DNA of 55,651 nucleotides, from assembly GCA_022824225.1 (NCBI GenBank), contig JAJEAH010000018.1:1-55651 (forward strand). The letters run 5' to 3'. The translations under genes were made by a program, and so were the position numbers. This document shows, in pieces, positions 1 through 55,651 of the stretch. The notes beneath the pieces were generated by a model. It ran no database searches. It was not told the DNA's origin and was given only the letters and a program-made list of their open reading frames with translations. The stretch is from Chloroflexota bacterium. Lineage in GTDB: Bacteria > Chloroflexota > UBA11872 > VXOZ01. Each line of letters starts with the position of its first letter. Positions within the stretch are counted from its first letter, which is position 1.

Positions 1-210
1 CCGCATTCCAACCGTTCGCCCTGAGCCCGTCGAAGGGCCGCCGCACTCCAACCGTTCGCCCTGAGCCCGTCGAAGGGCCACCGCACTCCAACCGCTCGCC
101 CTGAGCCTGTCGAAGGGCCGCCGCATTCCAACCGTTCGCCCTGAGCCCGTCGAAGGGCCACCGCACTACAACCGTTCGCCCTGAGCCCGTCGAAGGGCCA
201 CCGCACCCTC
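1..210. repeat. 40-bp tandem repeat, five copies plus a partial sixth
   Basis: Five consecutive 40-bp units begin at 1, 41, 81, 121 and 161 and differ at only a few positions; a sixth starts at 201 and decays inside the 3' end of the MFS gene. Each unit contains the core CCCTGAGCCCGTCGAAGGGC, whose ends GCCCT and AGGGC can pair as a hairpin. The core is related to the TTCGACAAGCTCAG repeats seen elsewhere in the window. The array runs off the left edge, so its full copy number is unknown. There is no spacer diversity, so it is not a CRISPR. Confidence 0.9.
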
Positions 211-1408
211 ACGCAAGCGTGCGCCGTTCCCGTTGGCGCCGCGTCTCCGGCACGAACCACGCCAGATTGGCCGCGGCCAATCCGCCCACTCCCGCCAGAA
301 CCACGGCCGCCAGCGCCAACCCCGTCAGGTCGGCCACCGCGCCCACCACCAGCGGGCCGCCGGTATTGCCGCCGTCGCCAATCAACCGCCACATACCGAG
401 AAACTCGCCCATGGCGTTGCGGGGAGCCAGATCGCTGCCTAACGTCATCATAGTACCCGACCCAATGCCGTTGCCAAGGCCCATGACCGCCGCCGCGATC
501 AGCAGGGACACGAAGCCGCCGGTCAGCGGCACCATGGCCATGCCTGTGCCCAGGATGATCATGGACGGCACCGAGGCCCATTTGCGGCCCAAGCGGTCTT
601 GCAGCAGTCCGGCGATGCCAAAGAGCGACATGTCGATGGCCGCGGACACCGTGAGAATCACCCCGACAGCCGCCACGTCGAGGCCGAGTTCGGTAGCGCC
701 ATAGAGCGGCACGATGATTTCGCGCCCGGCGCGAATCATTTGCGCAAGGACTTGGGCGCTGCCGGCCGACAGCAAGTCACGGCGATAGGTTGTTACAATC
801 TGCGCCAGTGTGCGCCAGTGGGGGCGGCGCTGGGCAGCCTCCGCCGGTTGCCGAGATTCCGGCACGTAACGGAGGGTGATGACCAGGGTCACGGCCGCCA
901 GCGCCGCTGCCAGCAAAAACGGCGAACGCAGACCCATGGTCGCGCCAATGTAGCCGCCGATGGCGGGACTGGCAAACACGCCGATACGGCTCACCCCGCC
1001 AAATGCCGAGAGGGCGCGTCCCCGGATCTCCAGCGGGATGACATCCGATATGTAGGCCATGCGGGAGAGCATCCACATGGCTGCCCCGGCGCCCGATAGC
1101 AGGCGCAGCACCACCAGCACGGCAAAGTTCTCGATGACGCCCATGAGCAACAGGGAAACGCAGGCAATGCCTACGCCCAGCACCATGACGCCGCGGCGGC
1201 CCAGGCGCTCCAGCATGACGCCGGACGGGAGGTCCATGGCCAACGTGCCAATGCCCCGCGCCGCCACCGCCAGGCTGACCAGACTGAACGAAACACCGAA
1301 GGTGGTGGCGTAGAGGGGCACCGTGGGAATCAACAGCCCCTGGGTGAATGCCATCAAGAAGCTGGGCACATAGACCGGCAGCAGGAGCGCGATGACGCGT
1401 CGGCTCAT
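209..1408 (-). CDS. MFS family transporter (multidrug-exporter-like)
   Basis: The 399-aa product has about twelve hydrophobic segments and the MFS signature loop DLPSGVMLERLGRRG after TM2 (residues about 59-73), with a second related loop, QDRLGRKWASVPS, around the start of the second half. It should act in the cytoplasmic membrane as a secondary transporter. The substrate cannot be read from sequence; the two-half layout resembles drug and sugar-efflux MFS proteins. ATG start at 1408. It stands alone on the minus strand, and its 3' end abuts the 40-bp repeat array, which could act as its transcript end. MFS membership is secure, substrate unknown. Confidence 0.85.
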   Translation of the reverse strand: MSRRVIALLLPVYVPSFLMAFTQGLLIPTVPLYATTFGVSFSLVSLAVAARGIGTLAMDLPSGVMLERLGRRGVMVLGVGIACVSLLLMGVIENFAVLVVLRLLSGAGAAMWMLSRMAYISDVIPLEIRGRALSAFGGVSRIGVFASPAIGGYIGATMGLRSPFLLAAALAAVTLVITLRYVPESRQPAEAAQRRPHWRTLAQIVTTYRRDLLSAGSAQVLAQMIRAGREIIVPLYGATELGLDVAAVGVILTVSAAIDMSLFGIAGLLQDRLGRKWASVPSMIILGTGMAMVPLTGGFVSLLIAAAVMGLGNGIGSGTMMTLGSDLAPRNAMGEFLGMWRLIGDGGNTGGPLVVGAVADLTGLALAAVVLAGVGGLAAANLAWFVPETRRQRERRTLA

Positions 1409-1570
1409 GGGCAGCGCCTAGCGGGCGCCGGCGCGCGGCAAGCGGATTGCGCGAGAGGGGCGCTGGGCCGCGCCGGACGCGCAGTAGACGGCCAAGCCTG
1501 GAAGAGACAACGACGACACATCTCCATCGGGGGAAGGCGCCTGCAAGCCACGGGCGGCGCCGGCGCATCC

Positions 1571-1579
1571 ACTATAGCA
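1571..1579 (-). promoter_or_regulatory. possible extended -10 promoter for the MFS gene
   Basis: On the minus strand the sequence reads TGC-TATAGT, a good extended -10. No -35-like hexamer lies 16-18 nt upstream. It would start transcription near 1564, about 155 nt before the MFS start codon. This is a motif-only call. Confidence 0.3.
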
Positions 1580-1889
1580 CACGCCACCGCACCGCCCGAC
1601 GGGCGGCGCGAAACCTGATCGTCGCCGAGCAGGATCCTTGGGCGCGAGGTTTCACGCAGGTTTGGCGGCGGGTCCGTTGCCACGTCGGCGCCGCCAAGCG
1701 CCATAGTCTCGGCGGGGATGAGTGGATTTGGGCTTATTCTGTGGCGACCGGCGGACCGTGGCACGCAGCCGCATGCACGGCGACTGCTTGCGCAGTCGTT
1801 CTGAGAAGCCCTTCGACAAGCCTGCCTGCAGCCTGCCGCGAGGCACTGGCAATTCTCCGCGACGAAGTGTCTCGTGTGCGGGCACTCTG

Positions 1890-1914
1890 AGATTCCTCGC
1901 TCCGCTCGGAATGA
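1890..1914. repeat. GTCATTCCGA-family dispersed repeat (single copy)
   Basis: AGATTCCTCGCTCCGCTCGG followed by AATGAC is the reverse-complement orientation of the element repeated at 2034-2141 and 46176-46269. It is one half of an inverted-repeat unit. Confidence 0.75.
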
Positions 1915-2033
1915 CACTGGTTACCGTTCGGCATGACTCTGAGCTGCGGTCACAACAGTACGTATCAGGGAATTCGTTGACATGTCCCATTGCTAACGCA
2001 AGGTGCATCGGATCACCCACAATTCACATTGCT

Positions 2034-2141
2034 GTCATTCCGAACGGAGCGTAGTCCGTTCACGTAGCTGTCACTCCATACGGAGCGCAGCCCGTCTATG
2101 TAACTGTCATTCCGAACGAAGCGCAGCAGAGTGAGGAATCT
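2034..2141. repeat. 36-bp tandem triplet of GTCATTCCGA-family repeats
   Basis: Three units start exactly 36 bp apart at 2034, 2070 and 2106. Each begins GTCATTCC or GTCACTCC and contains a GGAGCGNAG-like core; the third ends in GAGGAATCT, the arm seen in the large hairpin at 46176-46245. Units one and two have diverged, which suggests old tandem growth of a dispersed element. Confidence 0.8.
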
Positions 2142-2315
2142 AAAGTGCCGGGCCAATTGCGTCGTTAGAAGCGCCACTCTGGATTCCGCGAACCTTGTAC
2201 GACGCTTCGCTCGGAGTGATACGTACAGTGTCGGAACGGCGTGCACGCTGTCTTCCGCGCGCGTTGCCTATTGAAACTACAAGCCTCTAGCTGATTGTCC
2301 CCGTCTTGAAAGTGC

Positions 2316-2344
2316 TTGCACAGATATTGATAGTCTCGTATACT
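2316..2344 (+). promoter_or_regulatory. sigma-70-type promoter upstream of the zinc-ribbon gene
   Basis: TTGCAC (2316-2321), a 17-nt spacer and TATACT (2339-2344) form a near-consensus promoter. The expected start near 2351 leaves an untranslated leader of about 140 nt before the GTG at 2490. Confidence 0.65.
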
Positions 2345-2489
2345 TGGTCAATCAATGTGCTGTATGGGCACGGCACGGGCCGGCGGGCATAGCACGACGC
2401 CGTGTTGGCAATATGGATCGCCGGTACCGGACGGCAACGTGTGGCGCGAGGCACAAAGTGGTGAGAACCAGCGCAAGGAGAGGTTCGCA

Positions 2490-2768
2490 GTGTCACCCGA
2501 GGATCGCACGATAGTATGCGTGGAGTGCAGCCAATCGTTTGTCTTTACCGCCGGGGAGCAGGCGTTCTATCAAGAGAAGGGGCTCATGCACGAGCCGCGG
2601 CGGTGCCAAGACTGCCGCAATTCCCGCCGCCGGGAACGCTCCGGCGAGAGACAAATGCATGAAGGGGTGTGCGCAGATTGCGGCAGCGTCGCTCGCGTAC
2701 CGTTCGTGCCTCGTGACGACCGACCCATCTATTGCAGCGATTGTTTCACGAGCCGCCGCGCCATCTAG
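2490..2768 (+). CDS. small double zinc-ribbon protein
   Basis: GTG at 2490 is chosen because AAGGAG lies 9 nt upstream (2475-2480); it gives 92 aa. The open frame continues upstream to 2355 without a ribosome site. Two four-cysteine modules are visible: C10/C13 with C39/C42 (the zf-trcl type) and C61/C64 with C82/C85 (CADCGSVARVPFVPRDDRPI, a CxxCG...VPF...RPxYC ribbon). Each should bind one zinc ion. Such proteins are common in Chloroflexota and related groups, but their partner is unknown; a nucleic-acid or ribosome role is a guess. It is a single gene with its own promoter. Confidence 0.8.
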   Translation: MSPEDRTIVCVECSQSFVFTAGEQAFYQEKGLMHEPRRCQDCRNSRRRERSGERQMHEGVCADCGSVARVPFVPRDDRPIYCSDCFTSRRAI

Positions 2769-3015
2769 CGGCGGCCGGCAGGGCCTAGCGCTCGACCTCG
2801 CACGCGGGATGGGCAGCGCCGGCCCGCTATCCGTAGCCTTTGGCCGTGAGCGCGCCGTTGGCGTCCGGCGCCGGCTGCGGGGCACAGCGGCGTGCCGCTG
2901 TGCGTGCCCCAACAAAGCTCTGCCCGCCCCACAGCCCGCCCAAATTCCTTGGCCGAATGATTTGAGACGGAATTCGACCCAGACGGTTGACAGAACTCCT
3001 GGCGCTTTGGTAGCC

Positions 3016-3044
3016 TTGACTAAGAAGCATGATCTCTATATAAT
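3016..3044 (+). promoter_or_regulatory. near-consensus promoter upstream of rho
   Basis: TTGACT (3016-3021), exactly 17 nt, then a perfect TATAAT (3039-3044). This is the best sigma-70-type promoter in the window. It points to rho with a start near 3051, about 424 nt ahead of the proposed rho start codon. Confidence 0.75.
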
Positions 3045-3050
3045 CCCTCC

Positions 3051-3474
3051 CAAATCTCCACCGAGTCTTTTCTCAAGAAAAGCTATAGCGGTTTGTGCTT
3101 CGGCACTCTATTCTTTCCAAGAGCCCACCAAGTTACCCTCCACCGATTAATGCCGCGTACCCTCTGTGCCGCCCTTAAGGCTTGAAGCCTCCCACTTCTT
3201 TTAAAACACACTACTGGGCGCATCGCACGTAAACAATTCGCGGTAGGGTAACACACCAGAGGCGCAATACGCATTCGCCGTGGCACTTTGTGTCCGCCAC
3301 GCTCTCTGCGGCACTGGTTCGTTGCATTGCTCTGCAAGGAGGACAGACCTGTCAACCGTAATACCCTCTCGCAAACGTGGCAATCGCCGCCGACGACGTT
3401 CTAGCCGCCATTGGATGCAGCGAAATGGAACGAACCAACCATCCAAGCCAACCAAGCAAAGGAGTGACCCAGGG
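3051..3474 (+). promoter_or_regulatory. long C-rich, G-poor leader of rho (possible rut region)
   Basis: From the predicted transcript start to the rho GTG there is no convincing gene. Positions 3101-3210 hold 41 C and 16 G by my count, a strand asymmetry typical of Rho-binding (rut) RNA. A strong AGGAGG at 3337-3342 is followed by CTG at 3349 rather than a normal start, so a short leader peptide or an N-terminally extended Rho is also conceivable. Rho is known to regulate its own gene by attenuation in other bacteria; applying that here is inference. The rest of the 2769-3474 gap shows nothing else. Confidence 0.45.
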
Positions 3475-4731
3475 GTGCAGTATTCAGACCTAGACGCCAA
3501 GCCCTTGGCCGAATTGAGGGAGCGTGCTAGAGAGTTGAGTATTAGCGGGTACTCAGTTCTTAAGAAGCATGAGCTTGTCAATCGGTTACTACAGGCGCAA
3601 TCCGAAGAACAGGGCAATCTCTACCGCACGGGAATCCTCGAAACCATCGACGATGGCTACGGCTTCCTGCGCCTCCACCGCTACTGGAATACCGGCTGGG
3701 CCGAGGACGTCTACGTGGCGCCCACCCAGATTCGCCGGTTGAGCCTGCGGACCGGCGACATGATCGCCGGCCAAGTCCGCCCGCCGAAGGAAGGCGAGAA
3801 GTACTACGGCCTGCTGCGGGTGGAAACCGTCAATAACCTGGACCCGGAAGAGGCCAAGCGCCGCCCGCACTTCGAGAATCTCACCGCGATCTTTCCCAAC
3901 GACCGCTTGGACCTGGAGACCGCGTCTGCCGGCATCACCGGCCGGTTGATCAATCTCGTCTCGCCCATTGGCCGCGGTCAGCGCGGTCTGGTGGTAGCGC
4001 CGCCAAAGACGGGCAAGACGATGCTCCTGCAGAGCATTGCCAACGCCGTGATGGCAAACTATCCCGACGTGCACGTCATGGTAGTGCTCATCGGCGAGCG
4101 CCCGGAGGAAGTGACGGATTGGGAACGCACCGTCGGCGCCGAGGTAGTCGCCTCCACGTTTGATGAAGTGCCCGAAAATCAGACCCGCATTGCCGAACTC
4201 GCCTTGGAGCGCGCAAAGCGGTTGGTGGAAGGCGGGCAGGACGTCATGTTGCTGCTCGACTCCATCACGCGCCTCACCCGCGCCTATAATCAAGCCATCC
4301 CGCCCAGCGGCCGGACTCTCTCCGGCGGCATCGATCCCGCCGCCATCTACCCGCCGAAGCGCTTCTACGGCGCGGGCCGCAACGTGGATAACGGCGGCAG
4401 CCTGACGATGCTGGCGACGTGCCTGGTGGAGACGGAAAGCCGCATGGACGACGTCATCTACGAGGAGTTCAAGGGCACGGGCAACATGGAGTTGCGGTTG
4501 GACCGCAAGTTTGCCGAACGCCGCATCTTCCCGGCCATCGACGTGGAACGCTCCGGCACGCGACGCGAGGAATTGCTCTTGGAGTCCGAAACGCTGCGCA
4601 AGGTGATTACGCTGCGACGCATGCTCTCGGCCATCGGCAATACCGAAGGCTACGAGGCAATGCTGAACCGGCTGGAGCGCACGAAGTCGAACGCCGACTT
4701 CCTCTCCCGCTTGAGTAGAGACGCCGTCTAG
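3475..4731 (+). CDS. rho: transcription termination factor Rho
   Basis: A hexameric RNA-dependent ATPase that ends transcription. GTG at 3475 with AAAGGAG 10 nt upstream gives 418 aa, close to the 419 aa of E. coli Rho. The frame is open upstream to 3280, adding a basic stretch, but without a better start. Visible parts are the N-terminal helical domain (LAELRERARELSISGYS), the cold-shock-like RNA-binding fold around DDGYGFLR and VYVAPTQIRRLSLRTGD, Walker A APPKTGKT at about residues 175-182, the GERPEEVTDW segment, Walker B DVMLLLDSITR, and the Q- and R-loop region PPSGRTLSGGIDP. All key motifs are intact. It lies 42 nt upstream of a secreted-protein gene. Confidence 0.96.
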   Translation: MQYSDLDAKPLAELRERARELSISGYSVLKKHELVNRLLQAQSEEQGNLYRTGILETIDDGYGFLRLHRYWNTGWAEDVYVAPTQIRRLSLRTGDMIAGQVRPPKEGEKYYGLLRVETVNNLDPEEAKRRPHFENLTAIFPNDRLDLETASAGITGRLINLVSPIGRGQRGLVVAPPKTGKTMLLQSIANAVMANYPDVHVMVVLIGERPEEVTDWERTVGAEVVASTFDEVPENQTRIAELALERAKRLVEGGQDVMLLLDSITRLTRAYNQAIPPSGRTLSGGIDPAAIYPPKRFYGAGRNVDNGGSLTMLATCLVETESRMDDVIYEEFKGTGNMELRLDRKFAERRIFPAIDVERSGTRREELLLESETLRKVITLRRMLSAIGNTEGYEAMLNRLERTKSNADFLSRLSRDAV

Positions 4732-4734
4732 GCC

Positions 4735-4751
4735 GGGCGCGTTTCGCGCCC
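4735..4751 (+). terminator. GC hairpin directly after rho
   Basis: GGGCGCG-TTT-CGCGCCC forms a perfect 7-bp stem beginning 4 nt after the rho stop. No U-tract follows, so it may stabilise the 3' end or attenuate rather than terminate. Confidence 0.4.
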
Positions 4752-4773
4752 AGCCCACAAACCCCTTGACACG

Positions 4774-5955
4774 ATGCGTGCTGCCCGCCGGCAACCGGAA
4801 ACACTCGCAACCCGGTCTTTGCCGCACTTCCTCTTCTGGCTGTTGCTGCTCCTGCCGGCGTGCGCTGCCGCAGACTCCGCCCAACCGCTCATCGCGCTCG
4901 ACGTTGCGCCCGCCGTCCTGCACGCCGATGGCACGGGCGGCGCAACCATCGCCTATGGCCTGAACAGTCCGGCCGTCGTCTCCATTGCGCTCGAAGCCCA
5001 AGACGCGACACAATACGTGCTCCGCGACCGCGTTTCCCGCGGTCCGGGCACGTTTTCTTTCTTCTTCAAGGGCGCGGTGGACGGTAGCGTCTTGCCCAAC
5101 GGCAACTACACGGTCGTGGCCGCCGCCGAAGATGGGGACGGTGGCCGTACCGAACTTCGCCAACCCCTGACCATCGCTTCCGCCGATACCACGCCGCCGG
5201 TTCTCGCGGAACTGCGGGTCAACCCGACAACGATCTCGCCAAACCAGGATGGCGTGGCCGACCGCCTGACGGTCCAATTCACTGTTGCCGAGCCGGTGAC
5301 CGTGAACGTGCGCCTGCTGGCAGGCGGAGAAGTCCGGTGGCTGGCGCGAAACGCCGCCGCCAAGCCTGGCGAAATACGCATTTCATGGCCGCAACCCGTC
5401 GACCATGCGCCGCAGCTCAATCAAGCCGTAGACGGTGTGCCGCCTGGGCCGGCGGTGGTGGAAGTCGCAATCCAGGACCCCGCCGGCAATCGCACCGCGG
5501 CCAGCGCAGACGTCACTATAGGCGAGGTGGGAACGCCGCGAGTCCAGGTGACGGACATTCGGTTCGCTCCCGTGAATCCCCAGTCCGGGGGCACAATCAC
5601 CGTCGCCGCCACCATCGTCAATACCGGCGCGGTCACGCTGCGCGCGGCTCCCAGCGGCCCCACGGCATACTCGTGGGGCCAAAACGCCCATGAATTGGGC
5701 TATGCGGCAGAACCGGGCACGGTGCGGTGGGGCGTGGAATACTCCCTCAATCGCAGCGGGGTCGGCTATCCGTTTCGCTGGAGCCTGGGCCGCGACCTGC
5801 CGCCGGGCGAGCGCGTCACCGTGACCGGCGTCATCGAGCTCAGCGAGATCTTTCCCTTGGCGCCCGTGCAGCTCTGGCTGGGCGTCATGCACGAGAATAA
5901 CCGCGTCCTCGCCGACAGACGCGGCATCACCCGCGTACACCTCGCCAACGACTAG
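4774..5955 (+). CDS. secreted protein with FlgD/CARDB-like Ig domains
   Basis: The 393-aa product begins with a basic stretch and a hydrophobic segment (about residues 18-28) ending LLLPACAAAD. This fits either a signal-peptidase I site or an atypical lipobox at C29. Then come a beta-rich domain (about 35-135) with the FlgD-like ending LPNGNYTVVAAAEDGDG, a second one beginning at VNPTTISPNQDGVAD (about 145-240), and a CARDB-like region around VAATIVNTGAVTLRAAP (about 255-390). NPxxxSPNxDG is typical of FlgD/gliding-type Ig-like repeats. It should act outside the membrane, perhaps as an adhesin or surface-complex part. The role is not established, and the linkage to rho is positional only. Confidence 0.6.
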   Translation: MRAARRQPETLATRSLPHFLFWLLLLLPACAAADSAQPLIALDVAPAVLHADGTGGATIAYGLNSPAVVSIALEAQDATQYVLRDRVSRGPGTFSFFFKGAVDGSVLPNGNYTVVAAAEDGDGGRTELRQPLTIASADTTPPVLAELRVNPTTISPNQDGVADRLTVQFTVAEPVTVNVRLLAGGEVRWLARNAAAKPGEIRISWPQPVDHAPQLNQAVDGVPPGPAVVEVAIQDPAGNRTAASADVTIGEVGTPRVQVTDIRFAPVNPQSGGTITVAATIVNTGAVTLRAAPSGPTAYSWGQNAHELGYAAEPGTVRWGVEYSLNRSGVGYPFRWSLGRDLPPGERVTVTGVIELSEIFPLAPVQLWLGVMHENNRVLADRRGITRVHLAND

Positions 5956-6032
5956 CGTACGCGTTCCCAGACGCGATTGAGCAGGTGGGGGGCGTCTACC
6001 AGCGCTGCTTTGGGGTGGGCCTAGCGGCCTTT

Positions 6033-6701
6033 CTAGTATTTGGAGGCGTTGATTTCTTCCATTTCGCCCGTGACGATGTAGACCACCCGCTCGCAGATAT
6101 TGGTTACGCGGTCGGCGATTCGCTCCAAGTTGTGGGAGACCCAGGTGAGGTAGAGGGCGCGCTGAATCGTGTTGGGATCGTCGATCATGTAGCCGATGAG
6201 TTCGCGCACCACGCGGTCGTGCACCGCGTCGACTTCGTCATCCTCGTGGGAAATGCGTTTCGCCTTCTCAGCGTCACGCTCGACAAACGCCTCCAGCGAG
6301 CGGCTCAGCATGGTGTTCGCCAGCGCGGCCATGTGGGGAATATCGACCAGCGGCTTCAACAAAGGCTCATCGCCCAGCATGAGGTTGATCTTGCAAATCC
6401 CCTCGGCATGGTCGCCCATACGCTCCAAGTCCGTAATAATGTTGAGCACCGAGGCGATGAAGCGCAAGTCGGCGGCCAGCGGCGCTTGCATGGCCAGCAG
6501 TCTCATGCAGCGCTCCTCGATCGCAAAGCGCCGGTTGTTGATAGCCAGATCATTGTGGATGACCATACGCGCCCAGTCGGTATCCCGCGCTTTGAGCGCC
6601 TCTACCGATTGAGTGATGGCCACACCCACCATGTGCCCCAGGGAGACCACCTCGTTCTGGGTAACGCGGAGTTCCTCCCTGAACCTCGCTCGCGGTTGCA
6701 T
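6033..6701 (-). CDS. phoU: phosphate-uptake regulator PhoU
   Basis: ATG at 6701 (GGGAGG about 10 nt upstream) gives 222 aa; the frame stays open 23 codons further upstream. Two repeated three-helix bundles are recognisable, each with the PhoU metal-binding signature: ITDLERMGDHAEGICK and SHNLERIADRVTNICER. The family links the Pst transporter to the PhoR/PhoB two-component system as a negative regulator in the cytoplasm. No pst, phoR or phoB gene lies next to it here, so its partners must be elsewhere. Confidence 0.93.
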   Translation of the reverse strand: MQPRARFREELRVTQNEVVSLGHMVGVAITQSVEALKARDTDWARMVIHNDLAINNRRFAIEERCMRLLAMQAPLAADLRFIASVLNIITDLERMGDHAEGICKINLMLGDEPLLKPLVDIPHMAALANTMLSRSLEAFVERDAEKAKRISHEDDEVDAVHDRVVRELIGYMIDDPNTIQRALYLTWVSHNLERIADRVTNICERVVYIVTGEMEEINASKY

Positions 6702-6914
6702 GGCTGCGCTTCCTCCCGCGTACCGTGGCGCCGCCCGGGATAGCCCGGAGCGCGTCGTGCATGGCCGCAAACACGCATCGCCGCAACAGAGCCACCGTGA
6801 CGTATGCGTGCTCTAGGCCGCTAGCCTGTTCCTCGCGCGCGCAAACGGCTAACCGGGGAAAACGGGACCTGCGGCTCCGTCCGACCTTGCCTCAGTCGGA
6901 CACCGGCAGTCTCT

Positions 6915-6949
6915 GCGCCCGCTCCGTGCGCCCGCTCCGTGCGCCCGCT
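6915..6949. repeat. 13-bp tandem repeat, 2.7 copies
   Basis: GCGCCCGCTCCGT is repeated head to tail at 6915 and 6928 with a 9-nt third copy from 6941. It ends exactly where the putative -10 box of the next gene begins. Confidence 0.8.
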
Positions 6950-6966
6950 ACAATAGACGACGTCTA
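6949..6966 (+). promoter_or_regulatory. -10 box with overlapping palindrome before the APH-like gene
   Basis: TACAAT (6949-6954) is followed by the palindrome TAGACG-A-CGTCTA (6954-6966), which would straddle the transcription start at about 6961. That is a plausible operator position. No good -35 is present; the 13-bp repeats occupy that place. Confidence 0.4.
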
Positions 6967-6978
6967 GCCAATAGTACC

Positions 6979-7986
6979 ATGAGACCTGTGACGGCTAACG
7001 GCCCAAAGCGGCCCGCACGTGCTATGCCTGTGGATACTAGACTCTACCAACGCATCCTCGAAACCTGCTTTCCCGAACTCGCGGTGTCCCGCATCCGGTT
7101 TCTCGGCGGCGGCTCGTGCCGGGTCTTCATCGTCAACGAGTCGCTCATCTTTCGCTTCCCCCACGGGGATGGCGGCGCCATCCCCGAGGACGGCGCCTTC
7201 CTCCATCACGAAAAGCGCGTATACGACACCATCGCGCCGTTGCTGCCGCTGCCTATACCGTGTTACCGCTATTTTAGCGCCGGTTGTGCGTTGTTTCCCT
7301 ATCCCGTTGCCGGCTACGCCCTGCTGCCGGGCCGCAGTCTCTCAGCCTGCGCCCTGCCGCGCCAGGAGGCCCTGCGCGCAGCCGCCCAGATCGGCGCGTT
7401 CCTTTCCGCCCTCCATGGCATCTCCCTCGCCGCGCTGCCCGCCGCCCTGCAACCGCCTTCTCCCACAAGAATGGGACGCGCCGCCGCCCGCAGCCTGTTC
7501 CACGACGTGCAAGCGCTGGCCTTTCCGCTGCTCGACGCCGCTGAACAAGCCTGGACCACCGAACTCTTCCAAAAATCCGACGACGCCTACGGCCAGGAAG
7601 ATATAGCGCCCGTGTTCACCCACGGCGATTTCGACGGGTCGAACATACTCTACGACGCCGCCGCCGGCGCCGTGAGCGGCATCATCGATTTCGAAGAGGC
7701 CGGACAAAAGGGCGATCCGGCCATCGACTTTTGCGCGCTATTGGGGGGCTTTGGCAAGGATTTCTTGGCAGCCGCGTTGGGAGCGTACACCCACCACGTC
7801 TCAGCCGTGATGCGCCGCCGCATCGACCTGCTCGCCAAACGCATCCTCTTCATCGAATTGCTCTACGGTATCCAGGTGGACGACCCGCGCTTCATCAACA
7901 ACGCCCGCCGGCGTCTCCACCGCGCCCGCCGCGACGCAGACCCCATCGGCGACTGGCTGGATGTCTCCACCAGCGAGACGAGATAG
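6979..7986 (+). CDS. aminoglycoside phosphotransferase (APH)-family kinase
   Basis: A 335-aa cytoplasmic small-molecule kinase of the APH/ChoK fold. Visible motifs are the nucleotide-binding strand region FLGGGSCRVFIVN (about 41-53), the catalytic loop THGDFDGSNILYD (about 214-226; Brenner-type HGDxxxxN) and the metal-binding IIDFEEAGQKGDPAIDF (about 234-250). The start at 6979 lies 18 nt after the predicted transcript start with no ribosome site; ATG at 7024 (residue 16) is an alternative. Family members phosphorylate antibiotics, homoserine, choline or sugars. No neighbour reveals the substrate, so calling it a resistance gene would be unsupported. Confidence 0.8.
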   Translation: MRPVTANGPKRPARAMPVDTRLYQRILETCFPELAVSRIRFLGGGSCRVFIVNESLIFRFPHGDGGAIPEDGAFLHHEKRVYDTIAPLLPLPIPCYRYFSAGCALFPYPVAGYALLPGRSLSACALPRQEALRAAAQIGAFLSALHGISLAALPAALQPPSPTRMGRAAARSLFHDVQALAFPLLDAAEQAWTTELFQKSDDAYGQEDIAPVFTHGDFDGSNILYDAAAGAVSGIIDFEEAGQKGDPAIDFCALLGGFGKDFLAAALGAYTHHVSAVMRRRIDLLAKRILFIELLYGIQVDDPRFINNARRRLHRARRDADPIGDWLDVSTSETR

Positions 7987-8117
7987 CGGTTGGGTTGCCG
8001 GTGCGCCTGCCGGCAAGCTCCCTTTCCGTGGGGTATGGTGGAGGCAGAGAGCGCGCATGCGGCAAGCAAGAAGCTTGGGCAGCGCCTTCTTCCATCCTTG
8101 AAAGTGAGCAAGCACCC

Positions 8118-9221
8118 ATGACACGACGAGACCTGCTGGGACGGGGCGTGGCAGTGCTGGGCCTGGGCCTGCTGGCAGCGTGCGGCAGCCCGGCTGAGGA
8201 GACGGTTGAGGTTACGCCAACCATGCCGCCAACCGCTGTGCCGCCTACACCGGCCCCCGCCGCGACACCTGCGGAGACTCAAGAAGCGCCCCAGGCGCCG
8301 GCGGCCGCAGACGTTACGCTCCAGGAGTTTCCCGTTCCCCCTGGCGCGCACCCCCACGACGTGGCCCCGGCGCTCGAGGCCGATGGCATTGTCTGGTACA
8401 CGGCCCAGCACCAAGAAGCGTTGGGCATCCTGGAGCCCCTCACCGGAGAGACGCGGCACATTCACCTGGGCAGCGGCGCGCGGCCGCACGGCGTGATTGT
8501 CGGGCCGGACGGCGCGCCGTGGATTACGGACGGCGGCCTCAACGCCATGGTGCACGTCGATCCCGCCACAGAAGCGGTAGAGGTCTTCCCCTTGCCGGCA
8601 GGCACGGGCTACGCCAACCTCAACACGGCGACGTTCGACGCCAATGGCATCTGCTGGTTCACGGGCCAGAGCGGCGTCCACGGCCGGGTGGACCCGCAAA
8701 GCGGCGCGTTAGAGGTATTTCAGTCGCCCCGGGGGCGCGGGCCCTACGGCATTTGCGCCACGCCAGACGGCAACGTCTACTACGCTTCGCTGGCCGGCAG
8801 CTACGTGGGGCACGTTAATACGGACACCGGCGACGTAACTGAATTGGAACCGCCCACGCCCGGCCAGGGCGCGCGGCGCGTGTGGGCGGATTCGCTCAGC
8901 CGCATCTGGGTGGCGGAATGGAATGCCGGACAGGTCAGCCGCTACGACCCCACAGACCGGAGCTGGCGGGAATGGCGGCTGCCCGGTTCGTCACCCCGCG
9001 CCTATGCCGTTTATGTCGATGAATACGACATAGTCTGGCTGACGGACTTCGGCGCCAACGCCTTGGTCCGCTTCGACCCGGCAGACGAGTCCTTCACCGC
9101 CTATCCCTGGCCCAGTGCCGGCGCCGCCGTGCGGCAACTCCTTGGGAGGCCCGGCGAAGTTTGGGGGGCAGAGTCCGGCGTGGACGCGCTCGTCGTGGCC
9201 CGCACCGCCACCCCCCGGTAG
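8118..9221 (+). CDS. Tat-type lipoprotein with Vgb-like beta-propeller
   Basis: ATG at 8118 gives 367 aa; the frame runs further upstream but only as a shadow of the previous gene. The N-terminus has a twin-arginine motif (TRRDLLGRG), a hydrophobic stretch and lipobox LAAC (Cys about residue 19), so it is probably exported folded and lipid-anchored. A Pro/Thr-rich linker (about 25-62) follows. The rest is a beta-propeller with repeated blades: PHGVIVGPDGAPWITDGG, YGICATPDGNVYYASLAG, RVWADSLSRIWVAEWNAG, YAVYVDEYDIVWLTDFGAN. It matches the virginiamycin B lyase (streptogramin lyase) family. Most such proteins have unproven activities, so lyase function is not claimed. Confidence 0.75.
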   Translation: MTRRDLLGRGVAVLGLGLLAACGSPAEETVEVTPTMPPTAVPPTPAPAATPAETQEAPQAPAAADVTLQEFPVPPGAHPHDVAPALEADGIVWYTAQHQEALGILEPLTGETRHIHLGSGARPHGVIVGPDGAPWITDGGLNAMVHVDPATEAVEVFPLPAGTGYANLNTATFDANGICWFTGQSGVHGRVDPQSGALEVFQSPRGRGPYGICATPDGNVYYASLAGSYVGHVNTDTGDVTELEPPTPGQGARRVWADSLSRIWVAEWNAGQVSRYDPTDRSWREWRLPGSSPRAYAVYVDEYDIVWLTDFGANALVRFDPADESFTAYPWPSAGAAVRQLLGRPGEVWGAESGVDALVVARTATPR

Positions 9222-9372
9222 TGCAGGCTTGTAACCTGCGTTCACTGCCGCCAACCTCGGCCACACGCGGGAAGCGGTTCCACACTATTCAAGAACGAAA
9301 CGTCTCTCCGAGAAGCAACTACTGCCGTCGACCGGTAGCCGCCTCACGCGCCGACGCGTGCGCAAGCGCCAT

Positions 9373-9858
9373 TCACGCCCCCGGCGTCGGGGTAGAGCGT
9401 TCGTGGCCCGAGTCAACACACAGCTCATCTCCTCGCGCCGCTGTGCTCGCAAGCCTATCGCAGCGTTCGTTCTCTCTATTTCCCGAATGCCCGCGTACCC
9501 ATTTGAAGGTCACACGGTGCGTGCCGGTCAAGTCGAGCAGCCGCGCCCAGAGATCGGGATTGAGGGCCTTGCCGCGCTTGCCGCGTTGCCACCCGTTCGC
9601 CCGCCACTGTTTCGCCCAACCCTTGGTGACCGCATCCACAACGTACTTGGAATCACTATGGAGTACCACTTCACAGGGCTCAGTGAGCTTCTCCAGCGCC
9701 TTGATAGCAGCCAGCATTTCCATGCGGTTGTTCGTCGTCCGGCGAAACCCGCCGGAGATTTCCTTGCGATGGAGCCCGAACAGAATCACCGCGCCGTAGC
9801 CGCCAGGGCCGGGATTCCCAATGCAGGCGCCGTCGGTATAGATCGTCACTCGCTTCAT
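9373..9858 (-). CDS. rnhA: ribonuclease HI
   Basis: A 161-aa enzyme that degrades the RNA strand of RNA-DNA hybrids. The four acidic active-site residues are present: D9 in YTDGACIGNPG, the Glu in NNRMEMLAA, the Asp in LHSDSKYV and the Asp in NERCDRLA. The handle region KGWAKQWRANGWQRG and VRGHSGNRENE match bacterial type 1 RNase H. The C-terminal tail of about 20 residues after the last helix is unconserved. It is a single gene flanked by repeat-rich gaps. Confidence 0.96.
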   Translation of the reverse strand: MKRVTIYTDGACIGNPGPGGYGAVILFGLHRKEISGGFRRTTNNRMEMLAAIKALEKLTEPCEVVLHSDSKYVVDAVTKGWAKQWRANGWQRGKRGKALNPDLWARLLDLTGTHRVTFKWVRGHSGNRENERCDRLASTAARGDELCVDSGHERSTPTPGA

Positions 9859-9916
9859 AGGAGTCGTTGTGTAGGCATTTTGCCATCATTACAATTAAAT
9901 AGCACGACAGGTTCCG

Positions 9917-9985
9917 TCATTCCCGTGAAAACGGGAATCCATCTTCGCCGCGCGCACCCCGGATTCCGGCGTTCGCCGGAATGAC
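9917..9985. repeat. palindromic doublet bounded by GTCATTCC/GGAATGAC
   Basis: Two perfect hairpins sit back to back: ATTCCCGT-GAAA-ACGGGAAT (9919-9938, GNRA tetraloop) and ATTCCGGC-GTTC-GCCGGAAT (9963-9982). The whole 69-bp element has inverted ends GTCATTCC and GGAATGAC. It is a REP/BIME- or mini-MITE-like unit. Confidence 0.85.
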
Positions 9986-10078
9986 GGCCAGGAAGCCAGC
10001 CGCGCCACCCCCGATCAGAGCCTGCCCCTGCGAAGACAGGGGTCGAGGGCATGCTTTCATCCCTTGGTGGGGCCTGCA

Positions 10079-10190
10079 AAGCCTGCCCCGTACTTGATAT
10101 GGGGGCCATGGTGATTCCCGTGAAAGCCTGTTCTGAGCTTGCCGAAGAGCTTGCCCCGTACCCCGGTACGAGGCGGGAATCCATCTTCAC
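10079..10190. repeat. composite palindromic repeat with TGCCCCGTAC motifs
   Basis: Two copies of the 10-mer TGCCCCGTAC (10084 and 10154) flank an ATTCCCGTGAAAGC arm and a TGAGCTTGCCGAAG core. The right end is GGCGGGAATCCATCTTC. The same 10-mer and a matching right end occur in the insertion inside galE (49441-49560). Confidence 0.7.
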
Positions 10191-10524
10191 GCGACACCGG
10201 ATCGTGCTACTACGCGGGGCGGCGAGCAACCACATACGCAAGTATCATCTTTGCCAATTGCCTTCTTTGCCACTTTGCGGACAAAACGAGAGACAATCTC
10301 CCTACAAACGCTTGAGATTCCGCGTCTTTGATGAAGTCAGCGAACCCTATTCGACGCTTGCGATCGGAATGACACTGAATGTCCACAGAGCCTAGATCTC
10401 ACTCCAAACAGCAAAACAAGAAGAGCACTCCACTTCCCTGTGCCGCCAGGAAGAGCGGAATGCCCCTCGTACGTCCGTCTCTGAACTTGGTGAGAGCCGC
10501 ACGGGCTCTCTGCTAGCCGCCGCC

Positions 10525-10869
10525 TCAGCCGGCGGTCTCGATACCGCCGATCATGAAGCCCCGGCGCGCGCCCTCATCCACGAACTCCACCGAAGCGCCG
10601 TCCAGGGCCGAAAACGTCTGCGAGTCCATCACCACGCCGACGCCGGCGGAATTCACCACCTGGTCGGTGTCTTCGACCTCTTGATCGAAACCCATCCCAA
10701 AGTTCTTCTTGCCGCAGCCGCACTCGCTCTGCACGAAGATGCGCAGCTTCGCATCGGCCATGTCGTTGTCCGTCATGAGCCGCTGCAACTCCGCCGCAGC
10801 CGCCTCCGAAACCGTAATCACGTGATAGCTCTCTTTCTTCCCGTCAGTTGCGCGATGGTCATGCGTCAC
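10525..10869 (-). CDS. HesB/IscA-family (A-type carrier-like) protein with displaced cysteines
   Basis: The 114-aa product aligns by eye with A-type Fe-S proteins: ITVSEAAAAELQRLM, LRIFVQSECGCG, then GMGFDQEVEDTDQVV and VVMDSQTFSALDGASVEF. Classical members have one Cys in the first motif and CGCG near the C-terminus. Here CGCG is at residues 50-53 in the first position, and the C-terminal motif is replaced by RRGFMIGG, with no other cysteine. It may bind a cluster differently or not at all. The start is ATG 10869; the predicted promoter would leave a leader of only about 8 nt. It is a single gene, upstream of tmRNA. Confidence 0.75.
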   Translation of the reverse strand: MTHDHRATDGKKESYHVITVSEAAAAELQRLMTDNDMADAKLRIFVQSECGCGKKNFGMGFDQEVEDTDQVVNSAGVGVVMDSQTFSALDGASVEFVDEGARRGFMIGGIETAG

Positions 10870-10883
10870 TGCATCGTCTGGGC

Positions 10884-10892
10884 ATTATAGCA
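10884..10892 (-). promoter_or_regulatory. extended -10 promoter for the A-type carrier-like gene
   Basis: Minus strand reads TGC-TATAAT (TATAAT at 10884-10889), a perfect extended -10, with no -35 hexamer. The expected start near 10877 is only about 8 nt from the ATG, so the mRNA would be leaderless or nearly so. Confidence 0.55.
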
Positions 10893-11121
10893 TACGGGCA
10901 GACGTGGCCCCTTCGCTCAATGTAGCAAGAGCACGTTTGGAAGTCGCCTTGTCAGCCAAGACAGCGGCAGCTCCCAAAGCCACTGAGAGAATTGTTCGGC
11001 GGGAACTCAGCGCGTGGTCGCCATGACAACTGCCGACATTGGGAAACGCATTCGTGGTGCATTCCATGCGCCGTTAATCACAACAGCGTAAAGCGTCAAC
11101 ATTGCCGCGCGGCATCGCTAT

Positions 11122-11495
11122 TGGTGGAGATGGGGGAGGGTCGAACTCCCCGTCCAGAATTGTTCTTCCTGCAACCTCTACGAGCGTAGTCAGCTTTTGG
11201 GTTTCATTTCCAGATCACGAGCGGACGAAAACCTCTGGAAACTAGCTTCCGTTAGTCTTTCGCGGTCGCCGAAAGCGGCGGATACTATCCGCGCGGGCCG
11301 CGGCACCCCGGTTGATATGTCGCCCACGCTGCGCTCACCGGAGGAAGAACAGGCGGACGTCACAGCGCTATTTAGGCTGCGAGAGCAAAATCGTGCTTGT
11401 TGGCACTTAAAAAAGTTGCTATCTGATTTACGAGGGTGATAGCACCTCGGCTCGCAGTTCCAGGCCTCCCAACCCTGTCGAATCCACTCATCCCC
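11122..11495 (-). ncRNA. ssrA: transfer-messenger RNA (tmRNA)
   Basis: A one-piece tmRNA of 374 nt that rescues stalled ribosomes. The 5' end GGGGATGAGTGGATTCGACA and the 3' end CATCTCCACCA (CCA encoded at 11122-11124) pair as a 7-bp acceptor stem. A T-arm precedes the 3' end. The tag frame at 11404-11372 reads ANKHDFALAA followed by TAA; it begins with a GCC resume codon and ends in the ALAA degradation signal. No intrinsic terminator is obvious downstream. The gene has its own promoter. Confidence 0.95.
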
Positions 11496-11878
11496 GTGTA
11501 CATCTTCAGTATATCATGCCCAGTACCCCACGCATCCGCCGGTTGCAGATAAATGTCATAGCATTTAGTGCTTCGCCAGCGACACGCACTTCTACCCATG
11601 GGGCAGCAATGCAATGGGCACTGGGATCATGCAGACAATGCGACGGCGCTGACAAGCAACCGCATGACGCGGCGGCATTGTGTAGGCGCTTGGGTGCCAT
11701 GTGGGATACAGGACGCAAAATGCTCGCTAGGCACACCAGGTCTCGATACTCGGCAGAGCCGTAAGGAATCTAGTGGCGGCAACTGAGGAAAAGCAAAATG
11801 CCGCTACTCTACATGCGGAAAGCCGCATACAGCTTCAATTATTGCAGGACAAGGATGAAAGGGGGCATCTCGCTCATC
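11496..11878. other. gap between tmRNA and the small membrane protein gene
   Basis: Apart from the ssrA promoter I find no gene or RNA. A short AAATG-tcatag-CATTT inverted repeat lies near 11551-11567. Confidence 0.5.
11508..11516 (-). promoter_or_regulatory. extended -10 promoter of ssrA
   Basis: Minus strand reads TGA-TATACT, with TATACT at 11508-11513, about 12 nt upstream of the mature tmRNA 5' end. No -35 hexamer is evident. Confidence 0.55.
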
Positions 11879-12082
11879 TCATGTCTCTTCCCGTTTGCTC
11901 GCCTGCATGAAGTAGCCTTCGAGTAGTCCCTCGATGCGGGAGGCACGGTCGGACACGTCCGAGATACGATCTCCCAGCCGGGTCTCAACACCGGAAAAGC
12001 GAGTCTCGAACCGCCATAGCAGACCTACCGCCGCCGCAATTACAGTACCAATTGTGATAATGAATTCCCCGTTTTTCTCCAC
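11879..12082 (-). CDS. small single-pass membrane protein with coiled coil
   Basis: GTG at 12082 has a GAGG ribosome site 6 nt upstream and gives 67 aa. Residues about 6-23 (EFIITIGTVIAAAVGLLW) form one membrane segment. The rest (about 25-60) is a heptad-like helix, TRLGDRISDVSDRASRIEGL, predicted to form a coiled coil in the cytoplasm. It resembles the XhlA-like/hypothetical small membrane proteins that are frequent in Chloroflexota metagenome bins. Function unknown. Confidence 0.6.
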   Translation of the reverse strand: MEKNGEFIITIGTVIAAAVGLLWRFETRFSGVETRLGDRISDVSDRASRIEGLLEGYFMQASKREET

Positions 12083-12208
12083 TAGGCGCCTCTTCTCTCA
12101 TCGTTTAGATGAATCCGCACCCCAGCCTCTGATTAACAGAGTAGCATTCTCGTGTCAGGAGTCCGGTAACTTGGTCTAGAGAATCAACTGCCGCAGTCAC
12201 ACGGATTC

Positions 12209-13471
12209 TCAAGCACTCTGCGGTTGGTGAAGCAATCCGGCCTCTACCAGATTGCCCGCGGCGTCGAACTCCCATGCGTAGGGCGCGTCGAGAACTTCCA
12301 GGTTTGGGTTCTCGCGCGCTGCCGGGATAAGCGCCTCGGAGAAGAGCAGGTACTCCAAGTGGAGCGTGCTGTAGATGCGGGCGACGCGGGGTTCCGCCAC
12401 GCCGGCGCAGGCGGACTTGAACGCCGTTTCGATGGCCGCCTTGTCCGTATCCAGGGTGATGGGAATTTTGGCGACGGCCGGATTATTGGCGGTGAGGGCG
12501 TTCATATAGAGGTCGTAGTGGTTGATCTTGTCGGCCAGGCGTTTCGTCACGAAGTCGGCGTGGCCGATGCCCACCGCGTTGCCGTGTGATTCCGGCGTCA
12601 GGTCGCGCACCAGCACGCGCTGGTAGTTGGGTTGGCGGTCCATGGTCATGCCGCGGTTGAGCCCAATGACGTTCGGGTCCATGCCCGCCCCGGAGATATT
12701 CTTTCCCATGACGTCTACGATCAAGAGATCGAGCTCGTCGAAGGGCACACGCGGCAGCAAGGTCTTGGAAAGCGTCTGCAATTCCCGGTCGGTCTCGTAG
12801 ATGTCTGCCGCGCGCGCGGCCTTGATGGTGTGGGGCTGATCGTAGCCGTTTTCCACCACGGCGAGACCCAGGACGATGTTGGACTTCTCGATAGCCACCT
12901 TGGCCGCTTGGGGGACCGAGTCGGTCAGGCCGTGGGCGTGGACTTGCTCGGCGCCTCTTTGCTTACCCAGGCCCACCGCAATCATCTTGCAGAGGCCGCT
13001 TTCCACCGGCCCGCGAAAACTCGTGTGGGGTTTCACCCGCGCCACCACGATGACGGCGTCGGCGTTGTAGGCATTGCGATCGAAATAGACCGTGGCGCCG
13101 TTGGGAGCTTTGCCTAGGTCCGCCACGTCCATGGTGGCGCGAATCTCCGCGCCGGTGGTTTCTTCCGTGATGCCGTAGTCGCGGAGCACCGCGGCTTGCC
13201 CCTCGGCGACCGCGCCGCCGTGGCTGCCCATGGCGGGCACCACGAAAGGGGTCGCCCCGGCGGCCTTTACGGCGTCCGCCACGGTGCGAATGATCTCGGG
13301 GATGCGCGTAATGCCCCGGCTGCCGGCCGTGATAGCCACTTCCATGCCGGGGCGCACCACCGTCTTGAGGCCGACACGCGCGAACTCAGCCTGAATGGCG
13401 CCGGGCAGGTCCTCGATTTGTTCCGTGGAGAAGCGCTGGCGCACGTGCACCATGCGGGGTAGCGTTGCCAT
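12209..13471 (-). CDS. LarA-like nickel-pincer racemase family protein (DUF2088)
   Basis: The 420-aa product has the DUF2088/LarA N-domain architecture: VGLKTVVRPGMEVAITAGSR (about 33-52), the GSHGG loop (about 83-87), KPHTSFRGPVESGLCKM (about 146-162) and a second half with DVMGKNISGAGMDP. LarA uses a nickel pincer cofactor held by His and Lys residues; histidines occur here in GSHGG and KPHTSF and a lysine in GLGKQRG. The substrate is a 2-hydroxyacid in characterised members and is unknown here. ATG 13471 has a GAGGA site upstream. No larB, larC or larE is nearby. Assignment to the family is good, racemase activity unproven. Confidence 0.75.
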   Translation of the reverse strand: MATLPRMVHVRQRFSTEQIEDLPGAIQAEFARVGLKTVVRPGMEVAITAGSRGITRIPEIIRTVADAVKAAGATPFVVPAMGSHGGAVAEGQAAVLRDYGITEETTGAEIRATMDVADLGKAPNGATVYFDRNAYNADAVIVVARVKPHTSFRGPVESGLCKMIAVGLGKQRGAEQVHAHGLTDSVPQAAKVAIEKSNIVLGLAVVENGYDQPHTIKAARAADIYETDRELQTLSKTLLPRVPFDELDLLIVDVMGKNISGAGMDPNVIGLNRGMTMDRQPNYQRVLVRDLTPESHGNAVGIGHADFVTKRLADKINHYDLYMNALTANNPAVAKIPITLDTDKAAIETAFKSACAGVAEPRVARIYSTLHLEYLLFSEALIPAARENPNLEVLDAPYAWEFDAAGNLVEAGLLHQPQSA

Positions 13472-13649
13472 AGCCGTTCCTCAGCAAACCTCTCTGGCAG
13501 TTCATTGCCGCCTGGGCAGACTTGCCGATGCGGGCGCGCATAGCCAAAACCCGCTCAACCCGCCTGCGCAATACGCAAGCCGTCCGGCGCTTGGCCCCAC
13601 CGACCAACCCCGATTGCGGCCTTCACCCAGGCTTCTCTTCGCCCCTGCG

Positions 13650-13742
13650 GGCGGCCTGTGGGTGGCCCCACGAGGTGGGCCCCCACGTGGTAGGGGTGTC
13701 CCCACAGAGTGGGCGCCCCTCGGGGTGGCCGCGCCCCACGAC
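13650..13742. repeat. cluster of overlapping CCCCAC/GTGGGG inverted repeats
   Basis: Within the 282-bp gap between the DUF2088 gene and the lipoprotein gene, motifs such as GGTGGCCCCACGAGGTGGGC, CCCCACGTGG, GTCCCCACAGAGTGGGC and GGGGTGGCCGCGCCCCAC alternate and can form several competing GC-rich hairpins. There is no U-tract. It may end the convergent-side transcripts or be a dispersed repeat. Confidence 0.5.
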
Positions 13743-13753
13743 GGGGAGCGTGC

Positions 13754-14680
13754 CTAGATCGTCTCCCAGAACGGGGTAGAGTTGTCCAACGTGAAGATCA
13801 CCAACCGGTCGCTGGGCGTCGTTACGTCCGTAAGATTCTCGGCCGTAATGAGCAGGCGATTGTACTGGCGCATGCCCTTGGTTTCCGGCGGCACGGTCAT
13901 CACGATTTGCGAATCACCGTTCGGCGTTACCGTAAGCCACGCCGCATTGTACGTCACGGGCGCATCACTCAGCGTATCCAGCACCCACAGCAGCAGGAAC
14001 TTGTCGCCGTACTCACGCGGCTGCTTGAGCCCGGCAAAGGTGAGGGAGAGTCCGCCGTTTTCGCCCAGGCGCACGATAGTACGCACACCTTCGCCAAGCG
14101 TAGTGGGCTGCAATTCAAACGTCACACCCGGGTTCATAATCATAGGCCGCGCCAGTATGATCTTCATCGCCGAGTCTTCGAGCGACACCGACGGCGACTC
14201 CACCATGGCGTGATCTTCGGCCGTCACGTAGATGGCCTTGACCGCGTCGAACGTGGTATACGTCCAGAGTGTGGCCACCCGCGAAATGTCCGCGATCAGC
14301 GCGCCGCCGTTTTCGTAGGCGATCGCGCCGTTTCGCTCATTGCCAACCCAGACCACGAAAGTATTGCCACCCAAGGACGCCGGCGTCGGCATGCGCCGGC
14401 CGTTCACGAAGATCGAGCCTCTGTCGGAGTTGAGGGCCACGCCGATTTCGGCGTTGCCAGCCTGTTCCTCATCGACCTGCATGAGCAGCGGCAAGTCGCG
14501 CCGGCTTTCCTCCGCCTCGCCAATCGCTCGCGCCTGCGCCGTCGCCACCAAATCGGGATGGGGTGTCGGCACGATTCGCTCGCTGCTCGCCTCTTGAACA
14601 CCACAGGCTGCTGCCGTGAAAAGCAGGAATAGACTAAGGACCGCAATCCTATAGATGAATGGCATCTTCAGCCGTCTCAT
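13754..14680 (-). CDS. lipoprotein with two beta domains, RskA-like features
   Basis: ATG at 14680 follows AGGAGG by 4 nt and gives 308 aa. The signal is basic (MRRLK), then hydrophobic and ends TAAACG, so Cys about residue 22 is a probable lipidation site. The mature part has two similar beta-rich halves: FVVWVGNERNGAIAYENGG (about 105-123) and FLLLWVLDTLSDAPVTYNAA (about 220-239), followed by VPPETKGMRQYNRLLITAEN. The second resembles the anti-sigma-K (RskA) C-terminal fold by eye only. There is no sigma-factor gene nearby. Exported, anchored, function unknown. Confidence 0.65.
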   Translation of the reverse strand: MRRLKMPFIYRIAVLSLFLLFTAAACGVQEASSERIVPTPHPDLVATAQARAIGEAEESRRDLPLLMQVDEEQAGNAEIGVALNSDRGSIFVNGRRMPTPASLGGNTFVVWVGNERNGAIAYENGGALIADISRVATLWTYTTFDAVKAIYVTAEDHAMVESPSVSLEDSAMKIILARPMIMNPGVTFELQPTTLGEGVRTIVRLGENGGLSLTFAGLKQPREYGDKFLLLWVLDTLSDAPVTYNAAWLTVTPNGDSQIVMTVPPETKGMRQYNRLLITAENLTDVTTPSDRLVIFTLDNSTPFWETI

Positions 14681-15064
14681 GGTTCCTCCTGTACCCTCGC
14701 ATGCAGCGCTGCCGGCATGAGGCGCTCTATAGCGCGTTGGCGTCTTCATTTAATCGAAATTCGCATACCAATAGTATGCCAACGACACGACATTCACAAG
14801 TGGCCCGCATCGCGCGCCCCGGCGCGACGCCCCTGGGGGCGCACGCGGCGCGGGAATCTCCAACCGTCAAACCGCCGCCCCGCTCACACCGCCTGACCGC
14901 GGCGGAAAGCCCTCCGGCTGCGGGACGCGAGCCTCGCAAGTCGAATCCCTGCCGCGTCTGGGATTGGTTCCGTGTCTCGGGGGCAAGCCGCCTCGTTCGA
15001 TGGGCGTGCGTGTGCCGCACCTACTTCCAGTGAGCATAGCATATTCCGCCTTTGATGAGAAATG
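14681..15064. other. 384-bp gap, no gene found
   Basis: GC-rich and partly palindromic (for example GTGCG-TGTGC-CGCAC near 15010-15024). I tested it for tRNA, RNase P RNA and SRP RNA motifs and found none. Confidence 0.5.
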
Positions 15065-15070
15065 TATAAT
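15063..15070 (+). promoter_or_regulatory. -10 box TATAAT for the DUF164 gene
   Basis: TG directly precedes TATAAT (15065-15070). Transcription would start near 15077, which lies downstream of the in-frame ATG at 15069 and so supports the ATG at 15108 as the true start. Confidence 0.5.
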
Positions 15071-15107
15071 GGCAGCAAAACCGCATTCCTCCGGAGAGGT
15101 TCAGGGC

Positions 15108-15818
15108 ATGCCGCCGCTGGCGTTTGAGGGCTTACAGGCTTTGCAGCAAGCCGACCTGCAGTTGGATGCGCTGCGGGCTGAGGCCGAACACATCGAAGAC
15201 GCGCTGGCGGACCACGGTGAAATCGACGAGGCGCGCCGCACGCTGGCGCGCCTGACCGCGACGCATGAGCACGCCCATGGCGCCTTGCGCGATGCCGAAT
15301 TGGCGCTGGCTTCCGTTACGGACCAGGTGGAACAGAAGTCAAAGCTCCTCTACAGCGGGACCGTGGTGAGTTCGCGGGAACTGGAAGCGCTCCAAGCGGA
15401 CATCGACCAGCTCATGCAGCAGCGCGCGACGCGGGAGGAATCGGCTCTGCAGGCCATGGTTGCCGCCGAGGAAGCCGAAGCCGCCCGCGATGAGCAGCAG
15501 GACCGTCTGGACGCGCTGACCACGTCATTCGCCGCCAAACAGGAAGAGGGCGGGGCCCGCCTGCAAGAACTGGCAACGGAAATCCCCCTGCGGGAGCGGG
15601 AACGCGAGGCGCTCTTGTCCCAGAACGATCCGGTACTGCTGGCGACCTACAATTCCCTGCGGGCGCGGGTTGGCGGTCGGGTGCTGGTCGCCGTCTCGCA
15701 GGGCCGCTGCACCTTCTGTCATATTACGTTGCCGGACACCCTGTTGCGGCAGACGCAGCACAGCGAGAAAGTCGTCTTTTGCGATAGCTGCGGCCGCATG
15801 CTCTTTGCGCCGCGCTAA
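15108..15818 (+). CDS. DUF164 coiled-coil protein with C4 zinc ribbon
   Basis: ATG at 15108 with GGAGAGG 8 nt upstream gives 236 aa; ATG 15069 is in frame but overlaps the -10 box. Residues about 10-170 form a long antiparallel coiled coil rich in Ala, Glu and Gln. The C-terminus has a zinc ribbon: RCTFCHITLPD and VVFCDSCGRML (two CxxC pairs). Homologues (CdsZ/DUF164 type) are widespread and have been linked to nucleic acids or chaperone-like roles, but no activity is certain. In Actinobacteria the family often sits beside RNase H and Nif3; here RNase HI is about 5 kb away. Confidence 0.8.
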   Translation: MPPLAFEGLQALQQADLQLDALRAEAEHIEDALADHGEIDEARRTLARLTATHEHAHGALRDAELALASVTDQVEQKSKLLYSGTVVSSRELEALQADIDQLMQQRATREESALQAMVAAEEAEAARDEQQDRLDALTTSFAAKQEEGGARLQELATEIPLREREREALLSQNDPVLLATYNSLRARVGGRVLVAVSQGRCTFCHITLPDTLLRQTQHSEKVVFCDSCGRMLFAPR

Positions 15819-16070
15819 GTCGCGGCCACACCTGAGAGGGCCCTCAGCCGCGGCCCGCAACCGCCTGCGCCATGCGGAGGCTTGCGGCGGGATCGCGCCG
15901 AAACGACACGCCGGCCCGCGAGAGGGCTAATCCAACCCCGGACGCGCTTCTCCCAAATGAGCAAACCCTCTCCCGGCGGAGAGGGCATTGCCTGCTGTCC
16001 CAGGGCCCGCTGCCCTGTCGTACGCATCTGCCGCGCAGCAGCATCCTGCCTGCCGGCGTCGCGCATGTAG

Positions 16071-16158
16071 TGGTGCCGAAGAAGGGACTCGAACCCTTAC
16101 GAGCGTAAAGCCCACTAGCCCCTCAAGCTAGCGCGTCTTCCATTTCCGCCACTTCGGC
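16071..16158 (-). tRNA. tRNA-Leu (anticodon GAG)
   Basis: An 88-nt type II tRNA. Acceptor strands GCCGAAG (5') and CTTCGGC (3') pair perfectly; discriminator A and CCA are encoded (16071-16074). The anticodon stem CTAGC/GCTAG encloses the loop TTGAGGG with GAG at positions 34-36. A long variable arm (GGGCTTTACGCTC region) and the T-loop TTCGAGT are present. It reads CUC and CUU codons. The gap 15819-16070 holds only a CCCTCTC-ccggcg-GAGAGGG hairpin (15966-15985). Confidence 0.95.
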
Positions 16159-16355
16159 GCGGGGCGCTACCACTCTGATTATAGGGAAGCGGGAAAACAG
16201 CCGTCAATGCTCAGCAGCAACAATGAGTACCGCGCCGCTCGCCGTGGGAGTTCCTGCGCGTCAACGGTAAAGGGGACACTCTTCGCCATCTCGCTGCAGC
16301 TCGACTCTCGGAAGCGTGCATCAACGCCAGGCGTTTCTAATGTCCAGCGCTCGCG

Positions 16356-17201
16356 CTAGATAGACTGCACCGAGAAGCCGCCGTCGATCACCAGAGCCAG
16401 GCCGGTCGTAAACGCGCTGGCCTTGGATGCGAGATAAACCGCCGCGCCGCCAACTTCCTCCGGTTCACCAAAGCGTCCCATGGGCGTGTGCGCGACGATC
16501 TGCCCGCCGCGTTCACTCAGGCTCCCGTCTTCATCGCGTAATAGCGAACGGTTTTGCGTCGTCTCGAAGAACCCAGGCACGATCATGTTGACGCGCACCA
16601 CGCCCTGCCACTCCCGGGCCAGAAAGTTCGTCAAGGTCGCCACACCGGACTTGGCAATAGCGTAGACCGGCACCCGCGAAAGCGGACGCTCGCCGCCGGC
16701 CATGGAGCCGATGTTGATAACGCTGCCGCGCCCGTTGGCGAGCATCGCGGGGCCGAATTCCTGGCAGGCCAGCCAGGCCGAGGTGAGGTTAAGGTCGAGA
16801 TTGTCCCGCACGGCGTCCAGGGCGATTTCCTCAAACGCTTGGTCAGGGCTGACCACCGCCGACGGGTGGTTGCCGCCGACCGCGTTTACTGCCACCGTAA
16901 CCGCGCCGAAGGCCTCTTGGACCCGGGCATGGGCTTCCGCTACGGAGTCGGCAGCCGTGGCAGTGTACGGTACGAAAATGGCTTCGCCACCGGCGTCCGT
17001 GATGGTCTGCACGCGGCGTTGGCCTTGCTCTGCATTGCGGCCGAGCACGGCGACCTTCGCACCCGCCGCACCAAGATACTCGGCGATCACGCCGCCCAAA
17101 ACACCCGTGCCGCCGCCCACGACCGCCACTTCTCCCGCAAGGCCAAACAGCCCAGCGAGAAACGCGCCGCGTTGTTGGTCGCCTGTGCCGCCTGCCGCCA
17201 T
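16356..17201 (-). CDS. SDR-family oxidoreductase (mannonate/fructuronate-reductase-like)
   Basis: The 281-aa NAD(P)-dependent enzyme has the Rossmann motif VGGGTGVLGG (about 28-37), NAVGGN in the NNAG position, the catalytic Ser in INIGSMAG and YAIAK (YxxxK), and ends in the SDR tail GLALVIDGGFSVQ. The N-terminus and the GGG start of the dinucleotide loop resemble SDR-type D-mannonate oxidoreductases, but the substrate is inferred only weakly. ATG 17201 has AGGAG 8 nt upstream. It is not in an evident operon. Confidence 0.8.
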   Translation of the reverse strand: MAAGGTGDQQRGAFLAGLFGLAGEVAVVGGGTGVLGGVIAEYLGAAGAKVAVLGRNAEQGQRRVQTITDAGGEAIFVPYTATAADSVAEAHARVQEAFGAVTVAVNAVGGNHPSAVVSPDQAFEEIALDAVRDNLDLNLTSAWLACQEFGPAMLANGRGSVINIGSMAGGERPLSRVPVYAIAKSGVATLTNFLAREWQGVVRVNMIVPGFFETTQNRSLLRDEDGSLSERGGQIVAHTPMGRFGEPEEVGGAAVYLASKASAFTTGLALVIDGGFSVQSI

Positions 17202-17262
17202 TGGTCGGTCTCCTGTTTACGCCTTGCAGAATAGCTGCTCAAGGTGCGCGGAAAGAGTCACG

Positions 17263-17592
17263 CTATGTGCCTATTGCCGCTCTTTCGATCGTTTCGGACA
17301 GCCATGCGTTCAGGCTCTTGCCTTCTGCCTTGGCCGCGGTCATGGCCGCGCGGTGAACATCCGGCGACAAGCGCAGGGGAATTCGCCCCGAGAAAGGCCG
17401 GTCCGGCGTCCTGCCTCTTTCAGCGCACGCCGCCAAGTAATCGTCAATCGAGAACCGAAACTCTTCTTCCAGTCGCGCCACGGAGTCTCCCTCGAAGACG
17501 ATGACGTCACGCGTATCTACCACCTCGCCGTGAAAGACACCGGCCTCATAGTCGAAACTCACGGCCGCGTTGTATCCCTTGTACTTCATCAT
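17263..17592 (-). CDS. hicB: HicB-family antitoxin
   Basis: The 109-aa product has the two HicB parts: a degraded RNase-H-like domain (about 1-65: NAAVSFDYEAGVFHGEVVDT...SVARLEEEFRFSIDDYLAACAE) and a C-terminal ribbon-helix-helix DNA-binding region (about 72-105: GRIPLRLSPDVHRAAMTAAK, then LNAWLSETIE). It should bind and neutralise HicA and repress its own promoter. Its ATG overlaps the stop of the hicA-like frame (ATGA), the usual coupled arrangement. The NAWL segment is typical of HicB antitoxins with an RHH domain. Confidence 0.85.
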   Translation of the reverse strand: MMKYKGYNAAVSFDYEAGVFHGEVVDTRDVIVFEGDSVARLEEEFRFSIDDYLAACAERGRTPDRPFSGRIPLRLSPDVHRAAMTAAKAEGKSLNAWLSETIERAAIGT

Positions 17593-17801
17593 GGCTCGAT
17601 CCCCGCCTTCATCAAGTATTTCCTCATGGCCTCTACCGCGCCTTTTCTCACCTCTCTTGCAGGATGCGGCCGGTGAAAGTGCGCGACAGTGTCATTCAAC
17701 TCGATATACACCCTGGAGCCACTCCGCTCCTCCACGTGGGCCCCGCAGGCCAAAAGCAGCGACTCAATATCGTCCCAGCGGATACCTGATTGCGAAGGGC
17801 G
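17589..17801 (-). pseudogene. hicA-like toxin gene lacking a usable start
   Basis: Immediately upstream of hicB a 70-codon open frame reads SGIRWDDIESLLLACGAHVE, EERSGSRVYIELNDTVAHFH, RPHPAREVRKGAVEAMRKYL and ends MKAGIEP; its TGA overlaps the hicB ATG. This is the conserved HicA double-stranded-RNA-binding-like body (RPHP, KGAVEAMRKYL). A TAG at 17802-17804 closes the frame upstream and no ATG, GTG or TTG precedes the conserved body; the first TTG is inside the first helix and would give about 54 aa. The usual N-terminal 15-20 residues are missing or frameshifted, so the toxin is probably dead, unless a rare start is used. Confidence 0.65.
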
Positions 17802-17881
17802 CTAATTCTGAGGAGTACCCATGAGGACCAATTCGTTGCGATAGAACTCCCGCGTAGTCTGCTCCCAAGTGTTGTCTTTCT

Positions 17882-19204
17882 TCAACCCTCGCGGGTGCTC
17901 ACGCTCAAGTCCGCCACCAGCAACGGCGGCGCGTAGAAGCTGCCCCCCACCCATTCCGGTTCGCTGCCCAGCGCCGCGATATTCTTGAGGGCGTCGTAGG
18001 TGTTGCCGGCCACCATCGTATTCTTGACGCGGCCCGCCAACTTGCCGTGCTCGATCTTGTAGCCCAAGAGCACGTTGCCGGAAAAATCGCCGGAAAACAG
18101 GTTGCCCATGGACGCGCCCATGGTGTATTCCACCAGAATGCCTTCATCGATGCCGCCGATGATGTCGGCCAAGCTGCCGTCAGTCCCCGGCGCAATTACC
18201 GCGTTGTGGTAACCCGGCGCAGGCAGGGAGTTGGGCGAGCGCTCGCCGTTGCCGGTGGGTTCGGCGCCGGCCAAGCCCGCCGTTTGCAGATCGTAGATGA
18301 ACGAACGCACGTAGCCGTCTTCCACCAGCGGCGTGCGCCGCAGGGGCATGCCCTCGTCGTCGGCGGGCGCGGAGCCCACGGCATGGTCGATGGTGCCGTC
18401 GTTGTAGATGCTCAGCTTTTCGTCGAACACCTGCTCGCCCAGCCGCTCGCCCAACGGCGAGGCCCCCTGCAGCACGGTCTTGCCGTTGAAGGCTTGGCGC
18501 AAAGGGAGCATCAACGTTGCCCCCAAGCCCTGGGGCGTAAAGAGCACCGGCATGTGCTTTGTGGTCACGGTAGCGGTTTCACGGGCGTCTTCCACGCGTT
18601 GGATGATACGCTGCGCCACCGCCTGGGCATCGACGTCGGCCCGGCACGAGACCGCATAGTGCCACACGTCCAGAATGTCCTCACCCCGCGTGAGATTGAT
18701 ACTGCCGCCCAACGACACCACGGACTTCTGATAGGCCGTGCCGCCGCCGCGCGAGTTGCGCAGTTCCACCCGCGAGACGCGGCGGGACGCGCCCACGTCG
18801 CAGAGGAAGTCCTTGTCATGGTCACGCAAGAGGTCTAGCGCCGTTGTGCCCAGCGTCACCAGATCGTCCAACGCCAGGGCTTCCACCGCCGGATCGAAGA
18901 TTGTCACGCCGTTGGCCGTGTACGCGCTGGGCAGCGTGAACCTCGCCTCCGCGCCAAACTCGGCGGACTCCACCGCGCTTGCCACCAGCGTATCAAGATC
19001 GTCCGGCCCATCCAGCTTCGTCGAGTAGCCCAGGCCGATGCGCCCATCCTTGACGATACGCAACGCCATGCCGCTGGACTGGCTGGCGTTGATGGACTTC
19101 ATACGATTGGCTTCGAATGAGATTGGGAGCTCGGTAGACTCGTGGTAGAGCGCCTCCGCCACTTCCGCCTGCTGTCGTGCTTCATCCAAGAGTGCGTCCA
19201 GCAT
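17882..19204 (-). CDS. pmbA: TldE/PmbA metalloprotease subunit
   Basis: ATG 19204 lies 4 nt after the tldD stop with GGGAGG 11 nt upstream, giving 440 aa (E. coli TldE is about 450). Recognisable segments include STELPISFEANRMKSINASQ, MALRIVKDGRIGLGYSTKLD, MPVLFTPQGLGATLMLPLRQ and AVIAPGTDGSLADIIGGIDE. TldE is the non-catalytic partner that shapes the chamber of the heterodimer with TldD, which degrades unfolded or small peptides and matures some RiPP precursors such as microcins. Third gene of the degV-tldD-pmbA operon. Confidence 0.94.
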   Translation of the reverse strand: MLDALLDEARQQAEVAEALYHESTELPISFEANRMKSINASQSSGMALRIVKDGRIGLGYSTKLDGPDDLDTLVASAVESAEFGAEARFTLPSAYTANGVTIFDPAVEALALDDLVTLGTTALDLLRDHDKDFLCDVGASRRVSRVELRNSRGGGTAYQKSVVSLGGSINLTRGEDILDVWHYAVSCRADVDAQAVAQRIIQRVEDARETATVTTKHMPVLFTPQGLGATLMLPLRQAFNGKTVLQGASPLGERLGEQVFDEKLSIYNDGTIDHAVGSAPADDEGMPLRRTPLVEDGYVRSFIYDLQTAGLAGAEPTGNGERSPNSLPAPGYHNAVIAPGTDGSLADIIGGIDEGILVEYTMGASMGNLFSGDFSGNVLLGYKIEHGKLAGRVKNTMVAGNTYDALKNIAALGSEPEWVGGSFYAPPLLVADLSVSTREG

Positions 19205-19208
19205 GTGG

Positions 19209-20567
19209 CTACTGCCCTCCCACCAAGCACTTGCTAATGAGCACGTGGGGGCTGCCGTCGCCCACGGGGGCCGACTGCCCGCCCTTGCCGCAGGTGCCTC
19301 CCGCCGGGTCCCAGGCAAAGTCATTGCCTACGGCGACGATGTTCTCCAACGTCGTGAACACATTGCCCGAAAGATTCACGCCCCGCAGCGGCTCAGCCAG
19401 CTTGCCGTCGCGAATGGCGTAGGCTTCCATGCAGGAGAACGTGAACATTTCCATGCTCGTCTGGCCGCCGTACCAGTTCTTGCAGTAGACGCCGTCTTTC
19501 ACCTCCGCGAGCATGTCTTCCAGCGGCGTTTCCCCGGGCTCGATGGCAGTATTGCGCATGCGCACCAGCGGCGGCACACGGTAGCTCTGAGCGCGGGCGT
19601 TGCCGGTGGGAGTCTCGCCCATCTTGCCCGCCGTTTCCCGTGAGTGCAGCCGTCCCACCAATTCGCCCTCACGGATAAGGTATTGCTTGCCCGTGGGCAC
19701 GCCCTCGTCGTCGTAGGCAAACGAGCCGGTGAGGCCGGGCACTTTTCCGCTGTCCGCGATATTGAGGAATTCGCCGCCGAACTTGCGGCCCAAGACCATG
19801 ATCTCTCGCAGTTTATCGTTCTCGTAGACGTGGTCGGCTTCGGAAAGGTGCCCAAAGGCCTCGTGGGCGAAGACGCCGGCCAAGGTCGAATCCAAGATAA
19901 CCATGAATTCGCCGCCTTTTGGCGGTGTGGCGTCCAGCATGGCCACGGCTTTTTCCGCGGCTTCCCGCACCTCGGCGTGCTTGCCTTCCACCACGCCGTA
20001 GTCTTCGTTGCTGGCAAACCCCGCGCGGGCTTGCTGCACGTTGCCGTTGTCACGCGCCACCACGCCAAAGTGAGCGGTCACGCGGCCGCGCTCCTGCTCG
20101 ATATACGCGCCCGTGGAGTTGCCGAAGTACTGCTTGCGGTAACTGTCGCCGTAGCGCACCGTGGAGGTCTGGATCTTCGGCGTGCGCCAGATCTCTTCGA
20201 CATACGAGTCCATGAGGCGCTTCTTCTCCGCCAGCGGCACTGCCCCCGGATCGCGCCGCATGGTGACGTGCACGACGTCGTGCACCGGCGCCACGTCCGC
20301 AAGCTCAGTCTTTTCCGCGCCGACTATGCGCGCTTGGCTGGCGGCCTGCGCGACCTTTTCGCCCAGGTCCTCAACGCGGTTGAACGAGACAAACCCCCAG
20401 CCGCCATTTACGGCCGCGCGCACACAGCCGCCGAGTTGCGTGGTGGTACCCACTTCCTCCAGGTCTTTTCCCCGGTAGGTGATGTTGGTGGATTTCGTCT
20501 CTTCGACGCGGATTTCCACATAGTCCGCGTTGTGCCGCTTTAGCGCTTCCTCAATGCGTTCCCGCAT
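19209..20567 (-). CDS. tldD: TldD zinc metalloprotease subunit
   Basis: The 452-aa product carries the TldD zinc motif HEAFGH (HExxxH, about residues 239-244) in VFAHEAFGHLSEADHV, then the TldD region YDDEGVPTGKQYLIREG and the cysteine in AGGTCGKGGQSAPVGDG near the C-terminus. It forms a heterodimer with the downstream PmbA/TldE in the cytoplasm. The start is 8 nt after the degV stop, so the three genes are probably one transcript. No RiPP precursor or gyrase-poison gene is seen near, so the substrate is open. Confidence 0.95.
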   Translation of the reverse strand: MRERIEEALKRHNADYVEIRVEETKSTNITYRGKDLEEVGTTTQLGGCVRAAVNGGWGFVSFNRVEDLGEKVAQAASQARIVGAEKTELADVAPVHDVVHVTMRRDPGAVPLAEKKRLMDSYVEEIWRTPKIQTSTVRYGDSYRKQYFGNSTGAYIEQERGRVTAHFGVVARDNGNVQQARAGFASNEDYGVVEGKHAEVREAAEKAVAMLDATPPKGGEFMVILDSTLAGVFAHEAFGHLSEADHVYENDKLREIMVLGRKFGGEFLNIADSGKVPGLTGSFAYDDEGVPTGKQYLIREGELVGRLHSRETAGKMGETPTGNARAQSYRVPPLVRMRNTAIEPGETPLEDMLAEVKDGVYCKNWYGGQTSMEMFTFSCMEAYAIRDGKLAEPLRGVNLSGNVFTTLENIVAVGNDFAWDPAGGTCGKGGQSAPVGDGSPHVLISKCLVGGQ

Positions 20568-20575
20568 GAATGGGG

Positions 20576-21433
20576 TTACTCCTTGTGAAACGTGACGCCC
20601 ACGGCGCCGGGCCCCGCGTGGGTCCCAATAGCCGGGCCGATGGCTCCTGACAGAATGTGCGTGGCGGAGACGCGGCTCAGGCAGGCTTCCTGCAATTCTG
20701 CCGCAAAGTCGGGCGCTGCCGCGTGCATCACGCCAAAGTGGGTGAGCGTGCGGTCTTCCCCGGCCACGGACTCGACATACGTCTGAATGCGGTCGATAAC
20801 CCGGGAACGGGTGCGCACACGGTCGAGGACATCGATCGCGCCGTCCTGGATCGTGAGCACCGGCTTGATGCGGAGCAACGACCCCAACAGGTGCGACGCC
20901 GCGCCCAGGCGGCCGCCGCGCCGCAAGTATTCCAGGGTGTCCGGCGAAAAGGCCACGTGCATGAGGTCGGCCACGTACTTGACATGGTTGACGATGCGGT
21001 CCGCGGGGACGTCTTCCCCTGCCAGCCGGGCCGCTTCCCGCGCCATATAGGCTACCCCCAGAGAGGCCGACTGCGTATCCACCACGTGAACTGTACTGGA
21101 GGACTCTTCCTGCAACTGTTGCGCGGCCGTCAAAGCGGATTGCACCGTGCCGCTGAGCTTGCCGGAAACATGGATCGAGACGATGTGTTCGTGGTCCTGG
21201 GCCAACTGCCCGTAGACCTCGGCAAACTCGCCCGCCGAAGGCTGGGACGTCTGGGGCAGGTCGCGAGATTCCGACAGCATGTCATAGAACTTGTCGCCGG
21301 TGATGTCCACGCCGTCCTTATAGTCGATGTCCCCAAAGCGCACGTGGGCGGGCACGACGGAAATACCAAACTCAGCGGCTTCTGTGAGGTCCAGATCGCT
21401 GGTGCTATCGGTTACGATGGCAATCGCACTCAT
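20576..21433 (-). CDS. DegV family fatty-acid-binding protein
   Basis: ATG 21433 with GAGAGG about 9 nt upstream gives 285 aa. Features are the N-terminal IAIVTDSTSDLDL (about 4-16), the conserved TSQPS segment (PQTSQPSAGEF, about 65-75), VSIHVSGKLSGTVQSA and VVDTQSASLGVAYMAREAAR, and the second-domain strand RIKPVLTIQDGAIDVLDRVR. DegV/FakB proteins bind a fatty acid and present it to the kinase FakA. No fakA is in the window. First gene of the operon with tldD and pmbA. Confidence 0.92.
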   Translation of the reverse strand: MSAIAIVTDSTSDLDLTEAAEFGISVVPAHVRFGDIDYKDGVDITGDKFYDMLSESRDLPQTSQPSAGEFAEVYGQLAQDHEHIVSIHVSGKLSGTVQSALTAAQQLQEESSSTVHVVDTQSASLGVAYMAREAARLAGEDVPADRIVNHVKYVADLMHVAFSPDTLEYLRRGGRLGAASHLLGSLLRIKPVLTIQDGAIDVLDRVRTRSRVIDRIQTYVESVAGEDRTLTHFGVMHAAAPDFAAELQEACLSRVSATHILSGAIGPAIGTHAGPGAVGVTFHKE

Positions 21434-21938
21434 GCCGAATTCCTCTCTCGCTACTACTAGACGTCGTTGTCTATGCGTGCGGATAGCTACTGCACCACAA
21501 CAAGCCACTGCCCGCAACTCAGGGTCACGTGGCGGGCTGGGGCAACTTCGTTGCCGCCACCCACGCTATACTAACATGCGTGTGGCAGTCAACTACGCAC
21601 GCGGGTAGAGCCTGGGGACGTCCCACACCCTAGCGTAGCACGACTCGCCCTGCCGCAATGTGAAGATTGTGTGAACCTTCAAGCATCGTTCCCGTTCCGG
21701 GCTCGACCCAGACACCGGCCGGCAGCGCTCTTGCCCGCCCGGGGCGGCTGTGCCTCCCGCCCTGCCGCATCGCCCGCAGCCCTGCTGACACGGACAGACG
21801 GGCGCGAAACCCCTTACAATGAAGAGAGCATTTGTGCTTTGAGTCGCGCAAATGACCTATGGCGGGCCGGTATTCTCGTCCGGCGCGCCCCGCATGGCAA
21901 ACGAACTCGGCACACCGGCCCAGGAGGAGGCAGCGAGC
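21434..21938. other. 505-bp divergent intergenic region
   Basis: It separates the minus-strand degV operon from the plus-strand epimerase. A TACAAT box near 21816-21821 may serve the epimerase. I see no gene, RNA or strong repeat in it. Confidence 0.45.
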
Positions 21939-22787
21939 ATGAAGGTGGTGGTTACGGGCGGCAGCGGAAATATCGGTCAGTATGTGGTGCGCGAACTGAA
22001 AGCGCACGGCCACGAAATCACGTCCTTCGATCATGTCAGGCCCCGCGACCCAGAACCGGGAGTGCACTACCGCTTGGGCGACCACGAGGACGAAGGCGCC
22101 GTCTTCGAGTTGCTCGCGCCGGCCGACGCCGTGGTGCACCTTTCCGCCATCCCGTCGCCGGGCACCCACGCCAACGCGCTCGTCTTTCGCACCAACGTCA
22201 TGGGCACGTACAACGTCTGCGAGGCCGCCGCCACGCTGGGGCTCAAGAAGATCGTCGCCACCAGCAGCATCAACGTGCTCGGCATGGGCTTCCACTACCG
22301 CCACTTCGCGCCCCACTACCTGCCGGTGGATGAAGAACACGCCGACTTGCCGCAAGACCCCTACGGCCTATCCAAGGTCGTGGGTGAAGACATCGTGGAT
22401 ATGGCGCATCGCCGCACGGGTATTCCCGCGGTCTCGATCCGCCCGTCCCACGTGATCATGCCGGAGACGTGGCCGGAGCGGTTAGCCGCCATGAAGACGG
22501 ACCTCAATGCCTACTACCGGGGCATCTGGGGCTACGCCGACGTGCGCGACCTGGCCGTGGGCTTTCGCCTGGCGCTGGAAACGGAAACCGCGGCGCAAGG
22601 CGCGTACTACATCGTGGCCGACGACGCGCTCTGCCCCGTGCCGCTGGCCGAAGCGGCGCCGCGCGCATTCCCCGGCAGCGGCGACATGGCCGCCCACCTG
22701 ACCGGCACGGAATCCGGCATCGCGAACGCCAAGGCGAAGAATGAACTCGGCTTCCAAGCGCAGTATTCCTGGCGGGACTTTGCCTGA
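21939..22787 (+). CDS. NAD-dependent epimerase/dehydratase (extended SDR)
   Basis: ATG 21939 follows an AGGAGGAGG ribosome site and gives 282 aa; an upstream in-frame ATG at 21852 lacks one. The N-terminal nucleotide loop is VVVTGGSGNIGQYVV (about 3-17, GxxGxxG). VVHLSAIPSPGTHAN follows, then the catalytic TSSINVLGMG and YGLSKVVGE (YxxxK). Its small size and the HLSAIPSP segment recall uronate dehydrogenases and nucleotide-sugar epimerases. The substrate is uncertain. A 215-bp gap, carrying the selD promoter, separates it from selD. Confidence 0.82.
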   Translation: MKVVVTGGSGNIGQYVVRELKAHGHEITSFDHVRPRDPEPGVHYRLGDHEDEGAVFELLAPADAVVHLSAIPSPGTHANALVFRTNVMGTYNVCEAAATLGLKKIVATSSINVLGMGFHYRHFAPHYLPVDEEHADLPQDPYGLSKVVGEDIVDMAHRRTGIPAVSIRPSHVIMPETWPERLAAMKTDLNAYYRGIWGYADVRDLAVGFRLALETETAAQGAYYIVADDALCPVPLAEAAPRAFPGSGDMAAHLTGTESGIANAKAKNELGFQAQYSWRDFA

Positions 22788-22958
22788 GCGCGCCGCCCGG
22801 CGCCGGACTACCCCGTCGCGCCGCGCGCAGCCTGGACGCGCCGCCGCCGCGCGTGCGAGCAGGTTACCGGTTACTGCGCTGCCGCCCGCGCCACGCCGCG
22901 CCGCAGGACCGCACGGCGGCGGCAACGCGCTCGCGTTCGCGTTCGCTGTGTAGGGAAT

Positions 22959-22967
22959 TGCTATACT
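22959..22967 (+). promoter_or_regulatory. extended -10 promoter for selD
   Basis: TGC-TATACT with no -35 match. Expected start near 22974, 28 nt before the selD ATG. Confidence 0.5.
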
Positions 22968-23001
22968 TAAGGCAGCTAGCACGCCTCCGAGGAGCAAGAT
23001 C

Positions 23002-24045
23002 ATGGCAGCACCGGTACGCCTCACCAGCTTGGCGTCCTGCGCCGGGTGAGCGGGTAAACTCGGCCCCGCCGAGCTCGCGCAGGTCCTGCGCGCCCTGCCC
23101 GCACAAGCCAATAGCAATCTGCTGGTGGGCCTTGCCGCGCCGGACGATGCCGCCGTCTACCGCGTAAGCGACGAGCAGGCCATCATCAGCACGGCGGACT
23201 TTTTTCCTCCCGTTGTAGACGACGCCTACGCCTTTGGGCAAATTGCGGCGGCAAACGCCCTGAGCAACGTCTACGCCATGGGCGGCGAGCCGCTGGTCGC
23301 GCTGAATCTGGCCGGCTTTCCCGAAGACCTCGACCTGGACATTCTCGGCCGCATTTTTCAAGGCGGCGCGGACAAAGTGGTGGAGGCCGGAGCCGTGATC
23401 GCGGGCGGCCATACGGTGACCGACGAGGAACCCAAGTACGGCCTGGCGGTCACCGGTCAGGTCCACCCGGACCGCATCTTCACCAAGGGCGGCGCGCAAC
23501 CGGGCGACGCGCTAGTGCTGACCAAACCCATCGGCACCGGCGTGATCACGACAGCCCTCAAGCGCGATTGCGTGGCGCAGGCCCATTTGGATGAAGCCGT
23601 CGCCAGCATGTCGCGCCTGAGCGCCGGCGCGGCGAAGCTCTTGCGCGGCTGCAATATCCACGCCTGCACCGACATCACCGGCTACGGCTTGCTCGGCCAC
23701 GCCATGGAAATGGCGCGCCACGGCAACGTCCGCTTCGAAATCATCGCGCAGGCCGTCCCGCTGCTCTCCGGCGCGCTCGCCTACGCCCAAGACGACGTGG
23801 CGCCCGGCGGCCTAGACCGCAACCGCGCGCACCTCGAAACTGAGGGGCTGCTCACGCTGGACGAGAGCATTGCCCCCGCGCTCGCCATGCTCCTCTTCGA
23901 CCCCCAGACCAGCGGCGGCCTGCTGGCTGCCGTGCCGCCGCAGGAACTAGCCGGCCTGGAAAACGCCTTCCGCGCCGCCAACGAGCCCCTCTGGCACATC
24001 GGCGCCGTGAGCGAGGGCAAGGGGATTACCATTACCTCAGGTTAG
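23002..24045 (+). CDS. selD: selenide, water dikinase, UGA-encoded selenocysteine form
   Basis: SelD makes selenophosphate from selenide and ATP for selenocysteine and selenouridine synthesis. ATG 23002 has GAGGAG 7 nt upstream. The N-terminus reads PVRLTSLASCAG, then TGA (23047-23049, codon 16), then AGKLGPAELAQVLRALP; the frame runs open to the stop at 24045. Counting UGA as Sec gives 347 aa, the same length as E. coli SelD. Sec16 aligns with catalytic Cys17 and Lys19 with Lys20 of E. coli. Further family motifs follow: STADFFPPVVDDAYAFGQIA, NALSNVYAMGGEP, GGHTVTDEEPKYGLAV, TDITGYGLLGHAMEMA and FDPQTSGGLL. Read without UGA recoding, the gene is cut to start at 23125 and loses its active site. 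selA, selB and tRNA-Sec are not in this window. Confidence 0.92.
23050..23073 (+). promoter_or_regulatory. candidate bacterial SECIS hairpin in selD
   Basis: Just after the UGA two alternative stems can form: CTCGGC-CCC-GCCGAG (23059-23073), or GCGGG (23050-23054) pairing with CCCGC (23065-23069) with a 10-nt loop that contains GG. The position is right for a bacterial SECIS read by SelB. The C-only loop of the first form is atypical; the second fits better. Folding was done by eye only. Confidence 0.5.
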
Positions 24046-24112
24046 CGATTGTAGAGGCGGACTTGCGGAACCCACCCGCGGCCGAGAGCCGGACTGCGCG
24101 CAAATCCCCCAC

Positions 24113-24733
24113 CTACGCGCCCTGGCCCGCGCCCGCTGCCTCGAACTCGGTCCGCCACACGACCAGATCGGTGTTCACTCTCCCGTCCGGCTCGCGGTGG
24201 CTGCTATAGCGGGTGAAGCCGTTCTTCTGGAACGCGCGCTGGCTGCGCCGGTTATCCGCCATGACGGGCGCGAATATACCGTCCGCCCGCTGGTCCCGGA
24301 AGCCAAACTCCACGAGCAACCGGATGGCCTCCGTGCCGTAGCCGCGTCCCCACAGGTCTTTCTCGCCGATCATGAGGTCGATGCGGCGCAGGTCCAGATC
24401 GGGAAACCGGTCTACGAGCCGCTGCAGGTTCATCTGCTGCAGCCAGCACTCGCCGATGGGCGCGCCGTCCACCACCATGATGAAGCAGTAGGCGTGCGTC
24501 GCGAGCCACCGGTAGATGGTCTGCAGGTCCGCGAGCGAAGTCTCCTGGAAGGGGTTGTGGTCGGCCAGCGCCATCACGACGGGGTCGTTGTTCCACGCGA
24601 GCAACACGTCCCAATCGTCTTCCCCCATGGGGCGCAGCGTCACATCCGCGCCCCGCAACGTGACGTCATGGGCCGCCATCCGCTTGGGACGGCGCTCGGG
24701 CGAGGGCCGGAGTTCTGGAATGACGCTTTCCAT
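24113..24733 (-). CDS. GNAT N-acetyltransferase (RimJ/AAC(6')-like)
   Basis: The 206-aa product has the GNAT acetyl-CoA core: VTLRPMGEDDWDVLLAWNND (beta1-alpha1), IDLMIGEKDLWGRGYGTEAI (motif A, with the pyrophosphate loop about GRGYGT), then ADGIFAPVMADNRRSQRAFQ and NGFTRY (motif B). Its closest recognisable kin are RimJ/RimL and aminoglycoside 6'-acetyltransferase-like enzymes; the acceptor is unknown. The predicted TATACT box (24740-24745) places the transcript start at or next to the ATG 24733, which implies a leaderless mRNA. Confidence 0.82.
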   Translation of the reverse strand: MESVIPELRPSPERRPKRMAAHDVTLRGADVTLRPMGEDDWDVLLAWNNDPVVMALADHNPFQETSLADLQTIYRWLATHAYCFIMVVDGAPIGECWLQQMNLQRLVDRFPDLDLRRIDLMIGEKDLWGRGYGTEAIRLLVEFGFRDQRADGIFAPVMADNRRSQRAFQKNGFTRYSSHREPDGRVNTDLVVWRTEFEAAGAGQGA

Positions 24734-24739
24734 ATGCGT

Positions 24740-24745
24740 AGTATA
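24740..24745 (-). promoter_or_regulatory. -10 box TATACT for the GNAT gene
   Basis: Minus-strand TATACT ends 6 nt before the ATG at 24733. A transcript starting about 7 nt downstream would begin at the start codon. No clear -35. Confidence 0.4.
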
Positions 24746-24766
24746 CTAAGTGCACGTGCGTTAAGA

Positions 24767-24791
24767 GTGCTCACGCGCTACGCGTGAGCAC
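24767..24791. repeat. perfect 11-bp inverted repeat with a 3-nt loop
   Basis: GTGCTCACGCG-CTA-CGCGTGAGCAC. It lies just upstream of the GNAT -10 box and between divergent genes, with no U-tract. It could be an operator (25-bp dyad) or a shared structural element. Confidence 0.75.
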
Positions 24792-24914
24792 AGATGACGG
24801 GTGTGCACGCGGAACGCGTGGACATGAGGGGTGGACGCATTGCGGACGAGACCGCGCGTCTTTGCTCACCTCATCCGACAGGTCTGCCACTGAATACTAC
24901 GAGGAGCATACGCC

Positions 24915-25616
24915 GTGAGCCAGGTACAAGAGCGAGTTGCCGGTTTGGACATCGACGAGCGTTGGCTGCCGCCTTCGCCCCATCGCGAGAAGATTCTCGA
25001 AAAGGTTGCCGAGGGCCGCGCGCACATCGAGGAATCCGGCCACAATCAACCGCCCCTCGTCTATTTCGAGGACGGCGGCATGATGGAACTGCCCCGGGTC
25101 CGCTGGACCGGCAGAAACCAATTTGAACCCGATACGTCTGAAGCCAGCGTCGTGCGCCAGACCCACTACACCGACGTTTGCGGCAGCTTGGACGAACTAA
25201 AGCGCATCGAGGCGGAAGAACCGGAACGCGTCGGCAGCGAAGCCGCGCACATTACCGAGCTGCTCGACGACATCCAGCACATGATGGAGCGCATGCATCG
25301 TCGCTGGGACGTCTACAAAGAAGCCGCCGACGCGCTGCTGGCCGCGGCCCAGCAGATGCAGGCCATTACCGGACCGGATGTGCCCGGCGGTCTCGCCAAG
25401 CTGGCGGAGATGCGCCAGTTTCTGCTGGAGCGTCCCGACGAGGTCGCCGACAACGTGCCATGGCTGCACAAGACCGCGGAAGAGGTGCGCTCCGTCGCCG
25501 GCAACAACGAGCAAACGCTCTACGCCTACCGCGAAGCCTGGATCGAGGCCGGCGCCCAGTATCTACGCGTGAAGGGCAGCCGGGCCTGGAACGCCGAGAA
25601 CGGGCAAACCGATTGA
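24915..25616 (+). CDS. unrecognised soluble helical protein
   Basis: GTG 24915 with GAGGAG 8 nt upstream gives 233 aa, so it is very likely translated. I do not recognise the family. Residues 1-90 are mixed, with PPLVYFEDGGMMELPRVRWT and HYTDVCGSLDELKRI; residues about 95-215 are predicted mostly helical (HITELLDDIQHMMERMHRRW, ADALLAAAQQMQAI, EVADNVPWLHKTAEEVRSVA). There is no signal peptide, membrane segment or known catalytic motif. It is charged, acidic and probably cytoplasmic. It is a single gene on the plus strand between the GNAT gene and the DUF operon. Confidence 0.6.
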   Translation: MSQVQERVAGLDIDERWLPPSPHREKILEKVAEGRAHIEESGHNQPPLVYFEDGGMMELPRVRWTGRNQFEPDTSEASVVRQTHYTDVCGSLDELKRIEAEEPERVGSEAAHITELLDDIQHMMERMHRRWDVYKEAADALLAAAQQMQAITGPDVPGGLAKLAEMRQFLLERPDEVADNVPWLHKTAEEVRSVAGNNEQTLYAYREAWIEAGAQYLRVKGSRAWNAENGQTD

Positions 25617-25814
25617 CCACCCTTTAGCGCTGTAGTCAACTTGCCTGCAAGTGATGGAGGTGGACCCAGTGTGTGGGATGCTTGGGTACGAGCCTAAACC
25701 GGTTGCGCCATGGCCTATCGCAATGCAGTCAATTAGGGCGCCAGTGTTGTCAATCTATGCTTGCTTTTCTGTATTAGCGCAACAACGGTCCGCGACCGTC
25801 AACAAGGACGCTCG

Positions 25815-26264
25815 ATGGCGAATGTCAGTCTAACGCAAGCCGAAGCGGACGAACTCATCGCGCTGGAGAAGCACAGAGTCGATGCCCGGGAGTGGCTCTA
25901 TCCCCATATGGGTGGGAAGGCCATCATTCCCCTCGCCTCGCGTGATGGACGGGAGAGATTTCACCTGGACCTGTACCGGAGCAGGATCGTCTTCTCAAGG
26001 AGCACTTTTCAGAATCGTGCGCGAGGCGTGGTTGTTCTGGTAAGACTGGACACTGGCGGCCCGCCGCACCGCAACCCCGATTTTACAGAAGTCTCCGCGC
26101 CACACCTTCACATCTATCGAGAAGGTTACGGCGACAAATGGGCAATACCTGTACCTAGGCTGTACTTTGCGAACTTGACAGACACGTGGCGGACACTGCG
26201 CGACTTCATGCAGTTCTGCGCAATAGTGGACCCGCCAAACATTAGGCGAGAGTTGTTTCCATGA
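25815..26264 (+). CDS. DUF6978-like protein, first gene of a three-gene unit
   Basis: ATG 25815 with AAGGA about 6 nt upstream gives 149 aa; the frame extends upstream to 25761 without a ribosome site. It starts [19 protein letters not shown], continues [20 protein letters not shown] and [20 protein letters not shown], and ends with the acidic and aromatic [20 protein letters not shown]. This matches, from memory, the DUF6978 family, which has no assigned activity. Its TGA overlaps the next ATG (ATGA at 26261-26264), so translation is coupled. Soluble, with no membrane or signal segment. Confidence 0.65.
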
Positions 26265-27031
26265 CAAACGAAGTGCAAACGCTCTTGGAAGAGTACTGGA
26301 GGTGGCTGAAGGAAAAGACGACACTGCGCCAAGTCAATGGCTGGGTCGAGATTACAACGCCGCACCTGGACCGGCACAATGACTGTCTCCAGATCTATGC
26401 CAAGAGGCACGCGAGCGGATTCACACTCAGTGATGACGGCTACATCCTCGATGATTTGGAAATGTCAGGCTGCGGCATAGACATTTCCAGGCCTTCCAAG
26501 CGCCGCGCCTTACTCGACATGACGCTGGGCGGGTTCGGCGTCAAGCGGAACGGCAACAGACTGGAGGTGACCACCTCACCGGCGGACTTTCCTGTACGCA
26601 AGCACAGCCTCCTGCAGGCTATGCTAGCCGTCAATGACCTCTTCTACTTGGCAACTCCCGTGCCGCGGCTCTTCCGTGAGGAAGTAGTGGCGTGGCTCGA
26701 CAGTGCCGATGTACGCTACACGCCCACGGTCAAGTTCGCGGGAAGAAGCGGCTACGATCACGTTTTCGACTTTGTAATCCCAAAGTCCCGGAATCAGCCA
26801 GAACGGGTCGTCAAGGCAATTAACCAGCCAAACCGCCAGACTATTCAGTCGCTGGTGTTCGCTTGGGGCGACACCAAAGAGAACCGCACACCGGAATCAC
26901 GCGCCTACGCGCTATTGAACGATTCGGAACGGCAGGTAGCTGAAAACGCGATGGCGGCCCTGCGGGAGTACGACGTGTACGGAATCTCTTGGTCCGGTCG
27001 CGATCGCGCGCTGCCTGAACTTGCAGCCTGA
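26261..27031 (+). CDS. DUF1828-DUF1829 two-domain protein
   Basis: A 256-aa protein. The N-terminal part matches DUF1828 (about 8-105: [20 protein letters not shown], then [17 protein letters not shown] and [18 protein letters not shown]). The C-terminal part matches DUF1829 (about 150-245: [31 protein letters not shown]). The pattern HND...SDDGY and D-x-F resembles a nuclease-like alpha/beta core, but that is only an impression. Overlap with the upstream gene and 11 nt to the downstream one mark an operon. Function is not known; toxin or anti-phage effector roles are guesses. Confidence 0.7.
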
Positions 27032-27042
27032 GGGAGGCGGCG

Positions 27043-27285
27043 ATGCTCCGAGAACATGATCAAGTCGTTCTGACCGCATCCGTTTTGGGCGATGGCAATG
27101 AAGTGCTCCAGCCGGGAGACGCCGGCACGATCATCCACGTCCACCCTGAAGGACGCGCCCTTGTCGTCGAATTCCTGTCCTTGGACGGGGAGACCGTCGC
27201 CATTGCCACGGTGCTGCCTTCCCAGATACGCCCCGCGACCGGCGCAGACCTCACTCACGCTCGAATAGTGAAAGCCGCCGCCTAG
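27043..27285 (+). CDS. DUF4926-like small beta-barrel protein
   Basis: ATG 27043, with GGGAGG 5 nt upstream, gives 80 aa. The sequence DQVVLTASVLGDGNEVLQPG, DAGTIIHVHPEGRALVVEFL and LPSQIRP has the SH3-like barrel of the DUF4926 family: opening DxV.L, central GDxGTI, VEF, and a closing hydrophobic strand. DUF4926 genes commonly sit beside putative toxin or nuclease genes. Here it is the third gene of the unit, 11 nt after the DUF1828-1829 stop. Confidence 0.7.
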   Translation: MLREHDQVVLTASVLGDGNEVLQPGDAGTIIHVHPEGRALVVEFLSLDGETVAIATVLPSQIRPATGADLTHARIVKAAA

Positions 27286-27362
27286 AAAACGAACGACTTT
27301 CCGCAGCGGTGGGGCCGTTCCCAAAGCCGGCCGCTGCGCGGCGGCACGCGGCTATCGAGAAA

Positions 27363-28040
27363 CTACCCGGAGTCGGTTTTCGGCAGGTGCGGTATCAGCC
27401 AGGCCAGGAACGCGTCGGTGCTGCGCGACTGGATCGTGATCTTACCGGGTCCGGTCAGTTCTACCACCAGACCCTCGCCGCTGAAGAAGGTGGACTTCAG
27501 CCCGCCCACGCGGCGCACGTTATACCCCACGCCCTCGGCGAACGAGACCATGTGGCCGGTATCCACGGTGTACGATTGCCCCGCATCCAGCATGATTTCG
27601 TGGATCGCACCGTAGCTGGAGAGGAACACCGTGCCGCTGCCGCTTATCTTGAGCAGAAAGAACCCCTCGCCTGAGAAGAACGTCTTGGCGCCGCCCCACG
27701 ACGTATCCACGTCGATGCCGGGGGTGGACGCAATGTAGGCCCCGGACTGGGCAAAGACGGTCTCGTTGTTGAGGTCCACCGCATAGATGTCGCCGGGCAA
27801 GCTGGGCGCGAAGTTGACCTCGCCGTCCTGTGCGGCGCTAAACGTGTTCATGAAGAACGACTCGCCCCCCAGCACGCGCCGCTTGAGGCCGCCCAGCAGA
27901 CCGCCGCGCATGCTGGTCTCGATCTCGATGCCGCTGGACATGCTCACCATGGCGCCGGCCTCGGCGCTCACGCTGTCTCCGGCGGCCAATTGCAGGTTGA
28001 GCAGGGCGTAAGACCCCCGGTAGAGAACGTCGTACTGCAT
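27363..28040 (-). CDS. AIM24 / TIGR00266 family protein
   Basis: ATG 28040 (GGAA site 5 nt upstream) gives 225 aa. It is glycine-rich and all-beta: LAAGDSVSAEAGAMVSMSSG, RGGLLGGLKRRVLGGESFFM, SGAYIASTPGIDVDTSWGGA, FFSGEGFFLLKISGSGTVFL. These match the AIM24/TIGR00266 family, whose beta-helix-like fold is conserved from bacteria to mitochondria. Its biochemical role in bacteria is unknown. It is a single gene, convergent with the DUF operon. Confidence 0.9.
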   Translation of the reverse strand: MQYDVLYRGSYALLNLQLAAGDSVSAEAGAMVSMSSGIEIETSMRGGLLGGLKRRVLGGESFFMNTFSAAQDGEVNFAPSLPGDIYAVDLNNETVFAQSGAYIASTPGIDVDTSWGGAKTFFSGEGFFLLKISGSGTVFLSSYGAIHEIMLDAGQSYTVDTGHMVSFAEGVGYNVRRVGGLKSTFFSGEGLVVELTGPGKITIQSRSTDAFLAWLIPHLPKTDSG

Positions 28041-28238
28041 GAACTTCCTTTCTGCACTAGCAGACAACTACCACACGCAATAGTGTCTCAGACAATTGTA
28101 TCGCGGCGTTGACATTCCCAGGCGCCGCATTCCATTGCCGCCGCTCCGCGCCGCGCGCAGGGCCTCGCGCCCTACCACAGCGGCGGCGGGGTGAACATCA
28201 CGTTGCCCCAACGGACCGGAACCCCGGCGTCGCGTCTC

Positions 28239-29090
28239 TTACCGCACGTCCTGAGCCAGCGCCACCAGGTCTATTCCCGGAATATCGGTGCTGAGCACGT
28301 AGATGCGGTCATCCGCCACCCAAACGAGCATACGTTGGTCTTCGTCCTCATCGGCAAGCTGGATCCCGGTAGCGGAGCCGATCTGCACCTCCTGCGACAT
28401 GCCTTCCACGATGGGCAGAACCAACGTGCTCTCCCAGTCATCGATGGCTTCCAGTTGCGCCGCCAAGTCCGGCGGCAGAATGGCGAGTTCCAGCAGTCCG
28501 GCGCGGATGGCGTCCATGTCCACGCCTTCCGGCGCGGAGAGCGTGGGACTGGTCGTCTGCATCAGCCGCACGGCCTGTTCGGGATTGTCCTTCGCCGTGT
28601 AGGCAAGCACACCGACCACGGGCATGGTCACGCGGAAGACCGCTCCTTCCAGGTTGTCGGGAAAGATGGCGCCGTCGCCGCCCAGCGCCCACACGTAATT
28701 GCGGGCGGCCGGCAGGTTGATCGTGAACGTCGCTTCACCGGCTTCGCTGACCATGACCTGGGGTTCAGCCTCGACGTAATCCGGCGCTTCAGCCAGCTTC
28801 GCCAACGTGAAGCCGAGGGCTTCTTCCGCCTCGGCCAGCGTCACCTCACGCGGCTCATCGTCTTCGTCGAACGGCTCTTCCTGCCACTCGATAAGGTCTT
28901 CATCCGGTTCCGGCAAGGAATCCAAGAACTCTTGCGTAAGCTGGATGGTCTGGGTGTCTTGCACCCGGAAGAGATTGAGGGCCTGTTGGCCCGCGTCGCG
29001 CACCGACGCGAAGATGATGAGGACCAAGACCACAACACCCACCGCCAACGCGCCAATGCCTAGCCACTGTCGTCCCGTCAGTGCCCCCAT
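28239..29090 (-). CDS. membrane-anchored extracytoplasmic protein, function unknown
   Basis: ATG 29090 with AGGAGG 8 nt upstream gives 283 aa. One N-terminal membrane segment (about 9-27: LGIGALAVGVVVLVLIIFAS) has no cleavage site. An acidic linker (DSLPEPDEDLIEWQEEPFDE, about 53-72) precedes a domain about 80-283 containing EALGFTLAKLAEAPDYVEAE, then AARNYVWALGGDGAIFPDNL and VGVLAYTAKDNPEQAVRLMQ. The EALGF...P motif and final strand recall DUF4367-type sigma-regulator sensor domains, a weak call. No sigma factor adjoins it. Confidence 0.6.
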   Translation of the reverse strand: MGALTGRQWLGIGALAVGVVVLVLIIFASVRDAGQQALNLFRVQDTQTIQLTQEFLDSLPEPDEDLIEWQEEPFDEDDEPREVTLAEAEEALGFTLAKLAEAPDYVEAEPQVMVSEAGEATFTINLPAARNYVWALGGDGAIFPDNLEGAVFRVTMPVVGVLAYTAKDNPEQAVRLMQTTSPTLSAPEGVDMDAIRAGLLELAILPPDLAAQLEAIDDWESTLVLPIVEGMSQEVQIGSATGIQLADEDEDQRMLVWVADDRIYVLSTDIPGIDLVALAQDVR

Positions 29091-29486
29091 CGCGAACGCC
29101 TCCTCGCAAGTCGTGTCAAATCTCGCCCGCCAAACCGGCGCGCCGCGGCCCTGCCACGTGGCGTAAGCGCACGCGGCGCAGCGCAACCGTCCTTCATTCT
29201 ACCGGCGGCAACTGAGACGCGCCTAAGAAAACCCCCGCAACCGCCCCGATTTCGCGCTCTCGGCCCTTGACTATGGGACGCCTCGCACTTGAGCGCCCGG
29301 CCTGCCGACAGCCTGCGCGCCGCTCCTCCGGGCTTTGGCCGCGCGGCGCTTCTAAATTCCAGTATACCTTGACCGGCCCTGAACGGTATGATACGAAACT
29401 AGTAGACGCACGTGACCGCACGCGCCGCCGGGCGCATATTCCGGGCACGTCTCCCGCCGGAGCGTAAGGCAGAAAAGGCAAACACT
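29091..29486. other. 396-bp divergent region before the ABC exporter
   Basis: No gene seen. TTGACC at about 29370 and TATGAT at 29388-29393 are present, but the 12-nt spacing is too short for a standard promoter. The ABC gene's own frame is open back to 29412. Confidence 0.4.
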
Positions 29487-30422
29487 TTGGCCACCGAACC
29501 AGCAATCGAAACTCACGGCTTGACCAAATTCTATGGCAAGACCCGCGGCGTCGAGAATCTGGACCTCAGCGTACATCGGGGCGAAATCTACGGCTTCGTC
29601 GGTCCGAACGGCGCGGGCAAGACCACCACGGTCCGCCTGTTGCTCGACCTCATCCGTCCCACCGGCGGCTCGGCGAAAGTCCTCGGCATGGACGTGGCGC
29701 GGCAGTCCACGGCTATCCGCGCCCGCGTTGGCTTCCTGCCCGGCGAACTGCGCATGTACGAAAGTCTGACGGGTCGGCAACTGCTGCGCTTCTTCGGCTC
29801 CGTGCGCGGTGTGACCGATATGTCGTATGTGGATGAATTGGCCGAGCGCCTGAGCGCGGAGCTCGACCGGCGGATCGGCACGCTCTCCCGGGGCAATAAA
29901 CAGAAGATCGGCGTGCTGCAGGCCCTCATGCACCGGCCCGATTTGGTCTTGTTCGACGAAGCCACCAGCGGCCTCGATCCGCTGATGCAGCAAGAACTCT
30001 ACGCCATCTTGGACGAATACCGCGGTCAGGGCGGCACGGTCTTCTTCTCCAGTCACTACCTCAACGAGGTGGAACGCATCTGCGACCGGGTGGGTGTGAT
30101 TCGCGCGGGCACGCTGATTCTGAGCGACACGTTGGAGTCGCTCCAAGAGAAGCACGTGCGGCGGCTGCGCTTGGAGTTCGCGGAGCCCCCGCCGCCTGAT
30201 TTGTTCGCCGGCCTGGCAGGCGTGCAGAAGGAATACCAAGACGGCACAACCGTTCAGGCGCTCATCCAAGGCAATTTGGCCGCCGCGCTCCAGGAGGCGG
30301 CGCGCCATACCGTGGTGGATATAGAGTACGAAGAACGACGCCTGGAAGACATCTTCCTCCAGTATTACGACACCCGCGAGGAGAGCCATGCTGCGGAACC
30401 TGCTGCTCAAGACTCTGCGTGA
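29487..30422 (+). CDS. ABC-2 type transporter, ATP-binding subunit
   Basis: TTG 29487, with AAAAGG upstream, gives 311 aa; GTG 29412 is an alternative start 25 codons upstream. Motifs: Walker A GPNGAGKTT (about 40-48), Q-loop region GFLPGELRMYESLTG, signature LSRGNKQK (LSGGQ variant), Walker B LVLFDEATSGLD and the switch histidine in FFSSHYLNEVERICD. It powers export by the adjacent permease, which overlaps its 3' end by 35 nt. This is the DrrA/YhaQ-like group; cargo (drug, lipid or antimicrobial) is unknown. Confidence 0.92.
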   Translation: MATEPAIETHGLTKFYGKTRGVENLDLSVHRGEIYGFVGPNGAGKTTTVRLLLDLIRPTGGSAKVLGMDVARQSTAIRARVGFLPGELRMYESLTGRQLLRFFGSVRGVTDMSYVDELAERLSAELDRRIGTLSRGNKQKIGVLQALMHRPDLVLFDEATSGLDPLMQQELYAILDEYRGQGGTVFFSSHYLNEVERICDRVGVIRAGTLILSDTLESLQEKHVRRLRLEFAEPPPPDLFAGLAGVQKEYQDGTTVQALIQGNLAAALQEAARHTVVDIEYEERRLEDIFLQYYDTREESHAAEPAAQDSA

Positions 30423-31191
30423 CCAACGCATCCCCATTCTGGCCTACGGGCTCGGCCTCGGCGCGTTGGCGCTCTTGGTGATCTCAATCTATCCCAGTTT
30501 TGCCGAAGGCGGCGCTGAGTTGGAAGAGGTCATGGAAAACCTGCCGGAATCGTATAAGGCCTTCACCGGGGGTGTGCTCTCCCTGACCGAATTCGACGGC
30601 TATCTCGTGTCGCAGTTCCTCATCGTCTTGCCGCTCGTGTTGGCCATCTTTGCCATCATCGAGGGCACCGGCGCGCTGCGCGGCGAAGAAGAGCGGGGCA
30701 CCATGGATACGCTCCTTTCGCTTCCCATCTCGCGCACACAGGTGGTCATCCACAAAGCCGCCGCCACGCTGCTCAGCATCGTGTTGGTCTTGGCCATCGT
30801 CGGTGTGGTGCTCATGTTGAGCGCGGCGCTCGTGGAAGGCGCCGAGCTTGCACCCGCAAACCTTGCCTTGGTGCTACTCAGCGCGTTTGGCATGGGGGCG
30901 TTCTTCTACTGCTTTGCGCTCTTCCTTTCCGCCGTGCTGCCGTCTCGCCGCCTGGCCGGCGTGCTGGGGGCCGCGGTTACGGTGGGCGCCTACTTCTTCG
31001 ACGCATTTACGGACATCGTGGACGGCCTCTATGCCTACCGCGTGGTGGGACCGTTCAACTATTTCAATCCCCTGCCTATACTGCGCGACGACCTCATGCT
31101 CACCGACCCCGCCGTGTTGCTGGGCGTCAGCGTGGTCCTGCTGCTGGCGGCGCTGTTCATCTTCCAACGCCGGGACATTGCCGGCATTTGA
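30388..31191 (+). CDS. ABC-2 type transporter permease subunit
   Basis: A 267-aa integral membrane protein with six hydrophobic segments, the first at about 17-34 (ILAYGLGLGALALLVISIYP), then about 75-94, 117-138, 150-172, 183-203 and 240-258. GTGALRGEEERGTMDTLLSL at about 92-111 is the cytoplasmic coupling helix typical of ABC-2 permeases. It starts inside the ATPase gene and forms an exporter with it. Confidence 0.9.
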   Translation: MLRNLLLKTLRDQRIPILAYGLGLGALALLVISIYPSFAEGGAELEEVMENLPESYKAFTGGVLSLTEFDGYLVSQFLIVLPLVLAIFAIIEGTGALRGEEERGTMDTLLSLPISRTQVVIHKAAATLLSIVLVLAIVGVVLMLSAALVEGAELAPANLALVLLSAFGMGAFFYCFALFLSAVLPSRRLAGVLGAAVTVGAYFFDAFTDIVDGLYAYRVVGPFNYFNPLPILRDDLMLTDPAVLLGVSVVLLLAALFIFQRRDIAGI

Positions 31192-31495
31192 GGCCTGCTG
31201 ACAACAGAACGGCCGTCGCCTTTTCACCGGCTAGGCGGTTCAATGGCCGCTGACGAGTAAGCGGCCCGCGGCGCGCGCACGCAGGCCGGATTACAGTTCT
31301 CTCTATTTGGCCGCCTATTCTCCGGCTGTTGTTCTCAGTCACGCACGAGCGCGCACGGCAGCGCGACCTTAACACACCGTCCACCCCGATCAGACCGGTT
31401 GTCACACGTGAGCGGAGATTGAGTATACTAGGAATAAGCGCAATCACGAGTTCCCTCCACGCACAACGACTTTCACCCCGGCAGGAAAAGGTTCC
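31192..31495. other. 304-bp gap before grpE with a possible promoter
   Basis: TTGTCA (31399-31404), a 19-nt spacer and TATACT (31424-31429) could start the grpE operon near 31436. I see no CIRCE element (TTAGCACTC-N9-GAGTGCTAA), so HrcA control is not supported here. Nothing else found. Confidence 0.5.
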
Positions 31496-32215
31496 ATGGC
31501 GTCAAATAAGTCCCCGAGTGAAGAGCAAACCCCCAACGCGTCCGACCCATCCACAGACAAAGCGGAGAGCGCGGCAGCAGGCGAAAGCCGAGACGACGGC
31601 GACTCTGCCGGCGGCGACCCCGGGCAAGAGGAGCGCGAGGCGCTCACAGCCGAAGTTGCCAAACTCCAGGAAACGCTGGCCGGCAAAGACGAAGAACTAC
31701 AGAGCGTGCGCGAGGGCCTGGCCCGGGCCCGCGCCGACTTTGCGAATTTCCGCCGGCGCACCCAACAGGAGCAGGAAGAACAGGCCAAATTCGCCACCGC
31801 GCTCCTGGTGGCGGAATTCTTGCCCATCCTCGATAATTTCGAGCGGGCGCTGGAAACCATACCCCAGGAATTGCGGTTCTTCTCGTGGCTGCAAGGGGTT
31901 GACCTGGTGCATCAGATGGCGCGCAACGTGCTGGAGAAACGCGGCCTGGAGCCCATCGACACCCATGAGCAGCCGTTCGATCCCAATTTCCACGAAGTAG
32001 TGCTGCGCGAGGGCGAAGACGACGGCGGCGAGGCGGTGGTGCTGGAAGAGATGCAGCGCGGCTATATGATGCACGGCCGGGTGCTCCGGCCCAGTCTCGT
32101 AAAGGTGGGGCCGCCACCGCCGGCTGAGGATGCAGCCGACGAACCGGCAGACGCGGAGGCGGAGTCCGCGCCCGCAACCGAACCAGACCCCGCGCCCGAC
32201 GCCGAGCAGTCGTAG
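31496..32215 (+). CDS. grpE: nucleotide exchange factor GrpE
   Basis: 239 aa; ATG 31496 with AGGAAAAGG upstream. Residues 1-40 are disordered and acidic. A long coiled-coil helix follows (EREALTAEVAKLQETLAGKD, then LARARADFANFRRRTQQEQE), then the head domain (LLVAEFLPILDNFERALETI; FDPNFHEVVLREG; GYMMHGRVLRPSLVKVG), which matches GrpE. The C-terminus is an unusual Pro/Ala/Glu-rich tail of about 35 residues. It releases ADP from DnaK and may sense heat. No dnaK lies beside it; the next gene is dnaJ, 24 nt away. Confidence 0.95.
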   Translation: MASNKSPSEEQTPNASDPSTDKAESAAAGESRDDGDSAGGDPGQEEREALTAEVAKLQETLAGKDEELQSVREGLARARADFANFRRRTQQEQEEQAKFATALLVAEFLPILDNFERALETIPQELRFFSWLQGVDLVHQMARNVLEKRGLEPIDTHEQPFDPNFHEVVLREGEDDGGEAVVLEEMQRGYMMHGRVLRPSLVKVGPPPPAEDAADEPADAEAESAPATEPDPAPDAEQS

Positions 32216-32239
32216 GATTACCTGATTGATTAGGCAGCT

Positions 32240-33358
32240 ATGAGCACAAAAGCCGACTATTACGCAACGCTCGGTGTAGACCGCAAGGCATCGGAAGCGG
32301 AGATCAAGCAGGCCTTCCGCAACCTGGCGCGCAAGTACCATCCGGACGTCAATAAAGACGCCGACGCCGAGGCCCGCTTCAAAGAGATCAACGAGGCCTA
32401 CGAGACCCTGCGCGACCCGCAGAAGCGCCGGGCCTACGATCTGTTCGGCCAGACCAACGGCCGGTCGCGGGGCTATTCACGCGGGGTCGATCCGGCGGAC
32501 ATGGGCGGCATTGGGGACATCTTCGAGGCGTTCTTCGGCGCGGGGGCGCGGCCTTCCGCCCGCACCGGACCGGAAACCGGCGCCGACCTGCGCATGGACC
32601 TTACGCTGGAATTCGCCGAAGCCGTGTTCGGCGCGGACAAAGACATCGAGGTCACGCGGCTGGAAGCCTGCCCCGATTGCTCCGGCAGCGGCGCCGAAGC
32701 CGGCAGCAAGATTACGACCTGCCCGGCGTGCAAAGGCCAGGGCCAGGTGCGGCGCATGCAGTCCAACTTCTTCGGCCAGTTCACTACGGTGGCCACGTGC
32801 TCGCGCTGCGGGGGCGAGGGCCGCGTGCCCACGGTGCGCTGCGGCACGTGCACCGGCAGCGGCCGCACCAAGCAGCAGCGCACCATTTCGGTCAAAGTGC
32901 CGGCCGGCGTGGATTCAGGCCTGCGCATCCGCCTGGGCGGTCAGGGAGAAGCCGGCCCCCGGGGCGGTCCGCGCGGCGACCTCTACGTCTTCGTTAACGT
33001 GCAGCCGGACGAGCGCTTCGAGCGGGAAGACGACGACATCCACACTGACTACTACATCAACTTTGCCCAGGCCGCCATGGGCGATACGGTCCGGGTGCCA
33101 ACGCTGGAAGGCGACGAGACCGTGGAAATCCCGGCCGGTACCCAATCGGGCGCCATCTTTACGCTGCGGCGGCGCGGCGTACCCCATTTGGAAGGCGCCG
33201 GCCGCGGCGATCAGCACGTGCACGTCCACGTGGACGTGCCGAAACGGCTCTCCTCCCAGCAGAAGGAACTGCTGCGCGAGTTGTCCGCGACGTTCGGCGA
33301 CGCCAGTCCGGAAGGCGACAAAGGCTTCTTCGATAAGATGAAGGACGCGCTGGGGTGA
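32240..33358 (+). CDS. dnaJ: chaperone DnaJ
   Basis: 372 aa. Domains: J-domain (about 5-70) with KYHPDVN (the HPD motif); a Gly-rich linker with few glycines (GRSRGYSRGVDPADMGGIGD); then the zinc-binding region with four CxxCxGxG repeats (CPDCSGSG, CPACKGQG, CSRCGGEG, CGTCTGSG); then the C-terminal substrate and dimer domains, with RRRGVPHLEGAGRGDQHVHV. It stimulates DnaK ATPase. Its TGA overlaps the next gene's GTG. Confidence 0.96.
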   Translation: MSTKADYYATLGVDRKASEAEIKQAFRNLARKYHPDVNKDADAEARFKEINEAYETLRDPQKRRAYDLFGQTNGRSRGYSRGVDPADMGGIGDIFEAFFGAGARPSARTGPETGADLRMDLTLEFAEAVFGADKDIEVTRLEACPDCSGSGAEAGSKITTCPACKGQGQVRRMQSNFFGQFTTVATCSRCGGEGRVPTVRCGTCTGSGRTKQQRTISVKVPAGVDSGLRIRLGGQGEAGPRGGPRGDLYVFVNVQPDERFEREDDDIHTDYYINFAQAAMGDTVRVPTLEGDETVEIPAGTQSGAIFTLRRRGVPHLEGAGRGDQHVHVHVDVPKRLSSQQKELLRELSATFGDASPEGDKGFFDKMKDALG

Positions 33359-34233
33359 ACCAGGTCTGGTTCGGCGATAACCTGCCGGTCCTCCAACAAT
33401 TCCCCGACGGATCATTTCCCCTCATCTACATCGACCCGCCGTTCAATACGGGAAGAGAACGGCAGTATACACGGCTGGCAACGGTTGCCGCCCCCGACGG
33501 CGACCGCCTTGGCTTCCAAGGCAAGCGCTACCGCACGACCGCGGGCGACGCCCACTCCTACGCGGACGTCTTCTCCGACTACTTGGCGTTCTTGGCGCCC
33601 CGCCTGCGCGAAGCTTACCGCGTCCTTACGCCCACGGGCACGCTGTACTTCCACATCGACTACCGCGAAGTCCACTACTGCAAGCTGCTGCTCGACAGCA
33701 TCTTCGGCCGGGGCTGCTTTCTCAACGAGATCATCTGGGCCTACGACTACGGCGGCCGCACGAAACGCAAGTGGCCGGCGAAACACGATAACATCCTGGT
33801 GTACGTGAAGGACGCCGACCGCTACGTCTTCAATGCCGACGCAGTGGACCGGGAACCGTACATGGCGCCCGGACTGGTGGGGCCGGAAAAAGCCGCCCGG
33901 GGCAAACTGCCGACCGACGTGTGGTGGCACACCATCGTGCCCACCGTTGGCAGCGAGCGCACGGGCTACCCCACCCAGAAGCCTCTCGGTGTCCTGCGGC
34001 GCATTGTGCGGGCTTCGTCCACGCCCGGCGATACGGTGCTCGATTTCTTTGCCGGCAGCGGCACCACCGGCGCGGCGGCCCTGGAGTGCGAACGCTCATT
34101 CGTGCTCGTTGACGACAATCCCCAGGCCATCTCCACCATGCGGCGGCGTTTCCGTGACGAAACGGCCCTCACCTACCACGAGCTTGCCGCGCCGGCCGGC
34201 GCGTCCTCTGCCGCAGAGGGGCGCCGCCCATGA
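33355..34233 (+). CDS. orphan site-specific DNA methyltransferase (N4/N6, beta class)
   Basis: GTG 33355 overlaps the dnaJ stop (GTGA) and gives 292 aa. The catalytic motif DPPFNTG (motif IV, about 27-33) precedes the SAM-binding motif FFAGSGTTG (motif I, about 232-240), so it is a beta-class N4/N6 amino-methyltransferase. TGYPTQKPLGVLRRIVRAS (motif X-like) supports this. No restriction endonuclease adjoins it, so it is orphan. Its gene is locked between dnaJ and prmA by two overlaps, which suggests a housekeeping rather than a defence role. The recognition site cannot be read from sequence. Confidence 0.9.
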   Translation: MNQVWFGDNLPVLQQFPDGSFPLIYIDPPFNTGRERQYTRLATVAAPDGDRLGFQGKRYRTTAGDAHSYADVFSDYLAFLAPRLREAYRVLTPTGTLYFHIDYREVHYCKLLLDSIFGRGCFLNEIIWAYDYGGRTKRKWPAKHDNILVYVKDADRYVFNADAVDREPYMAPGLVGPEKAARGKLPTDVWWHTIVPTVGSERTGYPTQKPLGVLRRIVRASSTPGDTVLDFFAGSGTTGAAALECERSFVLVDDNPQAISTMRRRFRDETALTYHELAAPAGASSAAEGRRP

Positions 34234-35147
34234 ACGCGCCCAAGCGCTGGCTGGAACTCTCCGTCCACGCCCACCAGGAGGCGGCGGAAACCGTGGCCGC
34301 GCTGCTGCACAAGTGGGGCGAGGGCGGCGTGGCAATACTCCAGGAGCACGCGCAAGAGTCCGTTGACCACGATCCTCACCCCGTTGGCGCGTGGCTTACC
34401 CTCAACACGTATCTCCCCGAGGATGCCGCCCTGGACGCCCGCCGCGAGGGGCTCACCCGAGACCTCTGGCATTTGCAGGCCTTTCACGGCGATCTGGTCG
34501 GTGAACTCACCTCGACGTGGGTTGCCGAAGAGGACTGGGCCAACGCCTGGAAGCAATTCTACACCGTGCTCCACGTGGGCCAGCGCTTGGTAATCAAGCC
34601 GCGCTGGCAAGACTACGCAGCCGCGCCGGACGAAGTCGTAATCACTCTCGATCCGGGCATGGCCTTTGGCACCGGCACCCACCCCACAACCCAGCTTTGC
34701 CTGGCGGCTCTGGAGGAAGCGCCCGTAGCCGGCGCGCGAGTGCTGGACTTAGGCACCGGCTCCGGCATTCTGGCCATTGCCGCCGCCAAGCTGGGCGCGG
34801 CCCGCGTGGACGCGCTGGATACGGATTCCGTGGCCGTGGCCGCCGCGCGCGAGAATATCGCCGAGGCCGGCCTCACGGCGCGCGTCACCGTGCGTGCAGG
34901 CACCTTGCCGCTCCCCGACGCGGCGGCGCGCTACGACGTGGTGCTCGCCAACATTACCGCCCAAACACTAATAACGCTGGCGCCCTTGCTGCCTGCCGTA
35001 ATAGCGGCGGGAGGGCGCCTGCTGGCCTGCGGCATCATCGACAGCAAAGCGGCGGCGGCGCTGGCCGCCTTCAAGGCCGAGGGCCTGAAACTCCGGCGCC
35101 GCCGGGACGCCGGTGATTGGGTGCTGCTGGAAATGGGTCCGGGGTAG
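34230..35147 (+). CDS. prmA: ribosomal protein L11 methyltransferase
   Basis: ATG 34230 overlaps the stop of the methyltransferase gene (ATGA), giving 305 aa. The N-terminal L11-recognition domain (about 1-70) is followed by the linker around VAEEDWANAWKQFYTVLHVG, AFGTGTHPTTQLCL, the SAM motif I VLDLGTGSGILAIAAAKLGA (about 171-190) and the NITAQTLITLAPLL segment. PrmA trimethylates ribosomal protein L11. dnaJ-prmA linkage is common in bacteria; the methylase in between is not. Confidence 0.94.
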   Translation: MNAPKRWLELSVHAHQEAAETVAALLHKWGEGGVAILQEHAQESVDHDPHPVGAWLTLNTYLPEDAALDARREGLTRDLWHLQAFHGDLVGELTSTWVAEEDWANAWKQFYTVLHVGQRLVIKPRWQDYAAAPDEVVITLDPGMAFGTGTHPTTQLCLAALEEAPVAGARVLDLGTGSGILAIAAAKLGAARVDALDTDSVAVAAARENIAEAGLTARVTVRAGTLPLPDAAARYDVVLANITAQTLITLAPLLPAVIAAGGRLLACGIIDSKAAAALAAFKAEGLKLRRRRDAGDWVLLEMGPG

Positions 35148-35459
35148 GGGCATGCTTTTCCGCCGCTGCGCCTGCCCGCCCGGATCGGCGCTCCGGAGAA
35201 GCCAGGGGCATCGCGCCCTCCGGCTGCGCGGCGGGCTTCGGCGTGCGCCGCTTCGCTGGGCCGTTGAGCAACGGACTGCAGGCCCACCCGCGACCGCCCC
35301 GCATGAACGAACAGCGCATTTCCTTTATTCTGTAAAGCGATACGTCGCGGCCCGCCCTCTGGACCAGTCGCAATCTACCAGCCCGGCCTGCGCTTGCGGC
35401 GCACAAGTCTGAAACCCAGCCTGCCGCGTAGTCCACCCGTCAAAAAGGAGCAACACACC
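35148..35459. other. 312-bp gap before the phosphatase-family gene
   Basis: No gene found. The frame of the next gene is open back to 35394 but the ribosome site favours 35460. No repeat or RNA is evident. Confidence 0.45.
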
Positions 35460-37571
35460 GTGTCGGAGCAAACGCAACGCGTGTACGTCATCGGCCTCGA
35501 CGGCATGATGTTCCCCATGTACGAGCGATTCGCTGCCGAGGGCCTACTGCCCAATATCCAGAAACTGGCCGACACCGGCATCGTGGGCGAAGCCTATCCT
35601 TCCATGCCAGTGTGGACGCCCACCAACTGGACCACGCTCGCCACCGGCGCGCACACGGGCACGCACAGCGTTTCCCGCTGGTTTCTGAATCTGCCTGCGC
35701 CGCGGGAAGAAGAGCAGACGCTGTCCTCGTTCGTGCGACCGGCCGTTGCCGCCGAAAACGTCTTCGATGCGGCGTCCAAAGCCGGATTGAAGAGCGTTGC
35801 CGTGCACTATCCGGCGGCATCGCCGAGCCAATCGCCGTTGGCCCACGTCATCGACGGCTTCGGCCATCCCAGCTACGGCACCACGCCGTTCGAGGTGACC
35901 CCCGCGTGGGGCTACACGAACGTGGACGGCATTGCCAATAGCACCCGCGTCAGCCTGCAACCGGCGCGCGCGGGTCAATTACCGCCGCCAAGCGTGCAGG
36001 GATCGCTGCTGGTGGAAACCGAGCAGCCGCCGCTGGCTACTGACTCGTGGCAAAATCTCCCAGAGCAGGCCCACGACGGGAAACCGCCCCTGGAGTTTCC
36101 CATCGAGATCATCACAAAGCGTGACGGCGTGAACCAGACGCTTTGGGGGCTGGCGCTGGATACGGCAGGCGACGGGTACGACGAAGTCGCCATTTGCGCC
36201 GAACGTGACGGGCGCACGGAGCTCGGACGCACTCGCCTTGGCGCGTGGACCGACTGGATTCACCGCTCATTCCAGGTGGAGGGCAAAGAGCAGCCCGCCG
36301 CCTTTCGCTGCAAGGCCATCGAACTAGCCCCCGACGCCAGCCGCCTGCTGCTCTACCGCTCGCAAATCATGCACACGGACGACTTCTGCGAGCCGCCTGA
36401 AATGAGCGGCGCACTCGTCGAGCGCTTTGGTCCCTATCTCGAACACGCGTCGGTGTTCCCCTACGTGTGGGGCATTGCCGACCTGGACACGTGCATCGAG
36501 GAAATCGAATACCAATGCCAGTGGATTGCGCGGGTCGGCAAGCACCTCCTGGAAGAGCAGGACTACGCGTTGCTCTATACCCACATCCACATCTTCGACT
36601 ACATCAACCACATTTTTCTGCCTCTCATCGATCCGGCGTGCCCGGGCTACCGGGAAGAACACGCCGCCGAGGGCTGGCGCGCTTACCGCGAATCGTACAA
36701 GGTGGCCGACCGGCTCTTCGCCACGTTGCTGGCGGACGCGCCGGACGACACCGCCGTCATCATCGTGTCCGACCACGCCGCCATCCCCCAGTTCCGCGCT
36801 ACCGACGTGCCGCGCCTGCTCCACGACCACGGCTACCTGGCCTACACGGAGCCGGTTGCCCACTTCGATCCCAACAAGGACTTTACCAAGATCGACATGG
36901 AGCGCACGAAAGTGTTCATCACGCCAGTGCGCAACTACGAACTCTTCATCAACGCGCCGGAAGGCTCGGAAGAATACGTACGCATTCAGCGGGAAGTCAT
37001 CACCCTCCTGCGGTCGTGGGTAGACGAAGAGACCGGCCAGTGTCCCGTGGCCGTGGCCCTGCCGAAGCACCATGCGGCCCTTTTCGGCTGCTGGGGGGCT
37101 CAGTGCGGCGACATCGTCTATGCCATGGAAGACGGCTACGTCAGCGGCTATCCCGGCGGCGATGCGGAGGGGCAGGACCCCTACGTTTTCATGCCGGACG
37201 AGTACGGCGCGCACCACGGCCCCTACCTGCCGACGGCCCGCACTGACCTCTCTTCGAACCTGGCGTTTATGTTGACCAACGGGCCCGGCCTGAAAGCGGG
37301 CTATCAGCGTTCGGTGGACCGTTTGGGCTACGTGCACCTGACCAGCGTCGTGCCCATCGTCTGTCACCTGTTGGGATTCGAGCCGCCCGACCAGTGCCAA
37401 GGCGCGCTGCCCCGGGACTACCTGGCAGGCACCGCCCCCACCGCCGAGCGGCCGGAAGACTTGCCGTCGTGGGAGTGGGGCACACGGGTGGACGGCTGGG
37501 GCGACCGCGTGTGGACGCAAAAGCGGGACATGTTCGAAGGCTTCATGCCCGGCTACGAACGCAAGGACTAA
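35460..37571 (+). CDS. alkaline-phosphatase-superfamily phosphodiesterase/nucleotide pyrophosphatase-like protein
   Basis: GTG 35460 with AAGGAG 9 nt upstream gives 703 aa, larger than most family members. Motifs match the type I phosphodiesterase fold: VYVIGLDGMMF (metal-binding Asp, about 8-18), PTNWTTLATGAHTGTHSVSR (nucleophile Thr region), YTHIHIFDYINHIF (Asp/His ligands), IVSDHAAIPQ (DH pair) and YGAHHGP near the C-terminus. About 250 residues between the first and second parts form an insert with beta-rich segments. There is no signal peptide, so it is probably cytoplasmic. It may act on phosphonate, phospho-sugar or nucleotide esters; the substrate is undefined. It ends in a strong terminator. 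Confidence 0.82.
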   Translation: MSEQTQRVYVIGLDGMMFPMYERFAAEGLLPNIQKLADTGIVGEAYPSMPVWTPTNWTTLATGAHTGTHSVSRWFLNLPAPREEEQTLSSFVRPAVAAENVFDAASKAGLKSVAVHYPAASPSQSPLAHVIDGFGHPSYGTTPFEVTPAWGYTNVDGIANSTRVSLQPARAGQLPPPSVQGSLLVETEQPPLATDSWQNLPEQAHDGKPPLEFPIEIITKRDGVNQTLWGLALDTAGDGYDEVAICAERDGRTELGRTRLGAWTDWIHRSFQVEGKEQPAAFRCKAIELAPDASRLLLYRSQIMHTDDFCEPPEMSGALVERFGPYLEHASVFPYVWGIADLDTCIEEIEYQCQWIARVGKHLLEEQDYALLYTHIHIFDYINHIFLPLIDPACPGYREEHAAEGWRAYRESYKVADRLFATLLADAPDDTAVIIVSDHAAIPQFRATDVPRLLHDHGYLAYTEPVAHFDPNKDFTKIDMERTKVFITPVRNYELFINAPEGSEEYVRIQREVITLLRSWVDEETGQCPVAVALPKHHAALFGCWGAQCGDIVYAMEDGYVSGYPGGDAEGQDPYVFMPDEYGAHHGPYLPTARTDLSSNLAFMLTNGPGLKAGYQRSVDRLGYVHLTSVVPIVCHLLGFEPPDQCQGALPRDYLAGTAPTAERPEDLPSWEWGTRVDGWGDRVWTQKRDMFEGFMPGYERKD

Positions 37572-37585
37572 GCCCTCGGCAACGC

Positions 37586-37625
37586 AACGAGCCGTGCAGC
37601 TATCTGCACGGCTCGTTTTGCTTTC
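37586..37625 (+). terminator. intrinsic terminator of the phosphatase-family gene
   Basis: AACGAGCCGTGCA-GCTATC-TGCACGGCTCGTT, a perfect 13-bp stem with a 6-nt loop, followed by TTTTGCTTTCTT. It is the clearest intrinsic terminator in the window. On the opposite strand it may also stop the lipoprotein gene 37680-38096 (AACGAG...CGTT with an A-run). Confidence 0.9.
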
Positions 37626-37679
37626 TTCGTGTGCGGGCCGGTTGCCGACCCGAATACGCCTTCCGGAATGGGGTGCGCG

Positions 37680-38096
37680 CTAGATGGAGTTCGGGATGTT
37701 GGCCGTAATCACGCCCTGCATTTCGCTCCCGCCTCCGGTCACGGTGAACTCATAGATGCCGGGCGGGAGGGTCAGTTCCATGGTGTAGTCTTGGCCGGCG
37801 GAAACAGACGCGGTTTGCTCATCCAACTCCTCGCCGCTCAGCGTAAAGGTCCGGGACTGCTGCGCCCTATTCTGGATGACCAGTTGCACGGGCCCTCGCG
37901 GCACGGCGATGGCTGACGGGGTTATGCCATCCGGATTGATGGTCAAAACCACGTTCGCGGGCTCTTGTTCCGCCTCTTCAAGATCCCCCAACAGCGCTTG
38001 CTCGTCCAGGGGCCTATCTGAAGCCGTCGGGCCAATGCGGCACGCGCTCAAGCCAATCACCAGTAGTACAAGCAAGATGCTTGTCACAATTCTCAT
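37680..38096 (-). CDS. small lipoprotein with cupredoxin-like domain
   Basis: ATG 38096 (GGAGGG 4 nt upstream) gives 138 aa; ATG 38108 is 4 codons further up. The signal peptide MRIVTSILLVLLVIGLSAC contains the lipobox LSAC with Cys19. The mature part from about residue 50 is beta-rich: NVVLTINPDGITPSAIAVPR, GPVQLVIQNRAQQSRTFTLS, YTMELTLPPGIYEFTVTGGG. It resembles cupredoxin-like or EfeO-type folds but lacks an evident copper site (no Cys-x-His pair). Anchored outside the membrane; function unknown. Confidence 0.7.
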   Translation of the reverse strand: MRIVTSILLVLLVIGLSACRIGPTASDRPLDEQALLGDLEEAEQEPANVVLTINPDGITPSAIAVPRGPVQLVIQNRAQQSRTFTLSGEELDEQTASVSAGQDYTMELTLPPGIYEFTVTGGGSEMQGVITANIPNSI

Positions 38097-38236
38097 GGAA
38101 CCCTCCACGTCTCGCTATCAGTTGCTGCGAAGCCCAGCCCGACAAAACACTGATGCTGCCAGTTACCCTCTTGGAAGTCTATTCACCATAGAGTATCACT
38201 TCGCGCCCAATTGTGCATCCTCAGCAGCGCTGCCTG

Positions 38237-39088
38237 CTAGGAATCCGGCAAAGATTCGGCGGAGCCGGCGGCAACCGCCTGCAGGGAGCGGGGCATCTCC
38301 CGCAACGCCGAATGATTGCCCTGGCCGTGACGTTTGACACTCACGATTTCCGCCATGACGGCCACGGCAATTTCCTGGGGCGTGCGCGCGTTGATGGCCA
38401 ACCCCACCGGCGCGAAGACTCGTTTCAGTTGCTCCTGTGATACGCCTTCACCCAGGAGTCGCCGGTAGACGGTAATCACACGGCGCTTGCTCCCGATCAT
38501 GCCTATATATGGCGCCGGGGAGTCCGCCACCCGCCGCAACACTTCTTCATCGTGTTCATGGGCCCGCGTTACCAGGACCAAATAGGTGGTGCGGTCAATG
38601 GCTATCCGCGCCGGCACGTCGCTGAACGGGATGCAGAGCACGTCGTCCGCCTGGGGAAAGCGCGCCGGGGTGGCGAAGTCGGCCCGGTCGTCCACCACAA
38701 TGACCTCGAAGTCCAGGATTCTGCCGATCTCGTGCAGGGGCACGGCAATGTGGCCGGCGCCGATGACGAGCAACCGGTCCGGCGGCAAGAGCGGTTCGTA
38801 GAGCACCTGCACGTAGTCGCGGCTGCGGCGGGGGGCCGGATCGCCGCTCAACTCGTACTGGGCAAGGTGCGGTTCGCCGCCCGCCAACACCTCCGCCGCC
38901 TGCGCGCCGGCCGCGCGGTCAAGTGTCTGCACACCCAGCGAACCGCACGCGCGACCATCCGCGCCGACCATGAGCTTTGCGCCGACCGGCACCGCTCGCC
39001 CCTGTCCGCGGGCATGCACGACCGTGGCGATAACAGCCGGCTCCCGGCGCTCCAGCGCCGCTGCCGCCTGCCGCGCTAAATCGAGCAC
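38237..39088 (-). CDS. XdhC/CoxI family protein with Rossmann domain
   Basis: GTG 39088 with GGAGAG about 5 nt upstream gives 283 aa. An XdhC_CoxI-type N-domain (about 1-75; VVHARGQGRAVPVGAKLMVG) precedes a C-terminal Rossmann domain (about 100-250; PPDRLLVIGAGHIAVPLHEI, VIVVDDRADFATPARFPQAD, YIGMIGSKRRVITVYRRLL). XdhC binds molybdenum cofactor and inserts it into xanthine dehydrogenase-type enzymes. The GGGC motif expected in the N-domain is changed to CGSLGVQ here. It pairs with the separate small XdhC-domain gene upstream. No xdh or cox genes are in the window. Confidence 0.85.
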   Translation of the reverse strand: MLDLARQAAAALERREPAVIATVVHARGQGRAVPVGAKLMVGADGRACGSLGVQTLDRAAGAQAAEVLAGGEPHLAQYELSGDPAPRRSRDYVQVLYEPLLPPDRLLVIGAGHIAVPLHEIGRILDFEVIVVDDRADFATPARFPQADDVLCIPFSDVPARIAIDRTTYLVLVTRAHEHDEEVLRRVADSPAPYIGMIGSKRRVITVYRRLLGEGVSQEQLKRVFAPVGLAINARTPQEIAVAVMAEIVSVKRHGQGNHSALREMPRSLQAVAAGSAESLPDS

Positions 39089-39291
39089 GGGCGCTCTCCA
39101 TCGGCTGGCTGAGAACTAATCACAAGCGGGGAGTTTCTCACTCTTCAGGAATACGCAGACGGGATTCCAAGGCCGCATTCGCCTTGGCGGTGACGGCGGG
39201 GCGGGAAAGACGACCCCTGGGCTGTCTGAGGTAGCCGGAGAAGCAGCGCGGTTTGGAGCAATATGGGGGGACTGCCTCTAGCCCCGCGCGT

Positions 39292-39630
39292 CTATGCCCC
39301 ATTCTCGCTGCGGGAGGCCGCGGCCTGCGGCTGCCAGACGTCGATGAAGACCGAAAGCGTGCCGCCGCAAACGTCGCCCATCACGTCGTCGTTCAAGTCC
39401 ACCTCGACCACGCGGGACGCCCCCGTGCGCAGGGCGGCCGTGGCTTCCTTCCATACTTCGGCCTCCACGCAACCGCCGCCAATCGTGCCTTGCGTGCGGC
39501 CGTCCGGGTGCACCAAGAGCTTCGCGCCGACCTTCTGCGGCGTGGAGCCGCGAGTCTGAATGACAGTGGCCACCGCCAGGGATTCCGCCTGTTCCAGCCG
39601 CTCCACTATGTCGTCATATACCGACGGCAT
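39292..39630 (-). CDS. stand-alone XdhC_CoxI N-domain protein
   Basis: ATG 39630 (GGGAG 8 nt upstream) gives 112 aa, the length of the XdhC_CoxI domain alone. It keeps the intact motif TIGGGCVEAEVWKEA (about 49-63), which the larger neighbour lacks, and begins SLAVATVIQTRGSTPQKVGA (about 17-36). Read in order of transcription it precedes the larger XdhC gene with a 203-bp gap, which contains a CCAAGGC-cgcattc-GCCTTGG hairpin. The two probably act together in molybdoenzyme maturation. Confidence 0.82.
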   Translation of the reverse strand: MPSVYDDIVERLEQAESLAVATVIQTRGSTPQKVGAKLLVHPDGRTQGTIGGGCVEAEVWKEATAALRTGASRVVEVDLNDDVMGDVCGGTLSVFIDVWQPQAAASRSENGA

Positions 39631-39737
39631 GCGCCGCTCCCTGATCTTCTCGCGGGTCCGTTTTCATGATAGAGTAGCGTTTCCAGGCGGTCAAAGCGCA
39701 GCGGCAACCACTTCCATCTGCCTCTGCGCGCCGCGTA

Positions 39738-40079
39738 CTAGCCGGGAGGCCATCCGAGCTTGCGGCCACCCAGCAAATGAAGGTGCACGTGGTCGACGGA
39801 CTGTCCCGCCGCGCGGCCGCAATTGAAGACGAGCCGGTAGCCCGCGTCGCCAATCCCTTCCTGTTGCGCGATAGTATTGGCCGCCAGGATCATCTCGCTC
39901 AGCATCTCCCCGTGCGCGCCCTCAAGCTCGGCAACGGAATCGATGTGCTGGCGGGGCACGATGAGCACGTGGGTCGGGGCCTGGGGCGTGATGTCGCGGA
40001 ACGCGACGATGTGCTCGCCCTCGTGCAGGAGTTCCGCTGGCAGGCTGCGGTCCACAATGCCGCAGAAGATGCAGTCCAT
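39738..40079 (-). CDS. HIT family hydrolase (HINT-like)
   Basis: 113 aa, with the usual N-terminal MDCIFCGIVDRSLPAELLHE, the segment TPQAPTHVLIVPRQHIDSVA and the catalytic histidine triad HVHLHLLGG (about residues 97-105). HINT-type enzymes hydrolyse adenosine phosphoramidates and resolve aminoacyl-AMP by-products in the cytoplasm. The C-F-C pair in the first motif may bind zinc. Ribosome site GAGG, 6 nt before the ATG at 40079. Confidence 0.93.
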   Translation of the reverse strand: MDCIFCGIVDRSLPAELLHEGEHIVAFRDITPQAPTHVLIVPRQHIDSVAELEGAHGEMLSEMILAANTIAQQEGIGDAGYRLVFNCGRAAGQSVDHVHLHLLGGRKLGWPPG

Positions 40080-40308
40080 CGCTCACCTCACTTCTTTGTG
40101 AATTTCAGTCCCGCGCGCTTGCCCAAGTACGACCGCCTTGCGCCCTCAGCCATAGACGGAACGTCGCCCCGCCGCAGGCTGTTGCATCGTCACAAGCGCG
40201 CCGCAGGCCCGCTCCAGCGCATCCCGCAACCGGCGCGGCGCCCCTTTGCCCTGCTAAGAGCGGGAGGAGCAACGGGCTCGCAATGCAACGAGCGCCCGTT
40301 TGCCAGAC

Positions 40309-41670
40309 CTACGTGTTGTCCGCCAGAGAGCCGCGCACGCCGTCTCTGTACAATCCCTCGATCCGCACGAGCCCCACGCTGCCCGCTGACATAGTATCAC
40401 TCTTGACGTATACGCGGAGATAGTTATCGGCGCTCCCGCGCCAGTATGCTTCTGACTGCTCTTCCCAGACGACGGCCAACGTCGCGCCGAGAAACCGCTC
40501 GGCGTAGGCCCGCCGTAGGGCGGGAACTTGCGCCAGCAACTGCCGGACCCGCCGCTTGCGGACGCCAAACGGCACCTGGGCGTCGAAGTGCGCGGCGCTC
40601 GTGCGCGGACGCACCGAATAGGGAAAGACGTGGAGGTCCGCGAAGCGCATCTCAGCGATGAAGGCCGCAGTTTCCTCAAAGTGGGCTTCCGTTTCGCCTG
40701 GGAAACCCACGAGCACGTCGGTCGTGAGCGCGATTTCGGGGCAGATGTCCCGTGCCCGTTGCACGATACGCCGGTACTCGTCCAGCGTGTGCCGCCGGTT
40801 CATGTGTTTGAGGATCGCGGCGCTGCCGCTCTGCAAAGGCAGATGCAGGTGGCGGCATATGCGCGGGTGGGCAAACAACTCGAGAAATTCGTAGTCGAAG
40901 TGCATGGGATTGATGGAACTGATACGGATTCTGGGTATAGCCGTTTCGTCCAACAAGCGCCGTATGAGCGCCGTGAGACTGCTCCCGTCGGCGGGGTCCT
41001 CGTAATCGCCAATGCAGACTCCGGTGAGCACCACCTCCGCGACTCCCTCGGCATGGAGCGCCTGCACCCGCCCCACGATGTCGCCGGCCGCCAGGGATAC
41101 TGAACGGCCCCGGGCCCGGGGCACGATGCAGTACGCGCAGGCGTGCCAGCAGCCGTCCTGCACTTTCACGAAAACACGGCTGCGCGTCCGGGCGGGGGTC
41201 GGCTGCAGCATGGCGCTGTAGGCCAGCTCTTCCGGCGCGAGCGGCTCCGGCACATTTAGGCCGCGCTCGCGCAGCGCCTCGGCAACGATGGCGACCACGT
41301 CTTCCTGCTCATCCCGCCGCAGCACCAGCGCGCCGGGAACAACCGCCGCCGCTTCCGCCGGCGAGACCGCCGCATAGCAGCCTGTAACCACGACGATGCC
41401 GTGCGCGGCCGCAGCCTGGGCGCGGCGGATTATTTGGCGCGACTTCCGGTCGGCGACGTGGGTGATCGTACAGGTGTTGACGACGTTTACGTCCGCCGGT
41501 TCCCCAAAGGCCACCGGCGCGAATCCCGCCTGCACGAAACGCTGGAGAATCTCGTCCGTCTCAGACTGGTTCACCTTGCAGCCCAAGGTGTACACGGCGC
41601 AGCGCGGTGGTCTGGCGCCGCTGCCACCGGCATACTCCCCGCGTCGTAGTGCAATGTGCGCAACAGCCAT
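40309..41670 (-). CDS. mtaB: tRNA t6A37 methylthiotransferase MtaB
   Basis: ATG 41670 gives 453 aa (TTG 41682 is in frame; neither has a good ribosome site). Architecture is the MiaB/MtaB family: an N-terminal UPF0004 domain with CAVYTLGCKVNQSETDEILQ and VVNTCTITHVADRKSRQIIR, a radical-SAM core with CWHACAYC (CxxxCxxC, about 176-183) and a C-terminal TRAM-like end (GATLAVVWEEQSEAYWRGSA). It converts t6A37 to ms2t6A37 in tRNAs reading ANN codons, using two 4Fe-4S clusters. An imperfect hairpin at its 3' end (about 40265-40302) lacks a U-tract. Confidence 0.93.
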   Translation of the reverse strand: MAVAHIALRRGEYAGGSGARPPRCAVYTLGCKVNQSETDEILQRFVQAGFAPVAFGEPADVNVVNTCTITHVADRKSRQIIRRAQAAAAHGIVVVTGCYAAVSPAEAAAVVPGALVLRRDEQEDVVAIVAEALRERGLNVPEPLAPEELAYSAMLQPTPARTRSRVFVKVQDGCWHACAYCIVPRARGRSVSLAAGDIVGRVQALHAEGVAEVVLTGVCIGDYEDPADGSSLTALIRRLLDETAIPRIRISSINPMHFDYEFLELFAHPRICRHLHLPLQSGSAAILKHMNRRHTLDEYRRIVQRARDICPEIALTTDVLVGFPGETEAHFEETAAFIAEMRFADLHVFPYSVRPRTSAAHFDAQVPFGVRKRRVRQLLAQVPALRRAYAERFLGATLAVVWEEQSEAYWRGSADNYLRVYVKSDTMSAGSVGLVRIEGLYRDGVRGSLADNT

Positions 41671-41879
41671 GGCTTGGTTCAATTGGCTCTCAAGTGTTCT
41701 TGAACTTGGGTAATCTGGACAAGACGGGAGGCAACCAAATTGGGGGCAGTGTCCTGGCAGACTACTTTCCTCTCGTCATCCCCATTAAACATATACCACA
41801 CCACTGGGACGACGATTTCCTACCGGAGGCTGTTACGTAGACCAGCCGCGCCATTCGTGGACGCCCACCACAGCACAAC

Positions 41880-42653
41880 CTATGCCATGAGCGAGCCGCC
41901 GTTGACGTCCAAGCACGCGCCGGTGACATAGCTGGACTCGTCACTTACAAGAAACACCACGACGCTCGCAAGCTCTTCCGGGTCGGGCAGGCGGCGCAGA
42001 GGCGTGGCCTCGATCATGCGCGCGCGTTCCGCGTCGGTCATGCGGTCCCACGCGGCCTGCAACGCCGGGCCGCTCACGGTAAAGCTCGGTACGAGACAGT
42101 TTACGTTGATGCCAAACGGCCCGAGGTCTTTGGCGACCTGGCGGGTGAGGCCGATCACGCCGATCTTGGCGGCGATGTACTCCGGCGTGACCTGGCCGAA
42201 CCACGCCGTGCCCCGCGCCGCCCGCGACGAGACGTTCACGATCTTGCCGCTGCGCTGGCGCCGCATGTGGGGCGTTACGTGTTTCAGGCAGAGCATGGTG
42301 GAGGTGAGGTTGATGGCCATGATCTCGTCCCAATGCTCCCGGTCGATCTTGTCGATGTCCGCAGACGCGGGACGCTGGCCCGCGCCGCCGGCGTTGTTGA
42401 CCAGAATGTCGATGCGTCCGTGCTCATCTGCCACCCGCGCCGCCATTCGCGCTACGGCGTCCTCGTCGGTCAGGTCCGCTTGGAGCGCGAGCGCACTCCC
42501 GCCCCGCGCGCGGATTCCGCTCGCCGTCTCAGCGCCGTCGGCCACGTCCACCACCACCGTGTGCGCGCCCTCGCGCGCGATTGCCCCGGCATAGGTAGCC
42601 CCCAGGCCTCCCGCCGCGCCGGTGACGATAGCGACTTTGTCGTGCAAGCGCAT
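41880..42653 (-). CDS. SDR-family dehydrogenase (classical)
   Basis: ATG 42653 with GGGAGG about 7 nt upstream gives 257 aa. Motifs: VAIVTGAAGGLGATYAGAIA (about 7-26, TGxxxGxG), DILVNNAGGAG (about 83-93), KIVNVSSRAAR (catalytic Ser), EYIAAKIGVIG (YxxxK), and the family C-terminal GACLDVNGGSLMA. It lies 25 nt after the TPP-enzyme stop, so it is in the same operon. The substrate is unknown; its neighbours point to sugar-acid or acyloin chemistry. Confidence 0.85.
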   Translation of the reverse strand: MRLHDKVAIVTGAAGGLGATYAGAIAREGAHTVVVDVADGAETASGIRARGGSALALQADLTDEDAVARMAARVADEHGRIDILVNNAGGAGQRPASADIDKIDREHWDEIMAINLTSTMLCLKHVTPHMRRQRSGKIVNVSSRAARGTAWFGQVTPEYIAAKIGVIGLTRQVAKDLGPFGINVNCLVPSFTVSGPALQAAWDRMTDAERARMIEATPLRRLPDPEELASVVVFLVSDESSYVTGACLDVNGGSLMA

Positions 42654-42678
42654 TCTTCCGCCTCCCTTTCCCACCGCG

Positions 42679-44388
42679 CTACTGCTGCGCCTGCAACGCG
42701 GCCATGCGCTGCCGCAGTTCGAGTTCCGGCGTCTGCCAGGGGTCGACGCGCACGTCCAGCAGCACCGGGCCGTTGGCGGCAAACGCCGCCGCCAAAGCCG
42801 GAGTAAGATCGTCGGGTTCTTTCACGGCCAGCCCCCCGCAGCCAAAGCCCCGCGCGATCATGGCAAATTCGGTGTCGGGGAAGTCCACTTCCTCGTAGTC
42901 GGCGCTGTAGTTCAGCAGTTCCGACATCTTGCTATAGCCGAGGCAACTATTGTTCAAGACCACCACGATGACGTCCAGGCCGTACTTGGCGAGCGCGGCC
43001 AGTTCGCCGATGGCGTAGGTAACGCTGCCGTCGCCGACGACGACCACCACTTTGCCTTCCGGTTGGGCAAAGCGAGCGCCGATGGCGGCCGGAATGCCAA
43101 ATCCCATGGTTGCCAGGCCCCGGGGGAACAGGAAGCGCTGCCCGCCGCGCAGCGCGCGCAAGAACGACCCCACCCAACCCACGGAAAAACTGGCATCGGA
43201 GATTACGATGTCTTCCGGCTGCAAGCGCTCTTGAATCTGCGCCATGAGATGCTGCGGCAGGATGGGGGCGGATGCATCGTTCATTTCCGCGCCGATGACG
43301 TCCTGCCACTGGGCTTTGTAGCCCGACACTTGGGCCAGCCACGCGCCGCGGTCGCGACTAGTGGCGCCGCACGCGCTTGTCAGCGCTTCCAGTCCGGCGC
43401 GGGCGTCCGCCGCCATGCCCGCTTCCACCGCAAAGACCTTGCCGACTTCCGCCGGGTCCACGTCCAGGTGAACGATCCGCTGGGTTGGCGCGGGCTGCGT
43501 CCACGCCGAGGTCACTTGCTGGGACGACTTCATGCCGACCAGGAAAACCACGTCGGCCGCGGCCACGACGTTGTTCGCCGCTTCCGAGCCGTACTGCCCG
43601 CCCATGACGCCCACGGCCAGGGGATGGTCGTCGGCAAAGACGCCCTTGCCGGAAATCGTGGTCGCAACCGGTATCTGCTGCGCCTCCGCCAGGACGCGCA
43701 AGGCATCCCACGCCTGGGAAATCGCCGCGCCGCCGCCCGCGACGATCACGGGCCGCTCGGCGCTGACGAGGACCTCTGCCACGGCTGACACGTCCGCGGG
43801 GTCCGGATGCGCCCGCCAGGCGGGAAAGCACCCGGCGCGGGGATGCGCGGCCACGTCGGCTGCGTCGCCGTCCCACTGCTCTTTGAATACGTCTGCCGGG
43901 ACCTCGAACACCACCGGCCCGGGACGCCCCGCCCCAGCCAGATTGAAGCTATAGCGCACGGTGTCCGCCAGCGAGCTTTGGGTAGTCACGCGAAACGCGC
44001 CTTTCGTAATGGGCGTGAACGGTGAGACCTGCTCGACCCCCTGCGCGGTGCCGCCGCGTTCGTTCCAGACCATCCAGTCGCGGGGCGCATTGCTCAGTAT
44101 GCCCAGCACGGGGATGGACGAGTTGTAGGCCTCGGCCAGGCCCGACGGCAGTTTGAGCACGCCCACGCCAAAGGCGGCGTCGCACACGCCCACCTTGCCG
44201 CTGACACGCGCGTAAGCGTCGGCGGCGTAGGCGCTGGAGCGTTCGTCCCGCACGGCAATGTGGCGCGCCTGGCCGCGGCGGCGGTGGAGCGCGTCATTGA
44301 GGGGATAGCCCTGCCCGCCGATTGCGCCAAAGACGTATTCGACACCGTGGGCGATGAGGAGTTCCGCCAACAGGTCACCGGAATTCAT
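42679..44388 (-). CDS. thiamine-pyrophosphate enzyme, acetolactate-synthase-like
   Basis: ATG 44388 with AAGGAAGG about 5 nt upstream gives 569 aa. It has the three-domain POX/AHAS layout: a PYR domain with the catalytic Glu in AVRDERSSAYAADAYARVSG (about 47-66), a central domain (about 195-330) with PVIVAGGGAAIS, and the PP domain with VVVGDGSVTYAIGELAALAK (about 435-454) and NN (VVLNNSCLGY) for TPP/Mg binding. Members decarboxylate or ligate 2-oxoacids. The SDR and epimerase neighbours suggest a catabolic acyloin, oxalyl- or sulfo-substrate rather than valine synthesis; no AHAS small subunit is nearby. Confidence 0.85.
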   Translation of the reverse strand: MNSGDLLAELLIAHGVEYVFGAIGGQGYPLNDALHRRRGQARHIAVRDERSSAYAADAYARVSGKVGVCDAAFGVGVLKLPSGLAEAYNSSIPVLGILSNAPRDWMVWNERGGTAQGVEQVSPFTPITKGAFRVTTQSSLADTVRYSFNLAGAGRPGPVVFEVPADVFKEQWDGDAADVAAHPRAGCFPAWRAHPDPADVSAVAEVLVSAERPVIVAGGGAAISQAWDALRVLAEAQQIPVATTISGKGVFADDHPLAVGVMGGQYGSEAANNVVAAADVVFLVGMKSSQQVTSAWTQPAPTQRIVHLDVDPAEVGKVFAVEAGMAADARAGLEALTSACGATSRDRGAWLAQVSGYKAQWQDVIGAEMNDASAPILPQHLMAQIQERLQPEDIVISDASFSVGWVGSFLRALRGGQRFLFPRGLATMGFGIPAAIGARFAQPEGKVVVVVGDGSVTYAIGELAALAKYGLDVIVVVLNNSCLGYSKMSELLNYSADYEEVDFPDTEFAMIARGFGCGGLAVKEPDDLTPALAAAFAANGPVLLDVRVDPWQTPELELRQRMAALQAQQ

Positions 44389-44489
44389 GCGTGCCTTCCT
44401 TCGTCTGTTACTGTGGCCGTCACTGCTGCGCCGCATGCCTGCGCCGCATGCCGGCCCGCGGCCATTCTGCATCATGTTACGCTTCTGCG

Positions 44490-45449
44490 CTACGATACCG
44501 GCGGCAAGCCCTGCCGGTCGCGGTAGCGATTGATCGTCGCCCGCGCGCCGTCGGCGAACGAATACGCCGGATGGTAGCCAAGCTCCCGCGCGGCGCCGTC
44601 TATGTTCAGCCGGTAGATGCCCTGGCTTTCACCCGGCTCCACGGCAATATCCGCCTCGGGCAAGATGCCCCGCACCGCTGCGGCGGCCTCGCGCACCCGC
44701 AGCGCTTCGCCGCCGGTGTTGAACACCCGGGTGCGCGTGGGCCCGTCGTGGCGCAGCGCCGCCAGTATCGCCTGGGCGGCATCTTCCACGTACTGCCAGT
44801 TGATCACGCCGTCACCCGCCGGGACCCTTCCCGGCTGACCGTGGGCGGGTCTTTCCAACAGCTCCACGCCCAGCCGGTACGCCAGCGCGCCGCGCAGGCG
44901 GTGCGGGCCGTAGACTACCGTGAAGCGCAGGCCGATGTTGTCCACGCCGAACTGCCGGAAGTAGTGATTGCCCATGAATTCGTTCATGGACTTGCAGGCG
45001 CCGTAGACGTTCATGGGCAGGTGCCGCGCGTCGTCGTCGGGCGCTGCGGCATAGGCCGACTGCGGCCCAAAGACCGCAATGGAGCTCGCCCAGACCACCC
45101 GCCGCAAGCCGAGCAGTCGCGCGGCCTCGAAGACGTTGTTCAGCCCCTCGACGTTGATGCGCGTGCCGAGCAAGGGCTGGGCCTGGCACTGGGGAATGAG
45201 CGCCGCCGCCAGACTGACCACGGCTTCCGCCTGCGATTCACGTGCGCTGTGCAGCAGGTTCACAAGATCGAGAGTATCGCCCTGGATGAAGCGAACGCTT
45301 GCGAGTTCTTCCGCGGTGAGCACGCGGTGAATGGCGTTATCGCGGATGTTGACGTCATAGGCGGCTACCGTGTGACCTTTACGCAGCAACGACCTGACGG
45401 CATATGCGCCAATGAAGCTGCCGCCGCCCACAAAGAGATAGCTAGCCAT
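44490..45449 (-). CDS. NAD-dependent epimerase/dehydratase (extended SDR)
   Basis: A 319-aa protein beginning MASYLFVGGGSFIGAYAVRS, an altered nucleotide loop (GGGSFIG in place of GxxGxxG). The catalytic residues are in VVWASSIAVFGPQ and MNVYGACKSMNEF (YxxxK). Further family segments are LRFTVVYGPHRLRG and VINWQYVEDAAQAILAAL. First gene of the epimerase-TPP-SDR operon, about 100 nt from the TPP gene. The substrate is probably a nucleotide-sugar or sugar-acid. Confidence 0.82.
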   Translation of the reverse strand: MASYLFVGGGSFIGAYAVRSLLRKGHTVAAYDVNIRDNAIHRVLTAEELASVRFIQGDTLDLVNLLHSARESQAEAVVSLAAALIPQCQAQPLLGTRINVEGLNNVFEAARLLGLRRVVWASSIAVFGPQSAYAAAPDDDARHLPMNVYGACKSMNEFMGNHYFRQFGVDNIGLRFTVVYGPHRLRGALAYRLGVELLERPAHGQPGRVPAGDGVINWQYVEDAAQAILAALRHDGPTRTRVFNTGGEALRVREAAAAVRGILPEADIAVEPGESQGIYRLNIDGAARELGYHPAYSFADGARATINRYRDRQGLPPVS

Positions 45450-45659
45450 GCGCTCTCATTTCAGCCTACGCGCGCGCACACGCGTGCGCGCTGATGTCGT
45501 CAAGTTTGTGCATTGGTCTCTCGCCTGGGCAACTGCCAACTCTGGGCAGGTCTACCAATCCGCGGTCCGTCAATCTTAGAGCACGTTGCGATCCCTTGTT
45601 CTGCGCGAGCCACGTACGCCCCGAGCTTGCCGCAGGGCAAAGAGAGCCTCTGCACGTTG

Positions 45660-45706
45660 GCGAAACCCGTTCATGCTTCGACGAGCTCAGCACTAACGGG
45701 TTTCGC
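45660..45706. repeat. 12-bp stem hairpin carrying the TTCGACGAGCTCAG core
   Basis: GCGAAACCCGTT (45660-45671) pairs perfectly with AACGGGTTTCGC (45695-45706), and the repeat core TTCGACGAGCTCAG lies in the loop. It is a well-defined member of the same family as the 40-bp tandem repeat at the left edge. Confidence 0.8.
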
Positions 45707-46115
45707 GCCTTTCTGGGCTCTCCGTTTGTGGGCTCTCCCTCGGTCTATCGTATACCGGCTCTTCGTCACGTGCCTGCGCTTCACTACCGGGTAAACCGAT
45801 TTTCCAACTCCCATCGGGGCAACCGGTCCGGTCGTCCTACGCGCACCCGGTCTGCGGTTGATTTGGACCCTCTGCGCCCATGTGTACGCGCCGGCTCGCG
45901 CCAGGCCAACGCACACGCGGTCCCCATTGAAGATACCGCATCCGGCAGAGCGCGCGCGAATTGCCTGCCCAGTTTGCGCATCTGCCCGCCAATTCTGTTT
46001 ATTCAGCGATTGGTTTAATCAGGCTCAGGCCGGCAAGTGGGAAGAGTTGGCGCGCGTGAAGAGACAGAGTGTGTCAAGACACGTGGTCGACTCTTGGTGT
46101 GAGCGACCTCCCAAC

Positions 46116-46166
46116 CTTGGCCTGAACCACCGGCTTGGCCTGAGCCACCGGCTTGGCCTGAGCCAC
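46116..46166. repeat. 18-bp tandem repeat, almost three copies
   Basis: CTTGGCCTGARCCACCGG, starting at 46116, 46134 and 46152. The copies differ at one base. Non-coding. Confidence 0.85.
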
Positions 46167-46175
46167 CCGCCAACT

Positions 46176-46269
46176 GTCATTCCGAGTGGAGCGAGGAATC
46201 TAGAGTCGGCGACTCACATAGATTCCTCGCTCCACTCGGACTGACAGAACGCTCCACTCGGAATGACAG
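46176..46269. repeat. GTCATTCCGA-family long inverted repeat plus a half copy
   Basis: A 26-bp arm (46176-46201) and its complement (46220-46245) match with one mismatch, joined by an 18-nt loop that itself holds GAGTC-GGC-GACTC. A third half-copy follows at 46250-46269. This is the same family as 1890-1914 and 2034-2141. Confidence 0.9.
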
Positions 46270-46496
46270 AACCCGCCGCCCGGTTTGATTTGCACGCTGC
46301 CTGCCCTGACACAACCTTCCATGAATGCCGCATGTTGTGAACACTGCCGGCAAAGCCTACAAGCCGCCATCTACTGAATACCGGATTGTTCACCTCTAGC
46401 TCCGTCTCCTCAGAATCGCTAGTATACGAACAGCCACATTCCTGTGCCGACAACGAAGGTTGTTCTGTACTTCCGCCACTAAGGAGACACGACACC

Positions 46497-47636
46497 ATGA
46501 AAATCACCGCCGTGCGCGCGCTGCCCATCGACCGTTTTCTCTTCGTGCAAATCGAGACCGACGCCGGCATTACCGGCCTGGGCGAGTCCGGCACGTGGGG
46601 ACACCTGGAGGCATCCCACGCCGCGCTGGAGAAATTCGGCGCGTACCTGATCGGCGAAGACCCCGGCCGCATCGAGCACCACTGGAACGTCATGTACCGC
46701 ACCGCCCACTTTCGCGGCGCGGCTATCATGGGCGCGCTCTCTGCCATTGACATCGCATTGTGGGACATCAAGGGCAAGGCCCACGGCGTGCCGGTCTACG
46801 ACCTGCTTGGGGGCAAGTGCCGCGACAAGGCGCGGGTCTACTACCACGTCTACGGCCGCTCCATCGCAGAGCAGGTGCGGGGCTGCGTGGAGGCGCGCGA
46901 GAAGGGTTTCACCGCTGTCGGTCATCTTAATCCTCTGCTCGATGAAGGACGTGACGTGCCCTTCTTCAAGACCCACGCCGCCAGGATTGGCGAGGCCGCC
47001 GACCACGTGCGGCAGTACCGCGAAGCCGTGGGCACCGACGTTGACCTCTGCATCGAGATTCACCGGCAGTTGACGCCCGCCGAGGCAGTGGTGCTGGCGC
47101 GCAGCATCGAGCCGTACCACCCATATTTCTACGAAGACCCCACGCTGCCCGACAGCTTTGACGCCATGGCGCAGATTGCCGAGAAAATTGGCATACCCAT
47201 CGCCACCGGCGAGCGCTTGCACACGCTTCACGAATTCCAGATGCTGCTCACCCGCGGCGCGGTGCAGTACGTGCGGCCCGACGTGTGTCTCGCCGGCGGC
47301 ATCTCCGGCACGAAGAAGATCGCGGCGCTGGCCGAGGCGCACTATGTGGGCGTGGTGCCGCACAATCCGCTGTCGCCGGTGAGCACCGCCGCATGCCTGC
47401 AGGTGGCCGCCTGCATTCCCAACTTCGCCATCCAGGAATATCCCATTGGCGAAGACCGGCCGCCGAAGAGCGAAATCGTGCAGACGCCGGTGCGGTGCGA
47501 GCAGGGCTTCCTTCTCATCCCCGACGCGCCCGGCATCGGCATCGAGCTCATGCCCGATGCTGCCGCCAAGCATCCGCCCGTGCCGCGTCCCACCGGCGCC
47601 CGGCTGCACGTGGACGGCAGCGTGGTGGACCAATAG
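46497..47636 (+). CDS. enolase-superfamily dehydratase (mandelate racemase/galactonate-dehydratase-like)
   Basis: ATG 46497 with AAGGAG 10 nt upstream gives 379 aa. The N-terminal capping domain (MKITAVRALPIDRFLFVQIE) precedes a TIM barrel with the metal-binding acids in LCIEIHRQL, YFYEDPTLP and GERLHTLHEF, and a candidate catalytic His in VPHNPLSPVS. This set resembles D-galactonate/mannonate-type acid-sugar dehydratases. It turns acid sugars into 2-keto-3-deoxy sugars. It is divergent from the epimerase-TPP-SDR operon across a 1-kb gap. The exact substrate is unknown. Confidence 0.87.
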   Translation: MKITAVRALPIDRFLFVQIETDAGITGLGESGTWGHLEASHAALEKFGAYLIGEDPGRIEHHWNVMYRTAHFRGAAIMGALSAIDIALWDIKGKAHGVPVYDLLGGKCRDKARVYYHVYGRSIAEQVRGCVEAREKGFTAVGHLNPLLDEGRDVPFFKTHAARIGEAADHVRQYREAVGTDVDLCIEIHRQLTPAEAVVLARSIEPYHPYFYEDPTLPDSFDAMAQIAEKIGIPIATGERLHTLHEFQMLLTRGAVQYVRPDVCLAGGISGTKKIAALAEAHYVGVVPHNPLSPVSTAACLQVAACIPNFAIQEYPIGEDRPPKSEIVQTPVRCEQGFLLIPDAPGIGIELMPDAAAKHPPVPRPTGARLHVDGSVVDQ

Positions 47637-47667
47637 GACGTGTTTGCGCAGCTAGCGCCCGCAACCG

Positions 47668-48077
47668 TTGAGCAAAGCCGGGCGGACACTCGCGGTGGCG
47701 GCGCGAGCCGCGTTGCGCTGCTTGGGGTTGGTCCTCTTTGGGTTGTGGTGCTTTGCCGCAGTTGCGGGCTGCGGAACGGGAGGAGACGTGGCCGTCGCAG
47801 TCAGAATCGTTAACACATCTCAATTCGATCTAACGGTGTCAGTGTTGCCGATGCGGACTTTGGCGACATCCCGGTAGGCGCAACCAGCGCATACAAGACC
47901 GTGCATACGAGTTTCCGCTACGCCGTTGTCAAGCTTACCGCTGGCGACCACACCGTCACGGGGCAAACGCTGAACTTGGGCGGTAGCCGCTTCACGTACG
48001 AGATAGACGTGGTTGACCTTGCGGCCGGACAGTTGAAGATCGAAGTGACGCCGGACGAAGAATCAGAAGAGGCCTAG
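47668..48077 (+). pseudogene. frameshifted small lipoprotein gene (DUF4397-like)
   Basis: TTG 47668 opens a signal peptide with lipobox VAGC and runs to VRIVNTSQFDLT, then leaves frame and stops at 47877. Near 47833-47835 a one-base deletion would explain this: the +2 frame continues GVSVADADFGDIPVGATSAY, then KTVHTSFRYAVVKLTAGDHT and ends VTPDEESEEA at 48077. The joined product, about 136 aa, looks like a DUF4397-type beta-sandwich lipoprotein. Either the gene is inactive or the base is a sequence error. Confidence 0.75.
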
Positions 48078-48146
48078 CGCACCCCTTTGCAGGTATACGC
48101 TCTGCAATCCGCATGCGGCACTTACCGGCCTTCTGCGAGCGCCGGT

Positions 48147-48791
48147 CTAGCCAAAGAGCGAGCGCAACTTGGTCCAGCGGGTGGAGGCGTGCACGAGCCA
48201 CGGACTCTTGCGCTTGACCAGGCTGCCGGCGCGCAAGGCCGCCAGAAACTCCTGTGGCGTAGAAAAGTCCGACATCTCCACGTAGGCGCGGCCCAACTCG
48301 CGGGCCGTATGGGAATCGCTGCCCACCGCCTGCGTTAGCCCGTGGGCTATTGCGAACTTTTCCGCCCGGCGGTTGTCCCAGCCGAACGCGGTGCGCGCAT
48401 TGAAGACTTCCAGGATGTCCACGTGAGGCAAGATGCGCAACAGGGCGTCGGTGGCAAGGCGCGAGCGGCGGAAGCGGTCGAAGGGATGCGGAATCATCAC
48501 GAGGCCTGCTTGCTCACGAATACGCCGGACCGTCTCTTCCGGCGTTAGGTCCCGGGGAATGTCGTCCTGGATGAAGAGGCCGATGATTTCGCCTTCGCAG
48601 GTCATGATCTCGCTGGCCGCGATCACGCGCAGCGGCGCCCAGTCCCGCATGGCCAAAGCGCCGGCGATGGTGTTGTGGTCCGTGACCGCCACGCAGTCGA
48701 TGCCTTCCCGCTGCCAGCCGCGCACGGCCACATCCAGCGGCAGTTCAGAATCATGCGAGTAGAGCGTATGGGTGTGCAAGTCAACGCGCAA
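48147..48791 (-). CDS. PHP-domain phosphoesterase
   Basis: TTG 48791 with GGGAGG about 9 nt upstream gives 214 aa. It has the four PHP metal-binding motifs: RVDLHTHTLYSHD (HxH), VAVTDHNTIAG, MIPHPFDRFRRSR and VGSDSHTARELG. The catalytic domain hydrolyses phosphoester bonds with a trinuclear metal site. Members include nucleotide 3',5'-bisphosphate phosphatases and histidinol-phosphatase-like enzymes; no neighbour hints at the substrate. Soluble. Confidence 0.9.
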   Translation of the reverse strand: MRVDLHTHTLYSHDSELPLDVAVRGWQREGIDCVAVTDHNTIAGALAMRDWAPLRVIAASEIMTCEGEIIGLFIQDDIPRDLTPEETVRRIREQAGLVMIPHPFDRFRRSRLATDALLRILPHVDILEVFNARTAFGWDNRRAEKFAIAHGLTQAVGSDSHTARELGRAYVEMSDFSTPQEFLAALRAGSLVKRKSPWLVHASTRWTKLRSLFG

Positions 48792-48956
48792 CGTGGCTAA
48801 CCTCCCGGAGTCTGCTTGCTATTCCGCCTGGCCCCGCCCAAGCTGCCGCAGGACAGGGCATGACGAGTCTGTGAGTTGCCCACGAGTGATCTGCGCTGCA
48901 ATACACCCGATGTCCGCATAGCACTTGACCTGATCCTCACACCCAAAGCCCTATCC

Positions 48957-49043
48957 CGTTTGTGCTGAGCCTGTCCATTCCCTTCCCGTCCGTGCTGGGC
49001 TTGCCCACTCCCTTTCCGCTCGTGCTGAGCTTGTCGAAGCACA
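48957..49043. repeat. ~30-bp tandem triplet of TGCTGAGC-type repeats
   Basis: Three related units contain GTGCTGAGCCTGTCC, GTGCTGGGCTTGCCC and GTGCTGAGCTTGTCG, each preceded by CGT or CGC and separated by CCCTTYCC. The final one reaches the full core ending GTCGAAGCAC. Confidence 0.75.
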
Positions 49044-49084
49044 GATCATGAGGGGAATCGCGCTACTCCGCCCTCTCACCCGCG

Positions 49085-49110
49085 CACTTCGACAAGCTCA
49101 GTGCGAACGG
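49085..49110. repeat. TTCGACAAGCTCAG-family dispersed repeat, canonical copy
   Basis: CACTTCGACAAGCTCAGTGC then GAACGG. The ends GCAC/GTGC pair around the core. It is the canonical form of the family seen at 1-210 and 45660-45706. Confidence 0.8.
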
Positions 49111-49191
49111 TCTCAATCCACGCCCGCCAGGTTCTGCGCCAAGCACGTGCTCATTCACACCCAAAGTAGCTCCCAAAGAGCAGGTGGGAGT

Positions 49192-50274
49192 TTAGTAGCC
49201 CTGCGGATGACGCTGGCGCCAGTCCCACGCGCTGCCAATGATGGTTTCCAAGTCCGAGTGGGCCGGTTTCCAGCCGAGTTCGCGGCGAATTTTTGCCGAA
49301 CTTGCCAGCGAGGCCGCCGCATCCCCCGGACGGCGGGGGCACTCCCGCACCGGTATCGGCCGGCCCGTAATCCGCCGCGCCGTCTCGATGACCTCCAGGT
49401 TCGTCGCGCCCGCTTCGCTACCGATGTTGTACACGGTCACGCCCCCGCTGCCATTCCCCGTGCGTTCCCGTTCGTTTTCCAGAGAATCCGATTCGCCGCT
49501 GCCTGTCTTTCCGTCATTTGCGGACAATTCCTGCCCCGTACTCGCTCCGGGGCGGGATGCCATCTTCTCTATCGCCAGCAGGTGCGCGTTGGCCAGATCG
49601 CGCACGTGGATGTAGTCCCGGCTCGCGGTGCCGTCGCGGGTCGGGTAGTCCGTGCCGTAGAGATCCAGGCGCGGCCGTTCGCCCAGGGCGACTTGCAGCA
49701 CAATGGGAATGAGGTGGCTTTCCGGACGGTGGTCCTCGCCAAATTTGGCCGTGGCGCCCGCGGCGTTGAAGAAGCGAAAGACGGTAGCGGCAATACCGTG
49801 GGCAGCCGCGTACCACCGGATGATGTTCTCGACTTGCCACTTGCTCTCGCTGTACGGATTGAGCGGCGCGATGGGGTGATCTTCCTGCATGGGCAGCGCC
49901 TCCGGCGTGCCGTAGACCCCCGCGGTAGACGACAAGAGCACGTGGGGCACGTCCGCCGCCAGCATGGCGTCGAGGACGTTTAACGTGTGGGCGGCATTGT
50001 TGCGAAAATACTTGCCCGGGTCTTGCATGGATTCACCCATCTGGATGTACGCCGCCATGTGGACCACCACGTCCGGCGCGGCGGCGCCCACGGCCTTGCG
50101 CACACCGGCGGCGTCGGCGGTATCCCCCTGGATGAGCGCGGCGCGGGGATCGACCGCCCCCCGGTGTCCGGTCTCGAAGCTATCGAATACCACGACGTCA
50201 TGGCCGCTATCCAGCAGCACTTCCGCAACGACGCTGCCGATATACCCGGCGCCACCGGTAACAAAGACGTTCAC
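49192..50274 (-). CDS. galE: UDP-glucose 4-epimerase with in-frame insertion
   Basis: GTG 50274 gives 360 aa, longer than the usual ~320-330. NAD loop VFVTGGAGYIGSVVAEVLLD (about 3-22); VVVHMAAYIQMGESM, LSSTAGVYGTPEALP (catalytic Ser), NPYSESKWQVENI (YxxxK), FRFFNAAGA and RDYIHVRDLANAH all fit GalE. Between LLAIEKM and VTVYNIGSEAG there is a hydrophilic stretch of about 41 residues (ASRPGASTGQELSAND...) where relatives have 4-6. It is encoded by a repeat-like segment, 49441-49560. GalE interconverts UDP-glucose and UDP-galactose in the cytoplasm; whether the enlarged protein works is not known. Confidence 0.9.
   Translation of the reverse strand: MNVFVTGGAGYIGSVVAEVLLDSGHDVVVFDSFETGHRGAVDPRAALIQGDTADAAGVRKAVGAAAPDVVVHMAAYIQMGESMQDPGKYFRNNAAHTLNVLDAMLAADVPHVLLSSTAGVYGTPEALPMQEDHPIAPLNPYSESKWQVENIIRWYAAAHGIAATVFRFFNAAGATAKFGEDHRPESHLIPIVLQVALGERPRLDLYGTDYPTRDGTASRDYIHVRDLANAHLLAIEKMASRPGASTGQELSANDGKTGSGESDSLENERERTGNGSGGVTVYNIGSEAGATNLEVIETARRITGRPIPVRECPRRPGDAAASLASSAKIRRELGWKPAHSDLETIIGSAWDWRQRHPQGY
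49441..49560. repeat. palindromic repeat-like insertion inside galE
   Basis: The segment holds TGCCCCGTAC and GGGCGGGATGCCATCTTC, matching the composite intergenic repeat at 10079-10190, which has two copies of TGCCCCGTAC and GGCGGGAATCCATCTTC. It adds about 36 residues in frame without a stop. It is a candidate for a repeat-derived protein insertion. Confidence 0.6.
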
Positions 50275-50498
50275 ACAGCCAACCTCAATTTTCTGCAATG
50301 TTGGACGCCGGCCGCCAGCCCTGCACGATAAGGGATGTCCCGGTCCGGGGACGTGTCCGATTCGCCATGGGCACCGTCGCGCCGCCTGTGCCGCCAGCCG
50401 CCGCGAAAAGCGGGAGACTGCGGATTGCGCGGCCTTGCGCACATTCTTAATGCTAGCGCGGACTGCCTCTTGCCGACAAACCGGAGAGCGAAGCGGCA

Positions 50499-51701
50499 TC
50501 ACCCGTCCGTGTCCACTCGCGGGTACGGCAAACGGCGGCGCATGGCGGCGTAGAGGCCGAACCCGCCCAGGAGCAGCACGCCGTCCACCAGAAAGACGCC
50601 GGAGAGGGAAAGCGAGGCCACCATGCCGCTGGCCACCCGGCCGAAGGCGCTGCCACCGAGGCTGACGCTCGTGAGCAAGCCGAAACCCGTACCCCGGCGT
50701 TCCGGCGGCACGAACGGCTCCGCCGCAGTATAGACCAGCGCCGGGATCGTGCCGGTAAAGAACGAAAGCAGCGGGCGGAACACAAGCAAGTGCCACAATT
50801 GGCTGGCGAGAAACAGCGGCACACAGACGACGGCGGCGCCGATAAGTCCCGGCAGCACGGCAACGTGCGCCAGCCGCGCGGGCACAACTTTACCCACGAG
50901 GGCATTGGCCGCCACGAACGTGGCGGCGCTCAAGGCCGTGATCAACCCCACCATCGCCGCCACCCGATCCGGGGCCACGCCCAGCGTCTGCACGTAGAGC
51001 GGAATGATGGGGAGCGTGCTGCCCTCAGCGTAGAACGAGACCAACAGCACCAAGGCGAGCATCGACATCTGCGGCTGCGCCAAGATGAGTTGCCAGGGCG
51101 AGCCGGTGACGGCGGCGGGCTGGGTCGTCAGCCGCTCGCCGCCCGCGTACCAGAATACAATGATTACCGCCGCAAACCAGAAGAGCACTCCCGCCAAGAT
51201 GAAGACCGCGCGCAGGCCCAACGCCGAGGCCAACAGACCGCCAAGCACCGGCGCGATAATGACCGCGCCAAAATTCGCCATCTGCAGCCAACCGAACGCC
51301 CGCACCATGTGCTCGCGGGGCGCGTGCTCCGCTACGGCTGCCGAGAAGAACGTCCAATACACGCCGCAGACCCCAAAGAGAATGCGGCCCACGAGCAAAT
51401 GCCACGGATTTGTCGCAAGCGCCAGGGCCGCAATGGCAAACCCACCGGCCACGATGCCGATCAGGCCGAGGCGCTTCAGGCCGATGCGGTCGCCCAGCAG
51501 GCCCAGGTAGGGCACGGTCACCGTGGACGTGAGCGGCGTGACCGCCACCAGGACACCGCTCCATCGCGCGGCCAAGCCCACGTCCTGAATGCCAAGCTCT
51601 GCCATGTAGAGGGGCATGAACGGCAGGAACGCCGGCACGCCGACTTGCGCGATGAAGGCGGCCAGCAGCATGGGAAAGAGGCGGCGTTGCCACGATGTCA
51701 C
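50499..51701 (-). CDS. MFS family transporter
   Basis: GTG 51701 shares one base with the TAG stop of the MazG gene (TAGTG), so it is probably translationally coupled. It gives 400 aa with about 12 membrane segments. The MFS signature loop GLLGDRIGLKRLGLIG follows TM2, with RILFGVCGVYWTFFSAAVAE next. Substrate unknown; it resembles drug-efflux transporters more than sugar importers. The second gene of the MazG-MFS operon. Confidence 0.83.
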   Translation of the reverse strand: MTSWQRRLFPMLLAAFIAQVGVPAFLPFMPLYMAELGIQDVGLAARWSGVLVAVTPLTSTVTVPYLGLLGDRIGLKRLGLIGIVAGGFAIAALALATNPWHLLVGRILFGVCGVYWTFFSAAVAEHAPREHMVRAFGWLQMANFGAVIIAPVLGGLLASALGLRAVFILAGVLFWFAAVIIVFWYAGGERLTTQPAAVTGSPWQLILAQPQMSMLALVLLVSFYAEGSTLPIIPLYVQTLGVAPDRVAAMVGLITALSAATFVAANALVGKVVPARLAHVAVLPGLIGAAVVCVPLFLASQLWHLLVFRPLLSFFTGTIPALVYTAAEPFVPPERRGTGFGLLTSVSLGGSAFGRVASGMVASLSLSGVFLVDGVLLLGGFGLYAAMRRRLPYPRVDTDG

Positions 51702-53104
51702 TAGCGGGGGCAACTCCAAGGATTGCTGGTAGCCAGCTTGGCCTCTTCCCACAACGAGTCAAGCTTCTCTGCCGAGTAGTCGCTCAGATCGCTCCCCGCG
51801 CGGCGGGCGACGTCCTCCATGTAGGCAAAGCGCTGCCGGAATTTGCCGTTTGCCCCGCGCAGCGCTTCCTCCGCATCGATTTCGAGCCACTTCGCCACCT
51901 GCGCCAGCACGAACAGCACGTCACCGAATTCCTCGCGGCGATGTTCGGGGGTTTCAGCCTCTACCAGTTCGTCGATCTCTTCCCGCAGTTTCACCAGCAC
52001 GTCCTGCACGTCCGGCCAGTCGAAACCCACCTTGGCTACGGCCTTGCCGATAGCTTGCGCCGTTGCCAAGCCGGAGAGCGACCGCGGCACCCGGTCGAGC
52101 ACGGAATACCGTTCCTTGCCCCGGGCGGCGTGTTCCTGGCGCTTGATATGCTCCCAGTTGGCGAGGGCCTGCGCCGCGCTGCCGACGGCCTCGTCGCCAA
52201 ACACGTGAGGATGCCGCCGCACCAGTTTCTCGTTGATGGCGCGGACGACGTCCTCGAACGCAAAGTCGCCCTGTTCCTCCGCAACTTGGGCCTGGAAGTA
52301 GACCTGCAACAGCAGATCGCCCAGTTCCTCCCGCAATGCGTCCATGTCTTCCTCGTCCATGGCGTCCAGCACTTCCGCCGTTTCTTCCAGCAAGTGCCGT
52401 TTGAGGGTGTGCAGCGTCTGCTCCTGGTCCCACGGACACCCGTCCGGGGCGCGCAGGCGCGCCATGATCCAGCGCAGTGTTTCCGGGCTCTGCAAGCGTT
52501 CCAGCGGCGCGGCAGGAGGTATGTAGAGAATGTCGGGACTGAGGGTCAGCGCCTTGCGGAGCGGCAGAGTTTTCGGCCCGACGCCGTGCCCGTTTTCGCG
52601 GTACAGCAGGTGAACGTCGTGGACCGTGGGATACTGCCGCGCCAGATCGCGCAGCGCGCGGGGCGGCAGGTTGGCAGCCAAGACGAGGAGTCCGGCATCC
52701 GCCATGCCTCTCCCAAGGTCCGGGCCCGCCAGCACGGCATGCGGCGCGCCGTCCAGGTCCAGGCGGGTATAGGCCAACTCGAGTAGAGAAGGCGCGGCTT
52801 CCACCCGCACCTGCCATCCCGCCGCCGTCGCCTGCCGGTGCAGTGCGCGGGCCTGGCCGTCGTCGAGCATCGGGTGGCCGATAGCCACGTAGACGGCATT
52901 CTCGCCCACCGCGAGCAGGCCGCGAATGCTCGCCTCACCTGCAGCCCGCGCGCGCCCGCCAACTTGCCGCTGCATGAGCTGAATGAGCGGATGCTGCGGG
53001 TTGGCGGCAAGCAGCGGCGCATTTGATGTCAAGTGTGCAACCGCCGCAGCGGCAAGCTCGTCCTTGCCGCGCGGGTCAAGCCCAAGCAGGAGCAGTTGAG
53101 GCAT
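51701..53104 (-). CDS. mazG: YabN-like tetrapyrrole-methylase-MazG NTP pyrophosphohydrolase
   Basis: 467 aa. Residues about 1-210 are a degenerate tetrapyrrole (SAM-dependent) methylase domain (AVYVAIGHPMLDDGQARALH; LVLAANLPPRALRDLARQYP). A MazG domain follows (about 225-450) with LRAPDGCPWDQEQTLHTLKR, EETAEVLDAMDEEDMDALRE, ELGDLLLQVYF and the second EEIDELVEAETPEHRREEFG. The EExxE...ExxD acidic cluster binds Mg. It hydrolyses NTPs to NMP and PPi and removes damaged nucleotides. First gene of the MazG-MFS operon. Confidence 0.92.
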   Translation of the reverse strand: MPQLLLLGLDPRGKDELAAAAVAHLTSNAPLLAANPQHPLIQLMQRQVGGRARAAGEASIRGLLAVGENAVYVAIGHPMLDDGQARALHRQATAAGWQVRVEAAPSLLELAYTRLDLDGAPHAVLAGPDLGRGMADAGLLVLAANLPPRALRDLARQYPTVHDVHLLYRENGHGVGPKTLPLRKALTLSPDILYIPPAAPLERLQSPETLRWIMARLRAPDGCPWDQEQTLHTLKRHLLEETAEVLDAMDEEDMDALREELGDLLLQVYFQAQVAEEQGDFAFEDVVRAINEKLVRRHPHVFGDEAVGSAAQALANWEHIKRQEHAARGKERYSVLDRVPRSLSGLATAQAIGKAVAKVGFDWPDVQDVLVKLREEIDELVEAETPEHRREEFGDVLFVLAQVAKWLEIDAEEALRGANGKFRQRFAYMEDVARRAGSDLSDYSAEKLDSLWEEAKLATSNPWSCPR

Positions 53105-53245
53105 GGAGGAGTCCTTTCCCTGCGCGCCATTGTATCACGGGCCCAACACCGCCTCCCGACGGGCAGGAACCTCGTGCGCAGACGCAAGCGCAGCCCGAAA
53201 CCGTACCCTCAACCGGCGCGCGGGCCGCACCGCGAGCGCGGCACG

Positions 53246-53274
53246 TTGAAGGCTTGCACGTTACTGGGTAGAAT
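53246..53274 (+). promoter_or_regulatory. promoter for the glycine-cleavage genes
   Basis: TTGAAG (53246-53251), a 17-nt spacer and TAGAAT (53269-53274) point to gcvT, with a start near 53281. I found no glycine riboswitch between it and the ATG at 53329, and the leader is too short for one. Confidence 0.6.
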
Positions 53275-53328
53275 GAGCGTAGAAACGCATAGTAAAATCT
53301 ATCGTCCCACCGCAGGTTGCAGCGCCGC

Positions 53329-54435
53329 ATGACAACGCCACTCAAACGCACGCCCCTCTATGACACCCACGCCGCGGCTGGCGCGCGCATCGTGCCTTTC
53401 GCGGGCTGGGAGATGCCCGTGCAATACGCGGGCGTGATCGCCGAACATCAGGCCGTGCGCAACGCGGTGGGCCTGTTCGACATCAGCCACATGGGCATTC
53501 TGGACTTTGCCGGCAGCGGCGTTGCCGCGTTTCTGGACGGCATCCTCACCAACAAGGTCAGCGACCTGGCGCTCAACCAGATTCGCTATAGCCTGGTGTG
53601 CCGACCGGACGGCGGCGTGCTGGACGATGTGCTCATCTACCGGCTGCCCACACACTACCGGCTGGTGGTCAATGCCTCGAACACGGACAAGATCGTCGCG
53701 TGGCTGGAACACCAGAACACCAGCCAGCACTGGGAAATCGATATTGCGGTCGTCAACAGCGCCCTCGCGCTCCTCGCGGTGCAAGGGCCTGGCGCGCTGC
53801 CCTTGCTGCAGAGCATGGTAGAGGATGCCGATCTTGCCGGCGTGGGCTACTATCGCGCCACGCAGGGATTGTTCCTGGGCAATGAGATCGCCATCACGCG
53901 TACCGGCTATACCGGCGAGGACGGTTTTGAGTTGTTCGTGCCCGCCGCCGCCGCGCCGGAGGCCTGGGCCGCGTTGCTGGCGCATGGAGCTTCCCACGAT
54001 ATCGCGCCCGTCGGCCTAGGCGCCCGCGATACGCTGCGCCTGGAGGCCGCGTTGCCGTTGTACGGCCACGAGTTGGATGAAGCGACCACGCCCTACGACG
54101 CGGGCCTGAAGCGCTTTGTGCGCACCAAGGGCCGGAGCTTCGTCGGCAAGCAGGCGCTGCTGGCCGCGCGCAAGGCAGGCCCGAACAAAGAGCTGATCGG
54201 CTTGCACCTCATCGATCGCGGCATCGCGCGGGATGGGTGCCCCGTTGTTGTGAACGATACGGAAGTCGGCGCCGTTACCAGCGGCACGTTCAGTCCAACG
54301 CTGCAGAAGGCCATCGCCATGGCCTTCGTGGAACCGGGCGCGGCGCCGCCGGGCGCGACGGTCCAGGTGCGCATTCGCGCGCAGTTGCGCGGCGCGCAGG
54401 TCATAGCGCTCCCATTCTACCGGCGTGGGAGTTGA
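53329..54435 (+). CDS. gcvT: glycine cleavage system T-protein (aminomethyltransferase)
   Basis: ATG 53329 gives 368 aa (TTG 53317 is in frame, without a ribosome site). Conserved parts: PLYDTHAAAGARIVPFAGWE (about 8-27), VQYAGVIAEHQAVRNAVGLFDISHMG within about 29-54, and TGYTGEDGFELFVPA (about 191-205). The barrel end EATTPYDAGLKRFV matches. GcvT transfers the methylene of aminomethyl-lipoyl-GcvH to tetrahydrofolate. The gap to gcvH is 203 nt. Confidence 0.96.
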   Translation: MTTPLKRTPLYDTHAAAGARIVPFAGWEMPVQYAGVIAEHQAVRNAVGLFDISHMGILDFAGSGVAAFLDGILTNKVSDLALNQIRYSLVCRPDGGVLDDVLIYRLPTHYRLVVNASNTDKIVAWLEHQNTSQHWEIDIAVVNSALALLAVQGPGALPLLQSMVEDADLAGVGYYRATQGLFLGNEIAITRTGYTGEDGFELFVPAAAAPEAWAALLAHGASHDIAPVGLGARDTLRLEAALPLYGHELDEATTPYDAGLKRFVRTKGRSFVGKQALLAARKAGPNKELIGLHLIDRGIARDGCPVVVNDTEVGAVTSGTFSPTLQKAIAMAFVEPGAAPPGATVQVRIRAQLRGAQVIALPFYRRGS

Positions 54436-54638
54436 ATAGCGTGCCGCGTACCCAAGCGCCCTCTCGCCACGGCGCGATCCCGTCGGCAAACGCGGCGCCG
54501 CAGACCGCGCGCGCATGGCGATGGATTTCGACGAAAACACGTAGCGCATGACAAGTGAGATTCCCTCGTCCTTGCGGGCGGTGCGTCAACGCGCCCGCCT
54601 GATGAGACGGCTGCACCCCCACGGAGACGGAGAAGTAT

Positions 54639-55034
54639 ATGAACATTCCGGCTGAATTGTGCTACACCAAGGAGCACGAGTGGGCGCGCATGGAGGGCGA
54701 CCTGTGCGTCATCGGCATCACCGACTACGCCCAGGGCGAACTCGGCGACATCGTCTACGTCGAGTTGCCCCAGCCCGGCGACCACGTGGAGTTGATGGGC
54801 GAGTTTGGCGTGGTCGAGTCGGTCAAGACGGCTTCCGACCTCTATGCGCCGCTTGCCGGTGAAGTTGTAGCGGTGAATGAAGAACTTGAGGAAAACCCGG
54901 AACTGGTCAACGATTCGCCGTATGCAGACGGCTGGATGCTGAAACTCCGGCCCACGAACCTGGAAGAAGAATGGGCCACGCTGCTGGACGCTGAGGGCTA
55001 CAAAGCGGTGCTGGCCGACGCCGCCGCGCAGTAG
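54639..55034 (+). CDS. gcvH: glycine cleavage system H-protein
   Basis: 131 aa with GGAGA sites upstream of ATG 54639. The lipoylated Lys lies in FGVVESVKTASDLYAPL (about residue 67), and N-terminal CYTKEHEWARMEG and C-terminal DGWMLKLRPTNLEEE match the family. It carries the aminomethyl group between the P, T and L proteins. The gene is between gcvT and gcvPA. Confidence 0.97.
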   Translation: MNIPAELCYTKEHEWARMEGDLCVIGITDYAQGELGDIVYVELPQPGDHVELMGEFGVVESVKTASDLYAPLAGEVVAVNEELEENPELVNDSPYADGWMLKLRPTNLEEEWATLLDAEGYKAVLADAAAQ

Positions 55035-55353
55035 CGCGCCGCGCTATCGCGGTCTGCACGGCGGTTGCGCCGCGGCACACGCCCTGCGTCGCTAAGCCCT
55101 GTGAGCGGCAGCGCACGCCGGACGCGGCCACAGACTGTTGCCGGAGCCATCCTAACCGCGGCCGCTTCGTGGGGTTCCGCGATGTACTACTGCCGCCCAA
55201 CGACGGGGCAGACGTTGACGGCGGCACGGCGCCGGGCGCAAGGAGAGGCGGCAAGGACTTGCCGATTCGCGCGACCGGAGTTGCGTTCTTGGGTGCTGCA
55301 CCAATCCGGCACACATTTTTCACACTTGACTAGCGTTGCAATGAGAAGGCGCC
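55035..55353. other. 319-bp gap between gcvH and gcvPA
   Basis: No gene found. A TAGCGC-gcc-GCGCTA hairpin lies right after the gcvH stop. The large gap within an otherwise tight operon could hold a second promoter (TTGACT at 55326-55331, no clear -10). Confidence 0.45.
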
Positions 55354-55651
55354 ATGGACTACGTACCACACAGTGATGAAGACCGGGAGGCCATGCTGCG
55401 CGCCATCGGCGTGGCGAGCAGCGCGGAACTCTTCCACGACATTCCCGCGGACGTACGCCATCCCACACTCGACCTGCCGCCCGGCATGGCGGAACCAGAG
55501 GTCCTGCGGCACCTGCAAGAGTTGGCCCAGCAGAACGCGAATGTGCAGACCATGCCGAGTTTTCTGGGAGCCGGCAGTTACAACCACTTCATTCCCAGCA
55601 TCGTCAACGCTCTGATCCTGCGGGGTGAATTCCTGACCAGCTACACCCCTT
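55354..55651 (+). CDS. gcvPA: glycine dehydrogenase (decarboxylating) subunit 1, 5' part
   Basis: ATG 55354 opens a frame of 99 codons that runs off the right edge. It begins DYVPHSDEDREAMLRAIGVA and continues ELFHDIPADVRHPTLDLPPG, FLGAGSYNHFIPSIVNALIL and LRGEFLTSYTP, the N-terminal signature of GcvPA, the first half of the split P-protein. It decarboxylates glycine with PLP; the PLP lysine lies in the other subunit. The rest is outside the window. Confidence 0.93.
   Translation, partial: MDYVPHSDEDREAMLRAIGVASSAELFHDIPADVRHPTLDLPPGMAEPEVLRHLQELAQQNANVQTMPSFLGAGSYNHFIPSIVNALILRGEFLTSYTP

Follow-up and report, generated by a model that had tools for sequence, protein, structure and literature searches.

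A selD gene of a Chloroflexota bacterium with an in-frame UGA codon, probably read as selenocysteine, at the catalytic position

The selD gene described here lies in a 55,651-nucleotide stretch of DNA from a Chloroflexota bacterium (assembly GCA_022824225.1, contig JAJEAH010000018.1; hereafter the window), and is with high probability (about 97% by our estimate) a functional selenoprotein gene in which the UGA at codon 16 would be read as selenocysteine (Sec). Sec-containing SelD is an experimentally verified prokaryotic selenoprotein family, the second largest, with the motif UxxK (PMC13188914). As such proteins have long been known in prokaryotes (PMC1794560, PMC4561486, PMC13188914), this selD is a further Sec-SelD of an already known kind. 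It shares with Sec-SelD/SPS2 (TIGR00476) the protein family, the catalytic Sec, a Lys at +3 and a bacterial SECIS (bSECIS) after the UGA, and we observed no difference in kind; the context here is C-A-G-U-A-G-K, which has a Cys at -3 but not at +2. On this reading, this Chloroflexota genus would use selenocysteine in SelD itself as well as in formate dehydrogenase, and a gene call that halts at the UGA would lose the active site of an enzyme that all selenoprotein synthesis needs.

Sec-SelD genes, a well-known kind, are prone to truncation by ordinary gene finders. The selD reading frame (Table 1) is broken internally only by the TGA at codon 16 and is terminated by a TAG ending at 24045, and the open reading frame that begins at the first start codon past the TGA encodes 306 amino acids without the active-site loop of SelD. 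The coordinates, ribosome site, codon-16 TGA and 347-residue length given in the original prediction were exact when we re-read the sequence. Initiation at the ATG is supported by the congeners, which carry an in-frame ATG or GTG at the matching codon; neither a sigma-70 promoter nor a terminator was found around selD. The product matched TIGR00476 with 371.2 bits (cut-off 125), consistent with full-length SelD homology, and in alignments with relatives the UGA codon fell at the catalytic position, occupied by Cys or Sec, with Lys at +3. Escherichia coli SelD (PDB 3u0o) was homologous over its whole length, and its alignment bore out the proposed correspondence of Sec16 and Lys19 with Cys17 and Lys20 of that enzyme, which differs in having Cys in place of Sec, a C-G-C-K context and no UGA. 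PDB entries 2yye and 2zod, which we take to be SelD of Aquifex aeolicus, are also homologous and likewise lack the +2 Cys (G-C-A-A-K), but the deposited sequence has Cys at the catalytic site and none at -3.

Table 1. Features of the selD region (positions are those of the window)
Feature	Position	Strand	Basis
selD, coding for a selenide, water dikinase of 347 aa that includes predicted Sec16	23002..24045	+	reading frame; TIGR00476; SelD entries of E. coli and Aquifex in the PDB
Shine-Dalgarno-like AGGAG, ATG 7 nt downstream	22990..22994	+	sequence
In-frame TGA, codon 16, predicted to be read as selenocysteine	23047..23049	+	reading frame and conservation among relatives
Cys13 codon TGC, 3 residues upstream of Sec; may stand in for the +2 Cys of other SelD lineages	23038..23040	+	alignment/tree of relatives
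Lys19 codon, opposite catalytic Lys20 of E. coli SelD	23056..23058	+	alignment
Predicted hairpin CUCGGC-CCC-GCCGAG, between the UGA and the SECIS hairpin	23059..23073	+	folding
Candidate bacterial SECIS hairpin, stem CGCGCAG/CUGCGCG (7 bp), loop GUC, 33 nt past the UGA	23076..23092	+	folding, published limits, codon constraint
GTG, earliest in-frame start past the TGA, where a conventional gene call would probably begin wrongly	23125..23127	+	sequence

The TGA was conserved among relatives of this gene. We searched 41 genomes of the class and found 38 SelD genes, all 38 of which had TGA at the catalytic codon; in one of these (genome G010) the TGA was present but the gene was frame-broken. The named congeners, which are Chloroflexota metagenome assemblies, encode proteins 83-84% identical to this SelD and have TGA at the same codon. 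Because the congeners and every other SelD found in the class share it, the in-frame TGA is not a matter of chance. In a set of 106 distinct SelD proteins, drawn from the class genomes and a named public set, the codon was TGA in 92 and TGC or TGT in the remaining 14. This agrees with the earlier statement that SelD carries Sec or Cys at this site, and relatives with an ordinary non-Cys sense codon, which were to have spoken against the prediction, numbered 0 of 106.

The genome from which the window derives (3.37 Mb, 95% complete) contains the genes that would be needed to decode UGA as Sec. Predicted to lie outside the window, selA, selB and tRNA-Sec were all found there: selA at C49:32040-33392 (SelA 572 bits, over cut-off), selB at C30:137343-139196 (373 bits, over cut-off) and a tRNA-Sec with anticodon UCA at C3:83904-83999 (67.1 bits, cut-off 47). 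Together these constitute the Sec-decoding trait, and the absence of selB and tRNA-Sec that would have counted against the prediction was thus not observed. The SelB protein carries two winged-helix SECIS-binding domains, SelB-wing_2 and wing_3. Among selenoproteins other than SelD, where fdhA was checked by family, we identified formate dehydrogenase alpha (FdhA) as a second one, with the Sec context NVDSCNRT-U-HAPSVVGLATV. The fdhA gene is split over two contigs just past its UGA (G000:C63:1-300 and G000:C60:1-1628); the end of C63, with the Sec motif, and the start of C60, with the remainder, overlap by 34 identical bases, on which we joined them.

Across the 41 genomes of the class, tRNA-Sec over cut-off was present in 34 and SelB in 36. 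One genome (G011, 96% complete) had no SelD, and neither SelB nor tRNA-Sec over cut-off, which is a coherent absence. Another (G036) encoded a SelD with TGA, yet neither SelB nor tRNA-Sec was found in it; as this draft is only 89% complete, the gap is probably due to missing contigs. tRNA-Sec was also not found in three incomplete drafts (G005, G006 and G022).

An Rfam search of positions 22900-23400 at a relaxed threshold returned no match, and we therefore measured the hairpin downstream of the UGA against the published limits for bSECIS elements, which are a spacing of 16-37 nt, a stem of 4-16 bp and a G within the first two loop positions (PMC13188914). The selD hairpin fell inside these limits, and within the interval 23050-23110 in which a SECIS had been proposed. 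Its base-pairing probability in context was 0.90-0.996. Hairpins within the limits were present in all 92 Sec copies, with at least 6 bp in 85 of them, and those of the Cys-SelD copies (n = 14) were mostly shorter or misplaced. When the region from +21 to +50 was compared with synonymous recodings of each gene, the mean folding z was -1.34 for Sec copies (n = 92) versus -0.26 for Cys copies (n = 14), which had no extra stability; these means are descriptive only, as SelD copies are related to one another. Among six species of the genus, 12 of 15 scorable post-UGA codons were identical in all, compared with 55 of 219 elsewhere in selD (Fisher P = 3e-5), indicating constraint beyond coding need. 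The UGA of fdhA, which encodes a different enzyme in the same genome, is also followed by a hairpin with a 7-bp stem and a GUC loop, which differs from that of selD in lying closer to its UGA (19 nt versus 33 nt, counted to the loop). Six Gemmatimonadota-type Sec-SelDs (L109, L114, L115, L117, L119 and L130) had no hairpin at +33 and instead had a GGUCC-GGN-GGACC hairpin about 17 nt past the UGA, indicating that the position of the SECIS varies between SelD lineages.

We considered two other explanations for the TGA. It might be a sequencing or assembly error or a true stop codon in a pseudogene, with the protein beginning at 23125, and the origin of the sequence in a metagenome assembly would allow for this. 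However, five congeners, assembled independently, have the same TGA, as does every other SelD gene found in the class, the protein is conserved on either side of it, and the later start would remove the catalytic residue together with Lys19. An error or pseudogene is very improbable and already contradicted by the relatives. Alternatively, a conventional tRNA, either that for Trp or a near-cognate one, might decode it in place of Sec, as has been proposed for insect SPS1-UGA; the proposal concerns a SelD homologue in Hymenoptera (PMC4561486). We judge this just as improbable here, as the genome encodes all of the Sec machinery as well as another Sec protein, the site alternates with Cys only, and a SECIS-type hairpin lies downstream of the UGA.

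Decoding of the UGA as Sec would proceed as follows; the insertion of Sec, the binding of SelB and the activity of the enzyme are all predicted from sequence. Translation would initiate at the ATG, and SelB bound to the SECIS-type hairpin would bring Sec-tRNA(Sec) to the UGA at codon 16, with elongation past this codon yielding a SelD whose catalytic residue is Sec. This enzyme would convert selenide and ATP to selenophosphate, from which SelA may form more Sec-tRNA(Sec) to be used in making both SelD itself and formate dehydrogenase.

The U-A-G-K sequence was described in the original prediction as an altered GxCxK context; it is less unusual than that description implies, as it is normal for a lineage with Cys at -3. 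Among the 106 SelD proteins, 68 had Cys at -3 only, 32 at +2 only, six at neither position and none at both. The Chloroflexota-centred lineage has the context C-A-G-U-A-G-K, with the Cys at -3 and Ala, Ser or Gly at +2 as the rule, and other lineages have U-x-C-K, with the Cys at +2. We consequently dropped the idea that U-A-G-K is an odd or degenerate active site. In a quick likelihood tree, which included the active-site columns, the proteins with a -3 Cys were close to monophyletic, in a Chloroflexota-centred clade within which this Cys had been lost twice; L032 and L035 have lost the -3 Cys and have not gained one at +2. The idea of repeated compensating relocation of the Cys was weakened by this tree.

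As a tentative supplement to Sec decoding, and compatible with it, the -3 Cys and Sec16 might form a C-x-x-U redox pair that replaces the function of the +2 Cys. In the Chloroflexota-centred lineage, the helper thiol close to the catalytic Sec would then have moved from +2 to -3, where a thioredoxin-like C-x-x-U pair could conceivably give rise to a selenenylsulfide and serve to handle selenide or to protect Sec. That the two Cys never co-occur is consistent with this possibility, but we regard it as rather doubtful, since the two proteins that dropped the -3 Cys acquired none at +2, and the pattern may be lineage history. Because the tree shows essentially one switch, the exclusion is mostly a single historical event and backs a functional exchange only weakly. 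The pattern offers a small testable point on selenium handling by SelD.

No match to SelU/YbbB (TIGR03167) or to YqeB (TIGR03309), the latter of the selenium-cofactor trait, was obtained in the source genome, and its SelD therefore probably serves Sec synthesis alone. The Chloroflexota Cys-SelDs formed two separate groups in the tree. In one (L064, L065 and L068) tRNA-Sec was kept, with SelB over cut-off in two of the three genomes. In the other (L083, L091, L102 and L107) there was no SelB over cut-off, no full SelU and only weak tRNA-Sec matches, but YqeB was present in three of four genomes. These patterns fit the rule that SelD tracks the selenium traits of the organism (PMC5029168). The genomes of L083, L102 and L107 (G044, G046 and G047) are Anaerolineae-like and combine Cys-SelD and YqeB without SelB or full SelU; the selenium-cofactor trait is probably the sole use of SelD in them, following the loss of selenocysteine. 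Elsewhere in the window, an adjacent pair of TldD/PmbA-family metallopeptidase genes occupies positions 17882-20567 on the minus strand, and is adjoined by a DegV-family gene at 20576-21517.
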